Shown: positions 1 through 64,000 of the stretch, piece by piece | Numbering within the stretch: the first letter of the stretch is position 1 | Layout: each line of letters starts with the position of its first letter | DNA from: an uncultured Sphingomonadaceae bacterium | GTDB taxonomy: Bacteria; Pseudomonadota; Alphaproteobacteria; Sphingomonadales; Sphingomonadaceae | Assembly: GCA_947503245.1 (NCBI GenBank) | Contig: CANNCV010000001.1 | Location: forward strand, 1,177,501-1,241,500 | DNA length: 64,000 nucleotides | Direction: 5' to 3' | Made by a program: the position numbers and the translations under genes | Notes under the pieces: generated by a model | Told to the model about the DNA's origin: nothing | Seen by the model: only the letters and a program-made list of their open reading frames with translations | Database searches by the model: none

Positions 1-421
1 GGGCGCTGGTCTGCCATCGGCGATGATGAGTGCAATGCTCTACCCTGATCGCAAAGTTATGGCGATCTGCGGTGATGGCGGCTTTATGATGAACAGTCAG
101 GAGATGGAGACGGCGGTGCGTCTGGGTCTCAATATGACTGTGCTGATTTTGAACGATAGCAGCTATGGTATGATCCGTTGGAAACAGGCAAATATGGGCT
201 TTGTCGATTTTGGCCTGACATATGGTAATCCAGACTTTGTGAAATATGCTGAAAGCTATGGCGCACATGGTCACCGTGTTGAAAGCGCAGAGCATTTGCA
301 GGAATTACTGGCGCATACACGCGATACACCGGGCGTACATTTGATAGATTGTCCAGTGGATTATAGTGAGAATGATCAAATTCTGAATCACGACATTAAA
401 GAATTGTCGAAAAAGCTCTAA
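1..421 (+). CDS. Acetolactate synthase-like ThDP enzyme, C-terminal part (5' end outside window)
   Basis: The reading frame is open from the first bases of the window (frame starting at base 2), so this is the last ~139 residues of a longer gene. The sequence has the GDGGFMMN segment typical of the thiamine-diphosphate/Mg-binding GDG motif, followed by the SYGMI(R/K) stretch found in acetolactate synthase large subunits and related ThDP decarboxylases. In the family this domain condenses two pyruvates, or acts on another 2-keto acid. The substrate cannot be told from the tail alone. A strong terminator follows directly, so the downstream aldehyde dehydrogenase probably has its own promoter, although the adjacency suggests linked carbon metabolism. 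The family is clear; the exact reaction is inferred. Confidence 0.85.
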   Translation, partial: GAGLPSAMMSAMLYPDRKVMAICGDGGFMMNSQEMETAVRLGLNMTVLILNDSSYGMIRWKQANMGFVDFGLTYGNPDFVKYAESYGAHGHRVESAEHLQELLAHTRDTPGVHLIDCPVDYSENDQILNHDIKELSKKL

Positions 422-430
422 ATTAAAGGC

Positions 431-459
431 ACGCCCTCGTTCCGGCGAGGGTGTTTTTT
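431..459 (+). terminator. Rho-independent terminator after the acetolactate synthase-like gene
   Basis: A 9-bp stem (ACGCCCTCG paired with CGAGGGTGT, one G-T wobble) closes a TTCCGG loop and is followed by a run of T residues. It begins ten bases after the TAA stop, which is the textbook position. Confidence 0.9.
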
Positions 460-533
460 AGATTATTGACCGCTTGCTGGGTGCAATCACCCAGTGGCGG
501 ACCGAGTTTCGATACAATTTGAGGAATGAGAAC

Positions 534-1970
534 ATGGCCAAGCTGAAAGATGTATATCCGCTCTATCTGAACAATGAAGCGGTGCAGCCTAATACCGATC
601 TGGCGGTGACGGATAAATACACCAATGAAGTGGCATTCCGTACAGCATTGGCCACATCAGATGTGATCGAGCAAGCCATTGCGGGCGCTGTTGAAGCGAC
701 CGAACCTATGGCGCGTATGGCCAGCTATGAGCGGCAGGCTGTGCTCGACCATTGTGTGGTGCGCTTCAAAGAACGGTTTGACGAATTGGCCTATGCATTA
801 TGCGTTGAGGCAGGAAAGCCGATCAAAGATGCAGAGGGCGAAGTTACGCGCCTGATCGATACATTCCGCATCGCTGCAGAAGAATCGACCCGCAATTATG
901 GCGAAGTACAGCCATTGGATATTTCGCCGCGTGCTAAAGGGTATCAGGGCATGTGGAAGCGTGTTCCCATTGGGCCATGCAGCTTCATCTCGCCTTTCAA
1001 TTTTCCGCTTAACCTAGCCGCGCACAAAATCGCACCCGCGCTGGCCGTTGGCTGCCCTTTTGTTATGAAGCCGGCCAGCAAAACACCATTGGGCGCTTTG
1101 ATAATGGGTGAAGTATTGGCAGAAACAGATTTGCCCAAAGGCGCATTTTCCATTTTGCCCGCCAGCCGCGATGGCGCTGACCTGTTCACCGTCGATGACC
1201 GATTGAAATTGCTCAGTTTCACCGGTTCGCCCGGCGTTGGTTGGGATTTGAAGGCCAAGGCCGGTAAAAAGCCTGTTGTGCTGGAACTGGGCGGTAATGC
1301 AGCTGTTATCGTTGACCATGATGCTGATCTGGATGATGCGCTGGAGCGTATTATCTTCGGCGCATTCTATCAATCCGGCCAAAGCTGTATTGGTGTGCAG
1401 CGTATCATTATCCATGAAGACATATATGATCGCTTTAAGGATATGCTGGTTGCCAAGACCAAAACACTTATTGCTGGTGACCCAAAAGATCGTGACACAT
1501 TCATTGGCCCGATGATTTCAGAAGGCGAAGCAAAGCGGCTTAAAGGCTGGATTGACGATGCGGTTGCTGGCGGCGCGACATTATTGTGCGGCGGTGAACG
1601 CAAAGCAAATATGCTGGAAGCAACCTTGCTGGAAAATGTCGATAGCTCTGCTGATGCAAATCGGGAAGAGGCTTTTGGTCCTTTGGCTTTGCTCTCTAAA
1701 TTCAGTGATTTCAATGCCGCATTAGATGAAGTGAATGACAGCAAGTTTGGCCTTCAGGCCGGCATTTTCACGCGCGATCTGTTTAAGACACTTGATGCTT
1801 GGGACCGTCTTGATGTTGGCGGCGTGGTGATCAATGATGTCTCATCATACCGCGTTGATAATATGCCCTATGGCGGCGTGAAGGATTCGGGATTGGGCCG
1901 TGAAGGCATACGTTTTGCGATGGAAGATATGACCGAAATTCGCAATTTGGTCATTCGCCGGACCAATTGA
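534..1970 (+). CDS. NAD(P)-dependent aldehyde dehydrogenase
   Basis: A 478-residue ALDH-superfamily protein of normal length. It oxidises an aldehyde to the acid with NAD(P) in the cytoplasm. Visible hallmarks are the PFNFP segment holding the catalytic Asn, the LELGGN motif with the general-base Glu, and GQSCIG with the nucleophilic Cys. The start at 534 is chosen because GAGGAATGAG lies just upstream; the frame extends 20 codons further up to 474, but that stretch is not ALDH-like and overlaps the post-terminator spacer. The gene sits behind the ThDP enzyme but is separated from it by a terminator. The substrate is not recognisable; lactaldehyde, succinate-semialdehyde and glyceraldehyde-3-phosphate types are all possible. 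Confidence 0.88.
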   Translation: MAKLKDVYPLYLNNEAVQPNTDLAVTDKYTNEVAFRTALATSDVIEQAIAGAVEATEPMARMASYERQAVLDHCVVRFKERFDELAYALCVEAGKPIKDAEGEVTRLIDTFRIAAEESTRNYGEVQPLDISPRAKGYQGMWKRVPIGPCSFISPFNFPLNLAAHKIAPALAVGCPFVMKPASKTPLGALIMGEVLAETDLPKGAFSILPASRDGADLFTVDDRLKLLSFTGSPGVGWDLKAKAGKKPVVLELGGNAAVIVDHDADLDDALERIIFGAFYQSGQSCIGVQRIIIHEDIYDRFKDMLVAKTKTLIAGDPKDRDTFIGPMISEGEAKRLKGWIDDAVAGGATLLCGGERKANMLEATLLENVDSSADANREEAFGPLALLSKFSDFNAALDEVNDSKFGLQAGIFTRDLFKTLDAWDRLDVGGVVINDVSSYRVDNMPYGGVKDSGLGREGIRFAMEDMTEIRNLVIRRTN

Positions 1971-1977
1971 TGCTGTT

Positions 1978-1993
1978 TGTGACATAAAGCACA
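1978..1993 (+). promoter_or_regulatory. Possible CRP/FNR-family binding site upstream of the cytochrome block
   Basis: TGTGA-CATAAA-GCACA matches the CRP consensus TGTGA-N6-TCACA except at one base. It lies about 130 bp before the pentaheme cytochrome start, in the gap after the aldehyde dehydrogenase. This is a single motif match, and no convincing -35/-10 pair was identified. Confidence 0.3.
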
Positions 1994-2123
1994 GTCATGA
2001 TAGAGAAGTTTTTGTAAATTCCTGCTTGCCAGAAAAGCCGTTAAGAGCTTTAATGTAGGAATGTGATGGGGGTCGCATCGTTGTTTTAGAGGGGGCGGTC
2101 TTTACAGGCCGTTTAGTTTAACG

Positions 2124-3569
2124 ATGCCCAAGGCAAACATATTTGCCAATTTATATCAACGTGCCGCTCTGGCGCGGCATTCCGCTTGGGCTATTGTCCG
2201 GCACCCTGCAACTATTCTCGCAGGTGTTACGGCTTCGCTAAGCGCGTTTCTGATTATCCTTGCCACACCGGAGCCCGTTGTCGCTCAGGCATCTGATATA
2301 TTGCCAAAGGGTCAGCATCTTGGTGTCGCGTCTTGCGCAGGGTCGACCTGTCATGGCCGCAATGCTGCTGATGGGGAGGTTGTCCGTCAGGATGAGTTGA
2401 TGCGCTGGCAAGAGGAGTCAACTCCGGGCGGCGCGCATAGCCGGGCATTTCGTGTATTGGGTGAGCCGCGCAGTCTGGCCATCGCTAAAAAATTGGGCAT
2501 TGGTGATCCGCGTTCCGCGCAAATGTGTTTGGGCTGTCATGCGACACCTGCTGCAAGCAAGGGCGCGCGTTTTCAGCTTGATGATGGTGTCGGCTGTGAA
2601 GCATGTCATGGCCCGTCTTCCGGCTGGCTTTCCAGCCATTATGCCGTGGGCGCGAATCATAAAGATAATGTCGCGCGTGGTCTGGTGCCGTTGGAAGATC
2701 CAAAAGCCCGTGCCAGCAATTGCCTCGATTGCCACTTTGGTAGCGACAAAAAGGGTCAGTTTGTCGACCATCGCATCATGGCGGCTGGGCATCCGCGCAT
2801 TTCTTTTGAGCTAGACCTGTTTTCCACGCTGCAACAGCATCATGATGTGGATAGCGATTATATCCAACGTAAGGGCAAGCCATCATCGGTTCAGTTCTGG
2901 GCTGTAGGCCAAGCCATGGCGCTGGAGCGTTCGCTCAATATGTTCTCCAAACCGGGCTTTGGCACAGAAGGATTGTTCCCCGAATTTTATTTCTATGATT
3001 GTCATAGCTGCCATCGCAAAATTTATGACGATCCTGCAGCACGACCTACTTTCCTAGCCAACCCCGGTCGACCCATACCCAATGGCATGCCGCCTTATAA
3101 TGATGAGAATATGATTATGCTCTCCGCCGCGGTGCGTGTGATCGCGCCTGATATGGCGAAGCAATTTGATGGGCAGTCTAAGGCTTTTCACAATGCTATG
3201 GCTTTGGGTCGTAACAAGGCAGTGCTGGAAGCGCGCAAATTGTCACAAATGTCGCGTAATCTGGCCAATCGGTTCAGCAAAGGGCGGTTCACCCGCGCGC
3301 AGACATTTTCCATCATGAACATGATCGCCAGCGAAGCCATTGCGCCGCGCTTCACGGATTATGAGGGCGCAGTACAATCTGTGATGGCAGTGGATACGCT
3401 GTTGTCCGGCTTAGTGAATGACGGTCAGGTTTCGGCCAGAGGGGCCAATGCGCTACGCATTCAAATAAATGATGCTTATGCCGCTGTGTCGGAGCCCAAT
3501 GCTTTCCGTCCCCAACAGTTCCGCCGCGCTCTTGGTCAAGCTGTGCGCACCATTAGGACGTTGCGGTGA
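2124..3569 (+). CDS. Pentaheme cytochrome c family protein
   Basis: A 481-residue exported protein. Residues ~30-54 form a hydrophobic segment ending VVAQA, a signal peptide or membrane anchor after a basic ~30-residue head. Five covalent heme-c sites are visible: an unusual CX4CH (C71-H77) and CLGCH, CEACH, CLDCH and CHSCH at about 135, 158, 200 and 293. The arrangement, with GCEACHGP, recalls the cytochrome c554 family of multiheme electron carriers. The C-terminal ~180 residues lack heme motifs and look helical. It heads a co-directional block with a GlcG/HbpS lipoprotein, an outer-membrane barrel and a decaheme cytochrome, so periplasmic electron transfer is inferred. The ATG at 2124 has a poor ribosome site, so the start is uncertain. 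Confidence 0.85.
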   Translation: MPKANIFANLYQRAALARHSAWAIVRHPATILAGVTASLSAFLIILATPEPVVAQASDILPKGQHLGVASCAGSTCHGRNAADGEVVRQDELMRWQEESTPGGAHSRAFRVLGEPRSLAIAKKLGIGDPRSAQMCLGCHATPAASKGARFQLDDGVGCEACHGPSSGWLSSHYAVGANHKDNVARGLVPLEDPKARASNCLDCHFGSDKKGQFVDHRIMAAGHPRISFELDLFSTLQQHHDVDSDYIQRKGKPSSVQFWAVGQAMALERSLNMFSKPGFGTEGLFPEFYFYDCHSCHRKIYDDPAARPTFLANPGRPIPNGMPPYNDENMIMLSAAVRVIAPDMAKQFDGQSKAFHNAMALGRNKAVLEARKLSQMSRNLANRFSKGRFTRAQTFSIMNMIASEAIAPRFTDYEGAVQSVMAVDTLLSGLVNDGQVSARGANALRIQINDAYAAVSEPNAFRPQQFRRALGQAVRTIRTLR

Positions 3570-3641
3570 CGACATGCTGGCAAGGCTATTGGAAATAATC
3601 GAACACACCATGATGATATGTTGCACAAAAAGGATGAGGAT

Positions 3642-5675
3642 ATGCAGTTAGGCCGGCGCGATTCTTCGCGCAGACTGCTCGGCCTTGTCGTGGCTGGGGT
3701 ATGTGTACTGTCCACTGCTGCTTGTGGCGGCGGTGATGATAGCAGCACGCCTACTCCAGCTTCGGCGCCACCTGTTGCGGGGCCGGCTCCCGCCCCTGCG
3801 CCGCCAACTGGTGGCCTGTTCACACCTCCGCCGCAGGTGGCACTTACCGTCAATGATGTTCAGCAAGTTATTGCCCAAGCCGTGGGTGAGGCTCAGGCAC
3901 GTGGCTTAGCCTCTGATATAGCCGTTGTTGACCGTGTCGGTAACGTGCTTGCCGTTTTCAGTATGACTGGCGCGCCCACCGAAACCCGTTTCAGCAGCGT
4001 TACCGGTGATGGCGGCAATGATGGTGATACTGCATTGCAAGGCGCTATGGTGCCTAATGCGGCGGCGGCGATAGCCAAAGCGATAACTGGCGCATATTTA
4101 TCGAGCGGCGGCAACGCCTTCACCACCCGCACAGCCAGCCAGATTATTCAGCAGCACTTCCCGCCTGCGCCGACCACTGTCGGTTTGGAGAGCGGCCCGC
4201 TTTTCGGTGTGCAGTTCAGCCAATTGCCATGTTCCGATCTGTCGCAGCGCTTTTTGCCAAGTGGCGGTGTCTCAGCCTTTATCGGCCCCAAGCGCTCGCC
4301 ATTGGGATTGTCGGCTGATCCCGGGGGTTTGCCGCTCTACAAAAATGGCGTTTTGGTTGGCGGCGTCGGTATTATGGGCGATGGCGATTACGGTTTTGAT
4401 ACCAATATTTTGAATGTCGATCAGGATGATGAAGAGGCCATTGCGATCGCCGCAACACAGGGCTTTGCCGCGCCGACAACCATTCGCGCGAACCAGATAA
4501 CCGTGGATGGCACATCATTGCGGTTTAGCGATATCGACGCAGATGATATTGGCCCGGTACAAAATAATTTTGCCGCCATTAACGGAACGCAGGGCGCGCT
4601 GCTATCGGTTACAGGTTATACCAATGGCACCATCATTGCCGGGACAGCTTATGGCAGTGAAGCCTCTGGCATAAGAGCAGCAACATCCGGTGAATTTGGC
4701 AATTCCGATGCCTTTATCTTGACCGATGGTGCCGGTAATAACCGTTTCCCCATTCGTGGCGGCACAGATGGCGGCGCTGTTGCGCAACCGATTACAGCCG
4801 CTGAAGCCCGCGCAATATTAGAAGAAGCATTTGCCGTGCTGAGCCGAGCGCGCGCGCAGATACGCCGACCGCTGGATAGCCGGATGCAGGCGACGATTTC
4901 GCTGGTTGATACCAATGGCCAGATATTGGGCATTGTGCGCTCGCCAGATGGGCCAATATTCGGCACTGATGTTAGCTTACAAAAAGCGCGTACTGCGGCA
5001 TTTTTCTCTAACGCGGTGGCAGGTGATGAACTGCTGGCAACGCCTTCTGTGCCAAATGTGACGGATATTCCCAGCTATGTCACCAATACACGCGCTTTTC
5101 TGGGTGACCCTCAGGCACTGACCGGCACATTTGCATTTGCTGATCGTTCTGGCGGCAACTTGTCGCGGCCCTTCTTCCCTGATGGCGAAGTCGGTCGTCC
5201 TAATGGGCCATTTTCTGTTCCGATTGATCAATTCAGCCCCTTTGCTGTTGGTTTGCAGGTTGATTTGGTGCTGCCCAATCTGGTGCAGCATCTGGGCTTT
5301 GTAGCCAGCAATGGGGCCAGCGCGGATACGCCGCAGCGCTGCACGCAAGTGCCGGAGTTTTCTCCTGGCCAAAACCGTTTGCAAAACGGCATTCAGATTT
5401 TCCCCGGTTCGGTTCCTATTTATCGCAATGGCCAACTGATCGGCGGTATTGGCGTTTCGGGCGACGGTATTGACCAAGATGATATGGTCAGCTTTCTGGG
5501 TCTGAATAATGCGGGTGTGCGGCTTGGCGGCGCTTTGGGCAATGCGCCCCCTGATATTCGTGCTGATCGTATAGAGGTTGATCTTGGCAATACGCGAGTA
5601 CGGCTGCGCTATGTCAATTGCCCCTTTGCGCCGTTTTTGGATACGGCTGAACAAAATGTCTGTGAGGGTCTGTAA
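3642..5675 (+). CDS. Lipoprotein with two GlcG/HbpS-type heme-binding-like domains
   Basis: A 677-residue lipoprotein. A twin-Arg-like basic start and hydrophobic segment end in a lipobox-like TAAC (Cys28), followed by a Pro/Ala linker. Two copies of the GlcG/HbpS fold (formerly DUF336) follow, roughly residues 68-290 and 385-660. Each has an early ARGLASDIAVVD- or ATISLVD-type strand and a late matched segment (PLYKNGVLVGGVG and PIYRNGQLIGGIG). HbpS proteins bind heme or act in redox sensing; that role here is inferred. The start at 3642 is preferred over 3618 because AGGATGAGG precedes it. Its TAA overlaps the ATG of the next gene by one base, indicating translational coupling. A duplicated domain in one lipoprotein beside multiheme cytochromes is unusual. 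Confidence 0.75.
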   Translation: MQLGRRDSSRRLLGLVVAGVCVLSTAACGGGDDSSTPTPASAPPVAGPAPAPAPPTGGLFTPPPQVALTVNDVQQVIAQAVGEAQARGLASDIAVVDRVGNVLAVFSMTGAPTETRFSSVTGDGGNDGDTALQGAMVPNAAAAIAKAITGAYLSSGGNAFTTRTASQIIQQHFPPAPTTVGLESGPLFGVQFSQLPCSDLSQRFLPSGGVSAFIGPKRSPLGLSADPGGLPLYKNGVLVGGVGIMGDGDYGFDTNILNVDQDDEEAIAIAATQGFAAPTTIRANQITVDGTSLRFSDIDADDIGPVQNNFAAINGTQGALLSVTGYTNGTIIAGTAYGSEASGIRAATSGEFGNSDAFILTDGAGNNRFPIRGGTDGGAVAQPITAAEARAILEEAFAVLSRARAQIRRPLDSRMQATISLVDTNGQILGIVRSPDGPIFGTDVSLQKARTAAFFSNAVAGDELLATPSVPNVTDIPSYVTNTRAFLGDPQALTGTFAFADRSGGNLSRPFFPDGEVGRPNGPFSVPIDQFSPFAVGLQVDLVLPNLVQHLGFVASNGASADTPQRCTQVPEFSPGQNRLQNGIQIFPGSVPIYRNGQLIGGIGVSGDGIDQDDMVSFLGLNNAGVRLGGALGNAPPDIRADRIEVDLGNTRVRLRYVNCPFAPFLDTAEQNVCEGL

Positions 5676-7609
5676 TGGGCCTTTCGGTCAGCATATTGCC
5701 GCTTGTGGCGCTGGCTATGGACCCGCAAGCAGGCGGTCAGGCCGCATCTGCATCAGTGCCGGATGACCAGAAAGAAAGCATTCCTGCTCCATCAGATGCT
5801 CCGCCATCGGTGGAATCTGGGCCAGATGCTGAAGACGCATTGATAGATGGACGTCGTCGTCCGGGGCTTGAAAAAGACCTGCCTGACCCGGTTATTCAGG
5901 AAAATATTGGCGCGGTGCGAGCACCACCTCCCGAAGCCTTCCCCACCGATCAATTCCCTGTGCCCGATCGCTGGCGACTGATTGAATCCCTGGGCGTGGT
6001 GAAGGAAAACTGGTTCGACCCCTATAATCAGAATACCTATAAGGGCGATCGCCCCATATGTATTCCGACTGATGAAGAACAAGAGCGGCGAGAACAGCTA
6101 GGTTTGCCTGCGTGTAAGACACCAAAATTTCTGGGGCTGAAATCCAAGGATGAGTGGTTCTTCGTTGTTAATGCAATTTCTGACACGGTGATTGAGCCAC
6201 GCAGCTTCCCGATACCCGTTGGCGTTCAGACCACCAATAGACCAGACAGTCTGGATGTCTTTGGCCGCGCAGATTCGCTGGTGCTGGCCCAGACGTTCAT
6301 TACCGGCTTTGCTCTGATTAAAGGGCAAACCGCCTATAAACCACCAGATGTTGAATATCGTCTGACATTGGCGACACAGGTTAACCATGTCGATGTGCCG
6401 GAACGGCGGGTATTATTTGTTGAACCATCGGAAGGCACCGAACGGACGGACTTTTTTGTCGGCCTGCAAGAGCTGTTTGTTGACTATCACTTCCGCAACA
6501 CGTCGGACCGGTATGATTTTGATTCTGGTCGTATCGGCATTCAGCCTTTTCAGGCAGATTTTCGCGGCTTTTTGTTTCAGGATAATCAGCTTGGCGTGCG
6601 CTATTTCGGAACGCGCGATAATAACCGAGTGCAATATAATCTCGGCGCATTTTGGCGTTTGGAGAAAGACACCAATTCAGGCCTGAATGACATATTGGCA
6701 ACGCCGCGCAGCGACTTTGTGTTTTTTGCCAATATATACCGGCAGGATTTCCCCTTGGTCGGGCTAACCAGTCAGGCAAGCATCACCTATAATATGAACC
6801 GCGAAGGCGGGGATATAGAGATTGATGATAATGGCTTTCCCGTGCGCCCTGCACTGATTGGGGATTTGCGCGGCCGTGATTATGATGTTGTCTATCTGGG
6901 TTATGCTGTTGATGGTCGTGTTGGCCGGTTTAACCTGACGGGCCAGCTTTATGGTGCTTTTGGTGAAGACCGCAACAGCATCTTTACCAGCCAGCCAGCC
7001 GATATTGCCGCTTATTTCGCTGCCGCGGAATTGAGCTATGATTATGACTTTATGCGTTTTCGCTTGTCAGGCCTGTTCGCCAGCGGTGATGGCGACCCGG
7101 AAAACAATACCGAAGGCGGTTTTGACGCGATTTTTGAGAACCCTATTTTTGCGGGGGCAGACACCAGCTATTGGATTCGTCAAACCATACCTTTTGCTGG
7201 CGGCGGGCGTGCAGTCAGCATCAATGGTCGCAATGGTATATTAAACTCGCTGCGCTCTTCTAAAGAGCAGGGGCAAAGCAATTTTAACAATCCGGGCACA
7301 ATATTGGCAGGCATTGGCGCTGATTTTGATCTGACGCCGGAGGTCCGCGTTTCCACCAATGCCAATCATTTGTGGTTCCACAAAACTGATACGTTGCAGA
7401 CGCTGCGCAATGAGGGTTCGATCCCGACAGATATAGGTTGGGATCTCTCTGTTGCGGGCATTTGGCGGCCTAAGGCGACGCAAAATATAGTGTTCCGCCT
7501 GTCTGCGGCTGCTTTTGACCCTAGCGATGGTTTCTCAGACCTGTTTGCCCAATCGGGCGATACAGATATTTTCTATTCGGTGCTGTTCAATGCAATTCTG
7601 GCCTTCTAA
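5675..7609 (+). CDS. Predicted outer-membrane beta-barrel (porin-like) protein
   Basis: A 644-residue protein coupled to the lipoprotein gene by a TAATG overlap. It has a short hydrophobic N terminus, an acidic Pro-rich linker to ~residue 85, then long alternating aromatic/polar strands with Asp/Asn-rich turns. It ends in a terminal Phe (NAILAF), the usual outer-membrane insertion signal. I recognise no named family with certainty; it resembles porin or alginate-export-like barrels. Its position between a heme-domain lipoprotein and a decaheme cytochrome parallels the porin partner of porin-cytochrome conduits such as MtrB. That parallel is architectural only, with no visible homology. The signal peptide is weak, so an alternative start is possible. 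Confidence 0.7.
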   Translation: MGLSVSILPLVALAMDPQAGGQAASASVPDDQKESIPAPSDAPPSVESGPDAEDALIDGRRRPGLEKDLPDPVIQENIGAVRAPPPEAFPTDQFPVPDRWRLIESLGVVKENWFDPYNQNTYKGDRPICIPTDEEQERREQLGLPACKTPKFLGLKSKDEWFFVVNAISDTVIEPRSFPIPVGVQTTNRPDSLDVFGRADSLVLAQTFITGFALIKGQTAYKPPDVEYRLTLATQVNHVDVPERRVLFVEPSEGTERTDFFVGLQELFVDYHFRNTSDRYDFDSGRIGIQPFQADFRGFLFQDNQLGVRYFGTRDNNRVQYNLGAFWRLEKDTNSGLNDILATPRSDFVFFANIYRQDFPLVGLTSQASITYNMNREGGDIEIDDNGFPVRPALIGDLRGRDYDVVYLGYAVDGRVGRFNLTGQLYGAFGEDRNSIFTSQPADIAAYFAAAELSYDYDFMRFRLSGLFASGDGDPENNTEGGFDAIFENPIFAGADTSYWIRQTIPFAGGGRAVSINGRNGILNSLRSSKEQGQSNFNNPGTILAGIGADFDLTPEVRVSTNANHLWFHKTDTLQTLRNEGSIPTDIGWDLSVAGIWRPKATQNIVFRLSAAAFDPSDGFSDLFAQSGDTDIFYSVLFNAILAF

Positions 7610-7631
7610 CTCTTCACCCGCTGTTGCGGGC

Positions 7632-10600
7632 ATGCGGCTTATCACGCAATTGCCATTGCGTATCATGGCTATGCTGGGTCTATGCCTGTTGCTGACATTG
7701 TGCAGCAGCGATAGCGGTTTTGCGGCAAAGAAAGAAAAGCCGCAAAAGGTCAAATATAGTTTTACGCCGCCTGCGCCGCGCCAACAGCCCGGCGATACTC
7801 TGGCTGAGCAAAAGGCTGCGATGCAAGCCAAAAGCGCTGGCTGTGTCAGCTGTCATACCGATAGTGACCAAAAGACAATGCACGCGTCTCCTGCGGTTCT
7901 GCTGGGCTGTACGGATTGCCATGGCGGTGATCCGCAAGTGGTGGGCAATAATGAATGGGGCTGGAAAGATGCCCGCTATACTGATGCGCTGAAAAAGGCG
8001 CATGTTCTGCCCAAATATCCGGAGGCTTGGCACTGGCCATCATCTGCCAATCCGCAACGCTCTTATGCTTTGCTGGCCAAAGAATCACCTGAATTTATCC
8101 GTTTCGTTAACCCGTCAGATTATCGCATTGTGCGCGATGCATGCGGAGCCTGTCATATTGAGGTGATTGAAGCATCTGAACGTTCGCTCATGTCAACAGG
8201 CGCAATGCTCTGGGGTGGTGCGGCTTATAATAATGGTATTGTACCTTACAAAAATTATATTTTTGGTGAGGCTTTTACCCGTGCAGGTGAGCCAGCCACC
8301 ATCAAATCCGCCAGCCCTGAGCCGGGCGCGAAATATGGTGAAGTAACCGCTGCGCAAAAGGCACGTGGCGCGCTGCCTGTGCTCTATCCGCTCCCCAGTT
8401 GGCATGTTATTCCGCCGGGCGATATCTTCCGCGTATTTGAACGCGGCGGCCGCAATGTAAATACGCAATTTCCTGAAATTGGTATTCCCAATATTGGCGG
8501 CATCATTCAACGGCTGGAAGAGCCAGGACGCCCAGACTTGAAACAGTCCAATCGCGGCCCTGGCACTGGCCTGCGTGTGGCTATTCCGGTCCTGAACATT
8601 CATAAAACGCGCCTGAATGATCCTTTTCTCTGGCAGATGGGCACCAATGATCAGCCGGGCGATTATCGCACATCGGGCTGCGCGGCCTGTCACGTTATTT
8701 ACGCTAATGACCGCGAGCCACGGCACAGCCTGACCTATGCCAAATATGGCCGTGATGGGCAGACAGCGACTGCCGATCCGACGATTGCAAACCTGTATGA
8801 AGGGCAGAAGCGCTTTGGCTCTTACGGTACATATGATGCGGCCAAGGCTGGATCACATGGCGGCGATGGTCATGGGGAAGATGGCCATGGTGATGGGCAC
8901 TCAGGCAAAGGCGGCGCAGGTGTTGATGGAGAGGGCGGACTGGAACGCGGCCATCCGATCAAGCATGAATTTACCCGCGCTATCCCAACCGCGCAGTGCA
9001 TGAACTGCCATATGCACCAGCCCAATATCTTCCTGAACAGCTATTTGGGCTATACAATGTGGGATTATGAGTCCGACGCGCCAAAAATGTGGCCGGGCCC
9101 TGAAAATACCCTGTCACAGCCAGAAGGCATGTCCGACGAAGAATTTAAGCGGATATTCAAAACACAAAAATTCCCTACCGCTGCTGAGGTCTATTCTGTG
9201 CTTCAGCGTAATCCAGAAGGCGCGTCGCCCAAGGGTTTATGGGGTGATCTCGACTTTTTGCGCAATGTTTATGATATCAATGAAGAGCTGAACGACACGC
9301 AATTTGCTGATTATCACGGCCATGGCTGGAATTTCCGCGCGATCCTGAAACGTGACCGCGAAGGCAATTTGCTGGATGCCGATAACAATATTGTTGCAGA
9401 TGATGACCCAGAGAAATTCCGCAAAGGCGATGAGGGCAAATTTGTTGAGCCAGGCGTAAACCCCGGCAAAACCGTGCATATGATGGACATTCATGCGCAA
9501 GTTGGCATGCAGTGTGCAGATTGCCATTTCGCGCAGGATAGCCATGGCAATGGCCTGATCTATGGCGAAGTCGCCAATGCGGTAGAAATTGGCTGTAAAG
9601 ATTGTCACGGCACGGCTGATGCTTATCCAACGCTGAAAACATCCAATCTGGCCGCGCGGCCGCAAGGCACCAATTTGGCGTTGCTGCGTAACCCTGATGG
9701 TCGCCGCCGCTTTGAATGGTTTGATAAGCCAGATGGCCGCCGCGTGCTGGTGCAGCGGTCCATTATCGACCCAGAGATTGAGTGGGAAGTCAGCCTGACC
9801 AAAGACAGTGTTGACCGCAGTCACCCCGATTTTAACGTTAAATCTGCCCGGGCAAAAACGGTCGCTAAGGCATCTTCTGAAACGGGGCAATTCCTCTTTG
9901 GTGCAGGCGTAGCCAAGGCCGACCGCGCGCATGATGATGGTAATATGGCCTGCTTTACCTGTCACCTGAGCTGGACCACCAGTTGCGGCGGTTGCCATTT
10001 GCCGATTGAAGCGAACTGGAAAACCAAAACGCACAAATATAAAGAAGAAGAAACCCGCAACTATGCCACCTATAATCCGCAGGTTGCACGCGACCAAATG
10101 TTCCAGCTTGGCCGTCATCAGACCAGCAAAGCGGGCGGAGAAGTCGATGAAAATGGCAATCCGATTGGCATTATTGCGCCGATCCGTTCCACTTCGGCGC
10201 TGATCCTGTCATCGACCAATATCAACCGTGAACGTATCTATGTGCAGCAACCGCCTATCTCTGCGGCTGGGTTTTCTTCTCAGGCCTTTGCACCGCACTT
10301 CCCGCATACGGTGCGTAAGACAGAGACGAAGCAATGCTCTGACTGCCATTTGAGCGCAGAGGATGACAATAATGCCATCATGGCGCAGCTATTGTTGCTG
10401 GGCACCAATTTCGTCAACTTTGTCGGGATGCATGCATGGGTAGGTTTAGATGATGGTTTCGAAGCAGTGCGCGTCACTGAATGGGACGAGCCACAAGCGG
10501 TTATCGGCTCCTATCTGCAACGCTATGCCTATCCCGATTATTATAAATTGCATGTCGACAAAAATGGCCGCGAGCTGAAAAACTGGGTGCGTGGTGAGAC

Positions 10601-12014
10601 ATTTGATGACAAATTCTCTGGTGAAACCAAAGCGCTCGAAGAATTTGCCAATGTGGTGCAAGACACTTCAGGTTCAGTCCGCTGCCTGCAAAATCGCGGT
10701 GAATATATCTTTGTTGCAGAGGGCAAGGGTGGTTTTCGCGCTTATGATATCGCCTCTATTGGCAATAAGGGTTTTTCTGAACGCATCGTGCGCGCGCCTT
10801 TCTCTTCTCTGGGGCAGGACACCCATGTGAAGAGCAAGAATGCCACGTGCATGGCGCTGGCTACAACCCAGCCTATTGCGCCTGAGCGTAACGAAGATAT
10901 GGCAAACACCAATTTAACCGATGCTGATGGCAATGTCGTGCTGGAAGAAGATGGCACGCCGCGTACCTTGCTGGAAGAAAATCAGGAGCAAAGCTTCCAC
11001 CCCATTTATAATTATGCGGTGGTGACGGATAGCGAAGAGGGCTTGATCCTTGTCGATATCAACACGCTGGCCGATGGTGAGTTTCGCAACAATTTCTTCA
11101 AGCGTATGGAATTTGCAGGCGGCGGTGATGCTTGGAATGAAGGCGGCGCATTAACCGGCGCCCGGCACATCACATTGGCCGGCCACATTGCTTATATCAC
11201 TACGGATAGCGGGCTCGTCGTGGTTGATCTCGATGACCCGACCATGCCCAAAATTACGGCGCAAATTGCGCTGCCCGATGCGCGGGCCAGTGCGGTGCAG
11301 TTCCGTTATCTCTGGGTGACTGATGCTGAAGGCGTAAAGCTGTTTGACATTACATCGCTGCGCCAGCCAGTCGCAGTGCCAGAAGCGACGGTGCGGCTGG
11401 ACAATGCACGTAAGCTCTATCTGGCGCGGACCTATGCTTATGTTGCAGCGAAACAGGATGGTCTGGTGATATTGGATATTACCAAGCCAAAAGCACCGCG
11501 CGAATATATGCGGTATAATGCAGGCGGCGTTCTGAATGATGCTGAGGATGTTATCGTCGGTTCCACCAATGCTTCGCTTTTCGCTTATGTGGCGGATGGC
11601 CGCAATGGCATGAAAGTGGTGCAACTCACCTCACCGGAAAGCCAACCGAAATTTTATGGGTTCTCACCAGCACCAAAACCGGAATTGATCGCCTTTGCCA
11701 AGACGCCATCACCGGCTCTGGCTTTGGCCAAAGGGTTGGACCGTGATCGTGCTGTCGATGAGACTGGCGGCCAGATGGCGGTGTTTGGCCGGTTGGGTTC
11801 ACGTCCATTTACGCGTAGTGAGATGGAGCGGCTATTCCTTAACGCCAAGGGCATGCCTTATAAGGTGCGCGATGAAGCTAGCTTGGCCGATTGGGTAGGG
11901 GCGCTTGACCGCCAACGGCAGCGCGCTGCTGCAAATGATGGTCTGCCGCCACCTGTTACCGCTGCGCCGCCTATTGCTGCTGTCCCTTCGCAGAGCATTG
12001 GCGGCGGGCGGTAA
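7632..12014 (+). CDS. Decaheme cytochrome c fused to a C-terminal LVIVD-type beta-propeller
   Basis: About 1461 residues. A signal peptide (LGLCLLLTLC...GFA) is followed by ten CXXCH sites: CVSCH, CTDCH, CGACH, CAACH, CMNCH, CADCH, CKDCH, CFTCH, CGGCH and CSDCH, near residues 71, 93, 171, 350, 456, 628, 655, 774, 785 and 902. A Gly/His/Asp-rich insert (~405-432) sits between hemes 4 and 5. From ~1010 to 1300 there are repeated strands such as GLVVVDLDDP and GLVILDITKP, the LVIVD-repeat pattern of a beta-propeller. ATG 7632 is used because it begins a good signal peptide; ATG 7590 would overlap the porin gene. Predicted periplasmic or surface-exposed redox protein completing the four-gene block; the electron donor and acceptor are unknown. 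Confidence 0.85.
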   Translation: MRLITQLPLRIMAMLGLCLLLTLCSSDSGFAAKKEKPQKVKYSFTPPAPRQQPGDTLAEQKAAMQAKSAGCVSCHTDSDQKTMHASPAVLLGCTDCHGGDPQVVGNNEWGWKDARYTDALKKAHVLPKYPEAWHWPSSANPQRSYALLAKESPEFIRFVNPSDYRIVRDACGACHIEVIEASERSLMSTGAMLWGGAAYNNGIVPYKNYIFGEAFTRAGEPATIKSASPEPGAKYGEVTAAQKARGALPVLYPLPSWHVIPPGDIFRVFERGGRNVNTQFPEIGIPNIGGIIQRLEEPGRPDLKQSNRGPGTGLRVAIPVLNIHKTRLNDPFLWQMGTNDQPGDYRTSGCAACHVIYANDREPRHSLTYAKYGRDGQTATADPTIANLYEGQKRFGSYGTYDAAKAGSHGGDGHGEDGHGDGHSGKGGAGVDGEGGLERGHPIKHEFTRAIPTAQCMNCHMHQPNIFLNSYLGYTMWDYESDAPKMWPGPENTLSQPEGMSDEEFKRIFKTQKFPTAAEVYSVLQRNPEGASPKGLWGDLDFLRNVYDINEELNDTQFADYHGHGWNFRAILKRDREGNLLDADNNIVADDDPEKFRKGDEGKFVEPGVNPGKTVHMMDIHAQVGMQCADCHFAQDSHGNGLIYGEVANAVEIGCKDCHGTADAYPTLKTSNLAARPQGTNLALLRNPDGRRRFEWFDKPDGRRVLVQRSIIDPEIEWEVSLTKDSVDRSHPDFNVKSARAKTVAKASSETGQFLFGAGVAKADRAHDDGNMACFTCHLSWTTSCGGCHLPIEANWKTKTHKYKEEETRNYATYNPQVARDQMFQLGRHQTSKAGGEVDENGNPIGIIAPIRSTSALILSSTNINRERIYVQQPPISAAGFSSQAFAPHFPHTVRKTETKQCSDCHLSAEDDNNAIMAQLLLLGTNFVNFVGMHAWVGLDDGFEAVRVTEWDEPQAVIGSYLQRYAYPDYYKLHVDKNGRELKNWVRGETFDDKFSGETKALEEFANVVQDTSGSVRCLQNRGEYIFVAEGKGGFRAYDIASIGNKGFSERIVRAPFSSLGQDTHVKSKNATCMALATTQPIAPERNEDMANTNLTDADGNVVLEEDGTPRTLLEENQEQSFHPIYNYAVVTDSEEGLILVDINTLADGEFRNNFFKRMEFAGGGDAWNEGGALTGARHITLAGHIAYITTDSGLVVVDLDDPTMPKITAQIALPDARASAVQFRYLWVTDAEGVKLFDITSLRQPVAVPEATVRLDNARKLYLARTYAYVAAKQDGLVILDITKPKAPREYMRYNAGGVLNDAEDVIVGSTNASLFAYVADGRNGMKVVQLTSPESQPKFYGFSPAPKPELIAFAKTPSPALALAKGLDRDRAVDETGGQMAVFGRLGSRPFTRSEMERLFLNAKGMPYKVRDEASLADWVGALDRQRQRAAANDGLPPPVTAAPPIAAVPSQSIGGGR

Positions 12015-12026
12015 ACTCTCCAGCAA

Positions 12027-12416
12027 TCAGACATCTTCCACCGTCAGCGCTGTGATATCAAGGTGTAGCACTGGCGGGTCGCTGCGCCGCTGCTCATTGC
12101 TTTTGGTCACGGCAATATCAACGACAATATGACCAGACAGATCAAATTCATGTTCTGAGACTATCGCGGCGATATGGCGGCCACGCTCAATGGCGGCTTC
12201 ACCAGTAAATTCCAGTGCCAGGCTATGGCGCATGCCTTCAAAAGTCGCGCTTTGCCAGTCATGGCCTTCGTGAAAGAGCAATTGCGCTTGTCCGTGGCCC
12301 AATTCCAGCAAAGCGCGTATCAATGCGGATGCAGGGTCTATGGGCCGGTCTTTGCCATCACCAGCAAAAACCGATCGATGACGCCTTGGTGTGATAAGAT
12401 TTTGCAACATGGTCAT
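12027..12416 (-). CDS. Conserved hypothetical protein (129 aa), S24-linked
   Basis: I do not recognise a family. The protein is soluble, has no signal peptide or membrane segment, and contains a HEGHDW...FEGMRHSL stretch and a long acidic/hydrophobic C-terminal half. Its ATG overlaps the TGA of the 60-residue gene upstream (ATGA), so the two are translationally coupled and share the promoter facing the S24 repressor. It converges with the decaheme cytochrome gene, with 12 bp between stops. The coupling is the best evidence that it is real. Confidence 0.7.
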   Translation of the reverse strand: MTMLQNLITPRRHRSVFAGDGKDRPIDPASALIRALLELGHGQAQLLFHEGHDWQSATFEGMRHSLALEFTGEAAIERGRHIAAIVSEHEFDLSGHIVVDIAVTKSNEQRRSDPPVLHLDITALTVEDV

Positions 12417-12595
12417 TGCCCTTCTTGATAAATGTTCATGAAATGTTCTATCTTTTTCCGCATGGCAGCGCGTGGTTCACGGCCATTGCGCATATCATCG
12501 ACCAGACGCGGGTCATGCGCGGCCAGCCTACCAAATTTTGTGCGCGGCATATTATGTCGCCGTAAAAATCGTTCAATTGTGCGCAGCATATCCAT
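12413..12595 (-). CDS. Small conserved basic protein (60 aa)
   Basis: A 60-residue basic protein (KFGRLAAHDPRLVDDMRNGR) preceded by a perfect AAGGAGG Shine-Dalgarno five bases before the ATG. I recall similar small proteins in sphingomonads but no assigned function. The ERFLRRHNMPRTKFG part could be a helix-turn-helix-like nucleic-acid-binding segment, which is an inference only. First gene of a two-gene operon divergent from the S24 repressor, so it probably shares that operator region. Confidence 0.75.
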   Translation of the reverse strand: MDMLRTIERFLRRHNMPRTKFGRLAAHDPRLVDDMRNGREPRAAMRKKIEHFMNIYQEGQ

Positions 12596-12630
12596 TTCGG
12601 CCTCCTTATTTCGACTCAGGTTCGCAGGTT

Positions 12631-12678
12631 AAATCCTAAATTGACGTAGGAAATCCTACTTGTCTAGGAAAAATCCTA
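12631..12678. promoter_or_regulatory. Triple AAATCCTA operator-like array in the divergent promoter
   Basis: AAATCCTA occurs at 12631, 12651 and 12671, exactly 20 bp apart (about two helical turns). Opposite-strand TAGGA copies at 12647 and 12665 form imperfect palindromes, including GTAGGA-AA-TCCTAC. The array covers a TTGACG hexamer (12641-12646) and ends 15 bp before the S24 repressor start. It is well placed to be an autoregulatory operator also controlling the divergent small-gene operon. Confidence 0.65.
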
Positions 12679-12692
12679 TGCTATAAGATGCT

Positions 12693-13412
12693 ATGGCAGA
12701 ATCACCGCAAAAAAATGATGAAGAAACGCAGGCTGTCCGCGATGTGCTTGATAGGCTGATTGGCGAACGCGGGCTAAGCTATGCAGCTATTTCGCAAATG
12801 CTGGGCCGTAACCAGGCCTATATTCATCAGTTCATTCATCGCGGCAGTCCGCAAAGGCTGGCTGAACATGACCGGCGTTTCCTAGCGGAGTTTCTGGCGG
12901 TGGATGAGGCGCTTTTGGGCGCTGGTTCGCGCGGCGGCAACAAAGCACGCCCTTCTGCGGCCGCGGCGCAGTCTCACCATATGCATAAGAGTGTGGATAA
13001 TTTGCGCACCATCGCCAAATTGTCCGTTGGGGCATCAGCGGGGCAGGGCGCTTTGGCAGATGCTGAACATGCCATTGGCCAAATTGGCTTTGATGAGGAT
13101 TGGTTACGCAAACAGGGGTTGGCCAAGGCACAGCTCAGCATGATCAGTGTCGAGGGCGATTCTATGGAACCAACTTTGCGCGATGGTGACGATATATTGG
13201 TCGCGCAAAGCAGTAATGCACATAATCAAAGCCGTGATGGCATCTATGTCCTGCGTATGGATGATACGCTCATGGTCAAAAGACTGAGTTTTGCGCCTGA
13301 TGGTCGGTTGTCGGTGATAAGTGACAATAAGGTCTATCCGTCGCGCCATGGCCTGAGGCGTGAGCAGGCGCATATTGTCGGCCGGGTCGTATGGACGGGG
13401 CGAATGCTTTAA
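12693..13412 (+). CDS. LexA/CI-like S24 family repressor-peptidase
   Basis: 239 residues. The N-terminal region (~15-55, LSYAAISQMLGRNQAYIHQF) is a helix-turn-helix of XRE type. The C-terminal region (~130-235) is an S24/LexA-type domain with the Ser nucleophile in EGDSMEPT (Ser157) and the Lys general base in LMVKRL (Lys196), both intact. An Ala-Gly pair in the linker (SAGQG, ~115-119) could be a self-cleavage site, but this is uncertain. Such proteins repress genes until RecA-stimulated self-cleavage, or act as stress regulators. There is no good Shine-Dalgarno; the ATG lies just past the triple AAATCCTA array, which suggests autoregulation. It is probably not the main LexA, because the repeats are not the alphaproteobacterial SOS box GTTC-N7-GTTC. 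Confidence 0.85.
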   Translation: MAESPQKNDEETQAVRDVLDRLIGERGLSYAAISQMLGRNQAYIHQFIHRGSPQRLAEHDRRFLAEFLAVDEALLGAGSRGGNKARPSAAAAQSHHMHKSVDNLRTIAKLSVGASAGQGALADAEHAIGQIGFDEDWLRKQGLAKAQLSMISVEGDSMEPTLRDGDDILVAQSSNAHNQSRDGIYVLRMDDTLMVKRLSFAPDGRLSVISDNKVYPSRHGLRREQAHIVGRVVWTGRML

Positions 13413-13492
13413 ATAGACGGAGAGGGGAAATAGACGGAGAGAGTACAGCAACGGGCTTGCAATCATAGCTGGTCACTGCCAAATCTTTGGCC

Positions 13493-14176
13493 ATGTCCAA
13501 TGTTACCAGCACAGCTAACGTCCCGCCACTGCGCGCGGCTATCGTTCCCGTCACGCCTCTACAGCAGAATTGCACACTGTTCTGGTGCACCAAAACCAAC
13601 AAAGCTGCCTTTGTTGATCCGGGCGGTGATTTGCCGAAACTGAAAGCCGCTTTACAGCAAAGCGGCGCGACGCTGGAGAAAATCCTGATCACCCATGGTC
13701 ATATTGACCATTGCGGAGAGGCGGGCAAATTAGCGAAAGAATTGGGCGTGCCGATTGAGGGACCGCATGAGGATGACCGGTTTTGGATAGCGCGACTGGA
13801 TGATGATGGCCGGCAATATGGTATTGCGGGTGAAGTGTTTGAGCCTGACCGCTGGCTGGTGCATGGCGAGCAGGTCACGGTCGGCGAATTGGTGCTGGAT
13901 GTTATTCATTGCCCAGGCCACACGCCTGGCCATGTGGTGTTTCACCATGGCCCATCAAAATTGGCGATTGTTGGCGATGTTATCTTTCAGGGGTCCATTG
14001 GCCGCACCGATTTCCCGCGCGGCAATCTTCAGGATTTGCTGGATGCCATTACGCAGCGTCTCTGGCCATTGGGCGATGATGTGACCTTTGTGCCCGGGCA
14101 CGGCCCAACCAGCAATTTTGGCCATGAGCGCAAGACCAATGCCTTTGTCGCAGATGATGTTTTGGCGGCGCGTTAG
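13493..14176 (+). CDS. MBL-fold metallo-hydrolase (glyoxalase II-like, YcbL type)
   Basis: 227 residues. The metallo-beta-lactamase signature THGHIDH (H68, H70, D72, H73) is followed by HCPGHTPGH, GDVIFQG and FVPGHGP, supplying the remaining ligands of a dinuclear metal site. The length and HTPGH spacing fit the short glyoxalase II/YcbL group, which hydrolyses thioesters such as S-lactoylglutathione. The true substrate is unproven. ATG 13493 is preferred over an in-frame TTG six bases earlier. It stands alone after the S24 gene, with no clear operon partner. Confidence 0.85.
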   Translation: MSNVTSTANVPPLRAAIVPVTPLQQNCTLFWCTKTNKAAFVDPGGDLPKLKAALQQSGATLEKILITHGHIDHCGEAGKLAKELGVPIEGPHEDDRFWIARLDDDGRQYGIAGEVFEPDRWLVHGEQVTVGELVLDVIHCPGHTPGHVVFHHGPSKLAIVGDVIFQGSIGRTDFPRGNLQDLLDAITQRLWPLGDDVTFVPGHGPTSNFGHERKTNAFVADDVLAAR

Positions 14177-14318
14177 CGCTTAGCGGGCTGCTGGCGGCTC
14201 TGACTGCATTGCATAGGCTGTGACGCCATATTCGAACAAATTTGTTGCTAAGCAGCACTTGCTGTTAAGAAATCAAAATAGAAAGTTATAATCTAATCAA
14301 TACGGCTGTATTTTCGAC

Positions 14319-15005
14319 TTAAGGAATGTATCTATCAGGAGGTGTGGTGTCGGGCGCTATTTGGGCCTCTAGTTCGAGCTGGAATATTGCCTCTATAATA
14401 AAGGCTGAACCGAAAAATGATGCGCGGCTTCCGTTTCTCATTAATGAGTTGGCTAAGAAACAGTCAAAGGGCCTTGCTCGCTTGTCAATTCGGTTGCGCT
14501 CCATGAATGTAGGAATATTAAAATTAGGGCGCTCCCCATTCGAATAGCTCTTTTGAAAAATGGGACCATGTTTTGAATTTATTTCTATAGAGAAAAAATC
14601 GCTTTTATCCGACACTGTGCATCTATAGCCCTCGGCTAAGGGGTTGGTTTCATAAGAAGCTATATTAGGTAAATTATCTTCATAATTTAAAGATATTTCG
14701 TGAAGATTATCATGGCTAAGAGCAGTCAAACAAAGATAGCCTTTTTGTTCGTAAAAGCATCTGATGGAAAGCCAGTCATCGTTATGTGACTTTTCATATA
14801 TCAAACCACCATTGGCTGCTTTTTCCCAATCTGGCTCAAGGTTTGTTGATTCCTCAGGTGCCTGTTCACAAGAACCTAACACAAGCGTGCCTAGCGCTAA
14901 ACATCCGCACAACGTGTGATGCTTTAATTGTGCTGGCCATTTGAAACCGGCCAGCAGCCAATCCCATTCGTCCTGTGCAATCGGGCATTTCGGTTTGAAT
15001 AACAT
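14319..15005 (-). CDS. Hypothetical protein with internal lipobox-like segment
   Basis: 228 residues, no recognised family. Residues ~28-46 are hydrophobic and end in LVLGSC, a good lipobox, but they are preceded by a ~27-residue acidic/aromatic head (CPIAQDEWDWLLAGF) that is not signal-like. Either the true start lies downstream at a non-ATG codon, or a short unrelated segment has been joined to a lipoprotein. The C-terminal part is AT-richer and has several Cys residues that could form disulphides in the periplasm. Flanked by noncoding DNA on both sides. Real but uncharacterised. Confidence 0.55.
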   Translation of the reverse strand: MLFKPKCPIAQDEWDWLLAGFKWPAQLKHHTLCGCLALGTLVLGSCEQAPEESTNLEPDWEKAANGGLIYEKSHNDDWLSIRCFYEQKGYLCLTALSHDNLHEISLNYEDNLPNIASYETNPLAEGYRCTVSDKSDFFSIEINSKHGPIFQKSYSNGERPNFNIPTFMERNRIDKRARPFDCFLANSLMRNGSRASFFGSAFIIEAIFQLELEAQIAPDTTPPDRYIP

Positions 15006-15052
15006 GTTTCCCTCTTCATGTTACTGGCCTTACTCACATTGCTGGGTCCAAT

Positions 15053-15451
15053 TTAATGGTGAGTAAAACCCAGCACAATCACAATGGCGTAGATGGCTAA
15101 TCCCAACAGTGTCAATAAAGTGATGATGGTGCCAATCATGCGGCCAATTTGTGCCTTACCGCCATCCATACCGATGCCATGTGCGATGCGGCCGGCCATA
15201 AAGACATAGCCAACAATCCACAGACCAAGGCTGGCATGGCCCGCCAGTTCCAATGCAGCAATAAGGGCCAGAAAAAAAGGTGCGTTTTCGACAAAGTTTG
15301 CCTGCGCCCGCATGCGGCGCATCAGCGCTTCACTGCCGCCATCGCCCGTTCCGATTTTCTCTTTCGTGCGAATTTGGCCGATACGGATGGCAAGCCAGAT
15401 ATTTATAATGGCCGCAGCAGCAGCCATTGTTAAAGTGAGTTTGAGATCCAT
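15053..15451 (-). CDS. MAPEG family membrane protein
   Basis: 132 residues with four hydrophobic segments. The loop RRMRAQANFVENAPFFL matches the MAPEG signature (membrane-associated eicosanoid/glutathione metabolism), where the Arg/Asn/Glu cluster after helix 1 contacts glutathione. Bacterial members are thought to have glutathione transferase or peroxidase activity, but few are characterised. Inner membrane. Monocistronic and divergent from rpmF. Confidence 0.85.
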   Translation of the reverse strand: MDLKLTLTMAAAAAIINIWLAIRIGQIRTKEKIGTGDGGSEALMRRMRAQANFVENAPFFLALIAALELAGHASLGLWIVGYVFMAGRIAHGIGMDGGKAQIGRMIGTIITLLTLLGLAIYAIVIVLGFTHH

Positions 15452-15709
15452 GGAAATGCCCCTATTATATGTTTTGTTTGTTATGATCTTAACCGAGCGC
15501 AGTTCGGGGGCAAGCGGTAATTGGTTGGTGACAGAAAAGTCAGTAAGAAATCATGACAGCAGGCTTGCACAATTAGAAAAAACCGCTATAGCCGCCGCCT
15601 TACGCGCAGCAATGTCACAGCGAATCCTGCCCAAAGGCAGACAGATGGGATGTTGTCAGCACAAAATTTTGGTACCTACAGTTTTTAACAGATTGGAACA
15701 GGTGACGCC

Positions 15710-15889
15710 ATGGCTGTCCCCAAGAGAAAAACAACGCCCTCGAAACGCGGTATGCGCCGCTCTCATGATGCTTTGAAAGCAGAAGCTTTTCAAGAATGCC
15801 CGAATTGCGGCGAATTGAAGCGTCCACATCATATGTGCACAGCATGCGGCCATTATAATGGTCGGGAAATTATTTCTCCTGCTGACTAA
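15710..15889 (+). CDS. rpmF: 50S ribosomal protein L32
   Basis: 59 residues starting [19 protein letters not shown], the hallmark L32 N terminus, with CPNCG and CTACG zinc-binding pairs. ATG 15710 follows AGGTGACGCC. It lies 70 bp upstream of plsX, the conserved rpmF-plsX-fabH order that links ribosome and fatty-acid synthesis genes. Confidence 0.97.
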
Positions 15890-15959
15890 TTGGTGGTAGG
15901 CCCGTTTTGCCCTATACGATAAGCAACGGGAATATGCACATGTTTGAGGTCAGCAATAG

Positions 15960-17054
15960 ATGCCGATAATCGCTGTTGATGCGATGGGCGGGGATCATGG
16001 TATCCCTGTCATGCTTGCAGGTGCTGCCTTGGCGCGGCACCGTCATGATGACTTCCGCTTTTTGTTAGTTGGTGATCAACCGCGAATCGAAAAAGCTCTC
16101 GATAAGCACCCCAATCTGCGTTCCGCCTCGGATATTCTCCATGCTGAGAAAACCATTTCTGGTGAAGAACGGCCCAGTCAGGCCGTACGCCAGTCAAAAG
16201 GCACCAGCATGGGCATGGCCATACAGGCCGTAAAAAACGGTGATGCTCAAGCTGCGTTAAGCGCTGGTAATACCGGTGCGCTGATGGCGATTGCCAAATT
16301 GGCCTTGCGCACCATTCCCGGTATTGATCGGCCGGCACTCGCGGCCTTATTGCCCACCCTGCAAGATAATGATGTTATCATGCTGGATCTGGGCGCAAAT
16401 ACAGAATGCAATACCCGCAATCTGGTGCAGTTTGCCGTTATGGGCGCTGCCTATTCGCGTATTCTCTACGATTATGAAGCGCCAAAAGTGCGTATATTGA
16501 ATATCGGCACAGAGGATATGAAGGGGACAGATGATCTGCGTGAGGCGGCCCAGATTTTGAGTGATAATGCCTCACTGCCCATGCGGTTTGAAGGTTTCAC
16601 CGAAGCAGACAAGATTTGCCGGGGTGAGATTGATGTTATTGTCTCTGACGGTTTTACTGGTAATATTGCTCTGAAATCGGTGGAAGGCGCGGCGCGTTTT
16701 GTGACTGACATATTGAAGCGCAGCTTTGCAAGTTCGCTGCGTTCCAAATTCGGGTTCTTGATCTCGCGACCGGCAACCGAATTGCTGCGTCATCATCTGG
16801 ACCCCAATAATCACAATGGCGCGGTCTTTCTGGGGCTAAATGGTGTCGTTGTAAAAAGCCATGGCAGTGCAGATGAAAAAGGTGTGGCCAACGCCGCAGC
16901 GGTTGCTGCGCGTCTGGTGGCCAATGATCTGACTCAGCGGATTACCGATGATCTGGAAACAACCGGCACGTCTGCGGCTGCAACCAATGACGTTACCAAT
17001 GATGCTGCAAATGACAGTAGCAAAGCTTCACCATCTGCAGGGGCTAATGGGTGA
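15960..17054 (+). CDS. plsX: Phosphate acyltransferase PlsX
   Basis: 364 residues. The opening [11 protein letters not shown] and the later [11 protein letters not shown] and DLGANTEC segments are diagnostic for PlsX. It converts acyl-ACP plus phosphate to acyl-phosphate, the donor for PlsY in phosphatidic acid synthesis; it is a peripheral inner-membrane enzyme. The last ~30 residues are an Ala/Asn/Thr/Ser-rich tail beyond the usual domain. Its TGA overlaps the GTG start of fabH by four bases. Confidence 0.97.
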
Positions 17055-18028
17055 CAAGGTTGCGCTCTGCTATCATCGGAACGGGTTCCGCACTGCCCAA
17101 AAGGCTGGTCACCAATGACGAGCTTGCCGCCAAAGTTGATACAAGCGACACTTGGATTCAGGAACGCACTGGGATCAAGCAACGCTATATTGCGGATGAG
17201 AATGAAACCACATCCTCTTTGGCCTATGATGCTGCGGTGGCAGCGCTTCAGGCAGCTGACAAACAGGCTGATGATATAGATCTCATCATTGTCGCAACAG
17301 CCACGCCGGACAATACATTTCCCGCAACAGCAACAAAGGTACAGGCCAGATTGGGCGCGCATGGCGGTATTGCATTTGACGTAGCCGCTGTTTGCTCGGG
17401 CTTTGTCTATGCGTTGACGGTAGCTGATTCCATGCTGCGTGCTGGACAGGCAAAAACTGCCTTGGTGATCGGCGCAGAGACATTTAGCCGGATACTTGAT
17501 TGGAATGACAGAACGACATGCGTGCTATTTGGTGATGGCGCAGGTGCGGTTGTTCTGGAAAGTCAGGCGGCAGAGAATCCGGAACGACCGCAAGGTATTT
17601 TGTCATGCAGCCTGCATGCCGATGGTCGGCAGCATGATTTGTTATATGTGGATGGTGGTCCTTCTACGACCCAGACGGTTGGTCATTTGCGGATGCAAGG
17701 GCGCGAAGTCTTTCGCCACGCGGTCACCAATTTAAGCTCTGTGATTGCCGAAGTATTGGATGCAGCAGAGTTAACATCCGCTGATATTGATTGGGTTGTT
17801 CCGCATCAGGCCAATGCCAGGATTTTGCACGCAACGGCAAAGAAACTCGGCCTTTCGCATGACCGTTTGGTGATAACGGTTGACCAACATGCCAATACAT
17901 CTGCGGCATCTGTTCCACTGGCGCTAGACACCGCCGTTAAAGATGGCCGCATCACCGCTGGCGACACCATTATCATGGAAGCTATGGGCGGTGGATTTAC
18001 GTGGGGCGCTGTATTGATACGAATGTAG
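17051..18028 (+). CDS. fabH: 3-oxoacyl-ACP synthase III (KAS III)
   Basis: 325 residues with the KAS III catalytic triad intact: Cys115 in AAVCSGF, His252 in PHQAN and Asn282 in HANTS. It condenses acetyl-CoA with malonyl-ACP to start fatty-acid synthesis. It starts with GTG inside the plsX stop (GTGA overlap), so the two are translationally coupled. The N-terminal STTEE-like region and the length are standard. Confidence 0.97.
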
Positions 18029-18144
18029 AATGAACACATATTCATTTCTATATTTTTATGATATCGTTAGGGAACGAAACTCATTTGGGTTCGTTGATAT
18101 TTGGTGCCAGATCATGGTTCGATAATTTTTCCGAGGAGAAGCAG

Positions 18145-18444
18145 ATGCGTTCAATTGGAACTCTGACAAGAGCAGACCTTGCAGATATGATTAATCGACA
18201 GATTGGCCTTTCGCGTGCGGACTCGGCGCAAATCGTGGAATCCATCATTGAACATATCTGCGAAGCGCTAACCGATGGCGAGAATGTGAAAATTTCTGGC
18301 TTTGGTACTTTTGTTTTGCGCGATAAGGGCGAACGTGTAGGTCGCAACCCCAAAACCGGTATTGAGGTACCCATCACGTCGAGGCGCGTTCTTACCTTTC
18401 GGGCCAGCCAGATGATGAAGCAGCGTATAGTTGCAGGTGGCTAA
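18145..18444 (+). CDS. ihfA: Integration host factor subunit alpha
   Basis: 99 residues of the HU/IHF family. It has [22 protein letters not shown] at the N terminus (split here: TLTRADLAD then NRQIGLSR), ISGFGTF in the saddle, and the DNA-intercalating arm [12 protein letters not shown] with its conserved Pro. It bends DNA as a heterodimer with IhfB. The start at 18145 is chosen for the GAGGAGAAGCAG ribosome site; the frame is open for 29 more codons upstream but those lack family similarity. It sits in the usual fabH-ihfA-merR order. Confidence 0.95.
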
Positions 18445-18453
18445 ATTCTCTGC

Positions 18454-18473
18454 CAAAACCATGATAGGTTTTG
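18454..18473 (+). other. Hairpin between ihfA and merR
   Basis: CAAAACC-ATGATA-GGTTTTG forms a 7-bp perfect stem with a 6-base loop, ten bases after the ihfA stop. No T-run follows, so it may stabilise or attenuate transcript rather than terminate it. Confidence 0.35.
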
Positions 18474-18492
18474 AACAGTTGGACATTTTTTG

Positions 18493-18861
18493 ATGAATAA
18501 AGCAGCTGATGCCGTTCGGACAATCGGTGAAGTTTCGCTGGAGCTTGATCTGAAGCCGCATATTCTGCGCTATTGGGAAGAACAGTTTCCTAGCCTAAAA
18601 CCCATGAAGCGGTCAGGCGGTCGCCGTTATTACCGTAAGGATGATATTGCGTTACTGCGCCGTATCGACACTCTTTTGAACAAAGAGGGATATACGATAA
18701 AAGGCGCTAAGAAGATTTTAAGCGGCAAGGCTAAGGCCGCCTCATCAAAATCAGATGCGCGCATTCCAGCAAAAGCTGCTGATAGCCAGAGTGAATTGAC
18801 AAAAGATATGCGTGAAGAATTATTGTCTATTCGCAAAATGCTGGAAGAGGCGCTGGCGTAA
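18493..18861 (+). CDS. MerR family transcriptional regulator
   Basis: 122 residues. The N-terminal winged HTH carries the MerR hallmarks TIGEVSLELDLKPHILRYWE and GGRRYYRKDD (shown as two short pieces). The C-terminal part is short and Lys/Ser-rich with no metal-binding Cys, so the effector is unknown. It belongs to the small MerR protein that follows ihfA in many alphaproteobacteria. ATG 18493 is used; a TTG directly before it is less likely. Confidence 0.9.
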   Translation: MNKAADAVRTIGEVSLELDLKPHILRYWEEQFPSLKPMKRSGGRRYYRKDDIALLRRIDTLLNKEGYTIKGAKKILSGKAKAASSKSDARIPAKAADSQSELTKDMREELLSIRKMLEEALA

Positions 18862-18902
18862 ATTTTCCGTGAGATAAGATAGCAGGACGCGCCTACAATA
18901 TA

Positions 18903-19421
18903 TCAACCCGGCAATTCACGCGGGAAAATTAAGCTCTCCAAAACCCCTTTGCCATTGGCAATATCGGCCCAATGGTCGCAATCAAAGCTGATTACTGCCA
19001 GAGCACCTGTGGGGAATTTCTCTTCTACGCGGTCGCGATGTGCATTACTGCCAAGGGGAACAGTTTCCAAAATCAAATCCTCTAATCCGGGATTGTGTCC
19101 CGCCATAAGAAGCGATTGGTATTGATCATCCTGTTGGTGGATAAGGTCGAGCAACGTCGCCGATGAAGCCAGATAGATGCGTCTATCCCAATGTATCTGC
19201 CATGGCTTACCATAGGCTTGCTGTGCAATTTCCAAAGTTTCCGTTACACGAATGGCTGGCGATGCAATGATGTGATCACAGGCCATGCTTTGTTGTTTGA
19301 CATAACGCCCTATAGAGGCCGCTGCCTCACGCCCGCGTTCATTCAAAGCGCGGTCAAAATCACGTGTTGCGCCGTCCGACCAATCAGATTTTGCGTGACG
19401 AAAAAGGGCCAGTTTTTTCAT
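18903..19421 (-). CDS. SixA-like histidine phosphatase
   Basis: 172 residues of the histidine phosphatase superfamily. RHAKSDW at the N terminus holds the phospho-accepting His9, and LMAGHNPGLEDL near residue 105 carries the second catalytic His. The size and GHNPG motif match SixA-type phosphohistidine phosphatases, which act on His-phosphotransfer domains or PTS proteins. It overlaps the helicase gene by four bases and is probably co-transcribed with it. Confidence 0.88.
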   Translation of the reverse strand: MKKLALFRHAKSDWSDGATRDFDRALNERGREAAASIGRYVKQQSMACDHIIASPAIRVTETLEIAQQAYGKPWQIHWDRRIYLASSATLLDLIHQQDDQYQSLLMAGHNPGLEDLILETVPLGSNAHRDRVEEKFPTGALAVISFDCDHWADIANGKGVLESLIFPRELPG

Positions 19422-22201
19422 GTGCCTAAATCGTCCTTGTTCAGATTTGCGCCCAATAGAGTTTGGGAATCATCTTGCGATTGCCGTGCAAGACTAGCGT
19501 TATATTGAACCGATTGCAGGCATTCGGCAAGGGTCACGCGGCGGATATTTGTCCCTTTAGGAAAGGCAGATAACAGCCGTGATGGAAAGGCAGGCGACAA
19601 GACGACGAATTGGCCGCGATCATTTTTACTACGGATCAATCGGCCAAAAGCCTGTGCCAACCGCCCCCTGATAATGGCATCATCATAAGCGCTACCACCA
19701 CCTTTTTCGGTCATCGCCAGACGGCGCGCCTTGTGCAGAATATTGGGCTTGGGCCAGGGTACACCCTCCATAACCACCAATCGGAGCGAATGACCGGGGA
19801 CATCGACACCATCGCGCAGTGCATCTGTACCCAATAGGCTGGCCCGCGGTTCATCGCGAAAGATATCCACCAAAGTGCCGGTATCAATCGGGTCAACATG
19901 TTGGGCATAAAGCGGCAGACCTTCTTCGGCCAAACGGTCCGCAATACGGCCATGTACAGCGCGTAGCCTTTTTATTGCGGTAAACAGGCCAAGAGCGCCG
20001 CCGCCAGAGGCCTGAATCAACCCCGCATAGGCTGAGGCAAGACCGGAAATGTCACCTCTGCGGATATCGGTAACGATCAATATTTCTGCTTGTGCAGCAT
20101 AATCAAACGGGCTGGGCACGGCAAAGGTTTGGGGCGGCCGTTCCAAATGTACTGCGCCGCTGCGTACCATTGCGCCGCCCCAATCATCACCGGTTTTTAA
20201 TGTGGCTGATGTTGTGATTACGCCATGGGCCGGTTTGAGAACAATCTCCGCAAAGGGCTTCATCGGGTCGATCCAGCGTCGGTAATAGCCGATATCAAAT
20301 TCGCGTCCCTCAAAACGTTCTACGCCCAGCCAGCTGATAAAGTCTGGCGGTGGCGGTCCGCCAATACCGGCCACCATGCTGAGCCATGCGGACACCGTAT
20401 CCATGCGCCATTGCAGAGAGTTAAGCGCACCCTCTGCGCGGGCCCGCGCCTGTCCATCGAGCCAGTCCGGCCCGTCAATCAATATGGCTTCTAACCTTTT
20501 GCCGAGTTGGATGAGCGGTTTTAGCAGCGCATCAAGCGCATTGGCAGTTTTCGCAGCCGCTTCGATAAAGTCACCCGGCAATTCAGCCAGTTCTGTCTCC
20601 AGACTATAGCCAGCATCATTGCCGCTGCTGGTGTTTTCATCGCGTGCATAGACCAGTCCGCGTATTGCCGCGAAAAACTCCTCCATCGGTCCATGCGGTG
20701 ACCCTTCGTTTAGGCGTTGCAACCACCCATCGCTGACCATTGCATTGGCGGCAACACGTGCTGCCTCAATTGCGCGGCCGCCTTCTTCGTCATAAGAAGC
20801 CAGATCAGATAGGCGCGCAGCCAGTCCGCGTCGTCGTCCTTTGGAAGACTGTTCCGGCCCTATTACCCAGCGGCGAATTTCAATTGCTTCTTGCCCGGTC
20901 AGATTGGCCGCAAACATGGAATCAGCGGCATCAAACAGATGATGGCCTTCGTCAAAGATGATGCGACCAGTGCGCGATTGTTCCTCACGCCCTCTGGCGG
21001 CATTGACCATGACCAGTGCGTGATTGGCAATCACAATATCGGCATGTTGGCTGGCGCGAACTGCCTTTTCGATGAAGCATTTTCGGTAATGCGGACAGCC
21101 AGCATAAATGCACTCGCCCCGCCGGTCTGTTAATGATGTTACGCCGCGCCGCCTGAACAATGTGGTCAGCCAGCCTGGCAGATCACCACCAATCATATCG
21201 CCATCACGGCTATAGGCAGCCCAGCGTGCAACAAGCTGTGCCAAAATCGCAGGTCTGCCGGAAAAGCCGCCCTGCATCGCATCTTCCAGATTGAGCAGGC
21301 AGAGATAATTCTCCCGCCCCTTGCGCACCACAACTTTGCGTTTCAGCACATGGGCATCGGGGTAAATGCGCTGCGTTTCCTTATTTAATTGGCGTTGTAG
21401 AGCCTTTGTGTAAGTGGATATCCAGACGCTGCCGCCGGTTTCTGCCGACCAAAGCGAAGCCGGTGCAAGATAGCCCAGCGTTTTGCCGATGCCCGTGCCC
21501 GCCTCTGCCAATAACATATTGGGGCTGCCGCGCTGCTCACGCGGGCGGAACACTGCACCGGCATGACGGGCATAAATTTGCTGTCCCTCTCGCTTTTCTG
21601 CGCCTTCTCCGGTCAGTAAATCGAGATGTTCAATAATGTCCTGATCATCCAGCACTACGCCGCGCGGTGCAGCCGGTGGCGGTTCCTCCTCCCACTCGGT
21701 CAAGCGAGAGAATAGCCATTTTTCGGCATGTTCCGGCTTTTTGAGTCGTTTCAAAACCTCGCTGCTCCAGCTCCAGCGATGGCGGTGCAGGGCCTGTGCA
21801 CTTGACCAAGCGCCATCACGCTCTGGCCAATTGGGTGCATCCATAGCGCTGAGCAAATGTGACGCTGCCTTACGCAGCATCGGGGCGATCATATCATCGG
21901 CTGGTGCTGGCGATGATGCTGCGGCTATTCCTAGTCTTTTGAACAGGCCCGCCGGTGTTGGCACACAAAATTGTGCAGGGTGGACAAAGGCAAATAGCTC
22001 CAGCAGATCAAGGCCGGACAGATCAGCATAACCCAGCCTTTGGCCGGTCAGCACAGCATTGATGACAATCAACGGCGTTTCGGCAGCCATGCCAACGGCC
22101 TCGCCGCGTGCTATGCGGCGACAACTTCCGGAAATATCGGCGAGCCAGATGCCGCTATGGCTTGCATAAAGTGCAGGGAAGGGTAGGGAATTGTTCGTCA
22201 C
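19418..22201 (-). CDS. DinG/XPD-type ATP-dependent DNA helicase
   Basis: 927 residues. Walker A is AGTGIGKT (~234-241) and Walker B is FDEGHH. Between them are the Cys residues of a predicted Fe-S cluster (CLLNLEDAM..., CIYAGCPHYRKC), and the C terminus has the DGVDVPG and QAFGRLIRS helicase motifs. DinG/XPD enzymes unwind 5' to 3', resolving R-loops and repair intermediates. The N-terminal ~185 residues are an extension without recognised catalytic motifs. Starts with GTG. SixA-like gene downstream overlaps by four bases. Confidence 0.9.
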   Translation of the reverse strand: MTNNSLPFPALYASHSGIWLADISGSCRRIARGEAVGMAAETPLIVINAVLTGQRLGYADLSGLDLLELFAFVHPAQFCVPTPAGLFKRLGIAAASSPAPADDMIAPMLRKAASHLLSAMDAPNWPERDGAWSSAQALHRHRWSWSSEVLKRLKKPEHAEKWLFSRLTEWEEEPPPAAPRGVVLDDQDIIEHLDLLTGEGAEKREGQQIYARHAGAVFRPREQRGSPNMLLAEAGTGIGKTLGYLAPASLWSAETGGSVWISTYTKALQRQLNKETQRIYPDAHVLKRKVVVRKGRENYLCLLNLEDAMQGGFSGRPAILAQLVARWAAYSRDGDMIGGDLPGWLTTLFRRRGVTSLTDRRGECIYAGCPHYRKCFIEKAVRASQHADIVIANHALVMVNAARGREEQSRTGRIIFDEGHHLFDAADSMFAANLTGQEAIEIRRWVIGPEQSSKGRRRGLAARLSDLASYDEEGGRAIEAARVAANAMVSDGWLQRLNEGSPHGPMEEFFAAIRGLVYARDENTSSGNDAGYSLETELAELPGDFIEAAAKTANALDALLKPLIQLGKRLEAILIDGPDWLDGQARARAEGALNSLQWRMDTVSAWLSMVAGIGGPPPPDFISWLGVERFEGREFDIGYYRRWIDPMKPFAEIVLKPAHGVITTSATLKTGDDWGGAMVRSGAVHLERPPQTFAVPSPFDYAAQAEILIVTDIRRGDISGLASAYAGLIQASGGGALGLFTAIKRLRAVHGRIADRLAEEGLPLYAQHVDPIDTGTLVDIFRDEPRASLLGTDALRDGVDVPGHSLRLVVMEGVPWPKPNILHKARRLAMTEKGGGSAYDDAIIRGRLAQAFGRLIRSKNDRGQFVVLSPAFPSRLLSAFPKGTNIRRVTLAECLQSVQYNASLARQSQDDSQTLLGANLNKDDLGT

Positions 22202-22243
22202 AATATGTGATTGCCCGATACAGAACGAAAAGGAAACAGAGAA

Positions 22244-23839
22244 GTGCGTGATTACAGCGAAGAAGCGATGACCTCAAAAGCCTGGCCTTTTGAAGAGGCA
22301 CGCAAATTGCTGAAACGCTATCGCGGTGAACGCGGTGTGCCTGCGCCCAAACCTGATGGCAAGCCCATGTTGTTTGAAACCGGCTACGGCCCGTCAGGCC
22401 TGCCGCACATCGGCACGTTTAACGAGGTTCTGCGCACAACAATGGTGCGTAAGGCTTATGAAGTGCTGACCGGCAATCCGACACAGCTCATTGCATTTTC
22501 TGATGACATGGATGGTTTTCGTAAAGTGCCGGGCAATGTGCCCAATCAGGATATGTTAGCCGAGCATCTGCACAAGCCGCTGACGCAGGTTCCTGACCCT
22601 TATGAAAAGTTTGACAGCTTTGCCGCGCATAACAATGCTTTGCTGCGCCAGTTTTTGGACCAATATGGCTTTGACTATGATTTCATGTCATCGACCGAGC
22701 AATATCGCTCTGGTGCGTTTGACGATACCTTGAAGCTGGTTCTGGCCCGTTATCAGCAGATTATGGATATCATGCTGCCAACATTGGGCAAAGAACGGCA
22801 GGCGACCTATTCACCCGTGCTGCCCATCAGTCCGAAAACCGGCCATGTGTTGCAAGTACCAGTTGAGGTGCTCGACGCACAGGCTGGTCTGGTGCGTTTC
22901 ACTGATAGTGATGGTGAAGTATTGGAGCATAATATCCTGTCCGGCGGCGCAAAGCTGCAATGGAAGGTTGATTGGGCCATGCGCTGGACGGCGCTGGGCG
23001 TCGATTATGAAATGTATGGCAAAGACTTGACCGATAGCGGCGTGCAATCGGGCAAAATTGCCAAAGTGCTGGGCGCGCGCAAACCCGATGGCATGATTTA
23101 CGAGATGTTCCTTGATGAAAAGGGTGAGAAAATCTCCAAGTCCAAGGGCAATGGTCTGAGCATAGAGGATTGGCTGCGCTATGGCAGCGAGGAAAGCCTT
23201 GCCTTTTACATCTTCCGCGACCCCAAAGCGGCAAAGCAATTGCATCTTGGTGTGATCCCGCGTGCGGTGGATGATTATTTTCAGTTTCGTGCGAACTGGC
23301 ATGAACAGGCTGCTGATAAACAACTCGGCAACCCTGTGCATCATGTCCATGCAGCACGGGGTGAGCCAGTGCCTAACGATACCATTCCAGTGACATTTGG
23401 TTTGTCGCTCAATCTGGTCGGTGTCATGGGTGATGTCGAAAAAGATGCTGTCTGGGGCTATTTGCAGCAATATGCGCCAGACGCTTCACCTGAGCGCTAT
23501 CCTGATATGGATGGGCTGATTGACAATGCTTTAGCCTATACCCGTGATTTCATCGCGCCAACGCTGAAGCGGCGTAAGCCTGAGGGTATTGAGGTAGCAG
23601 CATTGCAAAGGCTCGATGACGAACTGGCCAAACTGACAGCCGAGACAGAGGCTGAGGCTATTCAGACGATTATCTACACCATAGGTAAAGAAGGTGGGTT
23701 TGATAATCTGCGCGACTGGTTCAAGGCGCTTTATGAGACTTTGCTGGGCAGCGAACAGGGGCCGCGTATGGGTAGCTTCATTGCGCTATATGGCGTGGAT
23801 AATAGCCGCAAACTGATCGCGGAAGCTCTGGACAACTAA
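22244..23839 (+). CDS. lysK: Lysyl-tRNA synthetase, class I
   Basis: About 531 residues. Class I aminoacyl-tRNA synthetase signatures are present: PHIGTF (HIGH-type, ~residue 53) and KISKSKG (KMSKS-type, ~295). The GYGPSGLPHIGTFNEV region is specific to LysRS-I. It charges tRNA-Lys; class I LysRS replaces the class II enzyme in most alphaproteobacteria. GTG 22244 is chosen because AAGGAAACAGAGAA precedes it; the frame extends to a TTG at 22211 and the first ATG is 22268. Confidence 0.93.
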   Translation: MRDYSEEAMTSKAWPFEEARKLLKRYRGERGVPAPKPDGKPMLFETGYGPSGLPHIGTFNEVLRTTMVRKAYEVLTGNPTQLIAFSDDMDGFRKVPGNVPNQDMLAEHLHKPLTQVPDPYEKFDSFAAHNNALLRQFLDQYGFDYDFMSSTEQYRSGAFDDTLKLVLARYQQIMDIMLPTLGKERQATYSPVLPISPKTGHVLQVPVEVLDAQAGLVRFTDSDGEVLEHNILSGGAKLQWKVDWAMRWTALGVDYEMYGKDLTDSGVQSGKIAKVLGARKPDGMIYEMFLDEKGEKISKSKGNGLSIEDWLRYGSEESLAFYIFRDPKAAKQLHLGVIPRAVDDYFQFRANWHEQAADKQLGNPVHHVHAARGEPVPNDTIPVTFGLSLNLVGVMGDVEKDAVWGYLQQYAPDASPERYPDMDGLIDNALAYTRDFIAPTLKRRKPEGIEVAALQRLDDELAKLTAETEAEAIQTIIYTIGKEGGFDNLRDWFKALYETLLGSEQGPRMGSFIALYGVDNSRKLIAEALDN

Positions 23840-23879
23840 ATTTTGTGCTAGAGTTTCTGGCTGATGAGAGGATGTAAAG

Positions 23880-24692
23880 GTGGACTCTATCATTCAATTT
23901 GATGATCTTGGCCTTTCGCCGGACATTATAACCATCGCTGGCTATACCTTGCGCTGGTATAGCCTTGCTTACATGTCCGGCCTCTTTATCGGCTGGTGGA
24001 TGCTGCGGCAGATGCTGAAACGCTCAAACGCGCCTATGACCGATGAAGATGTCGACGATTTTATCATCTGGGCATTTCTCGGCATTATTGTGGGCGGCCG
24101 TTTGGGTTATGTCTTCTTCTATTCACCCACAGAATTTATAGCCGAACCGCTCAAAATACTGGCCTTTTGGAACGGCGGAATGTCTTTCCATGGTGGCATG
24201 GCAGGCGTGATTATTGCGATCTTGGTTTTTGCGCGCAAACGGGCGCTTAGCTGGCTGCGGATCGGGGATTATATCGCCTGTGTTTACCCATTGGGGCATA
24301 TGTTCGGGCGGCTGGCCAATTTTGTAAATGGTGAGTTATGGGGGCGGCCCACAGATGGCAGTTGGGGGATTATCTTTGCCGCTGCAGGACCAGAACCACG
24401 CCATCCCAGCCAATTATATCAGGCCGGGTTTGAAGGTCTGTTCCTGCTTATCGTCATGACATGGCTTTTCTGGCGCACAGATGCGCGCAATAAGCCTGGA
24501 TTGTTGACCGGCGTGTTTGTCGTCATCATGGGCACATCACGTTTCATACTTGAATTTTTCCGGGAACCTGATCGCAATTTGGGCATATTATCCACTGGTT
24601 TGACGATGGGCCAGACATTGACAATACCGTTGCTGCTGGCCGCGCTGTGGATGATATATAATAACCGCGCAGGATTTTCGCAGGAACGATGA
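23880..24692 (+). CDS. lgt: Prolipoprotein diacylglyceryl transferase
   Basis: 270 residues with seven or so membrane segments. The Lgt signature GRLANFVNGELWGRP is intact, as are the GGRLGY and HGGMAG motifs. It transfers diacylglycerol from phosphatidylglycerol to the lipobox Cys of prolipoproteins, such as those predicted in this window. Starts with GTG after GAGAGGATG. It overlaps the asparaginase-like gene by four bases. Confidence 0.96.
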   Translation: MDSIIQFDDLGLSPDIITIAGYTLRWYSLAYMSGLFIGWWMLRQMLKRSNAPMTDEDVDDFIIWAFLGIIVGGRLGYVFFYSPTEFIAEPLKILAFWNGGMSFHGGMAGVIIAILVFARKRALSWLRIGDYIACVYPLGHMFGRLANFVNGELWGRPTDGSWGIIFAAAGPEPRHPSQLYQAGFEGLFLLIVMTWLFWRTDARNKPGLLTGVFVVIMGTSRFILEFFREPDRNLGILSTGLTMGQTLTIPLLLAALWMIYNNRAGFSQER

Positions 24693-25177
24693 CATTGATA
24701 GACGTATTCACAACGGGTGGCACAATCGACAAAGTCTATTTTGATGCCTTATCCGAATTTCATGTCGGTCCGACAACATTGGCCGATATTCTGACTGAAA
24801 ATAACGTCTATGCACAGCACCGCGTGACACAGCTGATGCGCAAAGACAGTCTGGAACTTACCGCAGAAGACCGCGCTGCGATCTATGATGCCGTCATGGC
24901 GAGTGAAGCGGAGCATATATTGATCACGCATGGCACTGATACCATGGTTGAAACGGGCAAAAAGCTGGCTGGTATAAAGAACAAGACGATTGTGCTGACC
25001 GGCTCATTACAGCCCGCCCGGATAAAAAATAGCGATGCAGCCTTTAATGTCGGCTTTGCTTTTGCCGCCGTGCAGACCCTGCCGCATGGTGTCTATGTTG
25101 CGATGAATGGTCAGATATTTGATCCAGCAATCACTCGCAAAGATCGTGAAGCCGGCCGGTTTGTAGAAAACCCCTAA
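24689..25177 (+). CDS. Short asparaginase-family protein (N-terminal domain only)
   Basis: 162 residues. Both asparaginase active-site motifs are present: TTGGTID (Thr nucleophile, residue 9 or 12 region) and THGTDTM (~80-86), plus LTGSLQPA. Standard L-asparaginases have ~330 residues and a second C-terminal domain that completes the site. This protein ends cleanly after the first domain, with no trace of the second downstream. It may be an authentic one-domain family, as such stand-alone proteins occur next to other genes, or a functional shortening. Coupled to lgt by ATGA overlap. Catalytic activity is uncertain. Confidence 0.8.
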   Translation: MTLIDVFTTGGTIDKVYFDALSEFHVGPTTLADILTENNVYAQHRVTQLMRKDSLELTAEDRAAIYDAVMASEAEHILITHGTDTMVETGKKLAGIKNKTIVLTGSLQPARIKNSDAAFNVGFAFAAVQTLPHGVYVAMNGQIFDPAITRKDREAGRFVENP

Positions 25178-25190
25178 AAGTGACTGTGGA

Positions 25191-26291
25191 TTAAGCCGTG
25201 GCTGGCTTGCTTTGCCCTGACGATATTTGCTGCAATACTTCGCCATAACCCAGGGCAATGGTCATGCGTGGGCCATAGTTTTTCTCTAATAGCAGCGCGT
25301 GCGCCTTGGCCAGATTATAACACGGCACGGCCATAAACAGATGATGCTCTGCATGATAATTGACCCAATAGGGCGCAACAGTCATGCGAGCCAGTAATCC
25401 GGCATAGGTTGTGCGTGCATGGCTGAATGGATCATCACTGCCAGTCGCGGTGCAGGCATGTTCAGCAATGTTGCGGATGCGCAGAAAGAGCGGGAACGTT
25501 GTCGCTAATGCTGCAAACCATATGCCATAGGCAATGGCGCCGCCAGCTGGCCCTAATAGACTGAGAGCCAGCACTAACAGCACTATTTGCACAGACAAAA
25601 ACCGCCCGACACTTTTCGCCATGGCTATGGCCCCAGCTTCATCAATGACAGGCGCAGACACACCATTGCGTGTTTCGGTATTGGTGCGCACGCTGCGGTT
25701 AAAAACGGTTCCGGCCTGCGTATCGCGTTTTTGTGATGAGCTGGAGACTGCTGGCCGCAGCATCGCAACCAAACCTTTATAGGCCATGGCAAATTGCGCC
25801 ATGCGCTGTTTGAAAAAGGTCTGTCCAGTGAGGTCACGGATAATCTTGCGGCGCAGACTGTCTTTAGAAACAGGGAAAGGCTGCGACAAGGGGAGGTCAG
25901 GGTCTTCCAGTTGCTGCGTATAACGATGATGCGTGAGGTGATAAGCGCGATACGCCTGTAAATCTGCTCCGGTCGCGGCTCCAGCTATCCAGTCACCCCA
26001 AAAATTATTTATGGCCCGTTTCTTATGGGTCAGCCCATGCGCAGCTTCGTGCATCAATATCGCCAAGCCCAATTGCCGCCCGCCAATGATGATGATCGCA
26101 AATGGCGTCGCCAACAAAGCGAGGGGCCAGCTAAATTGCCACAGCAAGGCAGTGAGCGTAGCAGTTAGGGCGGCGATGACCCAAGCATGCATAATCAGCG
26201 CAAGACCCCGCCACGGCGAAACGCGTGTCAGCATTAGCCATATATCATTGCCAAAAATGGCTTTAGGATTGGCTGCCTTTACGGCTGGCAT
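25191..26291 (-). CDS. Membrane fatty acid desaturase
   Basis: 366 residues with all three His boxes of membrane di-iron desaturases: HEAAH (81-85), HLTHH (118-122) and HAEHH (~310). Several long hydrophobic stretches are also present. It introduces a double bond into acyl chains or hydroxylates a lipid; substrate and position are not predictable. ATG 26291 is chosen over an upstream TTG because AGAGG precedes it. It faces the asparaginase-like gene convergently. Confidence 0.88.
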   Translation of the reverse strand: MPAVKAANPKAIFGNDIWLMLTRVSPWRGLALIMHAWVIAALTATLTALLWQFSWPLALLATPFAIIIIGGRQLGLAILMHEAAHGLTHKKRAINNFWGDWIAGAATGADLQAYRAYHLTHHRYTQQLEDPDLPLSQPFPVSKDSLRRKIIRDLTGQTFFKQRMAQFAMAYKGLVAMLRPAVSSSSQKRDTQAGTVFNRSVRTNTETRNGVSAPVIDEAGAIAMAKSVGRFLSVQIVLLVLALSLLGPAGGAIAYGIWFAALATTFPLFLRIRNIAEHACTATGSDDPFSHARTTYAGLLARMTVAPYWVNYHAEHHLFMAVPCYNLAKAHALLLEKNYGPRMTIALGYGEVLQQISSGQSKPATA

Positions 26292-26374
26292 AATGTTAAA
26301 GCCTCTATTGCTTTTCAAATATCACAAATGGGATCATACCATGCACGGCGCGCCACGCAAAATACGCTACGGCA

Positions 26375-27025
26375 TCAGCTTTTTTGCGCCTTTCGCAGCG
26401 TATCATCTGCAATAATCTCTGCAATATCGCTATCGGCCAATGCTTGCTCCCAATATCGCGTGAGAGAGTGATGGGGCGCTATGTCGAGACCAGCCTTATC
26501 GGTAAGGCTGAGCGCCCAGACCAGATAAGCATCGGCCGCGCTAAACTCTCCGCCCAGCAGCCATTTGCGATTTTGAAGATGCCCGTCCAGCAATGCCAAT
26601 CGATCAGGAGCCAGTGCCCGGATATTGTCTTTCACTGCGGCATCGGCTTCATCGTAAAAGACGATGCGGAATATCTGTTGATGCAATTGTGTTGAGATGA
26701 AGCTGAGCCAACGGATCAAGAAAATAGAGTCGGGATGCTCTGGCGCTCGCCGAAAGTTGATATTGGGTGATTGGTTTTGCACCCATAAAAGACAGGCAAT
26801 ATTTTCGAAGAGCAAGTTTCCATCAGGAAGCTGGAGCGTTGACACTTGGCCTAAAGGATTGATGGCATAATAATCACTGCCATCGGCAAGCCTATGCGTG
26901 TTGAGATCGACTATGGCCAGTTCAATCGGCACATTACCTTTGGCAGCGGCTATTCTTACCGCGAGCGAACAGGCCATGGGTGCGTGATAGAGAAGGGGTA
27001 ATTTTGCTGGCGAATCTTCCACCAT
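26375..27025 (-). CDS. Glutathione S-transferase family protein
   Basis: 216 residues. An N-terminal thioredoxin-like domain (LLYHAPMACSLAVRIA, NPLGQVSTLQLPDG, LFENIACLLW) has the cis-Pro-like and Glu-Asn/Ser glutathione-contacting segments of beta-type GSTs. A helical C-terminal domain has the EFSAADAYLVW motif. ATG 27025 lies two bases past the argE stop; longer forms would overlap argE. Probably conjugates or reduces with glutathione. Co-transcribed with argE. Confidence 0.88.
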   Translation of the reverse strand: MVEDSPAKLPLLYHAPMACSLAVRIAAAKGNVPIELAIVDLNTHRLADGSDYYAINPLGQVSTLQLPDGNLLFENIACLLWVQNQSPNINFRRAPEHPDSIFLIRWLSFISTQLHQQIFRIVFYDEADAAVKDNIRALAPDRLALLDGHLQNRKWLLGGEFSAADAYLVWALSLTDKAGLDIAPHHSLTRYWEQALADSDIAEIIADDTLRKAQKS

Positions 27026-27027
27026 AT

Positions 27028-28218
27028 TTAGCGCAATGCCTCTGCCAAACGTACCATAAAGACCGCGCCGCGCTGTATTTGCTCGAGCGCGATCCATTCA
27101 TCCGGCTGGTGTGCTTGCTCTATAGAACCCGGACCACAGATCAGCGTTGGAAAGCCTGCAGCCTGAAACTGGCCGCCCTCTGTGGCATAGGGCACAACGC
27201 CGGACGGTTCATTATTGCCGCTCAGCGCTCGCACAAAGGCTTCATTATCCTGACCTGCCAAAGGCCCCATTGGCGGGGCATTGGCAATTTCAGTCAGCTG
27301 CACGCGGCATTCGGGAAAGCGCGCGCTGATGCGGGCGCGTATAGCGTCGCATTGCCGGCGAAACGGTTCTAATATGGCGTTGGCATCCAGCCCAGGCGGT
27401 GTGCGCAGATCAAATGTCACACGCGCTTCACCGGCCAGAATATTTGCAGCAGTTCCGCCATGCACCTGCCCGATGGTCAGGGTCGCATGCGGAGGATTGA
27501 AACCGCTTGATGCCGGTGGATGTGCGGCCAGATCATCCGATAGTGCCAACAACTGCGCCATCAATTCAACCGCGATATGATTGGCGGATATTCCCAAATG
27601 CGTCAAAGAACTGTGCGCTTCATGACCTGTCACCACCAGCTCATATACAGCAATGCCTTTATGCCCGTTTATCACCTGCATGGAGCTTGGCTCGCCAACA
27701 ATGGCCAGTTTCGGCTGCGGCAGTGTTTCTGCCAGCTGAGCGATCATTGCCGGTGCACCTGTGCAGCCCACTTCCTCATCATAGCTAAAGGCCAGATGGA
27801 CCGGTTTGCTGCATGATGTGAACAGGGGCACAGCGGCCAGAGCCAGTGCGATAAATCCCTTCATGTCAGATGTGCCTCGGCCAAAGAGCCGCTCTTCGCC
27901 ATTCACTGTCCGCTGGGTTAACGTCCATGGATCGCTGGACCAATTTTGTCCGTCTATCGGCACCACATCGCTATGGCCCGATAATATCACACCGCCAGCG
28001 ACCGCAGGGCCGATAGTGGCATAAAGATTGGCCTTGCTTCCATCTGCATTGCTGACGCGGTGGCTTTCTATGCCATGGCTGGAGAGATAGTCCTCGACCC
28101 ATTGAATAAGTGCCAAATTGCTGTGCCGCGATGTTGTGTCAAACGCTATCAGCGTTTTCAGGATGGAAAGCACTTTGCGCATATCCAAGGACGGCGAACG
28201 GTTATGGCTTTTGTTCAT
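27028..28218 (-). CDS. argE: Acetylornithine deacetylase (M20 family)
   Basis: 396 residues. M20 metallopeptidase motifs are present: SGHSDVVPID (metal His), GRGTSDMKG (bridging Asp), YDEEVGCTGA (catalytic Glu) and a C-terminal IEQAHQPDEW (metal His). The ArgE subgroup removes acetyl from N-acetylornithine in arginine synthesis. Followed after two bases by the GST gene. The substrate assignment rests on overall similarity; related amidohydrolases are possible. Confidence 0.87.
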   Translation of the reverse strand: MNKSHNRSPSLDMRKVLSILKTLIAFDTTSRHSNLALIQWVEDYLSSHGIESHRVSNADGSKANLYATIGPAVAGGVILSGHSDVVPIDGQNWSSDPWTLTQRTVNGEERLFGRGTSDMKGFIALALAAVPLFTSCSKPVHLAFSYDEEVGCTGAPAMIAQLAETLPQPKLAIVGEPSSMQVINGHKGIAVYELVVTGHEAHSSLTHLGISANHIAVELMAQLLALSDDLAAHPPASSGFNPPHATLTIGQVHGGTAANILAGEARVTFDLRTPPGLDANAILEPFRRQCDAIRARISARFPECRVQLTEIANAPPMGPLAGQDNEAFVRALSGNNEPSGVVPYATEGGQFQAAGFPTLICGPGSIEQAHQPDEWIALEQIQRGAVFMVRLAEALR

Positions 28219-28223
28219 ATGGC

Positions 28224-29381
28224 CTATTCGGCAGCTTGCGGCTGCGGCACATTATCTTGCAAAGGGGCATATTGCCGTCCATCTTCAGACAAAAGCGCTG
28301 CGATTGGGCGCGTATTTGTGCCCTCGGCCAATATCAGCATCATGATGGTGGTGAAGGGCACGGCCAATATGGCGCCAGGTATGCCCCAAATGGCGCTCCA
28401 AAAGGACAGCGCCATCATGATGGAAAAGGCGCTGAGGTTCAATGATTTGCCCAGCATGCGCGGTTCAATGAAATTGCCAATCACTGTCTGCGCTGCCGTT
28501 AACAAGCCGGTGATGATAAGCGGGATGGTCAAATTGCCAAATTGCGCCACGGCAAACAGAGCAGGGAAGGCTACGCCCACGATAGAACCAATATAAGGGA
28601 TATAGTTGAGCAGGCCGATAATAATCGCCCATAGAACCGCATATTCCAGCCCGAACGCTATCATGATTATCAGGCACACAATGCCGAGCAAAATGTTGAT
28701 CAGTGATTTGGTCGCCAGATACTGACCGATATTGATGTTGATCTGCGCAACAATATCCAAGGTGGCGTTGGCGCGTTCATCTGACCCAAAGGCCGTACAT
28801 ACTTTTTGCTTAAACCCGCGAATTTCCGTGGTTAAAAATACGGCATAGAGCACAGTGATAAACACAAAGCTGCCAAAGCTGCCTAAGGATGACAGGATTG
28901 CTTGCAATAGCGCGCCAAAATCAATGGTGGTGAAAAAGCCGACCACACTCTCATGAATGGAGCCGAGTATAGCATTTTGTCCACGTTCCAGAGCCTTTTC
29001 CGGGTTCTCCATCATCGCGCCAGTATCCATGGGCACTGCAGCCTCTGGTGGAGGGGCAAACCATTGGTTGAACAGACTCTCCAAATTGGCCTCATATTGC
29101 GGCAAGCTAGGCCCCAATGTTTCCAAATTTAGCACGAGCAGCATGCTGATTGCATAAACAATGCCCAATATCAGCGTGATCAAAAACAGATTAAGCACCC
29201 ATCGCGGGAATTTTTCAAAGCCGGGCAAACGGCCCATCGCTGCTTGCGCCGCATAAAATATCTGCACCATGATGATAGCAGTGATGATAGGCAATATAAG
29301 ATCGCGACCAATGTAAAACAGCCAACCGATTAAAATGGCAATGCCCAAAGAGAAAAATACGGTGCTAAGGCGGCTGGTCAT
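28224..29381 (-). CDS. AI-2E family transporter (PerM/YdiK-type membrane protein)
   Basis: 385 residues with about eight transmembrane segments and the family motif region GLLNYIPYIGSIVG. The superfamily exports small molecules or ions (AI-2 exporter TqsA, Na+/H+ antiporters); the substrate is unknown. ATG 29381 is preferred, because the longer frame overlaps the small gene upstream. The stop is five bases before argE, so the two may form one transcript with the GST gene. Confidence 0.87.
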   Translation of the reverse strand: MTSRLSTVFFSLGIAILIGWLFYIGRDLILPIITAIIMVQIFYAAQAAMGRLPGFEKFPRWVLNLFLITLILGIVYAISMLLVLNLETLGPSLPQYEANLESLFNQWFAPPPEAAVPMDTGAMMENPEKALERGQNAILGSIHESVVGFFTTIDFGALLQAILSSLGSFGSFVFITVLYAVFLTTEIRGFKQKVCTAFGSDERANATLDIVAQININIGQYLATKSLINILLGIVCLIIMIAFGLEYAVLWAIIIGLLNYIPYIGSIVGVAFPALFAVAQFGNLTIPLIITGLLTAAQTVIGNFIEPRMLGKSLNLSAFSIMMALSFWSAIWGIPGAILAVPFTTIMMLILAEGTNTRPIAALLSEDGRQYAPLQDNVPQPQAAE

Positions 29382-29401
29382 AAAGGGGAATCTGTCCGTC
29401 G

Positions 29402-29674
29402 CTAGGCTACTGGGGTTATTAAATATTTTTCTATACGGTTGAGTTCTTGTTCGAACTGTCGCCATAAGAATGTGGCCTCCTCAGGAGGAAGAACCTTGGC
29501 CTTTATTGGGAAGTTTTGGCGATATTCATTCATGTCTTTTAATGGCCATGGCGCTGAATCTTTTGCCATCTTTGCCGTTTCTAGTAGCGCGTGAAGTTCT
29601 AAGCGCACGCTATGTGAAGATTTTGGCTTTTCCTCTTTTAATCCGTCTAGGTTGAACCCGTATTGGTCGCTCAC
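29402..29674 (-). CDS. Small uncharacterised protein paired with the N6 methylase
   Basis: 90 residues, charged, predicted helical, no signal or membrane segment. I recognise no family. The GTG start at 29674 follows a GGAGAG ribosome site with good spacing; a TTG at 29686 is the alternative. It begins 18 bases after the methylase stop on the same strand, so it is almost certainly part of the same accessory operon, perhaps as a partner or immunity/specificity factor. That role is inference only. Confidence 0.65.
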   Translation of the reverse strand: MSDQYGFNLDGLKEEKPKSSHSVRLELHALLETAKMAKDSAPWPLKDMNEYRQNFPIKAKVLPPEEATFLWRQFEQELNRIEKYLITPVA

Positions 29675-29691
29675 AATACTCTCCAAAAAAT

Positions 29692-32685
29692 TTATTTTAT
29701 CAGCTTGCCGCCGTGAATTGATGGTTCAGCAGATAATTTTCGCCTTAGCAGGTCAAGGGGACCATTATCAGCAAAAAGCTCTTTATCTAGGCCAAGTATA
29801 TCGCCAAGAAATTCTCGGTCCAAATCCACTCGTGCGTTATCCACTGTGATCTCATGAGCTGGCCGCATTGCAATATCTGCGCGTTTCAGCAGTAGGTCGG
29901 CACATTGGCTAAGCTGATCTGCACTGAGCAGTGCCGGGTCCAGCAATGTCATTTTTGTTAAGGCTTCTTTGCCGCTACGCCCGCGACCCGATTGCTGTTT
30001 ATTAACTTGCCACCAGTGCAGTAATAAACCGATAGAGGTATTAGACCATAACGCGATGGCCGCTTCCATTTTAGGGTTTGGAAGTTTTAGTGACAACCAA
30101 GCCTGACCACCAATTGATGCACGCTTGGTGTATTGCATGGCCGTTGATTGGCTGTTGAAACGAAAATCTCTGTTGAAATGTAGATGCGAACTGCTTGCGA
30201 TCAGTGCGGTAACTTTGTCGTGAATCAGATTTTTTTCACCGTCATTTTTGCCTTGACGAACAATACCTTCATGGTCCGCTTCAAAACATAGTGATCGTTC
30301 GCGTGGTGCATCATGGCTCCATAATATCGGATAGGTTACGCTATCGGGGCTGTCTGTCTTTTGTAGTTTGAACGGCCCGCGTATTTTCCCTGCTGTGCCA
30401 TTCCAATTAATATCTGCATGATAAGGGCCGATTTGCGCAATCATATCTTTGACTGTGCCTAGCGGTAAAGGTTCTTTTATAGCTGCTGCCATCCCGGGCA
30501 GCCACAATTCATGCTTTTCAATGAGCCGCCATGCTGCTTGTGCTAGGCTCATATCGGCGATGCGACAAATGTCCCAAGTGTCGTCTTGTGGCAAAGGTGC
30601 TATAATTGCCTCACCGACACGATGTTCACCTATGCGAACAGGTGTTCCGCCAAAAGGGGCGTCGTCGATTTTGCGAATATCGCCCTTGGCTTGCATCTGC
30701 TTTATCACATCCGCAATGGCATAGCCATCCAGAGGAGTGCATGGCCGGTCTTCAAGCACAACATATGTAGCATTATGAGGGCTAGTATCGGCTGAATCTC
30801 GCTTGCGACCAATTGTCATTGCCTCGGCCATGCCAGTGTCAGCAGAAAAAGAAGTCTCTTTTAGCTTTTTACCGGTTATACTCAGCATTATAACGGAATC
30901 AAAATTTTCCGCGATACGCTTTCGTGATTTGTCCCATGCTTCACCAGACATCAGACTCAGCGGTGTGATAAGGCCGATAGTACCACCCGGTTTGAGCTTG
31001 CGGTAACCAAGCTCAATAAACCCAGTCGCTTCACCGGCCTGACCATCATAGCAATGACCGCCTGATAAATTATCAAGAAGGGTCTTAAAACTTTTTGCCA
31101 TTTTCGTTTGTAGGTTTTTCTCTGCTGAAAAGGCAGCGAACATGGGGTTGGGTACACCAATTTTTTTACCCTCTTGGCCTGTTGCTCGGGTAAATGGCGG
31201 ATTCATAATGATAAAATCGAAGCTGTCATGCGCCACGCTAACAAACACATTCTTCTTTTTCTCGCCTTTGGCACCTAAGCCAGTTGCAGATACCGCATCC
31301 ATTGTTTTTTGTTGCCCCAGTAGGTTTAATGACCCTAATGCAACTTTATTGTCCTGTATCTCCCCATAAGGCACGGTCATTATCATGCTATCAGTATAAG
31401 TGGTTTGAGGATGTACGCCTGATAACATAGAAGCTGTTAAATGTGCGGCTGCTGGTAATACGTCCGCGCCGACAACGGTATGAGCCATCATGGCTGCGTG
31501 TACGCTTTCAGAGCTTATGCCTGATAATTCAATAAACTGACCCATTCGTGTATAGGCAGTGGAGAGTAACGTTCCTGTACCACATGCGAAGTCCCCAATT
31601 TTCAAGTCGCGTAACGATTTTGTATCTGACCATTCCTTGCCACTGGGCGAGACTTTGCTGTTAAGCGATAAGCCAACCATAAGTGCAGCTGATGCCGGTG
31701 TCGTGTAATAAGCGGCCAGAAATTTTCTATCGGCGATCAGTTTTTGGAAAACTGCCCCCGTCAAGTCATGGCTTTTTGTGAGACTGTTTTCGACGAGTTT
31801 CGTTGCAGTATCCGCTAATGTTTGAGATAGACTAAGACCTAAATCACTGGGAACGACTTCAAATATCCGGCAAGCGATATCGAAAATCGGCCAGTAATTT
31901 ACTTTCAATATTTTGCGCCATTCTGTGATAATGAAATGACGCGTAAGCTGACCTGCGCCGCGTAATTCTTCAAGATTACGGATTGTTGCCAGATCGCCGG
32001 GGCCGTGGGCGAGGGTCTCATGAAAAATAAATGCATTAGCAAGAATGGTTGTTGCCATCCGTCTGGTTTGCTCACTGTCCTCTTGGCAGAGAGCCTCCGC
32101 AATACGATCGAGCGCCGGACCAAATTTTGTTTCTATACCTTTAAGTTGCCCTGCTGCTTGTGCAACACCAAGTGTTAGTTGATCTGCGGCTTCTTCGACA
32201 ATAGATGGCGGGACAGTTGCAGCCTGGGCGAGCAAGGACAGATCATCTATTGATCCAGAGAGCCACCCTATCTCAGGCCATCGGAGCGCATTTTCTGGCT
32301 CGTTACCAGTAAATAACACCATTTCAATATCGTCTGCTCGAGCAAGTTCTTCCGAAAGATCATCGCCGGTAAGGGCACGCAATCGCAATGGCGTTCTTAT
32401 CGCAATTGAGGAGAGGATGCGCTTGCCATTCTCCTTTAAAGTTTCTCCAAGCCGATCCTTTGCTTCGACTTCAACGTTTGTTGCTGGCAAAACTTCGTTT
32501 TCAATCACAACTGGAGACACACCATATTCTGTGATGAGTATGTCAGGTCGCTTTTGATTACCAGTTAATGTACCGGTTTTTTCGGAACAAACGTAGTTTG
32601 AGTCCACCCAAATAGCGCGTGTTTTTCTTAGCAGGCTTGCAATTGCATCATTTATTGTGTGTTCCGTAGTTGCCATGTATTCCAT
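29692..32685 (-). CDS. N6-adenine DNA methylase with possible nuclease-like N terminus
   Basis: 997 residues. The middle has the methylase signatures AAYYTTP (~325-330), DFACGTGTLL (SAM motif I, ~365-374) and IIMNPPF (catalytic motif IV, ~493-498), typical of N6-adenine enzymes of type I HsdM/Eco57I style. The N terminus has RPDILI (~47-52), VVIENE (59-64) and VEAK (~73-76), which could form a PD-(D/E)xK nuclease-like site; this is suggestive, not proven. No separate HsdS or HsdR is present. The C-terminal ~300 residues may recognise DNA. Base composition is slightly AT-richer than neighbours, which fits an acquired restriction or defence gene. Two near starts, 32685 and 32676. Confidence 0.82.
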   Translation of the reverse strand: MEYMATTEHTINDAIASLLRKTRAIWVDSNYVCSEKTGTLTGNQKRPDILITEYGVSPVVIENEVLPATNVEVEAKDRLGETLKENGKRILSSIAIRTPLRLRALTGDDLSEELARADDIEMVLFTGNEPENALRWPEIGWLSGSIDDLSLLAQAATVPPSIVEEAADQLTLGVAQAAGQLKGIETKFGPALDRIAEALCQEDSEQTRRMATTILANAFIFHETLAHGPGDLATIRNLEELRGAGQLTRHFIITEWRKILKVNYWPIFDIACRIFEVVPSDLGLSLSQTLADTATKLVENSLTKSHDLTGAVFQKLIADRKFLAAYYTTPASAALMVGLSLNSKVSPSGKEWSDTKSLRDLKIGDFACGTGTLLSTAYTRMGQFIELSGISSESVHAAMMAHTVVGADVLPAAAHLTASMLSGVHPQTTYTDSMIMTVPYGEIQDNKVALGSLNLLGQQKTMDAVSATGLGAKGEKKKNVFVSVAHDSFDFIIMNPPFTRATGQEGKKIGVPNPMFAAFSAEKNLQTKMAKSFKTLLDNLSGGHCYDGQAGEATGFIELGYRKLKPGGTIGLITPLSLMSGEAWDKSRKRIAENFDSVIMLSITGKKLKETSFSADTGMAEAMTIGRKRDSADTSPHNATYVVLEDRPCTPLDGYAIADVIKQMQAKGDIRKIDDAPFGGTPVRIGEHRVGEAIIAPLPQDDTWDICRIADMSLAQAAWRLIEKHELWLPGMAAAIKEPLPLGTVKDMIAQIGPYHADINWNGTAGKIRGPFKLQKTDSPDSVTYPILWSHDAPRERSLCFEADHEGIVRQGKNDGEKNLIHDKVTALIASSSHLHFNRDFRFNSQSTAMQYTKRASIGGQAWLSLKLPNPKMEAAIALWSNTSIGLLLHWWQVNKQQSGRGRSGKEALTKMTLLDPALLSADQLSQCADLLLKRADIAMRPAHEITVDNARVDLDREFLGDILGLDKELFADNGPLDLLRRKLSAEPSIHGGKLIK

Positions 32686-32691
32686 GCTACT

Positions 32692-32706
32692 ATGTTATAG
32701 CAACAT
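32692..32706. promoter_or_regulatory. Inverted repeat upstream of the methylase gene
   Basis: ATGTT-ATAGC-AACAT is a 5-bp perfect inverted repeat with a 5-base spacer, ending seven bases before the methylase start codon on the minus strand. The opposite strand also contains a TATAAC -10-like hexamer within it. It could be an operator that times methylase expression. Confidence 0.3.
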
Positions 32707-32783
32707 TTAGCAAATTGTATTTAAAAGCAAGTTCTAATCCTGCACCAAAAAAATTGAGGTTACTCGCTACTAAATATTATTAT

Positions 32784-34643
32784 CTACCCCTTCACATCGG
32801 CGATCCAGTTGCGGATTTTTTTCTCCAATACACTCATCGGCAGAGCGCCGGTGTTGAGGATTTGGTCGTGGAAATCGCGCGGGTCGAATTTGTCGCCTAG
32901 CTCGGCCTGCGCTTCGGCTTTAAGGCGCTGGATTGTTAAAGCGCCGATTTTATAGGCCAGCGCTTGGGACGGGATAGCGATATAGCGCTCTACCTCTGCG
33001 GTCGCATCGGTTTCGCCCATGCTGCTATTGTCCAGCATATATTGAATGGCTTGCTCACGGGTCCAGCCTTTGCTGTGCAGGCCGGTGTCCACGACCAGTC
33101 GCATGGCGCGCAGCATTTCATCATCAAAATGACCAAGGCGTTGATAGGGATCATCAAACAGACCCATGGGGAAGCCGAGTTTTTCTGAATAGAGTGCCCA
33201 GCCTTCGACATAAGCAGTGTTACCGCCAAATCGCATGAAATTGGGCAGCGCTGCATTTTCTTGCGCAAGGCTTATCTGGAAATGGTGACCAGGCGCGCCT
33301 TCATGGAGATACAGCGTGGTGATACCCGGAGTAGTGCGGCTGGGCAGATCATAAGCGTTGAAATAGAAGATGCCGGGGCGTGATCCGTCAGGTGTACCTG
33401 ATTGATAGGAGCCGCCAGCCTGAAACTTCTCACGAAATGGCTCATAAGGGCGGATTTCCAATGGCGTTTTTGGCAGCACCTTGAACTGTGTAGAGATAAC
33501 CTTGTCGACCTTCTCACCCAGATCATAATAATCTTGAGTAAGGCCCTCACGGCTTTCAGGTTTGAATTGTGGGTCGGTGCGAATAAAGTCGAAAAACTCT
33601 TTCAACGTGCCTTTAAAGCCGACTTCTTTTTTAATGGCATCCATATCGCCAAGCACGCGCTTGACTTCACTGAGCCCCAGATTGTGAATTTCGTCTGCTG
33701 TCAGGGGCAGGGTGGTGGTTTGCTCAATAAGATATTGGTATAATGTGTCGCCGCCTTTCATATAAGACAGGCCAACCCCTTCACGGGCATCATCCAGATA
33801 ATCATCACGCAGATAATCGCGCAGCCGTGTATAGGCAGGGTAAATACCGTCCGCGATAATTGTACGATATTCCGCAGTCAGGCGGGCGCGGTCAGCTTCG
33901 CTCATATCTTCCGGGAAGTTTTGAACCGGAGCAAAATATGGGCTCTCTTCAATAGGCTGCGCTAGCTGTGTATCCAGCTGCTCAATGACATTGCGAATGG
34001 TCAGTTTGGTTTCAACAACGCCTGAGGCCTGACCTTTTTTGAAAAGGCCGATGGCACTGTCCATGATCGTGATAAATTGATTATGCCGCTTCAGATTGTT
34101 TTCATAATCGGTCAGTGTTTTGAAAGGCGCTGCGCCTTTGCCTGATGCGAAGGTTGGGTAAAATGTGTGAAGACCAAAAAAGTGGTTGATTGGACGGACA
34201 TCAAGGAGCGGCAATATCTCCTCGCTCAGTCCTTTCACCGTAACTTCCTGATTGCGTTGAAATACATCATAAGCAATGGCATCGACTGCGTTGAGTTTGC
34301 TTTTGTCAATGCTCGCCAATGCTGCAAGATTATTCATCGCAGCTTTGCGTTCTGCATCATTATAGGCGTCAGTGAAAAAGTCGCCCAACTGGTCAGCATA
34401 GCGCATATCGCCGCGGAACAATGCGCTTAAAGGATTGCGTTTTAGTGACGCCTCATCATCAGCGGCAAAAATGGCTCGCAGTTTTTCCCCTTCGGTACCT
34501 GTTTGCGCCTCGGACGCGTCTTGAGCAGATCCAGCGGCCAAAGCAGCCACTGCGACCGGCCCGGCGGTGCCATTATTGCTGCAACCAGCAAGCACCAGAG
34601 CCATAAGAGCAGGAGGAAGAGCGAGCGTTGATAATTTTTGCAT
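32784..34643 (-). CDS. DUF885 family lipoprotein (putative metallopeptidase)
   Basis: 619 residues. The signal peptide ends in LVLAGC, a clear lipobox. Near residue ~450, HEGAPGHHFQ is the conserved metal-site motif of DUF885 proteins, whose fold resembles M32-type carboxypeptidases. It is followed by YVEGWALYSE. Predicted periplasmic-side lipoprotein hydrolase, possibly a peptidase; substrates are not established. ATG 34643 is chosen because AAGGACATGAAC precedes it; 34649 is the adjacent alternative. Monocistronic. Confidence 0.87.
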   Translation of the reverse strand: MQKLSTLALPPALMALVLAGCSNNGTAGPVAVAALAAGSAQDASEAQTGTEGEKLRAIFAADDEASLKRNPLSALFRGDMRYADQLGDFFTDAYNDAERKAAMNNLAALASIDKSKLNAVDAIAYDVFQRNQEVTVKGLSEEILPLLDVRPINHFFGLHTFYPTFASGKGAAPFKTLTDYENNLKRHNQFITIMDSAIGLFKKGQASGVVETKLTIRNVIEQLDTQLAQPIEESPYFAPVQNFPEDMSEADRARLTAEYRTIIADGIYPAYTRLRDYLRDDYLDDAREGVGLSYMKGGDTLYQYLIEQTTTLPLTADEIHNLGLSEVKRVLGDMDAIKKEVGFKGTLKEFFDFIRTDPQFKPESREGLTQDYYDLGEKVDKVISTQFKVLPKTPLEIRPYEPFREKFQAGGSYQSGTPDGSRPGIFYFNAYDLPSRTTPGITTLYLHEGAPGHHFQISLAQENAALPNFMRFGGNTAYVEGWALYSEKLGFPMGLFDDPYQRLGHFDDEMLRAMRLVVDTGLHSKGWTREQAIQYMLDNSSMGETDATAEVERYIAIPSQALAYKIGALTIQRLKAEAQAELGDKFDPRDFHDQILNTGALPMSVLEKKIRNWIADVKG

Positions 34644-34834
34644 GTTCATGTCCTTGCCGATGAATATGTTGGACCTGATGAATATATCGGCCAAATATGT
34701 TTAGGTGGCAAATATATGCCAGCCTTTAGATGGTGCAGAATAGAGCCTATTTGCCGGTTGAGTGCAATGCCATAGGCAGCTTTCAGCCGATAGATATTAG
34801 GTGTTCGTCGAACAGTCTCATACTATGTTTATAG

Positions 34835-35506
34835 TCACGCCCAACGGCGTTCGCGAAACCAATTGGTAAAGACATATTTCGTTCCCATTTCGACGGGTGA
34901 TCCGATGTGCAGGGTGTTTGGGTTGGGTGTGCCGTCGACTTTCATATTGTTCCAAGCCAGCAACATGCCCGGACGTGGATTGACAGACATGCCCAGTGTC
35001 GGGAATTCCGTTGCACCGCCTTTAACGGGTTGATTAAGATAGACCATTGCAGTCCAGCTGCGTTGACCAGCACCCGCCATTTCATCTGCCCAATAGCTTG
35101 TCTTCGGATGGAAATAGTCCTGATGCTGTTTATATTGCTGGCCGGTCTGGTAGCGCTGGCCCTGGATAGTCTCTCCATTATTGACATCCAGCCCCAACAG
35201 GTCGGCCACTCGCTGCGAAATCCGAGCAATATCAGCATTGTCGCGATCAAAATTGCAGCTTGAGCTGGTGCGATACCCTTCCAACTCGGTTCCTTTATAT
35301 AGGGTGGAAGGGACGGCTTCAGTGTCGATAATATCCATCAGCAGCTTGCAGTCGGCCGGATTGAGAAAATTCTGCGAATAGTAAATCTGTGCCTTATCGA
35401 CAGCTACTTTTTGAACCGACGGGTTTGCATCCAGACGCTTTGCAACTGATCGCCCAATTTTGATCAGTTCTTCAACATTAGGGGAGGGTGTCTTTACGCC
35501 TTGCAT
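34835..35506 (-). CDS. Prolyl 4-hydroxylase-like Fe(II)/2-oxoglutarate oxygenase
   Basis: 223 residues. The double-stranded beta-helix iron site is complete: HQD (H128, D130) and H200 in NTLHIG, with 2-oxoglutarate-binding Lys210 in MGTKYVFTNWF. It matches the P4Hc family, which hydroxylates protein or free amino-acid side chains using O2 and 2-oxoglutarate. ATG 35506 follows AAGGACC; a TTG at 35530 is less likely. The bacterial target is unknown. It stands alone between the DUF885 gene and an amidohydrolase. Confidence 0.85.
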   Translation of the reverse strand: MQGVKTPSPNVEELIKIGRSVAKRLDANPSVQKVAVDKAQIYYSQNFLNPADCKLLMDIIDTEAVPSTLYKGTELEGYRTSSSCNFDRDNADIARISQRVADLLGLDVNNGETIQGQRYQTGQQYKQHQDYFHPKTSYWADEMAGAGQRSWTAMVYLNQPVKGGATEFPTLGMSVNPRPGMLLAWNNMKVDGTPNPNTLHIGSPVEMGTKYVFTNWFRERRWA

Positions 35507-35575
35507 GTCCAATTGGTCCTTGGCCAACAATATATATTGTGTGGATGATGATGCGGTGTCTTATCGCCCCAGCGA

Positions 35576-36892
35576 TTATTCGATAACCCGTCCACGGATC
35601 ATCACAAAATCTACCTTTTCTAACGTCTCAACCGACTCAAGCGGGTTGCCTTGAACAGCGATGATATCAGCGGAATAGCCGACTTCGATTTTGCCGATTT
35701 CATTCTCCAGACCCAATAGCTTAGCCGCTTCAGTGGTGGCGCTGGCCAATGCCTCGCGCGGTGTCATGCCTGCAAGCTCTACCAACAGGGCAAATTCTTC
35801 TGCATTGCGGCCATGTTCAAAAACACCTGCATCTGTGCCAAAGACAACCGGGATGCCGCGTGCACGGCTGCGATTTGCGGCTTTGCCAACTTCTTGCAAT
35901 GTCGCGCGGATCTTATCCTCAACCTGCGGGGTATAAATGCCTTTGCCAAGCCGCTCTCTAATGCCTGTATACGCCATAAGGGTCGGTACACATGCTGTTC
36001 CATTTGCCTGCATAACGTCCAGTGCAGCTTCATCAGCAAATGTGCAATGCTCGATAGAGCTGACACCGGCGCGTGCAGCACCCTCAATTCCGCGTGGGCC
36101 ATGGGCGTGGGCCGCAACTTTCAGGCCCAGAGTTTTTGCTGTATCAACAATGGCTTTCATTTCTGCATCAGTAAAATGCTGGTCCAGACCGCGCGCCTGT
36201 TGGCTCAAAACACCGCCTGTCGCTGTGATCTTGATAAGGTCCGCACCATTTTTTGATGCTGTACGAACAACGGCTGCGCATTGAACCGGACCAGTACAAG
36301 CAGAGCCATCATCCAACGCTGCATTCACTTCGGGGCGGAAACCGGAAATGTCACCATGGCCGCCGATAATGGCAATGGTCGATCCGCTGGACAGAATACG
36401 TGGCCCGACAATAAAGCCTTCTTCGGTGCCGCGGCGCAGGACAAAGCCGACTTGCGGTGCAGAACCAAGGTCGCGCACAGTGGTAAAGCCTGACAGAGCA
36501 GTTATGCGGGCATTTTTCGTGCCCACAATTACGCCCCATTCATCCGGCTCAACGGCTGCGCGCCAGAAATCTCCACCGGGGTCACCAGAGAGGTGGACGT
36601 GAGAATCAATAAGGCCAGGCAGTACCGTCAAGTTGCTGAGGTCGATAATAACGGCCTCACCATCGGGTCGCTGCAAACCGGGAGCGACGGCAACGATGAT
36701 GCCGTCTCGCACAGTTATTGTGGCAGGACCGGAATTGCCTCTTTCTGCATTTGCGATCAGGTCACCGGCCAGAATGACAGTGTCTTGCGCAAAAGCATTT
36801 GGAGAGAGTGCGGTACAGATAGCGGCCGCACTGAACATTGCATAGCGATATGCCCTGCGCATAAATGCTGAAACGTCGGTTATTTGCGGCAT
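35576..36892 (-). CDS. Exported amidohydrolase family protein
   Basis: 438 residues. A signal peptide (AMFSAAAICTALSPNAFA) is followed by the amidohydrolase metal site: DSHVHLSG (H98, H100), a GGVLS/KITATGG strand, HAHGPRG, EHCTFAD and GTDAGV. The superfamily hydrolyses amide or ester bonds; imidazolonepropionase- and Xaa-Pro-dipeptidase-like members share this layout. Predicted periplasmic. The start at 36892 has GGAGAG upstream. The substrate is unknown; the export is what distinguishes it from cytoplasmic dihydroorotase-type enzymes. Confidence 0.85.
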   Translation of the reverse strand: MPQITDVSAFMRRAYRYAMFSAAAICTALSPNAFAQDTVILAGDLIANAERGNSGPATITVRDGIIVAVAPGLQRPDGEAVIIDLSNLTVLPGLIDSHVHLSGDPGGDFWRAAVEPDEWGVIVGTKNARITALSGFTTVRDLGSAPQVGFVLRRGTEEGFIVGPRILSSGSTIAIIGGHGDISGFRPEVNAALDDGSACTGPVQCAAVVRTASKNGADLIKITATGGVLSQQARGLDQHFTDAEMKAIVDTAKTLGLKVAAHAHGPRGIEGAARAGVSSIEHCTFADEAALDVMQANGTACVPTLMAYTGIRERLGKGIYTPQVEDKIRATLQEVGKAANRSRARGIPVVFGTDAGVFEHGRNAEEFALLVELAGMTPREALASATTEAAKLLGLENEIGKIEVGYSADIIAVQGNPLESVETLEKVDFVMIRGRVIE

Positions 36893-37020
36893 AACATTCT
36901 CTCCATTCCGGTTCGGCTGGTATCATGCACCAGTCGATATTTGTAACGCAACCTATCCAAAACCTAGCGCATGACAAGCCATGATTACATCAATCTCAAA
37001 GCTGGAAATGGGCAGAAAGC

Positions 37021-38361
37021 CTATTCATCGAGAATGTGAATGACCAACGGTTCCTGCAAAAGGCTAGGAGAGCCTGTCAGGCTTTGTATCGCGGTATTGA
37101 TGCAGCGCTCTTCGCAAGCATGGGTGACAATGGCAATTAACGCTTCATCTCCGCTTTCTTTGTGCGTCTCGCTGCCAATACCGACATTTTGGATCAGGCT
37201 GGCAATCGATACATTCGCATCGCGCATTGCTGCTGTAATTTCGGCAAGCACACCCGGCCTATCAGCCACACGAAAGCGCACATAATTTTGCGCAATGCGG
37301 TGACCGGTCTCGGCGCGTCCGCAGTCATCAAGGGCGGCGACAGGCATAGCGAATGCCGCAAATGTCTCGCCGCGCGCAATAGCGATTAAGTCAGCAACTA
37401 CAGCAGATGCCGTTGGTTTGTCGCCAGCACCTGCGCCTGTAAACATCAAGCGGCCGGAAAAATTCCCTTCGGCCACGACGGCGTTTGTTGCGCCCTCAAC
37501 GTCCGCCAGCGGATGACTCTCCGGCACCAGATAAGGGTGGACCCTTTGGAACAAACTATTGCCGCCATCGGACATATCGCGTTCTGCGACACCTAATAGG
37601 CGGATGCGATAGCCAAGGTTTTTCGCTTGCAAAATATCGGTCGCGGTAATCGAGCGGATACCTTGAATAGCTATGCCATCAAGGTCGAGCCGTGACGCGA
37701 ATGCCAGGCTGCTCAATATGGCCAGCTTATGTGCTGCATCAACACCGTCAATATCAAAGCTGGGATCTGCTTCGGCATAACCGATTTGCTGCGCTTCGGC
37801 GAGAACGGTGTCAAATTCGGCGCCAGTCTCTTCCATATTGGAGAGGATATAATTGCTGGTGCCGTTCAAAATACCATATAAACGCTCCATGCGATTGGCC
37901 GCAGCGCCTTCACGAACGCCCTTAATGGCCGGAATGCCGCCAGCCACAGCAGCTTCATAATGGAAGCTTGTAGCGTTTTCTTCGGCCAGCGCGGCGAGCT
38001 CCATGCCATGTTCGGCCACCATGGCTTTATTTGCAGTGACCAATGCTTTCCCGCAGGAGAGTGCTTTGCGTGCTAATGTCAGAGCAGGGCCATCGGCACC
38101 GCCAATAAGCTCGACAATAATATCCAACTCATCATCTTCGGTCATGGCCATCATATCGTCGACCCAATTATAAGGAGCGAGATCAACACCGCGATCCTTA
38201 TTGCGGTCACGCGCAGTAATCGTCTTGATATGGAGGTCACATCCAGAACGGCGCGATATAAGCGCAGCATTTTCGGTTAAAAGGCGAATGACCCCCGTAC
38301 CAACGGTGCCGAGTCCGATCAGGCCAATGTTAAGGCTGGTTTTTTTGTCTGTATTGCTCAT
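37021..38361 (-). CDS. hom: Homoserine dehydrogenase
   Basis: 446 residues. The N-terminal Rossmann motif is GLIGLGTVGTGV. The catalytic domain has the YGILNGTSNYILS stretch and the D-rich SFDIDGVDAAHK segment, and a C-terminal ACT domain (DRPGVLAEI, ~355 on) likely senses threonine. It reduces aspartate semialdehyde to homoserine for threonine, methionine and isoleucine synthesis. ATG 38361 has GGAAAG upstream; a TTG six codons earlier is unlikely. Confidence 0.95.
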   Translation of the reverse strand: MSNTDKKTSLNIGLIGLGTVGTGVIRLLTENAALISRRSGCDLHIKTITARDRNKDRGVDLAPYNWVDDMMAMTEDDELDIIVELIGGADGPALTLARKALSCGKALVTANKAMVAEHGMELAALAEENATSFHYEAAVAGGIPAIKGVREGAAANRMERLYGILNGTSNYILSNMEETGAEFDTVLAEAQQIGYAEADPSFDIDGVDAAHKLAILSSLAFASRLDLDGIAIQGIRSITATDILQAKNLGYRIRLLGVAERDMSDGGNSLFQRVHPYLVPESHPLADVEGATNAVVAEGNFSGRLMFTGAGAGDKPTASAVVADLIAIARGETFAAFAMPVAALDDCGRAETGHRIAQNYVRFRVADRPGVLAEITAAMRDANVSIASLIQNVGIGSETHKESGDEALIAIVTHACEERCINTAIQSLTGSPSLLQEPLVIHILDE

Positions 38362-38501
38362 AAACTTTCCATAATCCAATGCGGCATCATTGCCAGCATA
38401 AAGATAAAGTCATAATAGCTTTGTCTGATCTCTACTTAAACAGTGCGATAGACTTATTGGCCTGATAAATCTGGTTCGCTGTGGAATAAAGAAAGCCCAT
38501 T

Positions 38502-39308
38502 ATGTCCCAACAGGAAAACGCCCCGACAATCTTGGTACTGGCCGGCAAAAGAGATGGTCGTCTCGATCCGCTTGCTGAAAAGGCCGGAGTGTCGCACAAA
38601 TGCAGGGTGCCCATTCAGGGCAAGCCTTTGTTGGTATGGGTTTTAGAAGCTGTTCGCGAGGCCTGGACGGATAATCAGATCTTGATTTCCATTCATGATG
38701 CAGAAGTCATTTCCGATTTGCCGATTGTGCAAGAGCTTATCGCTGCAGGTAGGTTGAAGATATGCCAGGCCCGTTCTGGAATAGTGGAAAGTCTGGAAGA
38801 GGCTATCCGTCAAGCCGATAAAGCTTATCCCTTGCTTATCACAACGGGCGATAATGTTATCATTACACCGGAAGCTCTGCGCGCTGTGCATCAAACGGCG
38901 CAGGAAAAAAATGCTGAGGCAATATTCGGTATCGCCAAGCGAGAAGATATATTGGCCGCGCACCCACGTGCTCAAACCCGCTTTTATGAATTCTCTGATA
39001 TCGCCATTGCCAATTGTAATAGCTATTGGCTGGGCAGCGAAAAGGCATTGCAGGCGGCAGAAGCGTTTCGCGGCGGAGGTCAGTTCATTAAGACTAAGGG
39101 CGCCATTGCCAAAGCGTTCGGTCTTATCAATCTCATCCGGTTCCGTCTTAAATGGTGGAATTTCGACCAGATGTTGGATGCGCTTTCGCGCCGCTTTGGC
39201 GTCAAAATTTCTGCGCATATTTTCGATGAAGGTGCATATGCCGTCGATGTCGATAACCAACTGACATATGACATTTCGGAAATATTGCTGAAAGAGCGCA
39301 AACTCTAA
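38502..39308 (+). CDS. MobA-like nucleotidyltransferase family protein
   Basis: 268 residues. The N-terminal segment ILVLAGKRDGRLDPLA is the glycine-rich nucleotide-binding signature of NTP-transferases, followed by IQGKPLLVWVLEA and the TTGDNVI metal-binding Asp strand. Members join nucleotides to sugars, cofactors or molybdopterin; the acceptor here is unknown. Divergent from hom across ~140 bp. Confidence 0.8.
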   Translation: MSQQENAPTILVLAGKRDGRLDPLAEKAGVSHKCRVPIQGKPLLVWVLEAVREAWTDNQILISIHDAEVISDLPIVQELIAAGRLKICQARSGIVESLEEAIRQADKAYPLLITTGDNVIITPEALRAVHQTAQEKNAEAIFGIAKREDILAAHPRAQTRFYEFSDIAIANCNSYWLGSEKALQAAEAFRGGGQFIKTKGAIAKAFGLINLIRFRLKWWNFDQMLDALSRRFGVKISAHIFDEGAYAVDVDNQLTYDISEILLKERKL

Positions 39309-39326
39309 AAACCTGTCTGTCCTATC

Positions 39327-40157
39327 TTATCTACAGGGGCCCAATTCGCGCATCACCAGCGCATAATCTTCGCGTGCGATATTATCCGCGCTGCTATTGG
39401 CAGAATATAGAGCATCGCGCGGCAGGGTTTTGGGCAGGCCGCATGCTAGACGGTACCACAGCAATGTACCGCGAGAAGGTCTAGTAGCCGCAGCATCAAC
39501 AATTTCTGTCAGGGAGATGGCCCAACTCGGCTTAATGCCGGGACGGCGTATGACGGAAATCGATATAGGGGCATTATTTTCAGTGTTGAGAAATATCTGG
39601 GTTTCGCCTTCGCCTTCTAAGTTACCAGGCACATGAAAAACCTCTCTGATCCCGGTCAGGGCCGGCGGGCTATCCACCGCAAGCAATTCACGCGCAATAG
39701 AGCGTATGTTGTTTTCGCGTGAGGGCGACCATGTCAATTGCGCATCAGGGCCGTTCAGTTGCACTTCATTCGCTCTTTGAGCGTTACGATTAGCGAAAAT
39801 TATAAAACGCTGCTTCTTGATTTTTGGGGCCTTGCCCTTTGCGGTTAGAGGTAGGTCTACAAGGTAACGAATCGAGCCTGGAAGACCGCCTTCACCACTG
39901 ATCAAATTGAGAACATCTGCCTCAATATATAATCTGACATAGCCATTTACCAAACCTGGAGCACGCTCAAGGGGCACTTTTATGGCTTTTCGCACCTGTA
40001 TAGAGGCAATAATTTCTGAGCCGTCAGCCAAACCTACCAGGCGCACATATTCATTAGATTGATTCGCTACACTTATTGCATTGATTTGTGCGGCAGCTGA
40101 CTGATTCGGCGAGAAAAAAATACCCGCTAATAAAGCCAAAGTGGCAGCAAATTTCAT
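39327..40157 (-). CDS. Exported hypothetical protein (276 aa)
   Basis: A clear signal peptide (MKFAATLALLAGIFFS, cleavage near SAAAQ) is followed by a beta-rich protein with a single C-terminal Cys pair region (LACGL...GPCR). I do not recognise a family. The ISVANQSNEYVRLVG strand and IFANRNA resemble the Ig-like first domain of periplasmic chaperones, but the similarity is weak. Located upstream of and divergent from the tonB cluster. Confidence 0.65.
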   Translation of the reverse strand: MKFAATLALLAGIFFSPNQSAAAQINAISVANQSNEYVRLVGLADGSEIIASIQVRKAIKVPLERAPGLVNGYVRLYIEADVLNLISGEGGLPGSIRYLVDLPLTAKGKAPKIKKQRFIIFANRNAQRANEVQLNGPDAQLTWSPSRENNIRSIARELLAVDSPPALTGIREVFHVPGNLEGEGETQIFLNTENNAPISISVIRRPGIKPSWAISLTEIVDAAATRPSRGTLLWYRLACGLPKTLPRDALYSANSSADNIAREDYALVMRELGPCR

Positions 40158-40444
40158 TATTCTTGCCCTTTTTTTTATCGTTAAAAGTCGCGCTGTACGG
40201 CGCAGAAATGGTTACTAGGCCGTTAATCCCCAGTGAATAAGCGAAAAATATTTGCCTGTACCAAACCTAGCCGTTAGAACCGTTGGCGGTAACAGGAAAT
40301 AAACAAAAATGCTTGGCAATGAGCAATAATCACTGCCATTATGATATATAGTTACAAAATTGCCTCATGGGGTAAGGTGAATAACCAAGTCCGATGAATC
40401 GCAATTTTGCGTGTTGAACACTGGGTTAAGGAGTGCTTTTCTGC

Positions 40445-41128
40445 ATGTCATATGTAGATCAGGATATGACCGGCAACAGGATCGTTTCGGCGGTCGTAAC
40501 AGCTGTTGTCATGGTCGCGCTAGGTTGGGGACTAATTATCGCGTTGAATCGCGATTTTGTCCGAGAGGTCCTCGAAGATACTGAACTGATTGAAATCGTC
40601 GAAGATGAACCAGAGCCAGAACCGGACGAACCTCCTCCAGAACCAGAAAAGCAGGCTGAGCCACCGCCAATAGTTGCGCCTCCGCCTCCAGTTCAGTTCA
40701 ATACGCCGCCGCCACCAGTGCAGACGCAGGTTGAAGTGCCTGAGGAACCTGTGCGGACAGTAACGGCTGATCCAGTGCCCGATCCAGGACCTGCGCCTGA
40801 GCCACCGCCGCCACCGCCGCCGCCGCCCCCTCAGCGTGCTAACCCTGAGCCACGCGGGAATCCTGGGCGCTGGGCTAACTCTAACGATTATCCATCACGC
40901 GCACTGCGTGAAGAACGCGAAGGCGTAACCCGGTTCCGTGTTGTCGTTAATACAAAGGGCCGCGTTGATAGTTGCTCAATAGTACGCTCAAGCGGTCATG
41001 ATGATCTCGATCAAGCGACGTGTAAGAATATCAAGCGCCGTGCGCGTTTCCGTCCAGCATTGGACAGCAATGGTAACCCCATGCAAGGGACATATTCAAA
41101 TGCCGTTCGTTGGCAAATACCGCGTTAA
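40445..41128 (+). CDS. tonB: TonB energy-transducing protein
   Basis: 227 residues. One N-terminal membrane anchor (~AVVTAVVMVALGWGLIIAL) is followed by a Pro/Glu-rich rod with long proline runs spanning the periplasm (~45-130). The C-terminal TonB domain (~140-227) has YPSRALREEREG and RFRPALDSNGN. It carries proton-motive energy from ExbB/ExbD to outer-membrane receptors. The ATG at 40445 follows TTAAGGAG by 11 bases; GTG 40433 is too close to it. First gene of the tonB-exbB-exbD-exbD cluster. Confidence 0.93.
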   Translation: MSYVDQDMTGNRIVSAVVTAVVMVALGWGLIIALNRDFVREVLEDTELIEIVEDEPEPEPDEPPPEPEKQAEPPPIVAPPPPVQFNTPPPPVQTQVEVPEEPVRTVTADPVPDPGPAPEPPPPPPPPPPQRANPEPRGNPGRWANSNDYPSRALREEREGVTRFRVVVNTKGRVDSCSIVRSSGHDDLDQATCKNIKRRARFRPALDSNGNPMQGTYSNAVRWQIPR

Positions 41129-41184
41129 TAACAAATTTAAACATTATTTGCCGCATGGCAGTCTATTTTGAAGAGGAAACAATC

Positions 41185-41967
41185 ATGTTTTTAGAAATTC
41201 TAACACTAACTGCAGGTAATGAAAGTGCTGTACCAGAGACCAGCTTTGGCTTTTGGTCTGCTATGAGAGAAGGTGGTCCTGTTGCTTGGACAACGGCTGG
41301 CATTCTTGCTGTCATGCTGTTCTTCTCGATCTACATCCTGATCGTAAAAATTTTCGAGCAAAATAAAGTTTTGAAACAAGCCAAAGATGTACGCCGTACA
41401 TTCTGGCGTGCCAGCAGCTTGAAAGAAGGTACTGCAAAGCTTGAAAAAGATACTGCTTACAAGCAAATCGTCGATGATGCTGTAAAAGCTGAAGACGAGC
41501 ATGGCCGTTTGAAAGATCCAATGGAAGCGCATGACTGGATGCACGGTTCTTTGAGCCGTTCAGAAGATATGATCAATGCCAAGCTGGCTGGCGGTTTGCC
41601 ATTCCTAGCGACCGTTGGTGCTACGGCTCCTTTTATCGGCTTGTTCGGTACTGTGGTTGGTATCTACAACGCGCTGCTTAAAATCGGCGCCAAAGGTTCT
41701 GCTGCAATCGGTGACGTTGCCGGTCCTGTTGGTGAAGCACTTATCATGACCGCTTTTGGTCTGTTGGTGGCTGTTCCTGCCGTTCTGGCCTATAACTGGC
41801 TGCAAGCGCGTAACAAGCGTATCGCAGAAGGCCTGCATTCTTTCTCCACAGATGTTTTGGCTTTCATCGCATCTGACGGTGCGGTTAAGCCTGCTGCCCC
41901 TGCAGCAGCGCCAGCCAAAGCTGCTCCTGCGAAAAAAGCACCTGCAGCAGCTCCTATTAAGAAGTAA
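41185..41967 (+). CDS. exbB: ExbB proton channel (MotA/TolQ/ExbB family)
   Basis: 260 residues with three membrane helices. The third-helix signature LPFLATVGATAPFIGLFGTV and the GPVGEALIMTAFGLLVAVPA region are diagnostic. It forms the inner-membrane proton channel with ExbD. The last ~25 residues are an Ala/Pro/Lys tail. ATG 41185 follows AAGAGGAAAC; longer frames overlap tonB. Note that several Met codons upstream are not family-like. Confidence 0.95.
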   Translation: MFLEILTLTAGNESAVPETSFGFWSAMREGGPVAWTTAGILAVMLFFSIYILIVKIFEQNKVLKQAKDVRRTFWRASSLKEGTAKLEKDTAYKQIVDDAVKAEDEHGRLKDPMEAHDWMHGSLSRSEDMINAKLAGGLPFLATVGATAPFIGLFGTVVGIYNALLKIGAKGSAAIGDVAGPVGEALIMTAFGLLVAVPAVLAYNWLQARNKRIAEGLHSFSTDVLAFIASDGAVKPAAPAAAPAKAAPAKKAPAAAPIKK

Positions 41968-42047
41968 GTTGTCTTGAGGTGACGGCCGCATGGCCGTCAC
42001 CCAGATAACTTTATCAAAGAATATTTGGCCAGATTTAGGATTATATT

Positions 42048-42569
42048 ATGGCAGTTAGTAGTGGAGGCGGTGGCGGAGATACGCCGATGTCAGACATCAA
42101 CACGACCCCGCTTGTGGACGTCATGTTGGTTTTGCTCATCATCTTTCTCATTGCGATTCCTGTCGCGATTCAAACGATTGAAAATCTGCAATTACCAGAT
42201 CAGGAATTTATTCCGAATGAAACCAAGGCTGAAGACGTTTTGCTTTCAGTTACGGCAACTGACTCTGCAGGATTGAGCCCTGGCGATCCGGGATATACAC
42301 AGGCCAGCCAAAGCGGTGAATGCCGTGTTTACAGAAATGTGACGCCAATTTCATCTACAGAGCTGCAAGAATTTGCTACGCAATATATTGAAGATTTTGT
42401 GGAGCAGCGCGGGGGCGTCGATAATATCGCCCCTGAAGATATCCCTGAAGCGCATATACGTGCAGATGTGAACACGCCTTTTCGGTGTATTGGCGGCACA
42501 ATGTACGTCATGCAAGTTTCAGGCTTCCCTAAAGTTGGCTTCATTGCTGACCCAAGTGGTAACCTATAA
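42048..42569 (+). CDS. exbD: ExbD biopolymer transport protein, copy 1
   Basis: 173 residues. A Gly-rich cytoplasmic head is followed by NTTPLVDVMLVLLIIF, with the proton-carrying Asp (Asp24) in the single membrane helix. The periplasmic domain is longer than usual (~140 residues) with two Cys residues that could form a disulphide. Partner of ExbB; separated from it by 80 bp. Confidence 0.93.
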   Translation: MAVSSGGGGGDTPMSDINTTPLVDVMLVLLIIFLIAIPVAIQTIENLQLPDQEFIPNETKAEDVLLSVTATDSAGLSPGDPGYTQASQSGECRVYRNVTPISSTELQEFATQYIEDFVEQRGGVDNIAPEDIPEAHIRADVNTPFRCIGGTMYVMQVSGFPKVGFIADPSGNL

Positions 42570-42620
42570 ACACTATGTTTTCCGGCGTATTATCGCCGCG
42601 ATGTTAAAGGAGAGCCTGTC

Positions 42621-43061
42621 ATGGCTATGAGTGGTGGTAAGGACGATGGCAGTCCTATGATGGAAATGAACACAACGCCATTGATTGACGTTATGCTCGT
42701 TTTGTTGATCATGTTTATTATTACGATCCCGCCGCAAATGCACGCGATCAAACTGGATTTGCCGCAGCCTAACCCTGAGATACAAACGCCGGAGCTTGAT
42801 CCGGTGAAGAACAAATTGCTGGTTGAACCAGATGATCGCCTGCTTTGGAACGGTGAACAGATAAATATTCAGCAATTAAATAGTCTTCTGGTGCAGTCGG
42901 CTGCAGCTGCGAAGGAGCCTGAAACGCAATTTCAGCCTCACCCCGTGGCGCGTTATGAACGGGTAAACCAAGTATTGAAGCTCGTAAAAGACTCGAAAAT
43001 TACCAAATTTGGTTTTGTCGGTAATGAACAACATAGAGTGTTTGAAAAGGCTGGTGGCTGA
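42621..43061 (+). CDS. exbD: ExbD biopolymer transport protein, copy 2
   Basis: 146 residues. The head MAMSGGKDDGSPMMEMN precedes NTTPLIDVMLVLLIMF with Asp23 in the membrane helix; the periplasmic part is of standard size. Two dissimilar ExbD copies after ExbB are a familiar layout in sphingomonads and xanthomonads. A terminator follows directly, ending the tonB operon here. Confidence 0.93.
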   Translation: MAMSGGKDDGSPMMEMNTTPLIDVMLVLLIMFIITIPPQMHAIKLDLPQPNPEIQTPELDPVKNKLLVEPDDRLLWNGEQINIQQLNSLLVQSAAAAKEPETQFQPHPVARYERVNQVLKLVKDSKITKFGFVGNEQHRVFEKAGG

Positions 43062-43084
43062 TTAGGCTTTGCAATTGATTTTTG

Positions 43085-43118
43085 AAAGGGTCGCACCATT
43101 AAGGTAGCGACCCTTTTT
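43085..43118 (+). terminator. Rho-independent terminator after exbD copy 2
   Basis: AAAGGGTCGC pairs perfectly with GCGACCCTTT across a 12-base loop, followed by T residues. It separates the tonB operon from the third exbD-like gene. Confidence 0.9.
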
Positions 43119-43202
43119 CTTTGCCATAACAATATAACTACTTCTGGCAAATGAGGATCTTTTCACTTCTCACAAAGGCAAGCCATCTCACAAGATGATT
43201 AT

Positions 43203-43598
43203 ATGTCTCAGCTGAATACAACGCCGCTGATCGACGTTATGCTTGTTCTGCTCATCATGATTATCGTGAGCACACAGCCAAATATGCATGCCATGTTGCT
43301 AGACACCAATCCTGAATATGGTCTCGACGAGTTCGAGCGTCATCTGCTGCCGGTTAATAGGATTAGCTTAGAGGCAAATGATGACATTTTTTGGAATGAT
43401 ATTCCTGTTACAGCGGAGCAGCTCGATGAGCTGTTAATGTCTGCGAGTAAACAAGCTATCCAACCCGAAATCCAAGTTTCACCTACGCCAGCGGCGCGAT
43501 ATGAACTGTTCAACCGTGTTCTAAAGTCAATACAAGCCGCCAAGCTGACTAGGTTCGGCATTGTTGGTAATGAAAACTACCGCTATTTTGCTCGCTAG
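43203..43598 (+). CDS. Third ExbD-like protein lacking the cytoplasmic head
   Basis: 131 residues. It opens directly with MSQLNTTPLIDVML, so the membrane-helix Asp (Asp11) is kept but the ~12-residue Gly/Ser-rich cytoplasmic head of copies 1 and 2 is missing. The periplasmic half still resembles copy 2 (ARYELFNRVLKS...FGIVGNENYR). No in-frame start exists upstream before a stop at 43152, and the ribosome site is weak. It lies after a terminator, so it needs its own promoter or read-through. Either a recently duplicated functional paralogue or an eroding copy. Confidence 0.75.
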   Translation: MSQLNTTPLIDVMLVLLIMIIVSTQPNMHAMLLDTNPEYGLDEFERHLLPVNRISLEANDDIFWNDIPVTAEQLDELLMSASKQAIQPEIQVSPTPAARYELFNRVLKSIQAAKLTRFGIVGNENYRYFAR

Positions 43599-43607
43599 AA
43601 TGAAAAT

Positions 43608-45461
43608 CTAATGAGCGCGTCCATCACCGTTGAATTGTAAATTGGCCAACCGGGCATATAGTCCATCTTCCGTGATTAGACTGTCATGCGTGCCGGTTTG
43701 AACAATCTTCCCTTCATCCATGACGATGATACGATCTGCGCCTCTGATCGTCGCGAGGCGATGGGCGATGACCAATGTTGTGCGGTTTTCCATCAGGCGG
43801 TCAAAAGCATCCTGAACAAGTTTTTCGCTCTCAGCGTCAAGGGCAGATGTTGCTTCATCCAATAACAGTATTGGAGCATTGCGCAGCAAAGCGCGTGCAA
43901 TGGATATACGTTGGCGTTGGCCACCTGATAGACGGGTCCCGGCCTCTCCCAAATAGCTGTCTAATCCATTGGGCAATTCACGGATAAAATCACCGGCATT
44001 GGCAGCGTCAGCGGCCTCCCAAATTTCCTCGTCACTTGCGGCCCAATTGCCATAGCGCAGATTATCGCGCGCAGAGGCTGCAAAGAGCACCGTGTCTTGC
44101 GGCACATAGGCCATGCGACCGCGAATGTCCGCAGGATCAGCAGAGGGCAGAGCAACACCATCTATGCGTATACTACCGCTTTGGGGGTCATAAAAGCGCT
44201 GTGCCAATTGAAATATCGTAGATTTTCCAGCGCCAGATGGACCCACAATCGCAATATTTTCACCCGGCGTAACGGTCAAATTAAAACCAGTGATCGCTTG
44301 AGTGTCAGGCCGTGTTGGATATGAAAAACCGACATTCTGAAAGGTCAATTGACCACGCGGTGGTTGCGGCAATGCGATGGGCTGTGTTGGCGGAGCAATA
44401 TCCGGCTGCGCAGACAGCAATTCATTCAACCGTTCTGATGCACCAGCAGCGCGGAGCAGATCGCCATAAACTTCTGTCAGGGCGCCAAATGACCCTGCGA
44501 CCAAAACGCCGGTGAAGATAAAGGCAGCAATATCACCACCCGACATCCGGCCTTCGACAACATCAACTGCACCTTGCCACATGATGAAAGTAATAGCGCC
44601 AAATATCATGGCGATAATCACCATGGTCAAGATGGAGCGAAGCATAATCCGCCGCTTGGCCGTGGCAAAAGTATTCTCTACGGCCAGAGAGAAACGATCA
44701 TATTCGCGCCCCTCTTGACCAAAGGCCTGCACAATTTTCATCGCACCCAAGGTTTCAACAATATTGCTGCCAACATCGGCCACACGGTCCTGACTGGTGC
44801 GCGACACATTTTGCAATTTGCGGCCAATGATGGTGATCGGAATGATGATCACCGGAATACCGATCAGCAGGTAAAGGGTCAGCTGAGGGGCGATGTAAAA
44901 CAGATAGATCACGCCGCCTATGCCCACCACGACATTGCGCAAAGCCACTGATACTGTGGTGCCGACAATCTGCTCTACTATGGCGGTATCTGCCGTCATA
45001 CGCGAAGCGATTTCAGACGGGCGATTTTCTTCAAAATATCCCGGTGACATGCGCAGCAAATTTTGCTGCACGGCCAGCCTGATATCAGCAACAACACGCT
45101 CCCCCAACCAAGACACAAAATAGAATCGAAAGGCCGTGGCTATCGCAAGAACCACAACTATCATCAGCAGATATTGGAAAAACGGAGCGATAGACCCTCC
45201 GTCCTGACCCAGAGCAGCAAAACCATCATCGACAATTTTCTGCAACTGCCGTGGAATGGCCAAAGTCCCCATAGCGGCGAAAAGAAGCGCGATGCCTGCA
45301 AAGATGATTTGCCGCGGATACCGCATGGCATAGCTCATCAATAGTTTGAGATTGCCGATCTTTTTGGGCGAAGCCTTTGGGGCATCTCTTAATTTTGTGG
45401 ACACAGGGTCAGGTTTTTGCGCCGAGGCCGTGTCAGTTTCTGTAGATTGCGTCTTGGACAT
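43608..45461 (-). CDS. ABC exporter, fused permease-ATPase (MsbA-like)
   Basis: 617 residues. The N-terminal six-helix exporter domain (~35-350) contains SEIASRMTADTAIVEQ. The ATPase domain has Walker A GPSGAGKST, signature LSGGQRQRISIARAL, Walker B LLLDEATSALD and switch His AHRLATIR. Half-transporter acting as homodimer in the inner membrane. The family includes lipid A, drug and peptide exporters; the substrate is not predictable. Convergent with the third exbD. Confidence 0.92.
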   Translation of the reverse strand: MSKTQSTETDTASAQKPDPVSTKLRDAPKASPKKIGNLKLLMSYAMRYPRQIIFAGIALLFAAMGTLAIPRQLQKIVDDGFAALGQDGGSIAPFFQYLLMIVVVLAIATAFRFYFVSWLGERVVADIRLAVQQNLLRMSPGYFEENRPSEIASRMTADTAIVEQIVGTTVSVALRNVVVGIGGVIYLFYIAPQLTLYLLIGIPVIIIPITIIGRKLQNVSRTSQDRVADVGSNIVETLGAMKIVQAFGQEGREYDRFSLAVENTFATAKRRIMLRSILTMVIIAMIFGAITFIMWQGAVDVVEGRMSGGDIAAFIFTGVLVAGSFGALTEVYGDLLRAAGASERLNELLSAQPDIAPPTQPIALPQPPRGQLTFQNVGFSYPTRPDTQAITGFNLTVTPGENIAIVGPSGAGKSTIFQLAQRFYDPQSGSIRIDGVALPSADPADIRGRMAYVPQDTVLFAASARDNLRYGNWAASDEEIWEAADAANAGDFIRELPNGLDSYLGEAGTRLSGGQRQRISIARALLRNAPILLLDEATSALDAESEKLVQDAFDRLMENRTTLVIAHRLATIRGADRIIVMDEGKIVQTGTHDSLITEDGLYARLANLQFNGDGRAH

Positions 45462-45688
45462 GGCCGTTCGCTAGCAGTCTGGCCAGATTGTCTCAACCGA
45501 ATAACGGCATTTTGCCTTTGTTAATTGGCGAAAGGGCTAGCTTGCCTTAGCGGTTGTCGAACAGGCAAAAGCGCAGTAACAGTCTAAGCAAATATGATAA
45601 CTTGCAAAACGGAACGTCAAAGCTCTTGGCTATAGCGATCCTTTGAATGCAGCGACTATAAAGATGGTTGCAAATAACAGGAATTTTC

Positions 45689-46927
45689 ATGCTTTACACC
45701 GCTTATGAAATGCAGCGCACATATTTGGCAGGGGCTAGTGCTTGGGCCAATATGGGAGCGCAGTTGCTCAATAACCCCAGCAACCCATTTGCATATCTTG
45801 GCGGCGGGCCGATCATGGCTTCGGCGCTTGACGTATTTGCGCATGCAGCCGCGCCGCGTGGAAAGCCAGCTTTCGGTTTTGAACAAATAGATATTGGTGA
45901 TGAATGCTTTGCTGTTAGCGAAGAAATCGTGCTGCAAAAGCCTTTTGGCCAGTTGAAGCGCTTTGCTCATGCTGGTTTGCAAGAAGATGCGCCGCGTCTG
46001 CTTATCGTTGCGCCTATGTCCGGCCATTTTGCAACCTTGTTACGCGGCACCGTATTGCGGATGCTGGAAAGTCATGAGGTTTATGTCACCGATTGGCGTG
46101 ATGCGCGGCAAGTCCCGACCAGTGAAGGCCAGTTCGATCTGGATGACTATATTGATTATCTGGTCACATATATGGAGCATATCGGCCTTGATGATACTGG
46201 GTGCGGCGCGCATATGTTGGCCGTATGCCAACCGTCAGTGCCATGTTTGGCGGCAGCCGCTCTTATGTCTGCGCAGCGCCACGAATGCCGTCCGCGCAGC
46301 CTGACGATGATGGGCGGGCCTATAGACACGCGCGAGGCACCAACTGCCGTCAACACTATGGCCATGCAACGCCCGCATAGCTGGTTCCAGCAAAATGCAA
46401 TCGCCACAGTCCCTATGCAATATCCCGGGGCAGGGCGGAAGGTCTATCCAGGCTTTATGCAACTAGCGGGCTTTATGTCGATGAACCTTGGCAACCATAT
46501 GATGAGCCATTGGGAGATGTTCAAACATCTGGTGACCGGTGATGGCGAAAGTGCAGATTCCACCAAGACATTTTATGACGAATATCGCTCTGTCTGCGAC
46601 ATGACGGCTGAGTTTTACCTGCAAACTGTTGAGCATGTATTCCAGAAGCATTCCCTGCCTAATGGCACGATGGAGCATCGCGGAACACTGATTGACCTGA
46701 CGGCTATTGATGATGTCGCTATCCTGGCCATTGAGGGCGAAAAAGACGATATTAGCGGCATTGGTCAGACCAAGGCGGCCTTAATGCTGACCACCAATCT
46801 GGATGATAGCAGGAAGCGCTATGAGCTGGTTCCTGATGTCGGCCATTATGGCATTTTCAACGGCAGCAAATGGCGCACTAAGATTGCCCCAGTGGTTGAA
46901 GAATGGATTAGTGCGCATAATGCGTAA
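45689..46927 (+). CDS. phaZ: Intracellular polyhydroxyalkanoate depolymerase
   Basis: 412 residues. The N terminus MLYTAYEMQRTYLAGA and the lipase-box-like AVCQPSVPC, with Cys180 in place of Ser as nucleophile, are typical of intracellular PhaZ depolymerases. The VGHYGIFNGSKWR tail holds the catalytic His. It mobilises stored polyhydroxybutyrate to hydroxy acids. ATG 45689 follows AACAGGAA. The nearby thiolase and MaoC genes (48498-50239) fit the same acyl-CoA/PHA metabolism. Confidence 0.92.
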   Translation: MLYTAYEMQRTYLAGASAWANMGAQLLNNPSNPFAYLGGGPIMASALDVFAHAAAPRGKPAFGFEQIDIGDECFAVSEEIVLQKPFGQLKRFAHAGLQEDAPRLLIVAPMSGHFATLLRGTVLRMLESHEVYVTDWRDARQVPTSEGQFDLDDYIDYLVTYMEHIGLDDTGCGAHMLAVCQPSVPCLAAAALMSAQRHECRPRSLTMMGGPIDTREAPTAVNTMAMQRPHSWFQQNAIATVPMQYPGAGRKVYPGFMQLAGFMSMNLGNHMMSHWEMFKHLVTGDGESADSTKTFYDEYRSVCDMTAEFYLQTVEHVFQKHSLPNGTMEHRGTLIDLTAIDDVAILAIEGEKDDISGIGQTKAALMLTTNLDDSRKRYELVPDVGHYGIFNGSKWRTKIAPVVEEWISAHNA

Positions 46928-46979
46928 AATTGCCATTCAGCCCATTGTTTTCAGAGATATTATTGCTTAGGTCGGCCTT

Positions 46980-47945
46980 ATGATTACATTGAAATCCGCT
47001 AGCGTAGAGCGCTTCACATTGGCGCAGCCCTATATCATGGCACGAGGTGCCAAGACCGATGTTGATGTCGTGGTCTGTGAAGTCACAGACGGCACATATG
47101 TCGGTCGCGGTGAAGGGACACCCATTTATTTTGAAGGTGAGACTGCGGAACTGTGCGTCGACGCTATTGAGATGCGGGCTAAGCAGAACAAGCCTATCAG
47201 CCGAGAAAATCTTCTCGAAACCATGATGGAAGGCGCTGCCCGAAACGCATTTGATTGCGCATTATGGGATTTGGAAAGCAAAGCGACTGGTAAGGCGGTT
47301 TGGGAACTGGCAGGGCTGAAAGCGCCGCAGCCCATGGTTACGGCCTATCCAATATCGTTGGACACACCAGAGGCCATGCATGATGCGGCACAAAAGGCCG
47401 CCGCCAAAGGCTTTACACTGCTCAAAGTGATGCTGGATGCCAGCGACATCATGACGCGTGTAGCGGCAGTGCGTGCTGGCGCACCTGATGCCAGAATGAT
47501 TGTTGATGCCAATGAAAGTTGGGAAGAGCTGGATATTTTAAGCATGGCCATGGGCATGCAGCAATATGGTGTTGAACTTATCGAACAGCCTGTTTCTGCC
47601 GGTTTTGAAGATGAGCTTATGGGTGTTGAAAGCCCTGTGCCGTTTTGCGCAGATGAAAGCTGCCATACATCGGAGGATCTTGACCGCGTGGAAGATTGCT
47701 TTGGTGCGATCAATATTAATCTCGATAAGACAGGCGGTCTGACTGAGGCCTTGTCACTGGCAGAAAAAGCGCGGATGCGTGACATTCATGTTATGGCTGG
47801 CTCGATGCTATGCACCAGCCTGGGCGTTGCACCGGCATTAGTGCTGGCGCAAAAGGCCAATTGGGTTGACCTTTCACAGCCTGCTTTGCTGAAAAAAGAC
47901 CGTAAAGAGGCCGCGACCTATGAAGGCGGCATGGTGCATTTCTGA
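46980..47945 (+). CDS. Dipeptide epimerase-like enolase-superfamily protein
   Basis: 321 residues. It has the enolase-superfamily metal ligands Asp176 (IVDANES), Glu202 (LIEQP) and Asp225 (CADES), and Lys250 (LDKTGG) on the opposite face. Ala-D/L-Glu-type epimerases normally have a KxK motif on the first face; here it reads LLKVMLD, so Lys149 is present but the second Lys is Met151. In the family this second Lys is a catalytic base, so epimerisation may be altered or one-sided. Probably acts on dipeptides or acyl-amino acids. Follows phaZ by 52 bp. Confidence 0.85.
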   Translation: MITLKSASVERFTLAQPYIMARGAKTDVDVVVCEVTDGTYVGRGEGTPIYFEGETAELCVDAIEMRAKQNKPISRENLLETMMEGAARNAFDCALWDLESKATGKAVWELAGLKAPQPMVTAYPISLDTPEAMHDAAQKAAAKGFTLLKVMLDASDIMTRVAAVRAGAPDARMIVDANESWEELDILSMAMGMQQYGVELIEQPVSAGFEDELMGVESPVPFCADESCHTSEDLDRVEDCFGAININLDKTGGLTEALSLAEKARMRDIHVMAGSMLCTSLGVAPALVLAQKANWVDLSQPALLKKDRKEAATYEGGMVHF

Positions 47946-47948
47946 TAA

Positions 47949-47988
47949 AGTCAGGCAGCCATGCGCATAGTGCGCCTGACTGCCTTTT
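47949..47988 (+). terminator. Terminator between the epimerase and ABM genes
   Basis: AGTCAGGC pairs with GCCTGACT across a 17-base loop that can itself pair (GCGCA/TGCGC), followed by GCCTTTT. It lies between convergent genes and could serve both. Confidence 0.65.
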
Positions 47989-48018
47989 AGCATTTTGATT
48001 AAATGGGTGGGGGCGCTC

Positions 48019-48309
48019 TTAAACGCCTTTCAGAACCTCTATGTGCGGCGGGGCAGCGAGTAGCTCTGCGAGCTTACCGCCAGCTGCGATAAAATGCGGC
48101 GTATCGCGATGCGCTGCTAGAGCGGCCTCATCACTATAGCATTCGAGCACTTTATATTGCTGGGCATCATCGCTGGTTTGAAACAGCGAGTAAAAAAGAT
48201 TGCCAGGTTCATCAGCGCGTACAGCATCTGCCAATGCAGTGAATGCTGCTTCAAATTCGGCATTTTTGCCGTCTGCAACGGTCAGTGTTGCGATCACCCC
48301 AATGGTCAT
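48019..48309 (-). CDS. Antibiotic biosynthesis monooxygenase (ABM) family protein
   Basis: 96 residues of the ABM/YgiN-type dimeric alpha-beta barrel: VIATLTVADGKNAEFEAAF, then FYSLFQTSDD and ECYSDEAALAAHRDTPHF with the conserved His. Members act as quinol monooxygenases or heme/aromatic degraders; the small size fits YgiN. ATG preceded by AAGGAAAAG. It lies next to the tandem duplication at the thiolase end. Confidence 0.85.
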   Translation of the reverse strand: MTIGVIATLTVADGKNAEFEAAFTALADAVRADEPGNLFYSLFQTSDDAQQYKVLECYSDEAALAAHRDTPHFIAAGGKLAELLAAPPHIEVLKGV

Positions 48310-48373
48310 AATCTTTTCCTTAAAGTTGCCATGGGCATGGCAGATAGGTTGCTGCCCCGCGCATGGCTATCGC

Positions 48374-48559
48374 TTATAAAATTTCGAACAATCCGGCGGC
48401 GCCCATGCCGCCGCCGACGCACCCCGAGCGGGTTATTATAGGACTTCAAAAAGCCCGGCGGCGCCCATACCGCCGCCGACGCACCCCGAGCGGTTTATTA
48501 TAGGACTTCGAAAAGTCCGGCGGCGCCCATGCCGCCGCCGACGCACATCGTGACGACGA
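48374..48559. repeat. Three 62-bp tandem copies of the thiolase 3' end
   Basis: Units begin at 48374, 48436 and 48498, exactly 62 bp apart. Each carries (minus strand) the coding end for [11 protein letters not shown] and a TAA stop. The third is the functional end of the thiolase gene (GLFEVL stop); the first still encodes GLFEIL stop but is no longer connected in frame, because 62 is not a multiple of three. Between units is the junction CACCCCGAGCGG. Replication slippage or unequal recombination duplicated the gene's end. Confidence 0.9.
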
Positions 48560-49676
48560 CATATTTCGCGCCGCGGCGTTTGCCTTCTATCAATGCATGG
48601 CCGGTGCAGCGTGCGCCTGTCATGCCATAAGGGTGGCCGATAGAGATAGAACCGCCATTAACGTTGAGCAATTCATCAGGAATGCCCAGCTTATCACGGC
48701 AGTAAAGTACCTGTACCGCAAAGGCTTCATTCAATTCCCACAGGCCGATATCACCGATGGACAGACCAAAACGCTCAAGCAATTTCGGGATAGCGTAAAC
48801 GGGGCCAATACCCATTTCGTCAGGCTTGGTGCCTGCTACCGCCATGCCGACATAACGGCCCAGCGGTGTCAGGCCGCGTTGCTCTGCTATTTTGGCTTCC
48901 ATCAATATGCTGGCTGATGAACCGTCGGAAAGCTGACTGGCATTACCGGCCGTGATGGTTTTGTCTGGGCCCATAACAGGCTGCAGACTTTGCAGGCCTT
49001 CTAATGTGGTTGTCGGGCGATTGCCTTCGTCTTTTGTGATGGTGACTTCTTTTTGCGAAACCTCTTTGGTCTCCTTGTTCATCACATTCATTGTCGTGGT
49101 GACGGGGACAATCTCATCGTCAAAAAAGCCTGCTTCTTGGGCAGCTGCTGTGCGCATTTGCGATTGCAAGGCATATTCATCCATTGCATCACGGCCAATG
49201 GAGTAGCGTTCTGCCACCACTTCAGCCGTGTTTAGCATCGACATATAAATATCGTCATGCATCGCGATCAGTTCACGATCAGGCGCAATGCGCATTTCTG
49301 GCGTCTGCACCAGAGAGATTGATTCCTGCCCGCCAGCGGCAACAATGTCCATGCGGTCAGTGATGATCTGTTTGGCGGCTGTTGCGATAGACATCAGGCC
49401 AGATGAACATTGACGGTCCAAAGTCATGCCGCCAACCGAGATAGGCAGACCAGAGCGCAGCGCAACATTACGTGCCAGATTGCCGCCCTGTGTTCCCTGT
49501 TGCAGCGCGCTGCCCCAGACGCAATCATCAATCTCGCCGCCTTCCAGGCCAGCGCGTTCAACCGCTGCTTTCAAGGAAAAACTGCCCAGAGTTGGGCCAG
49601 CTGTGTTGTTAAAGCCGCCACGATAGGCTTTGCCGATCGGTGTACGGGCGGTGGAAACGATGACTGCATCACGCAT
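48498..49676 (-). CDS. Acetyl-CoA acetyltransferase-type thiolase
   Basis: 392 residues. Nucleophile Cys90 in [26 protein letters not shown] with the catalytic His, and the second Cys in [12 protein letters not shown] are all intact. It condenses or cleaves acyl-CoA, either in beta-oxidation or as the first step of PHB synthesis. The family signature alone does not separate these roles; adjacency to PhaZ and MaoC genes suggests PHA or fatty-acid turnover. Its 3' end is tandemly duplicated (see repeat). ATG preceded by AAAGGACAC. Confidence 0.92.
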
Positions 49677-49780
49677 ATTGGGGGTGTCCTTTACGGTTAT
49701 TTGGGGATTTTATAAGATTTAATGCACGCGCCTATATGCCAAGCCAATTAATAATCGCATGGGTTTGGCGCATTGCTGCA

Positions 49781-50239
49781 TTAGACGAAAAACTGACTGA
49801 TCCATTCAGCGATCAATGCCGGTTTGGCTTCGCCTTCAATTTCAACGCTGAATTCCAGTGTTTGCTGCCACTGGCCGGGGCGTTTTTCTTCCAGATCCAG
49901 CAATGTGAAATGGCCGCGCACGCGCTTGCCAGAACGGACTGGAGTAAGAAAACGGGTTTTGTTGCCGCCATAATTGACGCCCATTTTTACGCCTTCGACG
50001 CGCGGGCAATCTGATTTTGCCATCATGACGGGAAAGAGTGACAGACTGAGAAAGCCATGTGCAATAGTGCCGCCAAAAGGGGTCATTTTCGCTTTTTCTT
50101 CGTCGATATGGATAAACTGATGATCGCCCGTGGCATCAGCAAATTTGTTGATCATTTCCTGATCGACCAAAATCCACTCTGAAGAACCGAGTTTCTCGCC
50201 CTTCATTTCCAACATTTGTTGCGGCGTTACAGTGCTCAT
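49781..50239 (-). CDS. MaoC family dehydratase ((R)-enoyl-CoA hydratase-like)
   Basis: 152 residues with the hot-dog-fold hydratase motif DHQFIHIDEEKA (catalytic Asp/His) and GGTIAHGFLSLSLFP. (R)-specific hydratases convert enoyl-CoA to 3-hydroxyacyl-CoA and link beta-oxidation to PHA synthesis. ATG 50239 follows AGGAGAGAC; the longer frame to 50308 is not conserved-looking. About 105 bp upstream of the thiolase on the same strand. Confidence 0.88.
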   Translation of the reverse strand: MSTVTPQQMLEMKGEKLGSSEWILVDQEMINKFADATGDHQFIHIDEEKAKMTPFGGTIAHGFLSLSLFPVMMAKSDCPRVEGVKMGVNYGGNKTRFLTPVRSGKRVRGHFTLLDLEEKRPGQWQQTLEFSVEIEGEAKPALIAEWISQFFV

Positions 50240-50368
50240 CGCAGTCTCTCCTGAAAGTGATTTTATAATATTTCCCACATCTCTGCCGTACTCGCGGCCA
50301 AGGCGCAAGGTTGGGCAGTGAATTTTTTCAGCAGTTGCGGTTGCCTAAGAAATCGCCGCTACGGCATG

Positions 50369-51541
50369 CTACTGGTCAGGCGCAATGGTAAAACCATCCT
50401 TGGGGTAGGGCATAATCATTTTACCATCTGGGGCTGCTGTAAAAGTGGTTTGAGTCGGATAAGCAAATTCCAGGCCTTCATCATTGAAACGCTGCAATAT
50501 AGCCAAACCGATCTGGTGACGCTTATTGTAAACAACCTCGTAATCGCTGCTCATAATATCAAAATCCAGCTCAAAATTTATCGAACTATCGCCAAAGCTG
50601 ACAAAGCCTGAACGGATGAATTTGCCATCATATTCTTCGATAATTTCCTGCAGCAGATCGGGAATGCCAGCGGCCTGCTTAGGGTCGGTTTGATATATTA
50701 CCCCGATGCCATAGCGGGTACGACGACGGTCCAGCCTTGTATAATTGATAATTTCCTTATCGAGCAAATTGCTGTTGGAGATGATGACTTCCTCACCAAA
50801 TACGGACCGCAACCGCGTTGACTTCAGGCCAATTTTCTCAACCGTAGCGACAGTATTGTCATAAGATATGGTCTCGCCATTTTGAAAAGGCTTATCAAAA
50901 ATGATGGATAGAGCTGCAAAAAGCTCTTCAAAAATACCTTGAGCAGCCAGACCGATGGCAATGCCGCCAATGCCCAATCCGGCAACCAACCCAGTGACAT
51001 CAACGCCGAGATTGGCCAATATCATGATCGTAGCAATGGCAAAAACGGCAACGGAAACAATCACGCGGATCAGCGCCAATGCATTGGTCAGCGTTTCGCT
51101 GACCTCCCCACTTTCGTTGCTGGCACGTTTTTCGATGAAGCCCAATATTATCTCTCTGATCCAGATAGCGCCTTGCAAAACAGCGGCTATGGTGAAGAGA
51201 AATATAATGATGTTGTTAATTGCTTCAGGTGTATTTGCCGCGCCGGTAACAGCTTTTATTGATACCAGCATCAGGAAGAAGCTGTTGGTTTTGCCCAAAG
51301 TGCGTGTGACAATGGTTGTAATTGCAAGCCGATCCGACTGTTTTTGGGCGTAGCCTCTAATCCGATTGCGCGCAAAGAGCAGAACCGCAAATATTATGGC
51401 GCCGATCGCAAAGGCGATGGCTACCTCTACGCTATGGCTTTCTAACCATGTCCAAATATCACGCGATAACGTCGAAAATGAGCTTAACGACTCTGATATT
51501 TCGGGAAGGGTCGATGTTTGCGCGCCGAATATATGTTCCAT
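50369..51541 (-). CDS. MscS family mechanosensitive channel
   Basis: 390 residues. Several N-terminal membrane helices are followed by the MscS pore helix (GLVAGLGIGGIAIGLAAQG-like Gly/Ala packing) and a soluble beta domain with FGEEVIISNSNLLDKEI. It releases solutes upon membrane tension. The C-terminal tail differs from E. coli MscS, as in larger MscS-like proteins. Single gene. Confidence 0.9.
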   Translation of the reverse strand: MEHIFGAQTSTLPEISESLSSFSTLSRDIWTWLESHSVEVAIAFAIGAIIFAVLLFARNRIRGYAQKQSDRLAITTIVTRTLGKTNSFFLMLVSIKAVTGAANTPEAINNIIIFLFTIAAVLQGAIWIREIILGFIEKRASNESGEVSETLTNALALIRVIVSVAVFAIATIMILANLGVDVTGLVAGLGIGGIAIGLAAQGIFEELFAALSIIFDKPFQNGETISYDNTVATVEKIGLKSTRLRSVFGEEVIISNSNLLDKEIINYTRLDRRRTRYGIGVIYQTDPKQAAGIPDLLQEIIEEYDGKFIRSGFVSFGDSSINFELDFDIMSSDYEVVYNKRHQIGLAILQRFNDEGLEFAYPTQTTFTAAPDGKMIMPYPKDGFTIAPDQ

Positions 51542-51584
51542 CGCCAGAACTTAGTGATGATATTTTTGCCTTCAAGCCGTTTTA

Positions 51585-52949
51585 CTAACTTAGGTCGCCT
51601 TTAACTCTTTTGGCGCGAACCTGTAGCGTCTTAAACGCTGACTCTGAACGCCGACGGGCAAGATAGGTATCAAGCCCGATCTGCATGGCGATCAACATAT
51701 AAATAAAGGGTTGGTAAGCTATGCCGACAAAGCCGGAACCAACCATATAGATGATTTGACCATTTTGCAGGGCTAACGCAAAGGGCGCGACCCATTCCTC
51801 GCCCGCCTTATGGTTTTTGTCATAGCGCTTACGGACCACTTCCATGCGCCATATCCCGCCCAGATGGATGAGTAGCCATAAAGTAAGGCCCGGATAACCC
51901 TGCTCCCCCAACATCTCGAAATAGCTACTGTGATAGGCTCTGCCGCGCTCAACATAATCCTGTGTTTCGATAGTCGTGCCGCCGGCAGTCTCTGTCGTGA
52001 TCACCTTGCTGGCGTTAATCTCATTGGAGCGATACGCTTCAAAGCCGCCACCCAAGGGTTTGTTTTTCACATAATCAATGGTCCAATACCATACGGCGAC
52101 CCTTGTGCTGGCCGACTGGTCCGCCTGATATTCAAATATTGTTGCCATGCGGTCTGTATAGCTGGACGGCAAAAGCGGCAGCGATAATATGCCCAAAGCA
52201 AAAGCCGCACCCGCATAAACAAAGCGATAGCGGTTAAAGCGCAACAGCAAAATCGCCAAAGCCGCGATACAGAGCAATCCTGTGCGCGCTTGGGTGCCGA
52301 TAGGAATAAGCAAACATGCGCCGACCAGACAGACAGTAAACGCCTTCACCCGGACATCAGGTTTGAAAACGGTGCCATATTTGCCCAGCCATAGGACAAG
52401 CGGGATGATACAAATTGCAACGCAGGATATGATGGACCCTTCATAAAGGCCGCTATTGTCATCAATCAGCAATTGCAAAACGCCATAGCCGCCGCCTGAC
52501 AAGACTGTTTTAATGCCGCCAGTGATAATCAATGTGGCAACGCTTAGCACCATGATAAGTGCTAGCGCTTCAAGTCGCGCTTTGGTGCGCAATGTTAATG
52601 GCAAGAATATCGCGAAGACAAGCGCCTTCCACACCCAGTTCCATTTTTCTGCTGATTCTGCCGGATAATCCGCAACGCTGGTCGTGTAGCCACAATAGAT
52701 GAGCAATAAGACCATAAGGACTTGTCGCCCGGAAAAGCGACTGTCTTTTTTATCATCTGCAATCAAATAGCCGCCAACCGCAAGACCGAACATTATTAGC
52801 GATATCGGGATAGAATTGAGCAGATAATAGCTCATCCGTTGCGGCGCGATAATGTCCACATAGGCATAGGCCATGATGAACAAAAAGGGTCGCTTTAACC
52901 CTGCGAGCAAGAAAATACCCAAAAAAGCAATGAAGAACAGATCGCGCAT
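51585..52949 (-). CDS. Exosortase A-associated O-glycosylation ligase (Wzy/WaaL-like)
   Basis: 454 residues with ~11 membrane helices. The opening RDLFFIAFLGIFLLAGLKRP and the large periplasmic loop with GGGFEAYRSNEI and AYHSSYFEMLGEQGYPG match the putative O-glycosylation ligase family tied to exosortase A/PEP-CTERM systems. It probably transfers or polymerises glycan in the periplasm. The exosortase itself is not in the window. Convergent spacing of ~40 bp with mscS. Confidence 0.85.
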   Translation of the reverse strand: MRDLFFIAFLGIFLLAGLKRPFLFIMAYAYVDIIAPQRMSYYLLNSIPISLIMFGLAVGGYLIADDKKDSRFSGRQVLMVLLLIYCGYTTSVADYPAESAEKWNWVWKALVFAIFLPLTLRTKARLEALALIMVLSVATLIITGGIKTVLSGGGYGVLQLLIDDNSGLYEGSIISCVAICIIPLVLWLGKYGTVFKPDVRVKAFTVCLVGACLLIPIGTQARTGLLCIAALAILLLRFNRYRFVYAGAAFALGILSLPLLPSSYTDRMATIFEYQADQSASTRVAVWYWTIDYVKNKPLGGGFEAYRSNEINASKVITTETAGGTTIETQDYVERGRAYHSSYFEMLGEQGYPGLTLWLLIHLGGIWRMEVVRKRYDKNHKAGEEWVAPFALALQNGQIIYMVGSGFVGIAYQPFIYMLIAMQIGLDTYLARRRSESAFKTLQVRAKRVKGDLS

Positions 52950-52967
52950 CTAGCTTATAATCCGCCT

Positions 52968-53129
52968 TCAGTTTTCGCGCTTATTGCGCAGGGTTTCGTG
53001 AAAAAAACCAGTCGGGTTCTCGTCCGGTTCCGGCGGCGCTTCGGCATCAACTTCATCACTATGCGCCAGACGCCATAAGGCGATGACCAGCAAGCCATGC
53101 GTCAATAATATCGAAATTGTATCAACCAT
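52968..53129 (-). CDS. Small membrane protein (53 aa) at the exosortase glycan locus
   Basis: About 53 residues: one membrane helix (ISILLTHGLLVIALWRLA) followed by an acidic Pro-rich tail. No known family. The open frame runs much further upstream, but that part overlaps the divergent glycosyltransferase, so the ATG at 53129 (or 53177) is preferred. It ends 19 bases before the ligase start and is probably co-transcribed with it. Confidence 0.5.
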   Translation of the reverse strand: MVDTISILLTHGLLVIALWRLAHSDEVDAEAPPEPDENPTGFFHETLRNKREN

Positions 53130-53231
53130 AGTGCGCAATTTACCTGATGGTGTTAGAAAATACAGAAATAAAGCCATAGGAGATGAGGGTTGACGTCGCG
53201 TTAATCCTTTTTGTCCATAGAAAGTAGCGTG

Positions 53232-54482
53232 ATGCGGATATTGCACATTCTTGACCATAGCTTGCCATTGCACAGCGGATATTGCTTCCGCACACGTGCG
53301 ATTATGAAGGCACAGATAGAGGCTGGGCTGGAGGTTGCGGCTGTTACCGGCGTGCGTCATCAGCAAAATTTGGGTGTTGAAGCTAAGGATGTTGCTGCAC
53401 AGGAAAGCTTTGATGATCTGACATTTTATCGCACGATGGAGCCTGCAACGGGTGTTTCTCCACTGCGTGAACTGCGTGAAATTGCATTATTGGCTGAGCG
53501 GGTTGGCGAAGTTATCGCCGCATTTAAGCCGGATATTCTGCACGCCCATTCGCCTGCACTTAACGGTCTGGCTGCACAGCGTGCGGCCCGTCAGGCTGGA
53601 TTGCCCCTATTATATGAAATTCGCGCCTTTTGGGAGGATGCCGCTGTTGGCAATGGCACGGGCAGTGAACGCTCTGCGCGCTATTGGCTTACTCGCCAGC
53701 TAGAAAACCATGTTGTCACCAATGCCGATGCCGTTGCTGTCATTTGCGAAGGGCTAAAGGCTGATTTGCTCAGCCGCGGTGTTGCAGATGATGAAAAGGT
53801 TATGATTTCACCCAATGGCGTTGATATGCAGCTTTTTGGCGAACCGGTTGCTCGCGATGATGCGTTGGCCAAAAATATCGGTCTTAAAGATGGTCCGGTT
53901 ATCGGCTTTATTGGCAGCTTTTATGATTATGAGGGGTTGGATGACCTGGTGGCAGCGATGCCGTTATTGGTAGAACGGCACCCCGGGGCGCAATTGCTGA
54001 TGGTTGGCGGGGGGCCTATGGCGGATGCGCTGCGCCAGCAAAGCCAACAATCGCCGGTTGCTGACTCCATCCATTTCGTTGGCAGGGTGCCGCATGAAGA
54101 GGTGGAGAAATATTACAGCTTGATCGATATATTGGCTTATCCACGCAAATCCATGCGGCTGACTGATTTGGTGACACCGTTAAAACCATTGGAAGCCATG
54201 GCACAGCAGCGATTGGTGGCCGCATCCAATGTCGGGGGGCATTGCGAACTTATCGAAGATGGTGTGACTGGCACATTGTTCGCTCCAGATAGTCCAGAAG
54301 ATTGCGCCAGAGCCTTGGCATATATGCTCGATAACCCAGAACAATGGCCTGAACGCAGGGCCACGGCACAGCGTTATGTCGCAGAAAAACGTAATTGGCA
54401 GAGGAATATAGAGCGTTATCTTCCCGTTTACCAAAATCTGCTAAACCCAAAATCAGATATGAGTATGAATCAGGCTGCCTAG
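53232..54482 (+). CDS. Exosortase A/PEP-CTERM-type glycosyltransferase (GT4)
   Basis: 416 residues. The N terminus MRILHILDHSLPLHSGYCFRT (shown only as MRILHILDHSLPLHSGY) matches the exosortase-A-linked glycosyltransferase family, TIGR04063-like from memory. The GT-B fold's C-terminal half has GFIGSFYDYEGLDDLV and EAMAQQRLVAASNVGG, the donor-binding Glu region. It adds a sugar in exopolysaccharide or protein-glycan assembly. ATG 53232 is preferred over TTG 53211. Divergent from the O-glycosylation ligase, typical of these loci. Confidence 0.88.
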   Translation: MRILHILDHSLPLHSGYCFRTRAIMKAQIEAGLEVAAVTGVRHQQNLGVEAKDVAAQESFDDLTFYRTMEPATGVSPLRELREIALLAERVGEVIAAFKPDILHAHSPALNGLAAQRAARQAGLPLLYEIRAFWEDAAVGNGTGSERSARYWLTRQLENHVVTNADAVAVICEGLKADLLSRGVADDEKVMISPNGVDMQLFGEPVARDDALAKNIGLKDGPVIGFIGSFYDYEGLDDLVAAMPLLVERHPGAQLLMVGGGPMADALRQQSQQSPVADSIHFVGRVPHEEVEKYYSLIDILAYPRKSMRLTDLVTPLKPLEAMAQQRLVAASNVGGHCELIEDGVTGTLFAPDSPEDCARALAYMLDNPEQWPERRATAQRYVAEKRNWQRNIERYLPVYQNLLNPKSDMSMNQAA

Positions 54483-54549
54483 CCATTTTTGCGCTTGGTA
54501 CTGATGATGAACAGGGTGGCCGATACGGCCAGAATTTTGGAGCAGTGTC

Positions 54550-55911
54550 TTGACTAGAGACTTAACAAACCGCTTTGGACCATTGCCGATTGCTTTGGCT
54601 GGTGGCCTTATCTTGGGGCTGCTGACGCTCACTATCCCTAATCATTTGATTGAGGGTGCAGTCTCCACAACGGGGATTAGCGAACTTGTATCGGCTGCTG
54701 CTCCTCCTTTGGGTGTGAAAGCCCGTATCGCTATCGCTTTGGCGACAGCATTGTTGGCATTTGGTGTATTGGCGCTTATTCTTGTTCGTGACAGTGACAA
54801 TATGCGCTTTGAATATTCCGAAGATGAGTGGGATGATAATGGTGCCTTTGCTGATCTGGATCGGCAAAAACCCGCTCCTAAAAAGCAAGGGCTTGCTGAC
54901 CGCTTGAAAGGCTTTTTGCCTGTGTTTGGTGAGGCCAGTGAGGATGATGTTCGCGAGTTGGAAGACTTGCCAAAGCTGCGCCGTGAAGACCGCCATCCCG
55001 ACGCACCGCCGCGTGCGCCATTAATGGCGGGGCGTGATCTTTCCGAAAGTGATGATCAGCCGGGATCACAATCTGAGTCAGTAGCAGCGCAAAAATCGAC
55101 CAGTGACGAGCAAGGCACCGTTGCCAATGTGCGCAAGCGCATTAGCAACCTTATCCCGCGCGATCTTATTAGTGACACAACGCAGAGTCTTGATGAGATA
55201 CCGCTTGTGGTCAAAAAGAGCCCCAAAGTGGCGCCAAAGCAAAGCATCGTCGCTGACATATCATCTCCGCAAGTATCAAATGTGCCTGAACCTGTTGCTG
55301 AACCGGTCGAAGACTTCGAAGATATAGCAAAAGTGTCGGAGCCATTGGTTGAAAAGGTTATACCAGCTGTAGAGCCTGAAGCTGTAGACACCGAAAATTC
55401 ATCGCAAAATATTGTGTTTGAAAATGATGATCAAATAGATGGGCAGGTGACTGCTCAAGACATTCCCGCGCCTCAACCGTCAGTTTCGCCTGAACATGAT
55501 GCAGATGATGAGCGTGAGCTTGCCGATCTCAGTCTTTCTGAATTGATTGCCCGTCTAGAGCAAGGGATAGAGCGTCTGACGGTTTCTGCTGCAGATGCGG
55601 AGCCTATCGTAGCGCCAGATATCGAAGCTGAGGTTCAAGAGATTGATGAGCCAGTTGCACATATTGCCGAACCAGCAGATCAATCCATCAGTGATGATGA
55701 AGTGCAGGACGATGTAGAGCAAGATTTGCCTGTGGAAGCAGCTGAAAATGCCGCGTCGGATGTGGAGCCAGTAGTTGAGCAGCCTTCGCAACCAGCAACA
55801 GATATCAGTGAAGCGCATCCTATTACCGATCCTGACGATATGGATGAGGCATTACGCGCTGCATTGGAAACATTGCGTCAGATGACGGGGCAGCAACGCA
55901 ACGCATCTTGA
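54550..55911 (+). CDS. Acidic membrane-anchored hypothetical protein
   Basis: 453 residues, no recognised family. Two N-terminal membrane helices (~12-29 and ~59-79) are followed by a ~370-residue acidic, Pro/Ser/Glu/Asp-rich, probably disordered cytoplasmic or periplasmic tail, ending with a short helical DMDEALRAALETLRQ segment. The start is TTG at 54550, seven bases after GGAG. It directly follows the glycosyltransferase by ~70 bp. It may be a scaffold in the glycan or envelope locus, but nothing shows this directly. Confidence 0.7.
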   Translation: MTRDLTNRFGPLPIALAGGLILGLLTLTIPNHLIEGAVSTTGISELVSAAAPPLGVKARIAIALATALLAFGVLALILVRDSDNMRFEYSEDEWDDNGAFADLDRQKPAPKKQGLADRLKGFLPVFGEASEDDVRELEDLPKLRREDRHPDAPPRAPLMAGRDLSESDDQPGSQSESVAAQKSTSDEQGTVANVRKRISNLIPRDLISDTTQSLDEIPLVVKKSPKVAPKQSIVADISSPQVSNVPEPVAEPVEDFEDIAKVSEPLVEKVIPAVEPEAVDTENSSQNIVFENDDQIDGQVTAQDIPAPQPSVSPEHDADDERELADLSLSELIARLEQGIERLTVSAADAEPIVAPDIEAEVQEIDEPVAHIAEPADQSISDDEVQDDVEQDLPVEAAENAASDVEPVVEQPSQPATDISEAHPITDPDDMDEALRAALETLRQMTGQQRNAS

Positions 55912-55976
55912 GCATTTTCTGCTCAATCTGAACAATTCGATATTGCTGTTAACGCGCAATTGCGTATGGAAAGCCC

Positions 55977-57050
55977 ATGCGCCGCTTCTTCGCCTGTATT
56001 GCCCTTATAGTGTTGCTCGCGCCGGGCACATTTTTGAGAACGGATATTCCGTCTCGCGATAATAGCCAGACTATCTCGCTTGTTCCCGTAACTCTCAATC
56101 CGTTGCAACCATTGCAAAAAAAGGTGGGGGCGCTGGAGTTTGTTGTCGGTTGGGAATTGCGCAGCAGCAATGATAATTTCGGTGGCATATCTTCAATGCT
56201 GGTCATGCCAGGTTCTCGAATAGTTGCACTATCTGATGGCGGATATCTGTTCAGCTTTGGTGTTGGGCCTAAAAATGCCAATCAAACGCCTGTAATGCGG
56301 GACTTTATCGCACCTTTGCCGCAAAATGTCGCCATTGATGACGATAAAGCCACGCGCGATAGCGAGTCCCTCGTCCGTGACCCTGTAAATGGCCGTTATT
56401 GGGTTGGTTTTGAAGATAGCAACGGTATTGCCCGTTATGATCCCGCACTCACCAGGAGAGAAGTCTTCCGCGTGCCGCAGCAGATGCGGGATTGGCCGGA
56501 TAATGGTGGTCCTGAAGCCATGGTTTTACTGGGAACAGGCGCTTTTCTGGTCTTTGCAGAAGATGCAGAGGTGAGCGGCGATCAGGCAGAAGACGGATTG
56601 ACCGAAGCATTCATGTTTCGCGGCGATCCACTGGACCCTGCGACACAGGCGGTAAAATTCTCTTATCGTGCGCCCAAAGGCTATAATATTACGGATGCAA
56701 CACTTTTGCCTGATGGCCGACTCATCCTGCTCCATCGCCGCTTTAACGTATTGGAAGGTGTGTCGGCGCGAATCAGCATTGCCGATCCGGCTGATATCGT
56801 TGCGAATAGTGTTTTTGAGGGTGAGGTGATTGCTGCGATTGACCCGCCACTAAGTGTCGACAATATGGAGGCTATTGCGGTCACACGCGAAGGCGATGAC
56901 ATCATGGTCTGGCTAGCGTCAGACGATAATTTCAACAGCATACAGCGCAGTTTGCTGATGAAATTCAAGCTGCTGCTTAGCGATATTGATGGCAAAATAA
57001 ATAAGGCCGGAGGTTTTGCCCCCAGCCTTAAATCATTAGAAGATGATTAG
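55977..57050 (+). CDS. Phytase-like/esterase-like beta-propeller protein
   Basis: 357 residues with an N-terminal signal peptide (FFACIALIVLLAPG). The body has repeated beta-propeller strands, including GGISSMLVMPGSRIVALSDGG, YWVGFEDSNGIARYD and GPEAMVLL, which match the phytase-like/esterase-like domain family (formerly DUF). Predicted periplasmic hydrolase; substrate unknown. Starts 65 bp after the acidic protein. Confidence 0.82.
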   Translation: MRRFFACIALIVLLAPGTFLRTDIPSRDNSQTISLVPVTLNPLQPLQKKVGALEFVVGWELRSSNDNFGGISSMLVMPGSRIVALSDGGYLFSFGVGPKNANQTPVMRDFIAPLPQNVAIDDDKATRDSESLVRDPVNGRYWVGFEDSNGIARYDPALTRREVFRVPQQMRDWPDNGGPEAMVLLGTGAFLVFAEDAEVSGDQAEDGLTEAFMFRGDPLDPATQAVKFSYRAPKGYNITDATLLPDGRLILLHRRFNVLEGVSARISIADPADIVANSVFEGEVIAAIDPPLSVDNMEAIAVTREGDDIMVWLASDDNFNSIQRSLLMKFKLLLSDIDGKINKAGGFAPSLKSLEDD

Positions 57051-57063
57051 AAAAGCATCTGTT

Positions 57064-57090
57064 ATCAGGCTGTTATATCAATAGCCTGAT
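57064..57090. terminator. Possible bidirectional hairpin between phytase-like gene and rpmB
   Basis: ATCAGGCT pairs with AGCCTGAT across an 11-base AT-rich loop between convergent genes. T-runs are poor on both strands, so termination is uncertain. Confidence 0.4.
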
Positions 57091-57103
57091 AGGAAAAGCG
57101 CTG

Positions 57104-57394
57104 TTAGGCAGCTTCTTCCATCTTTTTGCGCAATTCTTTTTTCACTTTAACGGCATTGGCCGAAAGCTTATCATCGCTTGTTTTTAGCAGCCACGTGTCA
57201 AGACCGCCAACATGCTCAACAGAGCGAAGGCCGGAAGTTGATACACGGAATTTGAAGCTACGCTCCAGCTTATCAGACAGCAGGGTCACATTCTGCAAGT
57301 TCGGCAGAAATACGCGCTTCGTCTTGTTGTTAGCGTGGGAAACATTATTGCCCACCATACGACCTTTTCCGGTCAGTTCGCAAATACGCGACAT
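57104..57394 (-). CDS. rpmB: 50S ribosomal protein L28
   Basis: 96 residues. [27 protein letters not shown]-type opening (here [17 protein letters not shown]) and the [14 protein letters not shown] segment identify bacterial L28 without doubt. ATG 57394 is chosen; in-frame codons upstream are not conserved. AGGA precedes the start. It is divergent from tadA. Confidence 0.96.
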
Positions 57395-57569
57395 GATCAT
57401 TGTCCTAAAATCAGTGATTTCGAATGGGCGGCCAATACAGGCAGATGAGCCTATCGTCAACGGTGAACCGATCTGAATCTTGCGATTATTGGTCTTTTAT
57501 ATCCGCAAAACGTGAATCCATGCTCCAGATAGCTCTTTACAACCTGTCCTGACCAAGATTAGCGCAAGA

Positions 57570-58025
57570 ATGATGGTTGGAACAACACTCTCTTTCATGA
57601 ATCACGCCCTGGCAATGGCACGTCAGGCGGCGTTGCATGATTCTGTGCCGGTTGGCGCGGTGGTGGTGCACAAAGGCGCTGTGATTGCATCGGCCCATAA
57701 CGCAACCCCCGATGAGCATGACCCAAGTGGACATGCAGAGATTCGCGCCATGCGGATTGCAGCCCAAAAATTACAGAGCGTGCGGCTTACAGATTGCGAT
57801 CTGTGGGTAACGCTGGAGCCGTGTGCTATGTGCGCCGGTGCTATATCCCATGCCCGCATTAGACGCCTTTACTATGGCGCGAGTGACCCAAAGGGCGGTG
57901 CGATTGAAAGCGGGCCGCGCTTATTTGGCCAAGCAACAATCCATCACGCGCCAGAGATATATAGCGGTATTGGCGAAGACGCTGCAGCGACAATGCTCAA
58001 AGAGTTTTTTGCGCGTAAACGGTAA
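57570..58025 (+). CDS. tadA: tRNA adenosine(34) deaminase TadA
   Basis: 151 residues. Zinc deaminase motifs HAEIRA (H55, catalytic E57) and PCAMCAGA (C85, C88) match TadA, which converts A34 of tRNA-Arg to inosine. The C-terminal FFARKR is typical. Two further ATG codons (57573, 57597) are possible starts. Confidence 0.94.
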   Translation: MMVGTTLSFMNHALAMARQAALHDSVPVGAVVVHKGAVIASAHNATPDEHDPSGHAEIRAMRIAAQKLQSVRLTDCDLWVTLEPCAMCAGAISHARIRRLYYGASDPKGGAIESGPRLFGQATIHHAPEIYSGIGEDAAATMLKEFFARKR

Positions 58026-58073
58026 AGCTCAGAGAGCATCGCTACGCCGCAGTCATAAGCGGATATATTTATT

Positions 58074-58532
58074 TTAACGCCGTGTATAATCGCGCCCGGC
58101 ATATTCATGCTCTGCCGATATTCTTTCGTTATCATCGATAAACTCTGCCCAGACATTGCCCGGTTTCCAGATTTTGTTCATCTGTGCTTGTGCCACTCCA
58201 TGGGTAATGTCGTTTCGGCTCACGTCATAGCGATAGAGAAATGCGGTTACGCGTGCATTGACGATGCAGTGGATATGGACCGTTTCACTTTTGCTGGCTT
58301 CCATAGCCTCACAAAACTTTTGAAAATCACTCTCTTGCGGACGGTCAAAAGCAACGGGAATATGGATATATTCTATGCCTAGCCTAGCGCAGCAGCCAAT
58401 TTCGTCTGTCAGGGCTTTGGGATGGTCATGCGGGGCCAGATTAATAACGATGCGCACGCCTGCCCCTTTCAACGCCGCCAACTGGGCTTCATTCGGTTGT
58501 CCCGACGTTGTAAGCCGTGCATTAATACGCAA
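58074..58532 (-). CDS. DUF442-like protein phosphatase
   Basis: 152 residues. The active-site loop HCIVNARV (Cys89, Arg94) is the C-X4-R form found in the DUF442/beta-lactamase-hydrolase-like phosphatase family, preceded by TSGQPNEAQLAALKGAG. Start is a TTG; no better codon is visible. It sits 55 bp downstream of the LytTR response regulator on the same strand, so a link to that signalling pair is possible but unproven. Confidence 0.78.
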   Translation of the reverse strand: MRINARLTTSGQPNEAQLAALKGAGVRIVINLAPHDHPKALTDEIGCCARLGIEYIHIPVAFDRPQESDFQKFCEAMEASKSETVHIHCIVNARVTAFLYRYDVSRNDITHGVAQAQMNKIWKPGNVWAEFIDDNERISAEHEYAGRDYTRR

Positions 58533-58586
58533 AAAGTTGAAGATGTTCTCTATTGCGATGTCTGTTCCTTGTGACAGGGCTAAGGG

Positions 58587-59387
58587 TTAGTGCACAAATC
58601 GTGCAACCACATCCCGATAGGAGCGTGACACTTTCACTTGTGCGCCTGATTCCAGTATCAGGAAGCATTCGCCATTGGTGTGCGGTTTGACTTGCCGGAC
58701 CTGATCGAGATTGACGATGGTTGAGCGGTGTACACGCTGAAAATTGCGCGGGTCGAGCCGCTTTTCCAGATCCTTCATTGTTTCCCGCAGGATCAATGAA
58801 TTGTCGGCAGTGTAGATGCACATATAGTCGCCAGCGGCATCAATGCGCTCAATCGTATTGACATCAACACGGAAAATCTGGCCACGATCTTTGACATTGA
58901 TCAGTTTTTCAAAACGATCCGGTGTCGGTTCATCTTCATTTTGCTGATATTCTTCGGCAGCTTCGGGTGCGACTTCGTTCAGCAAGTCTTTCAGCTTATC
59001 ATGCTCTTCACGCACTTTTTTATCGGTCAGTCTTTCGTAAATACGGGCCAATGTATCGGCCAGACGGTCTTTCTCAACGGGCTTCATCAGATAGTCGATG
59101 GCCTGTGTTTCAAAGGCTTTCAGGGCGTGTTCTGAATAAGCGGTCACAAACACAAAGAGCGGCGGCTCTATATCCATAACGCCTTTTACGACAGAAAAGC
59201 CGTCAAAGCCGGGCATTTCAATGTCCAGAAAGACCAGGTCAGGTTTTAATGTCTTAATTTTGCGAATGGCTTCGCGGCCGTTCAGGCAGGTGTCGACAAT
59301 CTCGATATCTTCAAATTCCGCAAGGCGCAGTTGCATGCCCTGTATCGCCAGTTTTTCATCATCGACCAACAATGTGCGGATTGTCAT
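58587..59387 (-). CDS. LytTR-family response regulator
   Basis: 266 residues. The receiver domain has the acidic pocket (DDEK), phospho-accepting Asp55 (FLDIEMPG) and Lys102 (LMKPVEK). The C-terminal ~105 residues are a LytTR DNA-binding domain (RVHRSTIVNLDQVRQVKPHTNGE). Members bind direct repeats in promoters of envelope or virulence genes. The histidine kinase upstream overlaps by four bases. Confidence 0.93.
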   Translation of the reverse strand: MTIRTLLVDDEKLAIQGMQLRLAEFEDIEIVDTCLNGREAIRKIKTLKPDLVFLDIEMPGFDGFSVVKGVMDIEPPLFVFVTAYSEHALKAFETQAIDYLMKPVEKDRLADTLARIYERLTDKKVREEHDKLKDLLNEVAPEAAEEYQQNEDEPTPDRFEKLINVKDRGQIFRVDVNTIERIDAAGDYMCIYTADNSLILRETMKDLEKRLDPRNFQRVHRSTIVNLDQVRQVKPHTNGECFLILESGAQVKVSRSYRDVVARFVH

Positions 59388-60517
59388 TCTATCATTTCAC
59401 CTTTTGCCAGATTTGCCTGTGCTTTGCGTTCACATGGTATATCGATCAGCACTGCAAAACCGCTAATATCCTGTTTGGAGCGGATTTCGAAGCGATGATC
59501 ATCGCCATATGCCTGTGCCAGCCTGTCCCTGATATTGGTCAGGCCAACACCCGTGGATTTCACTGCCATCTGGCGCATCTTGCGCTGTGCATCATTGTCT
59601 TGCAAGCCAGGGCCAGTATCAGAGACGGTGATGCGAAGCCTTTCTCCGACCAGTCGGGTTTTGACCACAATATCGGCTCCTTCTTCCAAGGGCGTGACCG
59701 CATATTTTATGGAATTTTCCACCAAAGGTTGCAGCAATAATGAGGGCAGCATGGCATCTGATGTCTGTGGGTCAATATCAAAGACAGGGCGGAGCCGTTC
59801 TTCAAATCGCATTTTTTCTATGTCGAGATAAAGTTTCAGCGTCTCCACTTCCTGTGCAACGGTGACGCGGCCACTGGGTTCATTGACCAGAGTATAGCGC
59901 AAAAATGAGGAGAGCCGCGACAACATGGCATTGGCTGGCTCGGTTTCTTTGAGCAGCACCAGTGTGGAAATACTGTTGAGCGTGTTGAACAGGAAATGCG
60001 GATTAAGTTGATAGCGTAGCATAGCCAGCTGTGCGCTGGTCGCTTGATTTTCCATGCGCATCAGCTGATCGGCTTTTTCCTCGACCTGCAGGAAATAGTT
60101 AATCGCGAAATAGAGCGCAGACCATGCCCCCAAGAGCATAAGGTCGAAAAAGAAAACGCCTAATAACAAAACGGTAAAGGGGGTTTCACTATCCTGCCGG
60201 AAAAGTGAGACAATCCACGCATCAAGGGTGGCATAGATCACGGTAGCGATAATCAGAGCCGCAAGGGATATGCTCCAAGTGATGATGGGGCGGCGGTTTA
60301 TCAGCGTTTGAAAAATTACCGATATCACCAGAGAGATAGAATAACCGATGATAGTATTGGTGACGATAGTGGCCAAAAAGGCAAAACCCTGGCCATTAAA
60401 GACACCCGGGATGACACGCAGCAGCATAGCGCCAGCCCAACCAGCGGTTTGCAGGTTCCAAAAGGCCCTGTTTTTGTTCGCAAAAAACGGACTGGGTTGG
60501 AAAGGAACAAGTGCCAT
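59384..60517 (-). CDS. LytS-type membrane sensor histidine kinase
   Basis: 377 residues. Four to five N-terminal membrane helices (~25-140) are followed by the His_kinase domain with RYQLNPHFLFNTLNSIS (phospho-His174) and an ATPase domain with VENSIKYAV and SDTGPGLQDN. The stop overlaps the regulator's start (ATGA), so the pair is coupled. The signal is unknown; it has no extracytoplasmic sensor domain, so it may sense the membrane itself. Confidence 0.93.
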   Translation of the reverse strand: MALVPFQPSPFFANKNRAFWNLQTAGWAGAMLLRVIPGVFNGQGFAFLATIVTNTIIGYSISLVISVIFQTLINRRPIITWSISLAALIIATVIYATLDAWIVSLFRQDSETPFTVLLLGVFFFDLMLLGAWSALYFAINYFLQVEEKADQLMRMENQATSAQLAMLRYQLNPHFLFNTLNSISTLVLLKETEPANAMLSRLSSFLRYTLVNEPSGRVTVAQEVETLKLYLDIEKMRFEERLRPVFDIDPQTSDAMLPSLLLQPLVENSIKYAVTPLEEGADIVVKTRLVGERLRITVSDTGPGLQDNDAQRKMRQMAVKSTGVGLTNIRDRLAQAYGDDHRFEIRSKQDISGFAVLIDIPCERKAQANLAKGEMIE

Positions 60518-60662
60518 GGGCGCTATTTAACCGCTTTTGCCGTTAGCGCAAACTCTCCTTCGACCACCCACATGTAAAGACTATATGGCTGGAACTGTGT
60601 GCCATGCTTGCAAGTGCGAAAAGAAAACGGCAATATCTAGGCAATAGAAAAATAGGAGAGAG

Positions 60663-61262
60663 ATGATGGACAATGATGGAGGCATAGGCGCAGAAGCGCA
60701 GGCCGGTTTCGCCAATATGGAAAGCGGAACGCAGGAAGACTGGGCAATCATTGCAGATCATTTCTCTCCCTTTGCCAGCAAGGTCGCTGACCGGGTTCTG
60801 GACCATTTGCGTCTGTTAGATGGCGATTATGGCGGCTTTCCAATTGATCGGCTGCAACATTCTTTGCAGACGGCAACCCGAGCGCACCGTGATGGCCGCG
60901 ATGAGCAATATGTTGTTATGGCTCTTTTGCACGATATTGGCGACACATTGGGAAGCTATAACCATCCCGATGTCGCCGCTGCTATCTTAAAGCCTTTTGT
61001 CTCAGAAAAACTGCATTGGATCACAGAGAAGCACGGCATTTTCCAAGGCTATTATTTCTTTCATTATCTTGGACAGGACCGCGATATGCGCGAAGCCTAT
61101 CGCGGCCATGAACATTTTGAAGACTGCGCTGAATTTTGCGCCAAATATGATCAGGCCGCTTTCGATTCAGCCTATGATAGTGCCCCGTTGGAATTTTTTG
61201 AACCAATGGTGAGGCGGGTCATGGCAAAGCCCATAAACTCTATCTACAATCTGGATAAATAG
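60663..61262 (+). CDS. HD-domain protein, PhnZ-like (possible diiron oxygenase)
   Basis: 199 residues. HD motif residues His66, His90-Asp91, His101 and Asp164 are present. IFQGYYFFHYLGQDRDMRE and GHEHFEDCAEFC resemble the HD-fold mixed-valent diiron oxygenases such as PhnZ, which cleave C-P bonds using O2. No partner gene such as phnY is nearby. Most HD proteins are phosphohydrolases, so the oxygenase role is inference. ATG follows a strong AGGAGAGAG. Confidence 0.75.
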   Translation: MMDNDGGIGAEAQAGFANMESGTQEDWAIIADHFSPFASKVADRVLDHLRLLDGDYGGFPIDRLQHSLQTATRAHRDGRDEQYVVMALLHDIGDTLGSYNHPDVAAAILKPFVSEKLHWITEKHGIFQGYYFFHYLGQDRDMREAYRGHEHFEDCAEFCAKYDQAAFDSAYDSAPLEFFEPMVRRVMAKPINSIYNLDK

Positions 61263-61271
61263 GCGCAAATA

Positions 61272-61291
61272 CCGCCCTTCAGTGAGGGCGG
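61272..61291. terminator. GC hairpin between convergent HD and M48 genes
   Basis: CCGCCCT-TCAGTG-AGGGCGG, a perfect 7-bp stem between two convergent stops. No strong T-run, so it may work for both genes weakly. Confidence 0.5.
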
Positions 61292-61299
61292 CCCAATGA

Positions 61300-62376
61300 T
61301 TATTCGCTGCCGCGAATGGCTGGGGGCTGTCCGTCCAAAAGTGGCGGAGCATATGCGCCAAATTTTTGTGGTGTAGCCTTCAGCTTGGCAATTTCCTCTT
61401 CAAACAGCGCTACACGCTTTTTCCATCGGAAATGCGTCGGCGCTGAAAAAATGCCCTTGCCATATTTTTTGCCGTAAAATGTCCAAAAGCGGATAGTCGC
61501 CGTCACATCATAACCGGCATTGGCCATCAACCAGACCGAGAGGCGGTCTGCTTCAATCTCGGTCTGCCTGATTTTCGCGGCATCGCCATTGACCTGTCCC
61601 AAAAGGCCGCGTGATATATTGGCGGCCTCCAGCCGCTGCGGATGTTGCAATAGATTATGCGCAATTTCATGCGCCAATATGGTGGCCAGCTCATCATCGT
61701 CTCGCGTTAATTCAGCCAATGTTGATGTGATGCTGACAAGCTCACCATCAGCAGAGGCACCGCGTTTGCGTGACGGCTCGACCTGAAAACGCGATGCACA
61801 TGTCGGTTGGAGTGCAATATTGATCTCACCCGGCATTGGCTTAATGCGCTTGATAAGCAGGCCCAGTCCAGAAATAGCTGGACGTTCTTCCACTGGCAGG
61901 TTTGGACGGAAAGCGATGGCTGAACTAACCGCCTGCTTGCCGCTGACGGGTTTTGTCTGTTTCTCCGTAATTTGCAGCAGATCGCCAGTTTTAAAGCCAG
62001 CGCGTTCGGCTGGGCTGTTAGCCGCGACCGCAGCTATGCCGGTAAAACCATCCCGCAAATTATACGCCCGCGCCGCATCTTCATTGCCGCCATAATCGCT
62101 GAGCGTGTGCAACTGCCATCCGGCGTTCCAGATCTTGTTTTTGCAAAATAGCATATTGGCGGCCAATAGGCGATAACCGGTTGATACTACGCGCTCATCG
62201 GTTTCGCGCAGTGCAAAAAATGGTGCCAGCTTTGGATCAATATCATGCTGTTGGTCACTATTCTCCGTTTCATTTGTGATAGCGGTTTTTTGAATGGCAA
62301 AAAAAGGCTGGGCGGGCGCATATAAAAAGGCCGCATTCACCATTGCCGATATACATGTAATTTGGAGTAACCGCAT
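61300..62376 (-). CDS. M48-type metallopeptidase with PDZ-like domain
   Basis: 358 residues. Signal peptide (LLQITCISAMVNAAFLYAPA), a PDZ-like segment (VAANSPAERAGFKTGDLLQI) and the zinc protease motif HEIAHNLLQH (HEXXH) with a downstream Glu in EIEADRLSVW. M48-type enzymes cut misfolded envelope proteins. The domain order, PDZ-like before the protease domain, is typical of this family. Predicted periplasmic. Confidence 0.87.
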   Translation of the reverse strand: MRLLQITCISAMVNAAFLYAPAQPFFAIQKTAITNETENSDQQHDIDPKLAPFFALRETDERVVSTGYRLLAANMLFCKNKIWNAGWQLHTLSDYGGNEDAARAYNLRDGFTGIAAVAANSPAERAGFKTGDLLQITEKQTKPVSGKQAVSSAIAFRPNLPVEERPAISGLGLLIKRIKPMPGEINIALQPTCASRFQVEPSRKRGASADGELVSITSTLAELTRDDDELATILAHEIAHNLLQHPQRLEAANISRGLLGQVNGDAAKIRQTEIEADRLSVWLMANAGYDVTATIRFWTFYGKKYGKGIFSAPTHFRWKKRVALFEEEIAKLKATPQKFGAYAPPLLDGQPPAIRGSE

Positions 62377-62504
62377 ACTGCTCTGTTACAGCGATTTTGA
62401 TGCTTTGAACAAGAGAGACTATGATAAAGAAAAAGAATCAATCAAGCGGGACGATAGATGGGGTAATACTCGCTTGCAGATTGTAAGGATGAGGGGCAGA
62501 TCAG

Positions 62505-63743
62505 GTGGTTGATGTTTTCATATCTTATTCCCGAGCCAATCAGGATAAGGTGCGCATATTGGCGAAGCGCGTCACCGCTTTGGGCTATAATATCTGGTGG
62601 GACGACGCACTGCCGCCACATAAATCCTATAGCGAAGTTATCACTGAGAAAATTGGCGAGGCCAAAGCCGCTATTGTTGTATGGTCTGAAAGTGCGAGTA
62701 AGTCCGAATGGGTAAGGGCGGAGGCTGACGTTGCCCGTAACCAGAAAAAACTGATCCAGACCAGTTTTGAAGACGATATATTGCCGCCAATGCCTTTTAA
62801 CCAGATTCAGGTCGCATCATTGGCTGATTGGGATGGTGAAAGCGATCATCATGGTTGGCAAAAAGTACAGGCCAGCCTCCTTGACCTTTGCGGACCCCCG
62901 GCCAAAAACACAGCGGAAGATAAGCGGCCTGTAGGCGGCATCCCCGATGAACCGCCACCCGGCGCTGAACGTGCACCGATTGTGCGACCCGACACGATCC
63001 CGCAAGCTCCTGTGCGTCCGCAGCCAAATTATCCGCTGATTGGAGATGATAACGGAAACTCTATGGCCGTTAAAGCTATTGTTGGGGTGGCAATCCTGAT
63101 TGCTATCGTCATGGCCATCATCTTCTGGCCTAGCGGTGATGATGTTGATGACATTATAAGTGATGATCCTTCTGGTGAAGAACAGGATTTGGCGCGCTTT
63201 GGTCGTGACGCAGTTATCAATGACCGTGATGGCTGGACAAATGTGCGCTCCGGCCCGTCTACCTCAGATGCTGTGATAACCCGTGTGGTGGATGGGGAAA
63301 TTTTCAAAACCTATGAGCAATCCGGCAATTGGTGGGAAGTCAAACTGCTCGATGGGCGCACAGGCTATATGAATCGCAACTTGATTACCTTGCTGGATGA
63401 TCAGAGCGAAGCTGGCGGCGAGGTGGAAGGTACAGAACAGCAAGAAATACGCGATCCTGTGCTTGACGGTCTTCGGTTTGCCAGTCCAAGAGTCATTATC
63501 CCTGACTCCAATAGCCGCACGATCACCAATATGGAGATTAACGATCTTGACGCTCTTGAACTGCGCTTGGCCCGCAATGAGATTTTTGCGCGCAAAGGGT
63601 ATATTTTCAAAAATCAGCAATTGCGCAATTGGTTTGAACAATTTGACTGGTACGCACCGACGCGTGAGAATGTCACGTTGAACGATGTGGAATTGGGCAA
63701 TGTCGATCGCCTTAAAATTGCTGAAGAAAATGTCGCTGAATGA
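62505..63743 (+). CDS. TIR-TM-SH3-YARHG protein
   Basis: 412 residues. Residues 1-~130 are a TIR domain (VDVFISYSRAN; WWDDALPP; SEWVRAE with the NADase-type Glu73). A Pro-rich linker leads to one membrane helix (~189-208). Then come an SH3-type domain (~235-297; WTNVRSGPSTSDAV, GNWWEVKLLDGRTGYM) and a C-terminal YARHG domain (~338-408; RLARNEIFARKGYIF). TIR is predicted cytoplasmic, SH3/YARHG periplasmic. GTG start with GAGGGG upstream. It could sense the envelope and signal through the TIR domain. Its TGA overlaps the next gene's ATG. Confidence 0.85.
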   Translation: MVDVFISYSRANQDKVRILAKRVTALGYNIWWDDALPPHKSYSEVITEKIGEAKAAIVVWSESASKSEWVRAEADVARNQKKLIQTSFEDDILPPMPFNQIQVASLADWDGESDHHGWQKVQASLLDLCGPPAKNTAEDKRPVGGIPDEPPPGAERAPIVRPDTIPQAPVRPQPNYPLIGDDNGNSMAVKAIVGVAILIAIVMAIIFWPSGDDVDDIISDDPSGEEQDLARFGRDAVINDRDGWTNVRSGPSTSDAVITRVVDGEIFKTYEQSGNWWEVKLLDGRTGYMNRNLITLLDDQSEAGGEVEGTEQQEIRDPVLDGLRFASPRVIIPDSNSRTITNMEINDLDALELRLARNEIFARKGYIFKNQQLRNWFEQFDWYAPTRENVTLNDVELGNVDRLKIAEENVAE

Positions 63744-64000
63744 CGGGTTCAGACAGTGCAGATAAGGCATCTGAGCATAGTATAATGACGGACGTGCCGA
63801 CGGTTGAGCAGATTCAGCACAATGTTGCCAATGGCGATATATTGGAAGCCTATGATCTGACGGAAAAAGCCTTGCGCGCATATCCAGAAGACAAATTACT
63901 CGCCTTTTGGAAAGCGCGTTGCTTGACCGAACTTGGCCAATGCGAAGCAGCCATTGCCTATTTCGAAAGCAACAATATGCTTGAGTCCGGACTGCCAAAG
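63740..64000 (+). CDS. TPR-like protein, N-terminal part (continues beyond window)
   Basis: An open frame from ATG 63740 (overlapping the TIR gene's TGA) runs to the window edge, 87 residues. From ~residue 25 it looks helical with a TPR-like spacing (ILEAYDLTEKALRAYPEDKLLAFWKARCLTEL, shown only as NGDILEAYDL and ALRAYPEDK). Such TPR proteins are often partners of bacterial TIR proteins. The 4-bp overlap supports shared function; the C-terminal part is not visible. Confidence 0.75.
   Translation, partial: MTGSDSADKASEHSIMTDVPTVEQIQHNVANGDILEAYDLTEKALRAYPEDKLLAFWKARCLTELGQCEAAIAYFESNNMLESGLPK

Follow-up and report, generated by a model that had tools for sequence, protein, structure and literature searches.

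We consider it somewhat probable that the four genes described here represent the outer-membrane or surface half of a trans-envelope electron-transfer chain of the PCC4 type, a putative porin-cytochrome complex that has been proposed from sequence (He et al., 2017; PMC5566968). This reading builds on the observed genes, motifs, conservation, linkage and co-occurrence. It is best understood as the combination of a new outer module, formed by G2, G3 and G4, with an inner half of the kind already proposed in that paper. The first-pass annotation of the window, that is the entire analyzed stretch of 64,000 nucleotides from an uncultured Sphingomonadaceae bacterium, had described the four genes as an envelope electron-transfer module; they rather appear to be one half of a system to which the protein families F03, F05 and F06 belong as well.

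The four genes and their products

The co-directional arrangement G1-G2-G3-G4 and the TAATG overlap between G2 and G3 noted at first pass were both confirmed:
2124..3569, + strand: G1, exported pentaheme c-type cytochrome, Cytochrome_C554-like (Pfam PF13435, 41.1 bits)
3642..5675, + strand: G2, lipoprotein with two HbpS/GlcG-like domains split by insertions (PF03928, 78 bits)
5673..5677, + strand: stop/start overlap TAATG (by ORF coordinates, G2 ends and G3 starts at 5675)
5675..7609, + strand: G3, predicted outer-membrane beta-barrel of the AlgE/OprD-type fold (AlphaFold2 model, 18 strands)
7632..12014, + strand: G4, large exported cytochrome with ten heme motifs and, towards the C-terminus, LVIVD (beta-propeller-type) repeats
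7842..10349, + strand: region of G4 that binds heme, spanning its first and last CXXCH (residues 60-895 of P0004)
11421..11519, + strand: best LVIVD repeat stretch of G4 (PF08309, residues 1253-1285 of P0004)

G1 carries four CXXCH motifs and one CX4CH motif, all five of which are conserved at 1.00 in 101 homologs along with six further histidines at ≥0.99. Its designation as a five-heme protein is right provided that the CX4CH motif carries heme. Against the model for MtrA/DmsE-type decaheme cytochromes (TIGR03508) it scored 20.3 bits, the cut-off being 192.2. For G4, the proposed combination of ten hemes with a beta-propeller agrees with ten CXXCH motifs, conserved at 0.99-1.00 in 118 homologs, and with LVIVD repeats (PF08309, 55.5 bits). 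Its likely start is the ATG at 7632, the first-pass ORF beginning at a TTG at 7515, and the protein was not among the TIGR03508 matches listed. A fold model of its decaheme part (residues 24-1010, 74 sequences) was unusable (mean pLDDT 48.8, pTM 0.37).

The first ATG of G2 is located at 3618; the better start, judged by eye, is 3642, behind aaggatgagg. PF03928 clearly exceeds its curated cut-off of 25 bits and matches three stretches (window 3843-3986, 4818-5012 and 5355-5489). To this extent the earlier assignment of a double HbpS protein stands; in part it relies on a repeated motif recognized by eye, because the Pfam match to domain 1 is limited to the N-terminal portion and that to domain 2 falls into two pieces. 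G2 thus resembles the HbpS/GlcG/EfgA family by virtue of PF03928 and differs from it in possessing two copies, both interrupted by insertions, on a lipoprotein. A simple pattern detected a lipobox-like signal in 89 of 115 homologs; across all 115, four cysteines (C205, C575, C668 and C682 of P0002) are conserved at ≥0.98.

G3 had no Pfam match at E 0.1, and PDB profile searches with G3 and with G4 returned nothing. The AlphaFold2 model of G3, a prediction and not a solved structure, comprises 18 strands (pLDDT 70.5, pTM 0.73) and superimposes on AlgE (5d5d) with a Z score of 25.4 and an rmsd of 3.0 over 360 aligned residues (VIA-align). G3 therefore models as an AlgE/OprD-type 18-strand barrel, from whose known representatives (Z about 25) it differs by a sequence identity of only ~9-15%, by the lack of a Pfam match and by its setting among cytochromes. 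MtrB_PioB (PF11854) was found neither in G3 nor anywhere in the window's own genome and occurs elsewhere in the genome in three of 31 barrel genomes. Furthermore, MtrB was not among the fold matches listed for G3 (best 50 per listing), an absence that alone excludes nothing. Since G3 has no MtrB_PioB match, 18 modelled strands and an AlgE/OprD-type fold, an MtrB-like identity was rejected and a conduit of the MtrAB style, with a cytochrome inside the barrel, is unsupported.

Conservation of the gene set was assessed in 80 loci kept from named genomes, scored only where the contig had room. On the same strand as the barrel, G2 and G4 were found upstream and downstream, respectively, in 70 of 70 such loci, and all 68 loci that could be scored for G1 had it upstream, so that chance grouping is excluded. 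HbpS-type domains are a constant component. Of the 80 loci, 79 gave usable rows in alignment A3 and 73 in A4; the locus sets overlap, L124 and L252 being the same genome and L130 and L164, judging by length, the same contig. Throughout the loci read, G2, G3 and G4 are adjacent. In families other than the window's, G1 frequently has the reverse orientation or is placed downstream or beyond the stretch read, and the expectation that all four genes stay together across relatives therefore holds for G2-G3-G4 and only partly for G1. The latter was nevertheless present in 29 of 29 barrel genomes, though not always adjacent, in six of eight genomes with F03 only, and in none of 18 genomes picked for the absence of both barrel and F03. 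The envelope redox gene set is thus conserved, and its distribution is patchy: G4 occurs in 12 of 24 genomes searched within the window's family and in none of 16 genomes taken from the order's remaining families. Named carriers include species of Sphingobium (among them Sphingobium herbicidovorans), Sphingopyxis, Sphingomonas, Erythrobacter and Sphingorhabdus. No paper describing this gene set was found among those listed in searches of open-licence literature.

An inner half resembling PCC4

Among 385 genomes of the class, the barrel (E 0.001) and G4 (E 1e-30) are present in an identical set of 29, spread over 14 family labels, and F03 (E 1e-30) is present in all of these and in eight others; the E limits thus differ between the proteins. 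Hypergeometric probabilities, which ignore relatedness, are 1e-36 for G3 within the F03 genomes and 3e-44 for the identical G3/G4 sets. By co-occurrence in 29 of 29 barrel genomes, F03 belongs to the system, and so, by gene order, do F05 and F06, the neighbours of F03 in the loci read. Within the stretch of the 80 named-genome loci, F03 and F05 were each found in 36 and F06 in 34. A neighbour count over 46 loci yielded at least 29 F03, at least 24 F05 and at least 23 F06, which are lower bounds because stop-to-stop frames were used and ORFs overlapping longer ones were dropped. The neighbour groups F07, F08 and F10 resemble antisense frames. In the window's genome F06, F05, F03 and F09 are consecutive (G000:C1:1278034-1284238), F06-F05-F03 lying ~88 kb downstream of the four genes. 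The two halves are joined into a single cluster, F06-F05-F03-(F12)-G2-G3-G4, in genomes of several families other than the window's.

F03, present in the window's own genome, is an FHA-like decaheme cytochrome whose ten CXXCH motifs are conserved at 0.97-1.00 (30 sequences), nine being found in L250 and L251; its TIGR03508 score was 24 bits (cut-off 192.2). F05 has five hydrophobic regions in a simple hydropathy scan, consistent with five helices, and two WX3HX13H motifs (W110/H114/H128 and W282/H286/H300 in the own genome, SGXXG at S151-G155). Both motifs occur in 88 and SGXXG in 82 of 89 loci, the histidines being invariant in 25 sequences. F06 is an FAD/cyclic-nucleotide/4Fe-4S oxidoreductase with NAD(P)- and FAD-binding folds, PF13247 (Fer4_11, 4e-12) and 16 invariant cysteines (24 sequences), fit for four Fe-S clusters.

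This inner half fits PCC4 by description, not by comparison with the sequences of He et al. (2017). The inner-membrane protein of PCC4, characterized by two WX3HX13H motifs and SGXXG and likened to ferric-reductase transmembrane domains (PMC5566968), shares these motifs and five transmembrane helices with F05. Its ten-heme periplasmic cytochrome corresponds to F03, which would likewise be periplasmic, its four-heme cytochrome to G1 (four CXXCH plus CX4CH) and its PF13247 Fe-S protein to F06. In place of the five-heme cytochrome and porin of PCC4, the present system has the HbpS lipoprotein, the 18-strand barrel and the decaheme-propeller cytochrome. No such five-heme cytochrome was encountered in L231, nor did the ORFs with heme motifs in 45 loci include one. 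With shallow profiles (Neff 1.7 and 1.9), G3 had no detectable homology to PCC4-like porins (hhalign probability 0.2), and G4, again with shallow profiles, had no detectable homology to the PCC4-like five-heme protein outside one heme stretch. The earlier statement that no described system with this exact set was known is to be qualified by this close relative of the whole set, proposed in 2017 though with another outer module. A search for the word PCC4 in PMC10734462, PMC7005843 and PMC8446621 found no occurrence.

Among other conduits, MtrCAB, MtoAB and PioAB likewise combine a barrel with multiheme cytochromes at the outer membrane, but 26 strands are reported for MtrB/MtoB/PioB (PMC10654088) versus 18 modelled here, and the present system lacks an MtrB_PioB match as well as an MtrA/DmsE-type cytochrome above cut-off. 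Of the conduit or surface-redox system initially envisaged, a conserved envelope redox gene set is supported. PCC3 shares a barrel, periplasmic and extracellular multiheme cytochromes and an inner-membrane protein; it differs in the median heme numbers of its cytochromes, 34 and 21, and in porins whose transmembrane regions number up to 42 (He et al., 2017).

Proposed electron transfer and alternatives

In the chain that we favour, electrons from cytoplasmic NAD(P)H would enter the flavin and four 4Fe-4S clusters of the cyclic-nucleotide-binding F06, pass via two b hemes of F05 to the periplasmic decaheme domain of F03 and proceed through G1 to G4. The latter would be held at the outer membrane in a complex with G3 and G2, exposed at the surface, and would reduce an extracellular acceptor. 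Such a route presupposes that the cofactors are loaded as the motifs predict, and may be regulated by cyclic nucleotides and phosphothreonine. Several points count against it. The narrow 18-strand barrel leaves the crossing of the outer membrane by electrons unexplained, F06-F05-F03 lie at a distance from G1-G4 in the genome of the window, and sphingomonads are mostly known as aerobic heterotrophs without evident need for extracellular respiration. A GspE/PilB-like gene is present in seven of 125 loci, and genome G293 has an almost full set of type II secretion genes directly beside G1, which favours surface export. No such neighbourhood was seen in loci of the window's family, which again counts against the chain. 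So does the drawing of PCC4 as a route by which electrons of an extracellular donor reach the quinone pool (PMC5566968).

That drawing, together with the occurrence of PCC4 in iron-oxidizer genomes (PMC5566968), bears the possibility that the same chain runs inward, its surface cytochromes oxidizing an extracellular reductant such as Fe(II) or Mn(II) and passing the electrons to the inner membrane. The folds and 16 invariant cysteines of F06, however, point to the NAD(P)H pool, uphill from Fe(II)/Mn(II). Multiheme chains can run in both directions, but we know of no iron oxidizer among the named carriers, and inward flow appears unlikely, if deserving of attention. We assign a lower probability still to a respiratory-type enzyme, with G4 reducing a soluble compound outside the cytoplasm, G3 serving as the substrate channel and G2 binding a small molecule or heme. 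The predicted fold of G3 matches alginate and small-molecule porins, the HbpS-type PDB sequences nearest to G2 include EfgA, NahX and a putative extracellular heme-binding protein, and G4, with 14 histidines outside the heme motifs conserved at 1.00 and ~840 residues between its first and last heme motif, is unlike a thin wire; yet G4 matches only cytochrome heme-motif models and LVIVD-type repeats and no known enzyme family. Very improbable, finally, is a role in iron or heme acquisition. Heme would then be bound by the HbpS-type domains, iron or heme would enter through the barrel, and the chain would serve to reduce ferric iron at the surface. The family name of HbpS with its link to haem and the ferric-reductase-like motifs of PCC4 would suit this role, but no TonB-type receptor is among those conserved neighbour families that were identified. 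To our knowledge, the number of hemes also far exceeds that of ferric reductases.

Outer modules and their possible exchange

If the outward chain is correct, many cultivable sphingomonads own a redox path that connects NAD(P)H with the cell surface, and the role of the PCC4-type inner half becomes testable in ordinary laboratory strains, as does electron transfer across the outer membrane via an 18-strand barrel. Given the sensor domains of the inner half, the conduit would then be a regulated one. More tentatively, and with a degree of doubt, we propose a modular chain that is widespread, if unevenly distributed, in Alphaproteobacteria, aerobic sphingomonads among them. A cyclic-nucleotide-gated NAD(P)H oxidase together with an FHA-domain cytochrome might in this chain drive electrons to exchangeable outer-membrane modules. 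The module found here would be of a new kind that unites an AlgE-type barrel with an HbpS lipoprotein and a decaheme-propeller cytochrome that is secreted.

In the F06 tree (50 rows), L243, a locus of the PCC4 type, falls with weak support within the HbpS-type group L106, L110 and L109, and L244 and L248 are found elsewhere. This suggests an exchange of outer modules between PCC4-type and HbpS-type systems, as a hint only, because the tree test allows a single origin. Four loci (L243, L244, L245 and L248) combine F03 and F05 with the 5/10-heme and porin pattern of PCC4, and G1 homologs occur in such clusters, too: L245 has only a distant four-heme protein and no F06 match, and the other three contain both F06 and a clear homolog of G1.

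The four window genes and the barrel

The interval 2124-12014 is occupied by four genes, all running in one direction, which bears out the co-directional block with a TAATG overlap reported in the first-pass annotation; an artefact or a chance neighbourhood is excluded.

G1: exported cytochrome, four CXXCH motifs and one CX4CH motif
G2, likely start 3642: lipoprotein, Pfam HbpS-like (78 bits, three stretches)
5673-5677: overlap of G2 and G3, TAATG
G3: barrel protein, no Pfam match at E 0.1
G4, likely start 7632: ten CXXCH motifs and LVIVD repeats

The proposed counts of five and ten heme motifs were likewise confirmed: all five motifs of G1, CX4CH included, are conserved at 1.00 in 101 homologs, and all ten of G4 at 0.99-1.00 in 118 homologs. 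In the latter set 14 histidines outside the motifs also reach 1.00, one of them within the repeat region, a number sufficient for bis-His ligation. An inserted, weakly conserved His/Gly/Asp-rich loop of G4 (8853-8939, about residues 397-425 of its protein P0004) may bind metal. EfgA (6bws), a formaldehyde sensor, is the PDB sequence that best matches the HbpS-like part of G2 (3642-5675), and on this similarity G2 may sense small molecules. Candidate roles of the HbpS domains are the binding of a ligand or of heme, or scaffolding; AlgK, the scaffold for AlgE, provides a parallel for the last.

The AlphaFold2 model of G3 (80 sequences, pLDDT 70.5, pTM 0.73) contains 18 strands, counted from the listed elements. 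AlgE was the top Foldseek hit (2.1e-16), and in VIA-align AlgE (Z 25.4, rmsd 3.0, 360 residues) and an OprD-type porin (Z 24.9) are tied. According to PMC10654088, the barrels of MtrB, MtoB and PioB are 26-stranded and that of Cyc2 has about 17 strands, so that the modelled G3 is unlikely to sheathe an MtrA-like cytochrome. A search revealed no MtrB_PioB protein in the window's genome, but three of 31 genomes with G3 encode one elsewhere. The system lacks the MtrCAB features for which it was tested. Cyc2 carries a slender domain within its barrel, and G3 may hold such a domain. Some 70 residues that separate strands 13 and 14 (7082-7297, residues 470-541 of P0003, the G3 protein), partly of low model confidence, belong to the best conserved parts of G3 and may form a docking or plug segment.

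Distribution, gene order and constant neighbours

G3 was found in 29 of the 385 class genomes searched and, in a phylum-wide search, in 12 of 398 genomes, two of them outside the class. G4 occurs in exactly the same 29 class genomes. Within the window's own family 12 of 24 genomes have G4, whereas all 16 genomes taken from the order's other families lack it, so the spread is wide yet patchy. Among named genomes at least 518 relatives were confirmed, of which the best 80, mostly Sphingomonadales by title, were kept. Wherever contigs left room among these 80, G2 lies upstream and G4 downstream of G3 (70/70 each) and G1 upstream (68/68), always on the same strand. G1 is present in all 29 barrel genomes but beyond the window's family is frequently reversed, downstream or absent from the stretch. 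In the two related loci L113 (14281-15459) and L114 (4153-5355) a trypsin-like protease gene is located between G4 and G1.

Large plasmids also carry G3 and G4 (12 Sphingobium records, one Sphingopyxis record). In the two Sphingobium plasmids read (L061 515-8668, S. herbicidovorans pMSHV; L063 1-6566) the region directly upstream of G1 encodes a transporter of the two-partner-secretion type and, next to it, a very large protein.

When ORFs from 46 loci (the window and 45 relatives) were clustered, constant neighbours emerged:

F06: roughly 810 residues, domains for NAD(P)/FAD binding, two domains that bind cyclic nucleotides, Fe-S domains, 16 invariant Cys
F05: roughly 300 residues, five hydrophobic stretches, two pairs of His (H114/H128 and H286/H300)
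F03: roughly 600 residues, FHA-like domain at the N-terminus (weak match, 18.7 bits against a Pfam cut-off of 20.7), one hydrophobic region, ten CXXCH

Outside the window's family the order is frequently F06-F05-F03-(F12)-G2-G3-G4. In seven loci, among them L113 (5962-6603) and L115 (6754-7389), F03 and G2 are separated by F12, of about 200 residues and without a match in Pfam or NCBIfam. The window's genome has F06-F05-F03-F09 in an uninterrupted row (C1:1278034-1284238), about 88 kb beyond G4. F09, a frequent addition in loci of the window's family, is nearest to cyclic-nucleotide phosphodiesterases, below their cut-offs, and its position beside the operon suggests local cyclic-nucleotide control. 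Mainly in this family it stands behind the operon of the cyclic-nucleotide-binding oxidoreductase (L231 11384-12238); L238 has a weaker match at a distance of 5 kb.

Among the 385 class genomes F03 occurs in all 29 with the barrel and in eight more. A smaller search detected it in 12 of 12 genomes known to have G3 or G4; of four other genomes one gave a weak partial match and the remaining three none. It is present on all 12 G4-bearing Sphingobium plasmids but absent from the Sphingopyxis plasmid. Three F03 genomes outside the class (L249-L251) have F06-F05-F03 clusters with neither outer module within the stretch read, and may possess a third outer module or none.

Relation to PCC4

As proposed by He et al. 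(2017, PMC5566968), the putative porin-cytochrome complex PCC4 comprises a porin, cytochromes carrying 4, 5 and 10 hemes and, in the inner membrane, a protein that bears two WX3HX13H motifs and SGXXG; one subgroup also has an Fe-S gene containing PF13247. Like that inner-membrane protein, F05 carries both His motifs (88 of 89 loci) and SGXXG (82 of 89). Eight genomes have F03 without the barrel. Four of them (G099, G144, G159, G417) encode five- and ten-heme proteins and a porin-like protein; G1 and F06 are clear in three, while G159 has a distant four-heme protein and no F06 match. These four loci are labelled PCC4 from the published description, not from that paper's sequences. As for the others, G2 sits at a contig end in G064, G091 and G296 have G1 without an outer module in the 20 kb examined, and the contig of G263 is 4.8 kb long.

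With shallow profiles, a relationship of the PCC4-like porins to G3 was undetectable, and the five-heme protein resembles G4 only in one heme stretch. The window's system thus combines an inner half that fits the 2017 proposal of PCC4 (PMC5566968) with a different outer module; it is a widespread, patchy, new form of a putative conduit type.

Proposed electron path and possible surface export

The most economical path would lead from NAD(P)H via F06 and F05 to F03 and G1, and on to G4, located at G3/G2, and an acceptor. Outward flow is favoured because nucleotide-binding folds are predicted in F06; the authors of PCC4 (PMC5566968) drew the flow inward.

A GspE/PilB-like gene lies within the stretch in seven of 125 loci, none in the window's family. 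In genome G293 (L115, L254) G1 is followed by a prepilin peptidase and a GspE-like gene (similarity only). Next come frames with matches to GspF, G, H, I, J and K, a protein with a PilN domain where L would stand, GspM, one frame without a match, and GspD. Curated cut-offs are exceeded by G, M and D but not by F, H, I, J and K. Surface cytochromes of Shewanella and Geobacter are exported via type II secretion; the neighbours in G293 support, without proving, a cell-surface location of some component.
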